A stretch of 12,504 bases of DNA. Origin: Propionibacteriaceae bacterium (lineage in GTDB: Bacteria > Actinomycetota > Actinomycetes > Propionibacteriales > Propionibacteriaceae). The DNA is taken from the NCBI GenBank assembly GCA_009787035.1, contig WRGV01000014.1:1-12504 (forward strand). The letters are read 5' to 3'. The notes under the pieces were generated by a model. The model had not been told where the DNA came from and ran no database searches. It worked only from the letters and a program-made list of their open reading frames with translations. Both the position numbers and the translations under genes were made by a program. The first letter of the stretch is position 1. Every line of letters begins with the position of its first letter. Shown here in pieces: positions 1 to 12,504 of the stretch.

Positions 1-701
1 GCCACCGGATCGCCGGGCCCCGGCTCCTCGGGCAGCGCCGGATCCTTGACGCACAGCGTCGCCGAATCGACGCGCACGCCCGCCACGCCACGGTCGAACC
101 AGAACCGCAACACATCCTCATGCTCGGCGCGCACCTGCGGATTGTCCCAGTTGAGATCGGGCTGCTCGGGCGTGAACAGGTGCAGATACCACTGCCCCGG
201 CCGCCCATCGGGGTCGGTCGTGCGCGTCCAGGTCTGCCCGTGGAAGCTCGACTGCCACAGCGTCGGCAGTCCGTCACCGGCGGGGCCGGCGCCATCGCGG
301 AACCAGAAGCGGCCACGCTCGGGGCTGCCCGGCGCGGCGGCCAACGCCGCCTGAAACCATGGATGCTGCGACGACACATGGTTCGGCACGATATCGACGA
401 TGACCCGCACCCCGCGCCGCGCCGCCGCGGCGATCAGGTGCTCGGCCTGCGCCAGCGTGCCGATTCGCGGATCGATGCGGCGGTAGTCGGCCACGTCGTA
501 GCCACCATCGGCCCACGGCGAGGCGTACCAGGGCGTGAACCATATCGCATCGACGCCGAGCCTCACGAGGTAGTTCAGCCGGGCCTCGACCCCGACCAGG
601 TCGCCGATGCCGTCGCCGTCACCATCGGCGAAGCTGCGCGGATACACCTGGTAGATGACGGCATGCCGCCACCACTGTTCCGCATCTGTCCGCTCATCCA
701 C
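1..701 (-). CDS. GH13 alpha-glucosidase / alpha-amylase family enzyme (N-terminal part, runs off the window)
   Basis: About 233 N-terminal residues of a glycoside hydrolase family 13 enzyme; the 3' end lies beyond position 1. It probably hydrolyses short alpha-glucosides in the cytoplasm, as no signal peptide is visible. Family landmarks are YQVYPRSF near residue 18, GDLVGV (35-40), DAIWFTPWYASP (51-62), conserved region I DIVPNHVSS (102-110) and region II GVRVDSA near 207-213, whose Asp is the expected catalytic nucleophile. The acid/base Glu region is off the window. The order and motifs resemble actinobacterial GH13 alpha-glucosidases; exact substrate is not decidable. I chose the GTG at 701 because AAGGAG sits 5 nt upstream; a nearby ATG in another frame does not lead into the GH13 sequence. 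The LacI-type gene lies upstream on the same strand and is its likely regulator. Confidence 0.9.
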   Translation of the reverse strand, partial: MDERTDAEQWWRHAVIYQVYPRSFADGDGDGIGDLVGVEARLNYLVRLGVDAIWFTPWYASPWADGGYDVADYRRIDPRIGTLAQAEHLIAAAARRGVRVIVDIVPNHVSSQHPWFQAALAAAPGSPERGRFWFRDGAGPAGDGLPTLWQSSFHGQTWTRTTDPDGRPGQWYLHLFTPEQPDLNWDNPQVRAEHEDVLRFWFDRGVAGVRVDSATLCVKDPALPEEPGPGDPV

Positions 702-729
702 CTCGACTCCTTCGTCGTCCGCTGCGACC

Positions 730-758
730 AACGTAAGTCAACGACAGATGTACCGCAA
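730..758 (-). promoter_or_regulatory. Candidate promoter of the GH13 gene
   Basis: On the minus strand a -10 box TACGTT (plus 730-735) lies 17 bp after TTGCGG (plus 753-758). The -10 fits the actinobacterial TAnnnT pattern; the -35 matches TTGACA in only three positions. It lies about 30 bp upstream of the GTG start and leaves room for the AAGGAG ribosome binding site. Inferred from pattern only. Confidence 0.4.
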
Positions 759-764
759 GAACTC

Positions 765-778
765 GACACAATTGTTAC
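765..778. promoter_or_regulatory. Possible LacI-family operator (ACAATTGT palindrome)
   Basis: An 8-bp perfect palindrome ACAATTGT (768-775), in a short AT-rich stretch of an otherwise GC-rich gap, sits just upstream of the predicted -35 of the GH13 gene. LacI-family proteins bind short dyads, and a LacI-type gene is adjacent, so it could be the operator. It lacks the central CG pair typical of many LacI operators and lies upstream rather than over the promoter, so the assignment is weak. Confidence 0.25.
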
Positions 779-825
779 CAAAACGTGACATATGCCGGCC
801 TCGTCGCCGGTGGATGGAGCTCGCC

Positions 826-901
826 GGGACACGATGCCCCCGCACCACCCCGAATCGTCCCCCCAACGCCACATGTGGCCCACGCGGGTCGACTTTGTCC
901 C
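826..901. repeat. 76-bp GGGACA...TGTCCC element, copy A
   Basis: The unit begins GGGACACGATGCCCC and ends GACTTTGTCCC, giving 6-bp inverted termini (GGGACA/TGTCCC) 76 bp end to end. Two other units in the window (10005-10080 and 10133-10208) have the same termini and exactly the same length. A second TTTTGTCCC follows at once (903-911) and is part of the palindrome GTCCCGGGAC (907-916). The unit contains a perfect 12-bp palindrome, GCCACATGTGGC (868-879). It lies 22 bp beyond the lacI stop, between lacI and the GH13 promoter. No target-site duplication is visible. Function unknown; a REP/BIME-like 3' element or a decayed miniature inverted-repeat element are both possible. Confidence 0.5.
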
Positions 902-923
902 GTTTTGTCCCGGGACCGAACGC

Positions 924-1934
924 TCAGTCCCCCTGATGCGCGGCGGTCGAGCCCCGCACGACCAGCTCGGGCTCGAAGAGCAGCTCGGCGCCGCCCTCCA
1001 CCTGCGAGGCGATGAGCCGGTCGAGCGTATCGACGGCGGCCCGCCCCATGGGCTCGATGGGCTGACGCACGGTGGTGAGCGCGGGATCGGTCGACGTCAT
1101 CAGCGCGGAGTCGTCGTAGCCGACGATGCTCACCTGCCCGGGCACCGCCAGCCCGGCGCGCCGGGCCGCCCGGATGGCGCCCAGGGCCAGCATGTCGGAC
1201 GCGCAGATGATGCCGGTGGCCCCCGCCGCCAGCAGCTGCCCGCACGAGGCCTGGCCGGCCTCCAGCGAGTAGGCCGAGTGCGCGACCAGGTCATCCGCGA
1301 TCTGCAGGCCGTGTCGGGCCGCTGCGGCCCGCGCACCGCGCAGCTTGAGTTCGGACGGCACATGGTCGCCCGGCCCGAGCAGCAGCCCGATGCGCGTGTG
1401 CCCCAGCGAGCGCAGATGGTTGAACGCCTGCTGCCCGGCGAGCACATCGTCGCAGCACACGCGCGGAAACGGCATCGTCTCGATGGCGGCGTTGATCAGC
1501 ACGACGGGCAGGCCCACGGCCTCCAGGCGGGCGTAGTGACTGTGATCCGCGCAACGCTCGCTGAACAGACCGCCCACGAAGATGGCGCCAGACACCTGCT
1601 GGTCGAGCAGCAGATCGACGTACTCCCCCTCGGTGATGCCGCCGGCGGTGCGCGTGCACAGCACGGGCGTGAACCGCCGCTGCGCCAACGCCCCGGCGAT
1701 GACCTCGGCGAACGCCGGGAAGATCGGGTTGCTCAACTCGGGCAACACGAGCCCAACCAGCCGACCGCGTTCGCCGCGCAGCTTGGTCGGACGCTCGTAG
1801 CCCATCACGTCCAGTGCCGTCAGCACCATCTCGCGGGTCGCCTGCGACACGCCGGGCTTGTTGTTGAGCACGCGCGACACCGTCGCCTCGCTGACGCCGA
1901 CCTTCGCGGCGACCGCGGCGAGTCTTGCTGACAT
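924..1934 (-). CDS. LacI-family transcriptional regulator
   Basis: A 336-residue regulator of usual LacI length. The N-terminal helix-turn-helix is plain: RLAAVAAKVGVSEATVSRVL at residues 4-23, followed by NNKPGVSQATRE and the hinge region. Residues from about 58 form the periplasmic-binding-protein-like effector domain, with VGLVLPELSNPIFPAF at its start and IICASDMLALGAIRAA and IVGYDDSALM further on, all typical of sugar-responsive members. It probably represses the adjacent GH13 gene and perhaps itself, with a sugar as inducer; this is inferred from position. Start: an in-frame ATG also exists at 1943, but I prefer 1934 because TACAAT at 1942-1947 would place the transcript start on or next to that codon (leaderless), no Shine-Dalgarno sequence is present, and MSARL is the usual family N-terminus. 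Confidence 0.93.
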   Translation of the reverse strand: MSARLAAVAAKVGVSEATVSRVLNNKPGVSQATREMVLTALDVMGYERPTKLRGERGRLVGLVLPELSNPIFPAFAEVIAGALAQRRFTPVLCTRTAGGITEGEYVDLLLDQQVSGAIFVGGLFSERCADHSHYARLEAVGLPVVLINAAIETMPFPRVCCDDVLAGQQAFNHLRSLGHTRIGLLLGPGDHVPSELKLRGARAAAARHGLQIADDLVAHSAYSLEAGQASCGQLLAAGATGIICASDMLALGAIRAARRAGLAVPGQVSIVGYDDSALMTSTDPALTTVRQPIEPMGRAAVDTLDRLIASQVEGGAELLFEPELVVRGSTAAHQGD

Positions 1935-1941
1935 GCCCGTC

Positions 1942-1947
1942 ATTGTA
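1942..1947 (-). promoter_or_regulatory. -10 box of lacI-type gene, suggesting a leaderless transcript
   Basis: TACAAT (minus strand) matches the sigma-A -10 consensus at five of six positions. Its last base is 7 bp upstream of the ATG at 1934, so transcription would start at or within a base of that codon. No convincing -35 is seen. The box lies in the short gap after the kinase-like gene and overlaps the alternative ATG at 1943. Confidence 0.5.
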
Positions 1948-1968
1948 CGCAGCCGCTGACGGACACCC

Positions 1969-2592
1969 TCACAGCTGCGCGGCCACGGCGTCCGTCCGGA
2001 CGAGATCGGCGACCATCCGCGCGGCCTCGGCCATCTTCAGGGGGACGAACCCGGCGGCGACAGCCCGGGCGCGCAGCGCGGGCTCCTCGCGCATCAGCAT
2101 GCACCCGCGGACGAACAGGATGTGCGGGGCCTTGCGGTGCTCGGCCAGATCGCGGCGCAGCCGGCGCCACCAGTTGACCAGCCTGGGCCGGTCGAGCCAG
2201 ATCGCCAGCACCGGCGTGTCCCCCGCGCACTCGCGCAGGCAGGCCAGACTGGTCGCGAAGATTCCCTCGGCCACGATCGCCGGGGCGTCGCCGATGTCGA
2301 GGCGCTGCGTGCGGACGGCCCGGTTGGCGGCAATGTCGTAGACGGGCGTCTCCACCGCCCCATCGCGGGCCAGCGCGACCAGTGCCGCCGCGGCGGCCTG
2401 CGCGTCCCACGTGGCGGGGTCGTCCCAGTCGATCACCCCGGACGGCAGCCGCGGCAGATCCGGAGCGTCATCGTTGCGGTAGAAATCATCCAGGCGCACA
2501 CTCGGCAGCCCCGAACGGCGCGCCAGCCGCGACTTCCCGCTGCCGGAGGGGCCAGCAAGCAACACGATGGTGCGGGCGGCTGGCTGGTTCAC
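1969..2592 (-). CDS. Uridine-kinase-like P-loop ATP-binding protein
   Basis: A 207-residue P-loop protein. Walker A is GPSGSGKS at residues 14-21, followed by VRLDDFYRNDDAPDLP, the DDFY element typical of uridine kinase and related small-molecule kinases. Further features are WDDPATWD, TPVYDIAANRAV, PAIVAEGIFA (a Walker-B-like strand) and an Arg-rich lid-like stretch WWRRLRRDLAEHRKAP. It likely phosphorylates a nucleoside or another small hydroxylated metabolite; true uridine kinase activity is not established by the sequence. The start is uncertain: I use the GTG at 2592, since TACGAT at 2599-2604 would put the transcript start exactly on it and the protein then begins shortly before the P-loop. 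An in-frame ATG at 2628 would add 12 residues but has no ribosome binding site. It follows rplQ on the same strand but is separated by a strong hairpin. Confidence 0.8.
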   Translation of the reverse strand: MNQPAARTIVLLAGPSGSGKSRLARRSGLPSVRLDDFYRNDDAPDLPRLPSGVIDWDDPATWDAQAAAAALVALARDGAVETPVYDIAANRAVRTQRLDIGDAPAIVAEGIFATSLACLRECAGDTPVLAIWLDRPRLVNWWRRLRRDLAEHRKAPHILFVRGCMLMREEPALRARAVAAGFVPLKMAEAARMVADLVRTDAVAAQL

Positions 2593-2598
2593 GCAGCC

Positions 2599-2626
2599 AT
2601 CGTAGCCACTGATGCCGAATCGTCCC
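2599..2626 (-). promoter_or_regulatory. Candidate promoter of the uridine-kinase-like gene (leaderless)
   Basis: On the minus strand, GGGACG (plus 2621-2626; partial match to TTGACA) is followed after 16 bp by TACGAT (plus 2599-2604; TAnnnT). The predicted start point falls on the GTG codon at 2592. There is no Shine-Dalgarno sequence, consistent with leaderless translation. The -35 part lies within the 12-mer GCGAAATGGGAC, which is also found at 9998-10009. Confidence 0.4.
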
Positions 2627-2709
2627 ATTTCGCGGATCGCGCACCCGGCACGACGGCCACCCACCGCGATCGGTCCGTGCGGCCTGACCCGCGGCACCCG
2701 GGTATGCCA

Positions 2710-2739
2710 AAGGGGCCGCCGGCGACCCGGCGACCCCTT
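2710..2739 (-). terminator. Terminator-like hairpin after rplQ
   Basis: A near-perfect 13-bp stem with a 4-nt loop (GTCG in the minus-strand RNA): AAGGGG pairs with CCCCTT, CGCCGG with CCGGCG, and one G-U pair joins them. The wobble pair is possible only in the minus-strand transcript (it would be C-A on plus), which fits use by the rplQ-side transcript. It begins 12 bp after the rplQ stop. Only three T follow the stem, so it is either a weak-tail intrinsic terminator, common in actinobacteria, or a 3'-end stabiliser. Confidence 0.7.
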
Positions 2740-2751
2740 CGGTGTCACTGC

Positions 2752-3330
2752 TTACTTGTCGGCAGCCTCGTCCGCATCGGACTCGGTCTGCTCGCTCTCG
2801 GCCGCCGCGTCGGACGACTCCTGCGCCGCCTCGGCGACCTCGTCGGCCTTGATCTCCTGCGCGGCCTTGTCGGCCTCGGCCAGCGCCTGCTGCGCGGCCA
2901 TGATGTCGGCCACCGCGGCCTCGTCCGCCTGCTTCGACGCCGCCTTCGCGGGGCGCTTCGACGCGGCCGGGCCGCCCTGCATGATCAGCTCGATCTGCGC
3001 CATCGGCGCGCCGTCACCCTGGCGGGTGCCGAGCTTGGTGATCCGGGTGTAGCCGCCCTCGCGGTTGGCCATGGCCGGAGCCACCTCGTCGAAGAGCACC
3101 TTCAGCACGACGTTGTCGCGCACGGTCTTGGCGACGACGCGGCGTGCCGCCACGTCGCCCCGCTTGGCCTTGGTGATCAGGTGCTCAGCGAGCGGCTGCA
3201 CCCGCTTGGCGCGGGTCTCCGTTGTCGTGATCTTGCCGTGCTCGAACAGCTGGCTGGCGAGATTGGCCAGGATGATCCGCTGGTGCGCGGGGCTCCCGCC
3301 GATGCGGGGACCCTTGGTTGGCTTGGGCAT
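2752..3330 (-). CDS. rplQ: 50S ribosomal protein L17 (bL17)
   Basis: A 192-residue L17 of the large ribosomal subunit. Residues 1-120 form the conserved domain: [18 protein letters not shown], then [15 protein letters not shown], the LITKAKRGD helix and [15 protein letters not shown]. From residue 121 onwards it carries a 70-residue Ala/Glu/Asp-rich tail, longer than the roughly 120-residue E. coli protein; acidic tails of this kind are known in actinobacterial L17. AGGA lies 8 nt upstream of the ATG. It is the last gene of the alpha-operon cluster, 43 bp after rpoA, and is followed by the terminator-like hairpin. Confidence 0.98.
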
Positions 3331-3373
3331 TTCGTGTTCCTCAGTGTTTCAGGAGGGCGGGGCCCTCAGCGGA

Positions 3374-4396
3374 TCAGTACTGGTCGTCCTCGGTGTAGTC
3401 GCCGAAGTCGTCCATCTCGTCGTAGGCGTCGGCGGCCGCGACCGGGTCGAAGCCCAGCGCGCCGTCGTCCTTCAGGCCCATGCCGAGCTCGGCCAGCTTG
3501 GCCTTGACCTCGTCGATGGACTTGCTGCCGAAGTTGCGGATGTCGAGCAGGTCCTGCTCGGAGCGGCTCACCAGCTCACCGATCGTGTGAATACCCTCGC
3601 GCTTGAGGCAGTTGTAGCTGCGCACGGTGAGCGAGAGCTTCTCGATCGGCAGGGCCAGATCGGCGGCGAGCTGCTCGTCGATCGGCGACAGGCCGATCTC
3701 GATGCCCTCCGCGTTGACGTTGAGCTCGCGGGCCAAGCCGAACAGCTCGACCAGCGTGCGCCCGGCCGAGGCCACCGCATCGCGCGGCGAGATGGCGGGC
3801 TTGGTCTCGACATCGATGATCAGGCGGTCGAAGTCGGTGCGCGTCTCGACGCGCGTTGCCTCGACCTTGTAGCTGACCTTCATGACCGGCGAGTAGATCG
3901 AGTCGACCGGGATGCGGCCGATCTCGGCCTCCGGGTTGTCGTTCTGAGCCGCCGAGACGTAGCCGCGGCCGCGCTCGACCGTCAGCTCCATCTCGATCTG
4001 GCCGTCGTCGGTGAGCGTGGCGATGTGCAGGTCGGGGTTGTAGACCGTCACACCGGCGGGCACCTGGATGTCGGCGGCCGTGACCGCCCCGGCACCCGCC
4101 TTGCGCAGGTACATCTCGACCGGCTGATCCTCTTCGCTGGAGAGCACGAGGCCCTTCAGGTTCAAGATGATCTCGGCGACATCCTCCATCACGCCCTTGA
4201 TCGTGGTGAACTCGTGCTGCACGCCCTCGATCTTGATGGACGTGACGGCAGCGCCGGGGATGCTGGACAGCAGCGTGCGGCGCAGCGAGTTACCGAGCGT
4301 GTAGCCGAAGCCCGGCTCCAGCGGCTCGATGACGAACCGCGACCGGAACTCGCTGGCAACCTCTTCAACCAGGGTTGGACGTTGTGCGATGAGCAT
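3374..4396 (-). CDS. rpoA: DNA-directed RNA polymerase subunit alpha
   Basis: A 340-residue alpha subunit that nucleates RNA polymerase assembly and contacts promoter DNA and activators. The N-terminal domain shows [20 protein letters not shown], the dimerisation and assembly signature, then the [14 protein letters not shown] strand. The C-terminal domain (roughly 240-315) contains [20 protein letters not shown] and [15 protein letters not shown], the helix-hairpin-helix DNA-binding elements, with the Arg of LTVRS corresponding to the key DNA-contact Arg. It ends in an acidic tail, as in other actinobacteria. GGAAAGGA lies about 10 nt upstream of the ATG. The 86-bp gap to rpsD holds a 6-bp stem (CCGGCG/CGCCGG) with a 15-nt loop. 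Confidence 0.99.
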
Positions 4397-4482
4397 TCTT
4401 TGTCATTCCTTTCCGCGCCGCCCGCTATATGACGGACGCGATCTGCCCCGGCGTCAAGACCATCTCGCCGCCGGGATGAGGC

Positions 4483-5088
4483 TCACTTCGAGTAGAGCTC
4501 GACGATGGCCTGCTCGTTGACGTCGATGACGATCTGCTCGCGGACGGGCAGCTGGTGCACCAGGATGCGCATCTTGCCGGTGCGCGCGGTCAGCCAGCCG
4601 GGGACGTCGCGCGAATCGTGCGTCTCGCGCGCGATCACGAACGGGGTCATGTCCACCGACTTCGGACGCACGTCGATGATGTCGAGCGGTGCGACGCGGT
4701 AGCTGGGGATGTTGACCTTCTTGCCGTTGACCAGGAAGTGGCCGTGGCTGACGAGCTGACGGGCCTGGCGGCGCGTGGCGGCGAAGCCGGCGCGGTAGAC
4801 CACGTTGTCGAGGCGGCTTTCCAGCAGCTGCAAGAGCCGGTCACCGGTCTTGCCGCTCATGCGGGTGGCTTCCTCGTAGTAGTTGTGGAACTGCTTTTCG
4901 AGCACGCCGTACGCGAAGCGGGCCTTCTGCTTCTCCTTCAGCTGCCCCAGGTACTCGGAGTCCTTGGTGCGGCCGCGGCCGTGCATGCCCGGCGGGTACG
5001 AGCGGCGCTCATATGCCTTGTCGTTGCCCACCAGGTCTGTCCCGAGTCGACGGGACTTCTTGGTGATGGGTCCGGTGTAACGGGCCAT
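4483..5088 (-). CDS. rpsD: 30S ribosomal protein S4 (uS4)
   Basis: A 201-residue S4, a primary 16S rRNA binder that starts small-subunit assembly. The start MARYTGPITKKSRRLGTDL, then SYPPGMHGRGR, is characteristic, and the S4 RNA-binding domain follows with RLDNVVYRAGFAATRRQARQ and VSHGHFLVNGKKVNIPSY. The N-terminal part has no Cys, so this is the zinc-independent form. AAGGA lies 10 nt upstream of the ATG. In gamma-proteobacteria S4 represses its own operon through a leader near rpsM; whether that applies here is unknown, but the rpmJ-rpsM gap is structured. Confidence 0.99.
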   Translation of the reverse strand: MARYTGPITKKSRRLGTDLVGNDKAYERRSYPPGMHGRGRTKDSEYLGQLKEKQKARFAYGVLEKQFHNYYEEATRMSGKTGDRLLQLLESRLDNVVYRAGFAATRRQARQLVSHGHFLVNGKKVNIPSYRVAPLDIIDVRPKSVDMTPFVIARETHDSRDVPGWLTARTGKMRILVHQLPVREQIVIDVNEQAIVELYSK

Positions 5089-5134
5089 GGTGAATTCGTC
5101 CTTTGCTGTCGTGGGTGGTGCGCGCGGGCATCAT

Positions 5135-5151
5135 CGTCCCTGGTGGGGACG
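5135..5151 (-). promoter_or_regulatory. CGTCCC/GGGACG hairpin in the rpsK-rpsD gap
   Basis: Arms CGTCCC (5135-5140) and GGGACG (5146-5151) with a 5-nt loop, 47 nt upstream of the rpsD start. The same 6-nt arms form hairpins upstream of rpsM (6046-6063) and infA (6717-6730). No T-tract follows, so it is not an obvious terminator. Confidence 0.4.
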
Positions 5152-5178
5152 GACACCGCCGCGCGCGATCGGGTTGGG

Positions 5179-5589
5179 TTAGACGCGGCGCCGCTTGGGA
5201 GGACGGCAGCCGTTGTGCGGCATCGGCGTGACGTCGCTGATCGCGCCCACTTCGAGGCCCACGGCCCCCAGGGAGCGGATCGCCGTCTCGCGGCCCGAAC
5301 CGGGGCCCTTGACGAAGACGTCCACGCGCTTCATGCCATGGTCCATCGCCCGGCGCCCAGCGGCCTCGGCGGCCATCTGCGCGGCGAACGGGGTGGACTT
5401 GCGGGAACCCTTGAACCCGACCGTGCCCGCCGAAGCCCACGAGATCACGGCGCCGGCCGGATCCGTGATGGCGATGATCGTGTTGTTGAAGGTGCTCTTG
5501 ATGTGGGCCTGTCCGGCGACCACATTCTTCTTTTCCTTGCGCCGCACCTTTGTCTTGGCGGCGGCGGCTTTGCGGCCTGCAGTAGCCAT
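5179..5589 (-). CDS. rpsK: 30S ribosomal protein S11 (uS11)
   Basis: A 136-residue S11 of the small-subunit platform. Hallmarks are [57 protein letters not shown] and the C-terminal [18 protein letters not shown]. The start is the ATG at 5589: GGAGAG lies 10 nt upstream and [12 protein letters not shown] is the usual basic N-terminus. The frame stays open upstream to 6030 but that extension overlaps rpsM and looks non-coding. Gaps are 58 bp to rpsM and 90 bp to rpsD. Confidence 0.98.
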
Positions 5590-5647
5590 AAGCTTTGTTC
5601 TCTCCTGGAATCGGTTCAGTGATGGGAGCCGGTCCGCGCGCGGCGGA

Positions 5648-6022
5648 TCAGCGGGCCTTCTTCTTGCCGGCGACGGCCTTGCGCTTGCCCTTGCGGGTAC
5701 GCGCGTTCGTCCGGGTGCGCTGACCGCGCACCGGCAGGCCGGAGCGGTGACGACGGCCCTGATAGGTGCCGATCTCGACCTTGCGGCGGATGTCTGCGGC
5801 CACCTCGCGGCGCAGATCGCCTTCGACCTCATAGTTGGCGTCGATGAAATCACGCAGCTTGACCAGCTGCTCGTCGGTGACGTCCTTGACACGGATGTCA
5901 CCGCTGATGCCGGTGGCTTCCAGGGTTTTGACGGCTCGGGTCCGCCCGATGCCGAAGATGTACGTGAGTGCGATCTCGAGGCGCTTCTCGCGCGGCAGAT
6001 CGACTCCTTCGAGGCGTGCCAT
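5648..6022 (-). CDS. rpsM: 30S ribosomal protein S13 (uS13)
   Basis: A 124-residue S13 located in the head of the small subunit, contacting the large subunit and P-site tRNA. Hallmarks are [29 protein letters not shown] and the C-terminal signature [20 protein letters not shown], followed by TNARTRKG and a Lys/Arg-rich tail. The start at 6022 is supported by GGAAAGG 9 nt upstream and by the conserved N-terminus. An in-frame open stretch reaches back to a GTG at 6172 (50 extra codons), but it crosses the hairpin-rich leader and does not resemble S13. Confidence 0.98.
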
Positions 6023-6270
6023 GTGGCCATACCTTTCCGTTGGGTCGTCCCCTCCCAGGGACGCGAAGGTGTGTGGCGTGAGGCGTTCCCGTTGTTCCCC
6101 CGCTGTGGGGGCGGGCCCCGGCCTTCGTCCGGGGGTGGTCAGCTCCGTCAAAGGCGAAGCTGTTGCGCTCACGTTGTTCTCTATGTGTCACCGGGCCTGT
6201 GCCCGGGAGTTGTCGCTCCCAGCCTCGCGGCTGGAGGGTATGTACTTGTCAACAGGGTTCTGTGCGGGTA
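6023..6270 (-). promoter_or_regulatory. Hairpin-rich rpmJ-rpsM intergenic leader
   Basis: A 248-nt gap, much longer than the other gaps of this cluster. In the minus-strand RNA it contains, 5' to 3': CCAGCC/GGCTGG closed by a GCGA (GNRA) tetraloop (6219-6234); CCGGGC/GCCCGG with a 4-nt loop (6191-6206); CAGCT/AGCTG (6140-6162); CCCCGG/CCGGGG with a 7-nt loop (6116-6134); CCCCC/GGGGG with a 5-nt loop (6097-6111); and CGTCCC/GGGACG with a 6-nt loop (6046-6063), just before the rpsM ribosome binding site. No T-tracts follow. It may be a regulatory leader of the S13-S11-S4 group; in a GC-rich genome some stems are expected by chance. Confidence 0.45.
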
Positions 6271-6384
6271 CTAGCCCTGGCGCTGCTTGTGGCGGGGATT
6301 CGTGCAAATGACGCGCACGACGCCACGGCGACGGATCACCTTGCAGTGCTCACAGATCTTCTTGACGCTCGGCTGAACCTTCAT
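6271..6384 (-). CDS. rpmJ: 50S ribosomal protein L36 (bL36), zinc-binding form
   Basis: A 37-residue L36 beginning [20 protein letters not shown] and ending [11 protein letters not shown]. It keeps the zinc ligands Cys11, Cys14, Cys27 and His32, so it is the C+ (zinc-ribbon) version. AGGGGA lies 8 nt upstream of the ATG. It lies between infA (86 bp upstream) and rpsM, the usual position in the bacterial alpha-operon cluster. Confidence 0.98.
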
Positions 6385-6455
6385 GCTGAGTGTCCCCTCA
6401 TGTTGTTGGTGCCCTCGCAGGCGCGCAATGTGCCCCGTGCAAGGACTGGTTTCGG

Positions 6456-6476
6456 GTGAACCGCCGGGCGGTTCAC
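6456..6476 (-). promoter_or_regulatory. Perfect stem-loop over the infA stop codon
   Basis: Two 9-nt arms, GTGAACCGC and GCGGTTCAC, flank a 3-nt loop and pair without mismatch. The stem includes the infA TGA (6473-6475) and extends into the infA-rpmJ gap. No T-tract follows, so a processing site, a stabilising 3' structure or an attenuator is more likely than an intrinsic terminator, since rpmJ must be expressed beyond it. Confidence 0.55.
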
Positions 6477-6694
6477 TTGTGACGGTAGACGATCCGTCCG
6501 CGGGTCAGGTCGTAGGAGGACAGCTCAATGACCACGCGATCCTGCGGAAGGATGCGGATGTAGTGCTGCCGCATCTTGCCACTGATCGTGGCGAGCACAC
6601 GGTGCCCGTTGTCCAGCTCCACGCGGAACATCGCGTTCGGCAAGGCCTCGACCACCGCGCCCTCGAGTTCGAGGACGCCCTCTTTCTTCGCCAT
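6473..6694 (-). CDS. infA: Translation initiation factor IF-1
   Basis: A 73-residue IF-1, an OB-fold protein that binds the 30S A site during initiation. The sequence [20 protein letters not shown], then [20 protein letters not shown] and the C-terminal [20 protein letters not shown] is canonical. The start at 6694 is set by this conserved N-terminus and an AGGAG 4 nt upstream; the frame is open further upstream but crosses the predicted promoter. It is the first gene of the cluster seen here: no secY, adk or map gene lies upstream. Confidence 0.99.
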
Positions 6695-6716
6695 TCGGCT
6701 CCTGATTCGCTGCGGA

Positions 6717-6730
6717 CGTCCCGCGGGACG
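6717..6730 (-). promoter_or_regulatory. CGTCCC/GGGACG palindrome in the infA leader
   Basis: A perfect 14-bp palindrome (arms CGTCCC and GGGACG around GC) lies 22 nt upstream of the infA start and downstream of its predicted promoter. With only 2 nt between the arms, the RNA hairpin would lose the inner pairs; it could also be a DNA-binding dyad. The same arms recur before rpsM and rpsD. Confidence 0.4.
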
Positions 6731-6791
6731 CCTCGGATCGACTTCACTGCCGCGCAGGCACGCGACAGCCACGGCATAAAGCCGCCTTGCA

Positions 6792-6820
6792 ATGATAGTC
6801 CGCCGCGTGGGCGTGCCCAA
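6792..6820 (-). promoter_or_regulatory. Promoter of the infA-rplQ cluster
   Basis: On the minus strand TTGGGC (plus 6815-6820) is followed after exactly 17 bp by TATCAT (plus 6792-6797), a good -10 box. Transcription would start near 6785, leaving a leader of about 90 nt before infA. The -35 overlaps the 3' arm of the hairpin following the DUF1707 gene. Confidence 0.6.
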
Positions 6821-6833
6821 ATGGAAGGGGCAC
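6813..6833 (-). terminator. Weak terminator-like hairpin after the DUF1707 gene
   Basis: Arms GTGCCC and GGGCAC with a 9-nt loop begin directly after the TAG stop at 6835-6837. No T-tract follows. The downstream arm overlaps the infA -35 box, so gene end and promoter are packed together. Confidence 0.35.
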
Positions 6834-6834
6834 T

Positions 6835-7215
6835 CTACAGGATCAGCGCCAGCGCCACGATGATGATCGCGACGATGAGCACGCCCGCAACGATGACCGC
6901 GGCACGCTGTGCGGAGCCGTGCGCCACCGCCCCCATTCCCGCGGGCTCCAGGGCACCGGGTGCGTCGAAGGTCTCACCGCCCACCGCCGGTTCGTCGGCG
7001 GCCAGGGACGCGGGCAGCGCCCGGGCCACCGGCACGAGGTCGGCGTTGTGCTGGGCCTTATATACCTGGTCGAGTAGCTGCTGGTAGTCGTCCAACTCCA
7101 GGGAACCTGCGGCGTAAGCCTGGTTGAGCCGGGCGCCGACGTCCTCGCGCTCCGCATCGCTCACCGCGGCCTGCGGATCGTTCGAGAATCGTGCCTCGAT
7201 GGGCATTCCGGACAT
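6835..7215 (-). CDS. DUF1707 domain membrane protein
   Basis: A 126-residue small membrane protein of unknown function. Residues about 19-68 form the actinobacterial DUF1707 (SHOCT-like) domain: [20 protein letters not shown], then [18 protein letters not shown]. In this family the Ser-Asp-Ala-Glu-Arg start and the G-x-L-x-x-x-E/D-x-x-x-R/Q pattern are typical. A Pro/Ala/Gly-rich linker follows, and residues 104-126 form one hydrophobic helix at the extreme C-terminus, so the protein is probably tail-anchored with the domain in the cytoplasm. Start uncertain: GGAGG is too close to the ATG at 7215 but about 10 nt from an in-frame ATG at 7206; TAGGCT near 7222-7227 could instead make 7215 leaderless. 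It is divergent from the ABC importer and upstream of infA. Confidence 0.85.
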
Positions 7216-7291
7216 GCCTCCAGCCTATCGCAGGCCCACGATGACCCTCGGAACGCCCACAAATCAAAACATCTTATGGTTTCAGGCAAGG

Positions 7292-7297
7292 TATCAT
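7292..7297 (+). promoter_or_regulatory. Candidate -10 box of the amino-acid ABC operon
   Basis: TATCAT lies in the AT-rich centre (7261-7297) of the divergent gap between DUF1707 and the lipoprotein gene. Start point would be near 7304, giving a leader of about 46 nt with AGGAG before the ATG. No clear -35 at 17 bp. Confidence 0.4.
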
Positions 7298-7304
7298 GGT
7301 GTGG

Positions 7305-7322
7305 TTCGCGAAGGATTCGCGA
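7305..7322. repeat. TTCGCGA direct repeat, possible operator
   Basis: TTCGCGA occurs at 7305-7311 and again at 7316-7322, an 11-bp period (one helical turn). The first copy extends to the palindrome TTCGCGAA. They lie right at the predicted transcription start of the ABC operon, where a repressor could act. No regulator gene is adjacent. Confidence 0.35.
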
Positions 7323-7349
7323 GTTCGTCGATTCGACAGGAGCTGTCCC

Positions 7350-8204
7350 ATGTCCCACCGGTACGCGTTGAGCGGCCTCGTCTTGCTGGCCGGAGCGGCC
7401 CTGCTGCTGTCCGGCTGCTCCCCCGATGCGACGTCGAGCCCGTCGACCGGCACGGCTGCGTCCTCCGGTGCCGCGAACGTCCAGCTCGTCAAGCCCGGCA
7501 CACTGACCGTGTGCACCAATCCGCCGTTCAAGCCGATGGAGTACGACGACTCGACCGGCCAGACCGTCGGCTTCGACATCGACCTCATGCAGTTGGTCGC
7601 CGACAAGCTGGGCGCCCAGATGTCCGTCCTGGAGACCGACTTCTCGCAGATCACCTCCGGTGCCGTGTTCGCCGCCCGCCAGTGCGACATCGGCGCGTCG
7701 GCCATCACGATCACGGACGCCCGCAAGAAGGCCGTTCTCTTCTCCACACCGTACTTCGCCGCGACGCAGGCACTGGTCGTCAAGACCGACTCGGGCATCA
7801 ACGACCTGTCGGGCATGAAGGGCAAGACCGTCGCCGTCCAGACCGACACGACCGGCAACGACTACGCCAACTCGCACGCCAGCACCGACGGCTATCAGGT
7901 CAAGGTGTTCGACGACGCCGGCACGGCGCTCAACTCGATCCTGGCCGGCAGCGCCGATGGCTGCCTGATCGACCGCGCCATCGCGTACTCGTTCGTCGCG
8001 GACAACCCGACCACCAAGGTGGTCACCGAGTTCCAGACCGGCGAGCAGTACGGCTTCGACGTCTCACTGGACAACACCGCACTCATCAACGTCGTCAACC
8101 AGGTACTCACCACGGCGAACACCGATGGCACCTACCTGTCGCTCTACAAGAAGTGGATCGACCCCAGCGCCACCTCGGCATCCCTGCCGACCGCCACTGC
8201 CTGA
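7350..8204 (+). CDS. Amino-acid ABC transporter substrate-binding lipoprotein (SBP family 3)
   Basis: A 284-residue solute-binding lipoprotein. The signal peptide has a hydrophobic core (ALSGLVLLAGAALLL) and the lipobox LSGC, with Cys23 as the lipidated residue, so it is anchored outside the membrane. A Ser/Thr/Ala-rich linker leads to the family 3 domain, beginning GTLTVCTNPPFKPMEYDD and GFDIDLMQLVADKLGA; FDIDL, QCDIGASAITITDARKKAVLFSTPY and KTVAVQTDTTG are typical of polar amino-acid binders. The ligand (for example Glu, Gln or cystine) cannot be told. I used the ATG at 7350 because AGGAG lies 7 nt upstream and it gives a proper signal peptide; the frame is open 18 codons further. First gene of a three-gene operon, 10 bp before the permease. 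Confidence 0.95.
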   Translation: MSHRYALSGLVLLAGAALLLSGCSPDATSSPSTGTAASSGAANVQLVKPGTLTVCTNPPFKPMEYDDSTGQTVGFDIDLMQLVADKLGAQMSVLETDFSQITSGAVFAARQCDIGASAITITDARKKAVLFSTPYFAATQALVVKTDSGINDLSGMKGKTVAVQTDTTGNDYANSHASTDGYQVKVFDDAGTALNSILAGSADGCLIDRAIAYSFVADNPTTKVVTEFQTGEQYGFDVSLDNTALINVVNQVLTTANTDGTYLSLYKKWIDPSATSASLPTATA

Positions 8205-8214
8205 ACAGGACACC

Positions 8215-9147
8215 ATGACGCAGCCTGACCACAGCGCCGCTGCGGCGCTGACCACCCCATCGCCGTCCAGCCCGCTGACTGGCCTGGACGCCGTCGCCGC
8301 CCGCAAAGGCATGTCGCCGCGGCAGAAAACGCTGGTCGTGCGCATCGTGCAGTACGTGGTGTTCGTCGGCGTCGTGCTCGCCGTGGTCTTCACGGCCAAC
8401 TGGCACCAGCTGGGCCAGGTGTTCGCCCGGTCGGACGTGCTGCGCATCACGTTCACCAGCACGACCGACGTGACCCTCGGCACGTCCAAACACGTTATCA
8501 ACGGGCTGTTGCTCGCCCTGTGCAACACCATCGTGTACAGCGTCGGCGCGTTCATCATCGGCCTGCTGCTCGGCACGGTGCTGGCGCTGATGAAGCTGTC
8601 GAGCGTGGGGCCGTACCGCTGGGTGGCGACCATCTACGTCGAGCTCTTCCGCGGGCTGCCCGCGCTGGTCGTGCTGCTGATCTTCGGCATGCTGCCCGTG
8701 GCCTTCCCGGGGCTGCAGTTCCCGCTGGATCCGTACGGAACCGTGTGGCTCGCGCTGGGCATGGTGTATGCGGCGTACATGTCCGAGACCATTCGCGCGG
8801 GCATCCAGGCCGTGCCGAAGGGGCAGATCGAAGCGGCGCGCACGTTGGGCATGCCCGCGGGCATGGCGACGCGGCGCATCGTGTTGCCGCAGGCGTTCCG
8901 CATCATCACCCCGCCGCTGACCAACGACCTCGTGTCGCTGGTCAAGGACTCGTCGCTGGTCTACATCCTGGGCCTGACCGCGCAGGGCTTCGAGCTGACC
9001 AAGTTCGGGCGCAACCTGCAAAACGCCAACGCCAATCTGACCCCCATCGCGCTGGCGGGCCTGTGCTACCTGGTGATCACGGTGCCGCTGGGCTTCCTGG
9101 TGCGCCACATGGAGAACAAGTCGGCGACGAGGGCGGGGGCACGATGA
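8215..9147 (+). CDS. Polar amino-acid ABC transporter permease (HisM/GlnP type)
   Basis: A 310-residue inner-membrane permease. A Ser/Pro/Ala-rich cytoplasmic N-terminus (1-38) precedes a first membrane helix (about 42-61), then an extracytoplasmic stretch and further helices near 97-125, 138-160, 175-190 and 273-297. The segment [18 protein letters not shown] starts the conserved BPD_transp_1 domain, [13 protein letters not shown] is a family signature, and the EAA loop [20 protein letters not shown] (206-225) couples to the ATPase. A single permease gene is present, so it would act as a homodimer or with a partner elsewhere. Start at 8215: AGGA lies 4 nt upstream. The stop overlaps the ATPase start by 4 bp. 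Confidence 0.95.
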
Positions 9148-9965
9148 GCGAGACGACCGCGGGCGCCGGCCCGATGATCCGCGTGGACGGGCTGCACAAG
9201 AGCTTCGGCGAGCTGGAGGTGCTCAAGGGCATCGATCTGGCCGTCGATCCCGGCGAGGTGCTGTGCATCATCGGGCCGTCCGGCTCGGGCAAGAGCACGC
9301 TGCTGCGCTGCATCAACCTGCTGGAGCAGCCCACCGAAGGCGACGTCTGGGTGCATGGCATCAAGCTGACCGACCAGGATGTGGACATCGACCGGGTGCG
9401 CGCGCACATGGGCATGGTGTTCCAGAGCTTCAACCTGTTCCCGCACCTCAATGCGACGCAGAACTGCATGCTCGGCCAGACGGCCGTCCTGGGGCGCAGC
9501 AAGGCCGAGGCCAAGCGCATCGCCGAGCACAACCTGGTCAAGGTGGGCCTGTTCGACCGCATGGATTACTTCCCGGCCCAGCTGTCCGGCGGGCAGCAGC
9601 AGCGCGTCGCCATCGCGCGGGCCCTGTCGATGGACCCGCTGCTCATGCTGTTCGATGAGCCGACCAGCGCCCTGGACCCCGAGCTCGTGGGCGACGTGCT
9701 GTCCGTGATGCGCCAGCTGGCCGACGACGGCATGACCATGGTCGTGGTGACGCACGAGATGGCCTTCGCCCGCGATGTCGCCGACCGCGTGATCTTCATG
9801 GACGAGGGTGTCATCGTCGAGCAGGGCCCGGCGGCCCAGGTGATCGGCGCGCCGACCCAGGAGCGCACCCAGGTGTTCCTGCAGCGCGTGCTCGACCCGA
9901 CCCATGTCCGCGAGATCGGCGAGCTCGAACCCATCGACGTGGCGCCGGCCTGGACCCACGCGTAG
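9144..9965 (+). CDS. Polar amino-acid ABC transporter ATP-binding protein (GlnQ/HisP type)
   Basis: A 273-residue ATPase with all motifs intact: Walker [10 protein letters not shown] (44-52), Q-loop Gln94 in [13 protein letters not shown], signature LSGGQQQR (147-154), Walker [16 protein letters not shown] (from 166) and switch His204 in [17 protein letters not shown] is typical of the polar amino-acid subfamily. It drives import by the upstream permease and lipoprotein. The ATG overlaps the permease TGA as ATGA, implying translational coupling. The C-terminal tail after about residue 245 is longer than in E. coli GlnQ (240 residues) and has no recognised domain. Confidence 0.97.
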
Positions 9966-9979
9966 CCACAGGTGCTCCA

Positions 9980-9996
9980 CGCCGCGCGCCGCGGCG
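9980..9996 (+). terminator. GC hairpin after the ABC operon, possible terminator
   Basis: Arms CGCCGC and GCGGCG with a 5-nt loop start 14 bp after the ATPase stop. No T-tract follows, so intrinsic termination is doubtful. Repeat unit B begins 8 bp further on and may contribute. Confidence 0.35.
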
Positions 9997-10004
9997 GGCG
10001 AAAT

Positions 10005-10080
10005 GGGACAGAACTGCCCCTGAACATCGACCGGGCGCCTCTTCATGCCGATGTGCGATCGCCACAGACCGATCTGTCCC
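10005..10080. repeat. 76-bp GGGACA...TGTCCC element, copy B
   Basis: Starts GGGACAGAACTGCCCC and ends GATCTGTCCC; the termini GGGACAGA/TCTGTCCC pair over 8 bp and the flanks continue the match (CGAAAT before, and the complement of CCAGAAC after). Length is exactly 76 bp, as in copies A and C. Inside, ACATCG (10024-10029) and CGATGT (10049-10054) form a further 6-bp stem. Aligned without gaps to copy C, 37 of 76 positions match, with 18 of the first 25. It lies 39 bp after the ABC operon in the convergent gap with tgt. No target-site duplication and no protein are apparent. Confidence 0.55.
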
Positions 10081-10132
10081 GTTCTGGAACGGCGCCACGG
10101 CTGCCCCGATCAGCCACTCCCGGGCCATCTGC

Positions 10133-10208
10133 GGGACAAGACTGACCTCAAACCTCGGAAACGGCACCAGATCGGCCAAAAACCGACGTCTGGATGCGGT
10201 CTTGTCCC
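10133..10208. repeat. 76-bp GGGACA...TGTCCC element, copy C
   Basis: Starts GGGACAAGACTGACCT and ends GGTCTTGTCCC; the termini GGGACAAGAC and GTCTTGTCCC pair perfectly over 10 bp. An internal hairpin is formed by CCAGA (10167-10171) and TCTGG (10189-10193), with CGG/CCG inside it. It is separated from copy B by 52 bp and ends 60 bp from the tgt stop. With copy B it fills half of the 303-bp convergent gap 9966-10268; no gene is seen there. Confidence 0.55.
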
Positions 10209-10268
10209 AATGATGGGGGGCGCCGCCGCCACCGAATCGCCCATCCACCGACCGCGGCCCGGGGCCTC

Positions 10269-11489
10269 TCAGCTGCGGCGCTGGTAGTGGACCAGGAAGT
10301 CGTCGCGGAAATCCTCGAAGGTGCCGTCGACCAGCGAAGCCCGGATGTTGTCGACCAGGCGGACGGTGAAGCGCTCGTTGTGGATCGTCGCCAGCGTCGC
10401 GGCCAGCATCTCGCGGGCCTTGAACAGGTGGTGCAGGTACGCCTTGGTGTAATGCTGGCAGGTGTAGCAGTCGCAGCCGTCTTCCAGTGGCTCCAGCACG
10501 CCGCGGCAGCCGGCCGTGTCGACGTTGTAGCGGCCGCGCGCGGTGTAGATGGCCGCGTTGCGGGCCACGCGCGACGGCATCACGCAATCGAACGTGTCGG
10601 CGCCGCTGGCCACCGCGGTGAAGATGTCTTCCGGCTCGGAGATGCCCAGCAGGTGTCTGGGCTTGTCTTCGGGCAGTTCCTGCGCGCACCAGCCGACGAT
10701 CTCGCCGATCGCGTGCTTCTCCAAGGCTCCGCCGATGCCGTAGCCGTCGAAGCCCGCCTCGCCCGATCGGGTCGCGGCGAGCCCCTGGCAGGCCTGGCGG
10801 CGCAGGTCCTCGTACTGGGCACCCTGGACGACGCCGAACAGCGCCTGATACGGCTTGCCAGCCCGTAATTCGGTGAGCCGGACGTGCTCATCCAGACACC
10901 GCTGCGCCCAGCGCTGCGTGCGCTCCACCGACCGCTCCTGGTACTCGCGCGTGTTGCGCAGCGTGGTCAGCTCGTCGAACGCGAACATGATGTCGGCCCC
11001 CAGCTGGTGCTGCACGCCCATGCTGACCTCCGGCGTGAACCGGTGTTTCGAGCCATCCAGCGGCGAGCGGAAATCGACGCCGTCCTCATCGACCCGCGAC
11101 AGGCGCTTGCGCCCGCGCGCGCTCGCCTTGTCGTCCCTATCGAGCTCGGACGCCTCCATCGCGATGACCTTCTTGAACCCAGCGCCCAGGCTCATCACCT
11201 GGAAGCCGCCGGAGTCGGTGAACGTCGGGCCGGGCCAGTTCATGAACGCGCCCAGGCCCCCGGCCGCGTCCACGATCGCCGGGCCGGGCTGCAGATACAG
11301 GTGGAAGGCGTTCGCCAGCACGGCCTGCGCCCCCAGCTGGGCCAGCGACTCGGGCAGCACGGCCTTGACGTTGGCCTTGGTGCCGACCGCGATGAACGCG
11401 GGGGTGCGGATCTCGCCGTGCGGCGTGTGGATCACCCCGGCCCGGCCCAACCCGTGCCGCGCCTGGATAGAAAACCCGAAGTCGCTCAC
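10269..11489 (-). CDS. tgt: tRNA-guanine transglycosylase (queuosine pathway)
   Basis: A 406-residue bacterial TGT, which exchanges guanine-34 of GUN-anticodon tRNAs for a queuine precursor (preQ1 or queuine). Visible residues are the substrate-pocket Asp92 in FTDSGGFQVMSL, GVVQGAQYEDLR, the GYGIGGALEK loop, the nucleophile Asp301 in DTFDCVMPSR, and zinc ligands Cys339, Cys341, Cys344 and His370 in a C-x-C-x2-C-x25-H arrangement. It is about 20-30 residues longer than E. coli TGT; a charged Arg/Lys/Asp-rich segment at about 113-137 accounts for much of this. Start: the GTG at 11489 overlaps the rsmE stop (GTGA) and gives the standard N-terminus SDFGFSIQARHG. No other queuosine gene is in the window, so whether the host makes or salvages the base cannot be said. 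Confidence 0.97.
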   Translation of the reverse strand: MSDFGFSIQARHGLGRAGVIHTPHGEIRTPAFIAVGTKANVKAVLPESLAQLGAQAVLANAFHLYLQPGPAIVDAAGGLGAFMNWPGPTFTDSGGFQVMSLGAGFKKVIAMEASELDRDDKASARGRKRLSRVDEDGVDFRSPLDGSKHRFTPEVSMGVQHQLGADIMFAFDELTTLRNTREYQERSVERTQRWAQRCLDEHVRLTELRAGKPYQALFGVVQGAQYEDLRRQACQGLAATRSGEAGFDGYGIGGALEKHAIGEIVGWCAQELPEDKPRHLLGISEPEDIFTAVASGADTFDCVMPSRVARNAAIYTARGRYNVDTAGCRGVLEPLEDGCDCYTCQHYTKAYLHHLFKAREMLAATLATIHNERFTVRLVDNIRASLVDGTFEDFRDDFLVHYQRRS

Positions 11490-12226
11490 CGCGTTCCCCC
11501 CAACCGCGCCATCGTTTGCAGCTGCGCCAGCCCCACCAGCCCGGCGTTGGCCGAGCGCAGCACGTGGTCGCCCACCAGCACCGGCGTGGCCCCGGCTTCG
11601 GCAAATGCGGCCAGCTCGTCGTCGGTGATGCCGCCCTCGGGGCCCACGATGAACATGACCTCGCCCGCCTCGACGAGCGTCTGGTCGGCCAGGTATCCGG
11701 TCGCAGACTCGTGCAGCACGAACGCCTGCGCGCACGCGCGGACGCGGTCGAGCACCTCGGACGTCGGCGCGTACCCGACCTGCGGCACCACCAGCCGGCG
11801 CGACTGCTTGGCCGCCTCGCGGGCCGTCGCCCGCCAGCCTTCGAGCTGCTTGTCGAGCTTGTCGGAAGTCCAGCGCACGATCGACCGAGATGCCGGCCAG
11901 GCCAACACCTCGTCCACGCCCGCCTGCGTCATGGCATCCAAGGCCTGCTTGTCGGCGCCGCCCTTGGCCAACGCCTGCACGGCCGTCCAGCGGTACGGCC
12001 GCTCCGGCTCAGCCAGCGCCTCAGCGACCTCGACACAGATTCCGCCCTTGTCAACGGCGACCACCGGGCCACGCACGCCATGGCCGCGTCCGTCCGCGAT
12101 CACGACACCCTCGCCCACCTGGATGCGCCGCACCACGGCCGCGTGCCGGCCCTCGGGGCCGTCCAGGCGCAGCACGCCGCCCACCGGGACCGCGACATCG
12201 TCGGCCAAGAACAGCGGGGCGCTCAT
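11486..12226 (-). CDS. rsmE: 16S rRNA (uracil1498-N3)-methyltransferase
   Basis: A 246-residue SPOUT-family methyltransferase that methylates U1498 of 16S rRNA with S-adenosylmethionine. The N-terminal PUA-like part (about 1-70) has FLADDV and RHAAVVRRIQVGEGV. The C-terminal trefoil-knot part contains QALAKGGADKQALDAMTQAG, FIVGPEGGITDDEL (192-205) and VGDHVLRSANA (218-228), the two knot and cofactor motifs of RsmE. The ATG overlaps the dnaJ stop as ATGA, and the stop overlaps tgt as GTGA, so all three genes are probably co-translated. dnaJ-rsmE pairing is common in actinobacteria. Confidence 0.97.
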   Translation of the reverse strand: MSAPLFLADDVAVPVGGVLRLDGPEGRHAAVVRRIQVGEGVVIADGRGHGVRGPVVAVDKGGICVEVAEALAEPERPYRWTAVQALAKGGADKQALDAMTQAGVDEVLAWPASRSIVRWTSDKLDKQLEGWRATAREAAKQSRRLVVPQVGYAPTSEVLDRVRACAQAFVLHESATGYLADQTLVEAGEVMFIVGPEGGITDDELAAFAEAGATPVLVGDHVLRSANAGLVGLAQLQTMARLGGTR

Positions 12227-12504
12227 GCGGTGAACGAGTCCTTGAGCCGTCCGAAGAAGCCCTTGCCCTGATCCTTGGCGACGATCAGCTCCGGATGCGT
12301 TTCATCGCGCAGCTCGGCCAGGTGCACCAGCAGCTCGCGCTGCTCGTCGTCCAGCTTGGTGGGCGTCTCGACCAGCAGCGTGACGCCCAGGTCGCCGCGG
12401 CTGTTGCCGCGCAGTCGCGGCACACCCTTGCCGCGGATCACCAGCCGCGTGCCGGCCTGCGTGCCGGCGGGCACGGCGAGCATGGCCGTGCGGTCGTCCT
12501 CGGC
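12223..12504 (-). CDS. dnaJ: Chaperone protein DnaJ (C-terminal 93 residues only)
   Basis: The 3' end of a DnaJ co-chaperone gene; the J-domain and zinc fingers lie beyond the window. The visible part is the second C-terminal substrate-binding domain: VPAGTQAGTRLVIRGKGVPR, RGDLGVTLLVETPTKLD, then a helical tail ending GKGFFGRLKDSFTA. The G-x-G-x-P-R and GDL-V-V-ETP-KL motifs are diagnostic of DnaJ/CbpA proteins, and rsmE next to it favours the HrcA-linked DnaJ of actinobacteria. The promoter is outside the window. Confidence 0.93.
   Translation of the reverse strand, partial: AEDDRTAMLAVPAGTQAGTRLVIRGKGVPRLRGNSRGDLGVTLLVETPTKLDDEQRELLVHLAELRDETHPELIVAKDQGKGFFGRLKDSFTA

Follow-up and report, generated by a model that had tools for sequence, protein, structure and literature searches.

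The stretch of DNA analysed here (the window; 12,504 nucleotides) comes from a Propionibacteriaceae MAG, and three copies of a 76-bp element lie within it. Two of these, copies A and B, share a convergent gap, in which a + strand gene ending at position 9965, presumably encoding an amino-acid ABC transporter ATPase, faces tgt on the - strand:

826..901, no strand assigned: element copy C, 76 bp, with weaker arms and 6 terminal pairs
9144..9965, + strand: left neighbour, outside the element, the presumed amino-acid ABC transporter ATPase gene
10005..10080, no strand assigned: element copy A, 76 bp, exact GGGACA/TGTCCC ends; arms at about 10005-10027 and 10058-10080, variable centre at about 10028-10057
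10133..10208, no strand assigned: element copy B, 76 bp, exact GGGACA/TGTCCC ends; arms at about 10133-10155 and 10186-10208, variable centre at about 10156-10185
10269..11489, - strand: right neighbour, outside the element, tgt

The gene coordinates confirm the location given in the earlier note, and its description of copies A and B as 76-bp units with GGGACA/TGTCCC ends, identical at 18 of the first 25 bases and 37 of 76 overall, and with paired termini of 8 and 10 bp, is exact throughout; copy C was overlooked. Of the three copies, one has a strong fold in its own right: as judged by folding energy relative to shuffled sequences, copy B folds strongly (z -4.2), while copies A (z -1.0) and C (z -0.1) do not. 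By chance, 0.002 GGGACA/TGTCCC pairs would be expected in the window at one given spacing. Directly after copy C, at 894-911, a second end-like stretch, TTTGTCCC-GTTTTGTCCC, yields an extra pair at 86 bp and is perhaps the remnant of an adjacent copy. Among 80 listed loci, the host Tgt is closest to that of MAG Ct408_bin103 (79% identity).

In the host genome (G000; 2.14 Mb searched, 81% complete) the forward pattern GGGACA...TGTCCC was found 81 times when spans of 67-87 bp were allowed, and 78 of these matches measure 74-78 bp, against none for the reversed-pattern control in either range, bearing out the earlier suggestion of a dispersed element with conserved ends and length. Spacing was examined in 52 host contigs (552 kb), of which 31 had been selected as match-bearing and 21 had not. 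At spans of 67-89 bp, 44 of the 51 pairs measured 75 (18 pairs) or 76 bp (26 pairs), the expectation being 0.054 per spacing; the others were spaced at 77 (four), 74, 78 and 86 bp (one each). When every possible inverted hexamer pair in the same 552 kb was scanned de novo, GGGACA at 76 bp ranked first and GGGACA at 75 bp second. Absence from close relatives, which had been named as grounds for doubting the element, applies to five of the six congeners searched (no matches) but not to G003, which has 11. The pattern-positive genomes are G000, G003, G175, G183, G187, G190, G191, G193 and G194; to these we added G182 once the element had been seen beside its gene (24 pattern matches, three of which, on contigs C1 and C24, we judged to be chance from their arms). 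Single matches in G090, G139 and G205 were set aside as chance, a decision taken after looking. Copy number per carrier ranges from 1-2 up to about 80, and a search of viral contigs for GGGACAAAC-N57/58-GTTTGTCCC found none.

The conservation analysis used ungapped stacks of copies that had the same length; the hexamer ends were imposed by the search, and their invariance is therefore no finding. Beyond the hexamers, the best-conserved arm bases in G003, G193 and G194 are A7, A8, C11 and A18, which fall within GGGACAAACTC and CAG at positions 17-19, and just outside the arms position -1 is T and position -3 is A; in the other g8 genomes the arms tend towards GGGACA-NNN-CTGCC. In G003, G193 and G194 positions 20-38 are mostly low in information. 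The element thus consists of two inverted arms, each some 23 bp long, with a variable centre of 29/30 bp between them. Among dispersed copies the centres are unrelated and the length is constant. Several unpaired arms were also seen, isolated or at contig ends.

Most copies are intergenic. With a gene caller trained on the window’s known genes, 33 of 44 host copies lie in gaps and 11 overlap called genes, which is more than chance at that spacing, and part of these overlaps are perhaps gene-call errors; exact 75/76-bp pairs sit deep within called host genes at L006:6288, L008:5919, L016:1936, L020:5997, L022:346 and L025:5266. All 48 copies in G003, G193 and G194 are intergenic (spans 74-77), and so are 43 of the 44 found, with one mismatch permitted, in five other genomes; called coding sequence makes up 65-94% there. 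Since the occupied gaps are of every orientation, convergent, divergent and tandem, and copies are not confined to gene 3' ends, we dropped a terminator or 3'-end element as a candidate. Integron attC was dropped on sequence, by comparison with its core site.

On host contig C111 seven copies surround a single gene, five before it and two after. Its 284-aa product combines an AbiEi-like N-terminal domain (PF13338 just over the cut-off; PADLOC AbiEi, E 7.5e-14) with a DUF559/MTES_1575 C-terminal domain (PF04480 just over the cut-off, PF18741 below it) in which we find an EDxHD/Vsr-like catalytic fold, the reference nucleases being the EDxHD homing endonuclease I-Bth0305I (3r3p) and Vsr (1cw0); a PDB sequence search returned one, irrelevant, match. 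Of 198 family genomes, 140 have AbiEi-DUF559 relatives at E 1e-6 or better. A close subfamily, delimited at E 1.4e-58 or better (42-57% identity; the next genome scores 1.2e-46, and the cut-off was fixed after the scores were seen), is found in G000 (two genes), G194, G183, G175, G190, G191 and G182, and G187 has a fragment of such a gene. The close-subfamily gene is thus present in 8 of 10 element carriers, counting the G187 fragment, as compared to 0 of 188 other genomes, a contrast that rests on post hoc choices. G003 and G193 carry elements, and no close-subfamily gene was found in their assemblies, which are 81% and 59% complete respectively. All seven close-subfamily loci have an element upstream of the gene, at distances of 133, 92, 96, 100, 161, 96 and 440 bp; that of G194 carries one mismatch, and G182 has an additional one-mismatch copy 150 bp upstream. 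The second host gene begins about 150 bp from a contig end reading GTCCC, perhaps a broken element copy. The gene’s own contig holds 21 of 24 pattern matches in G182, 8 of 10 in G175 and 5 of 12 in G190; in the host most copies lie away from it.

We propose, with a probability of about 0.6, that the units are copies of a dispersed 75/76-bp inverted repeat that is the predicted operator of an AbiEi-Vsr/homing-type nuclease, which likely helped to multiply them. Seen directly are the 75/76-bp length, arms that are conserved on either side of a centre that varies, a placement mainly between genes, the elements upstream of the gene and, in several relatives, copies crowding around it. The crowded gene encodes a predicted DNA-cutting enzyme that likely binds the repeats and may have been the means of their spread. 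Among the candidates proposed earlier was a paired binding site for an unknown protein, which fits; the likely protein can now be named, by prediction, as AbiEi-DUF559. Each arm of about 23 bp would bind one AbiEi-like domain, and the C-terminal nuclease domains of two protomers would come into contact over the centre, so that in this model the arm distance is fixed and the centre is free to diverge. By analogy with AbiEi, which represses its own promoter, the upstream site would repress the nuclease gene. An occasional cut at or near a bound site, repaired by copying another site, may then create new copies (the least certain of these steps), chiefly close to the gene and at intergenic places where they cause little harm, with recombination giving rise to the tandem arrays. 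On this view the window copies would be solo sites that serve no function at their convergent gap.

A close precedent is the published operator of AbiEi and Rv2827c, in which two 23-bp inverted repeats separated by 3 or 13 bp lie upstream of the gene (PMC7319586). As there, a pair of inverted repeats of about 23 bp lies upstream of a gene for an AbiEi-fold protein; unlike there, the arms (taken as 23 bp) are 29/30 bp apart, a nuclease domain replaces the AbiEi C-terminal domain and copies are dispersed genome-wide. Another DUF559 protein, Caulobacter VsrA, has been linked to methylation and to mismatch repair (PMC12907096). Unlike EDxHD homing endonucleases, which the nuclease domain resembles, the gene is associated with solo non-coding repeats, and we saw no intron, intein or interrupted target. 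Our search of the open-access literature found nothing tying DUF559 or AbiEi to dispersed repeats.

If the element is an operator, distant AbiEi-DUF559 genes should carry private arms, and we tested this. At 23 loci of distant DUF559 genes no GGGACA-type element lies upstream, none even within one mismatch; some loci have looser matches, with up to 3 mismatches. Inverted repeats matching at 17/20 or better were present in 13 of 44 windows flanking 22 distant genes, as compared to 1 of 171 control windows, and a locus’s own arms are repeated at six loci (L209, L212, L215, L223, L228 and L230). We searched for four flanking repeats genome-wide (the controls of all four were 0), and three are dispersed, with arms that differ from the GGGACA type. 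The G074 repeat has 21 exact copies in its genome and none in 19 congeners; in the stretches examined there are 23 copies, 22 of 82 bp and one of 81 bp, 22 of the 23 in gaps. The G138 repeat, 77 bp long, has three copies, of which two closely flank the gene, and G149 has two copies with related arms, with none in 18 other genomes. A 65/66-bp repeat (distance between pattern ends) occurs four times in G126, three times in G124, once each in G123 and G012, and in none of three others. The G140 repeat is single-copy, beside its gene. A further pair with similar arms far from the gene at L211 was judged to be chance.

Several side observations concern these loci. At L209:1410-2470 (G138), the 77-bp repeat, the nuclease gene and a second 77-bp repeat form a compact unit of about 1.06 kb resembling a minimal mobile element, and outside it we saw no direct repeat. 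At L256:1989-2094 (G074) one copy is exactly centred in a perfect 12-bp inverted repeat, as if inserted at a hairpin tip; insertion into palindromes was dropped as a general rule, this being the single striking case with no excess in any copy set. The motif GCGACACGCC/GGCGTGTCGC, or a near variant, lies in the centres of G074 copies (L244-L262) and of the upstream repeats at L211, L212, L215 and L222, recurring across genera in repeats with differing arms, and the centre of such repeats may not be wholly free. Finally, in G002 (L149:2600-2800) and G003 (L150:340-560), another gene starts just downstream of tgt, where the window has its element pair; its product is AbiEi-DUF559-like by eye, and in front of the gene is an inverted repeat whose inner arms are TTTTCGTCC/GGACGAAAA.

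The spread of the element by the nuclease is the least certain part and weakest link of our explanation. Counting against the explanation as a whole are G003 and G193, the distance of most host copies from the gene, the 11 of 44 that overlap genes, the gap of 29/30 bp set against the published 3 and 13, the single-copy G140 repeat and the lack of a clean filled/empty site: a gap that holds an element in G190, where it is 191 bp long, measures 9 bp in G191 and 23 bp in G183, but its borders could not be aligned exactly, nor could those for G182.

Among the alternatives, we regard as rather unlikely an ordinary regulon, in which the fusion is a transcription factor, dispersed operators regulate their neighbours and the nuclease domain plays no part in spread. 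The element upstream of its own gene at seven of seven loci suits it, and so does synteny: of 128 gaps bounded by the same pair of genes in two genomes, 5 have elements in both, 9 in one and 114 in neither (p 1e-4), with the G183 side of one of the nine one-sided gaps holding a degenerate 75-bp copy (L242:7852-7926). Elements also precede the same genes, such as metG and pcrA, in different genomes. Shared sites retain their arms and their length to within 1 bp, the centres being different. A regulon would nonetheless not lead one to expect the use of convergent gaps (the window’s included), tandem arrays, variable distance from copies to start codons or crowding at the nuclease gene. The 27 hand-picked neighbouring genes (housekeeping, transport and sugar genes, and 5 with no NCBIfam match) are unrelated in function, and no coherent regulon is apparent among them.

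It is less probable still that the repeats are non-autonomous elements of MITE or REP type moved by an unrelated transposase, with the link to the nuclease gene due to hitch-hiking. Short, non-coding, dispersed copies with inverted ends, present in some relatives and absent from others, are what this would produce. Unlike in MITEs, no target-site duplication of 4-8 bp was found in G074 (22 copies), G000 (44), G003 (10), G193 and G194 together (34) or other g8 genomes (35), and direct repeats of 2-3 bp in the same sets are near the null with no clear excess; length is fixed even though centres are unrelated, and no parent transposon, nor any longer unit with the same arms, was recognised in the stretches examined, with partners sought to 3 kb. 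A decayed miniature inverted-repeat element, one of the earlier candidates, is not supported, given the missing target-site duplications and the unrelated centres at fixed length. Other DUF559 genes, with different arms, share the architecture, which also argues against hitch-hiking. REP/BIME sequences are short intergenic repeats associated with a single-copy gene for a Y1 HUH transposase, RAYT (TnpA-REP), and the present repeats share with them high copy number, tandem clusters, lineage-specific expansion and repeats adjoining one single-copy enzyme gene. Unlike RAYT, the enzyme here is an AbiEi-Vsr fusion. Where REP is described as a 20-40-bp palindrome with a GTAG or CGTC tag at one end (PMC3733652), the present element has two protein-like sites, a fixed 75/76-bp span, a free centre and GGGACA/TGTCCC ends. 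The Y1 HUH transposase domain PF01797 was not found in G000 (81% complete), while 5 of 14 control genomes were positive, and the RAYT partner was dropped; the 3'-end structure of REP/BIME type suggested earlier is likewise not supported, given copies in divergent gaps as well.

We consider a structured RNA or attenuator, a 75-nt hairpin acting in transcripts, very improbable. Copies do fold well, and, with in-gene copies and near-duplicates excluded (n of 7 and 18 in G000, 8 in G003, 6 and 6 in G193, 10 in G194), gap copies of the host’s 76-bp class pair better within a copy (0.514) than between copies (0.424; z 4.3-4.4), an excess for which our preferred model has no need and which counts against it. 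In G003, G193, G194 and the host’s 75-bp class, exchanging halves between copies brought no loss of pairing (z -1.4 to 0.5), so the pairing there derives from the conserved arms. The structural test set in the earlier note thus gives a split answer, with pairing beyond the arms in one of the classes compared, and outside the host, where tested (G003, G193 and G194), the arms are kept as sequence and not as pairing. Moreover, elements lie in gaps of all orientations, and Rfam covariance models up to E 1 gave no element match in the window, L032, L006, L020 or L047. Just as improbable is a defence or self-marking role, in which bound copies mark host DNA or titrate a nuclease that attacks unmarked DNA: an AbiEi-type domain fused to a nuclease fold is in keeping with it, but the range in carriers’ copy number is not.

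Returning to the operator reading, we tentatively extend it, at somewhat less than even odds, to the family: AbiEi-Vsr (DUF559) fusions may be an unrecognised class of selfish genes, each recognising the fixed-length, paired-arm operator beside it and using break-and-copy repair to multiply solo copies of it through the chromosome. Every lineage would have its own arms, and the REP-RAYT strategy would have been invented a second time, independently. The constant arm distance and varying centre lend themselves to a simple biochemical test. If the reading is right, every AbiEi-DUF559 gene has its own predicted DNA target, making the role of many orphan nucleases directly testable; a class of intergenic repeats would be explained, and bacteria would have a second type of enzyme, besides RAYT, that lives with dispersed repeats.
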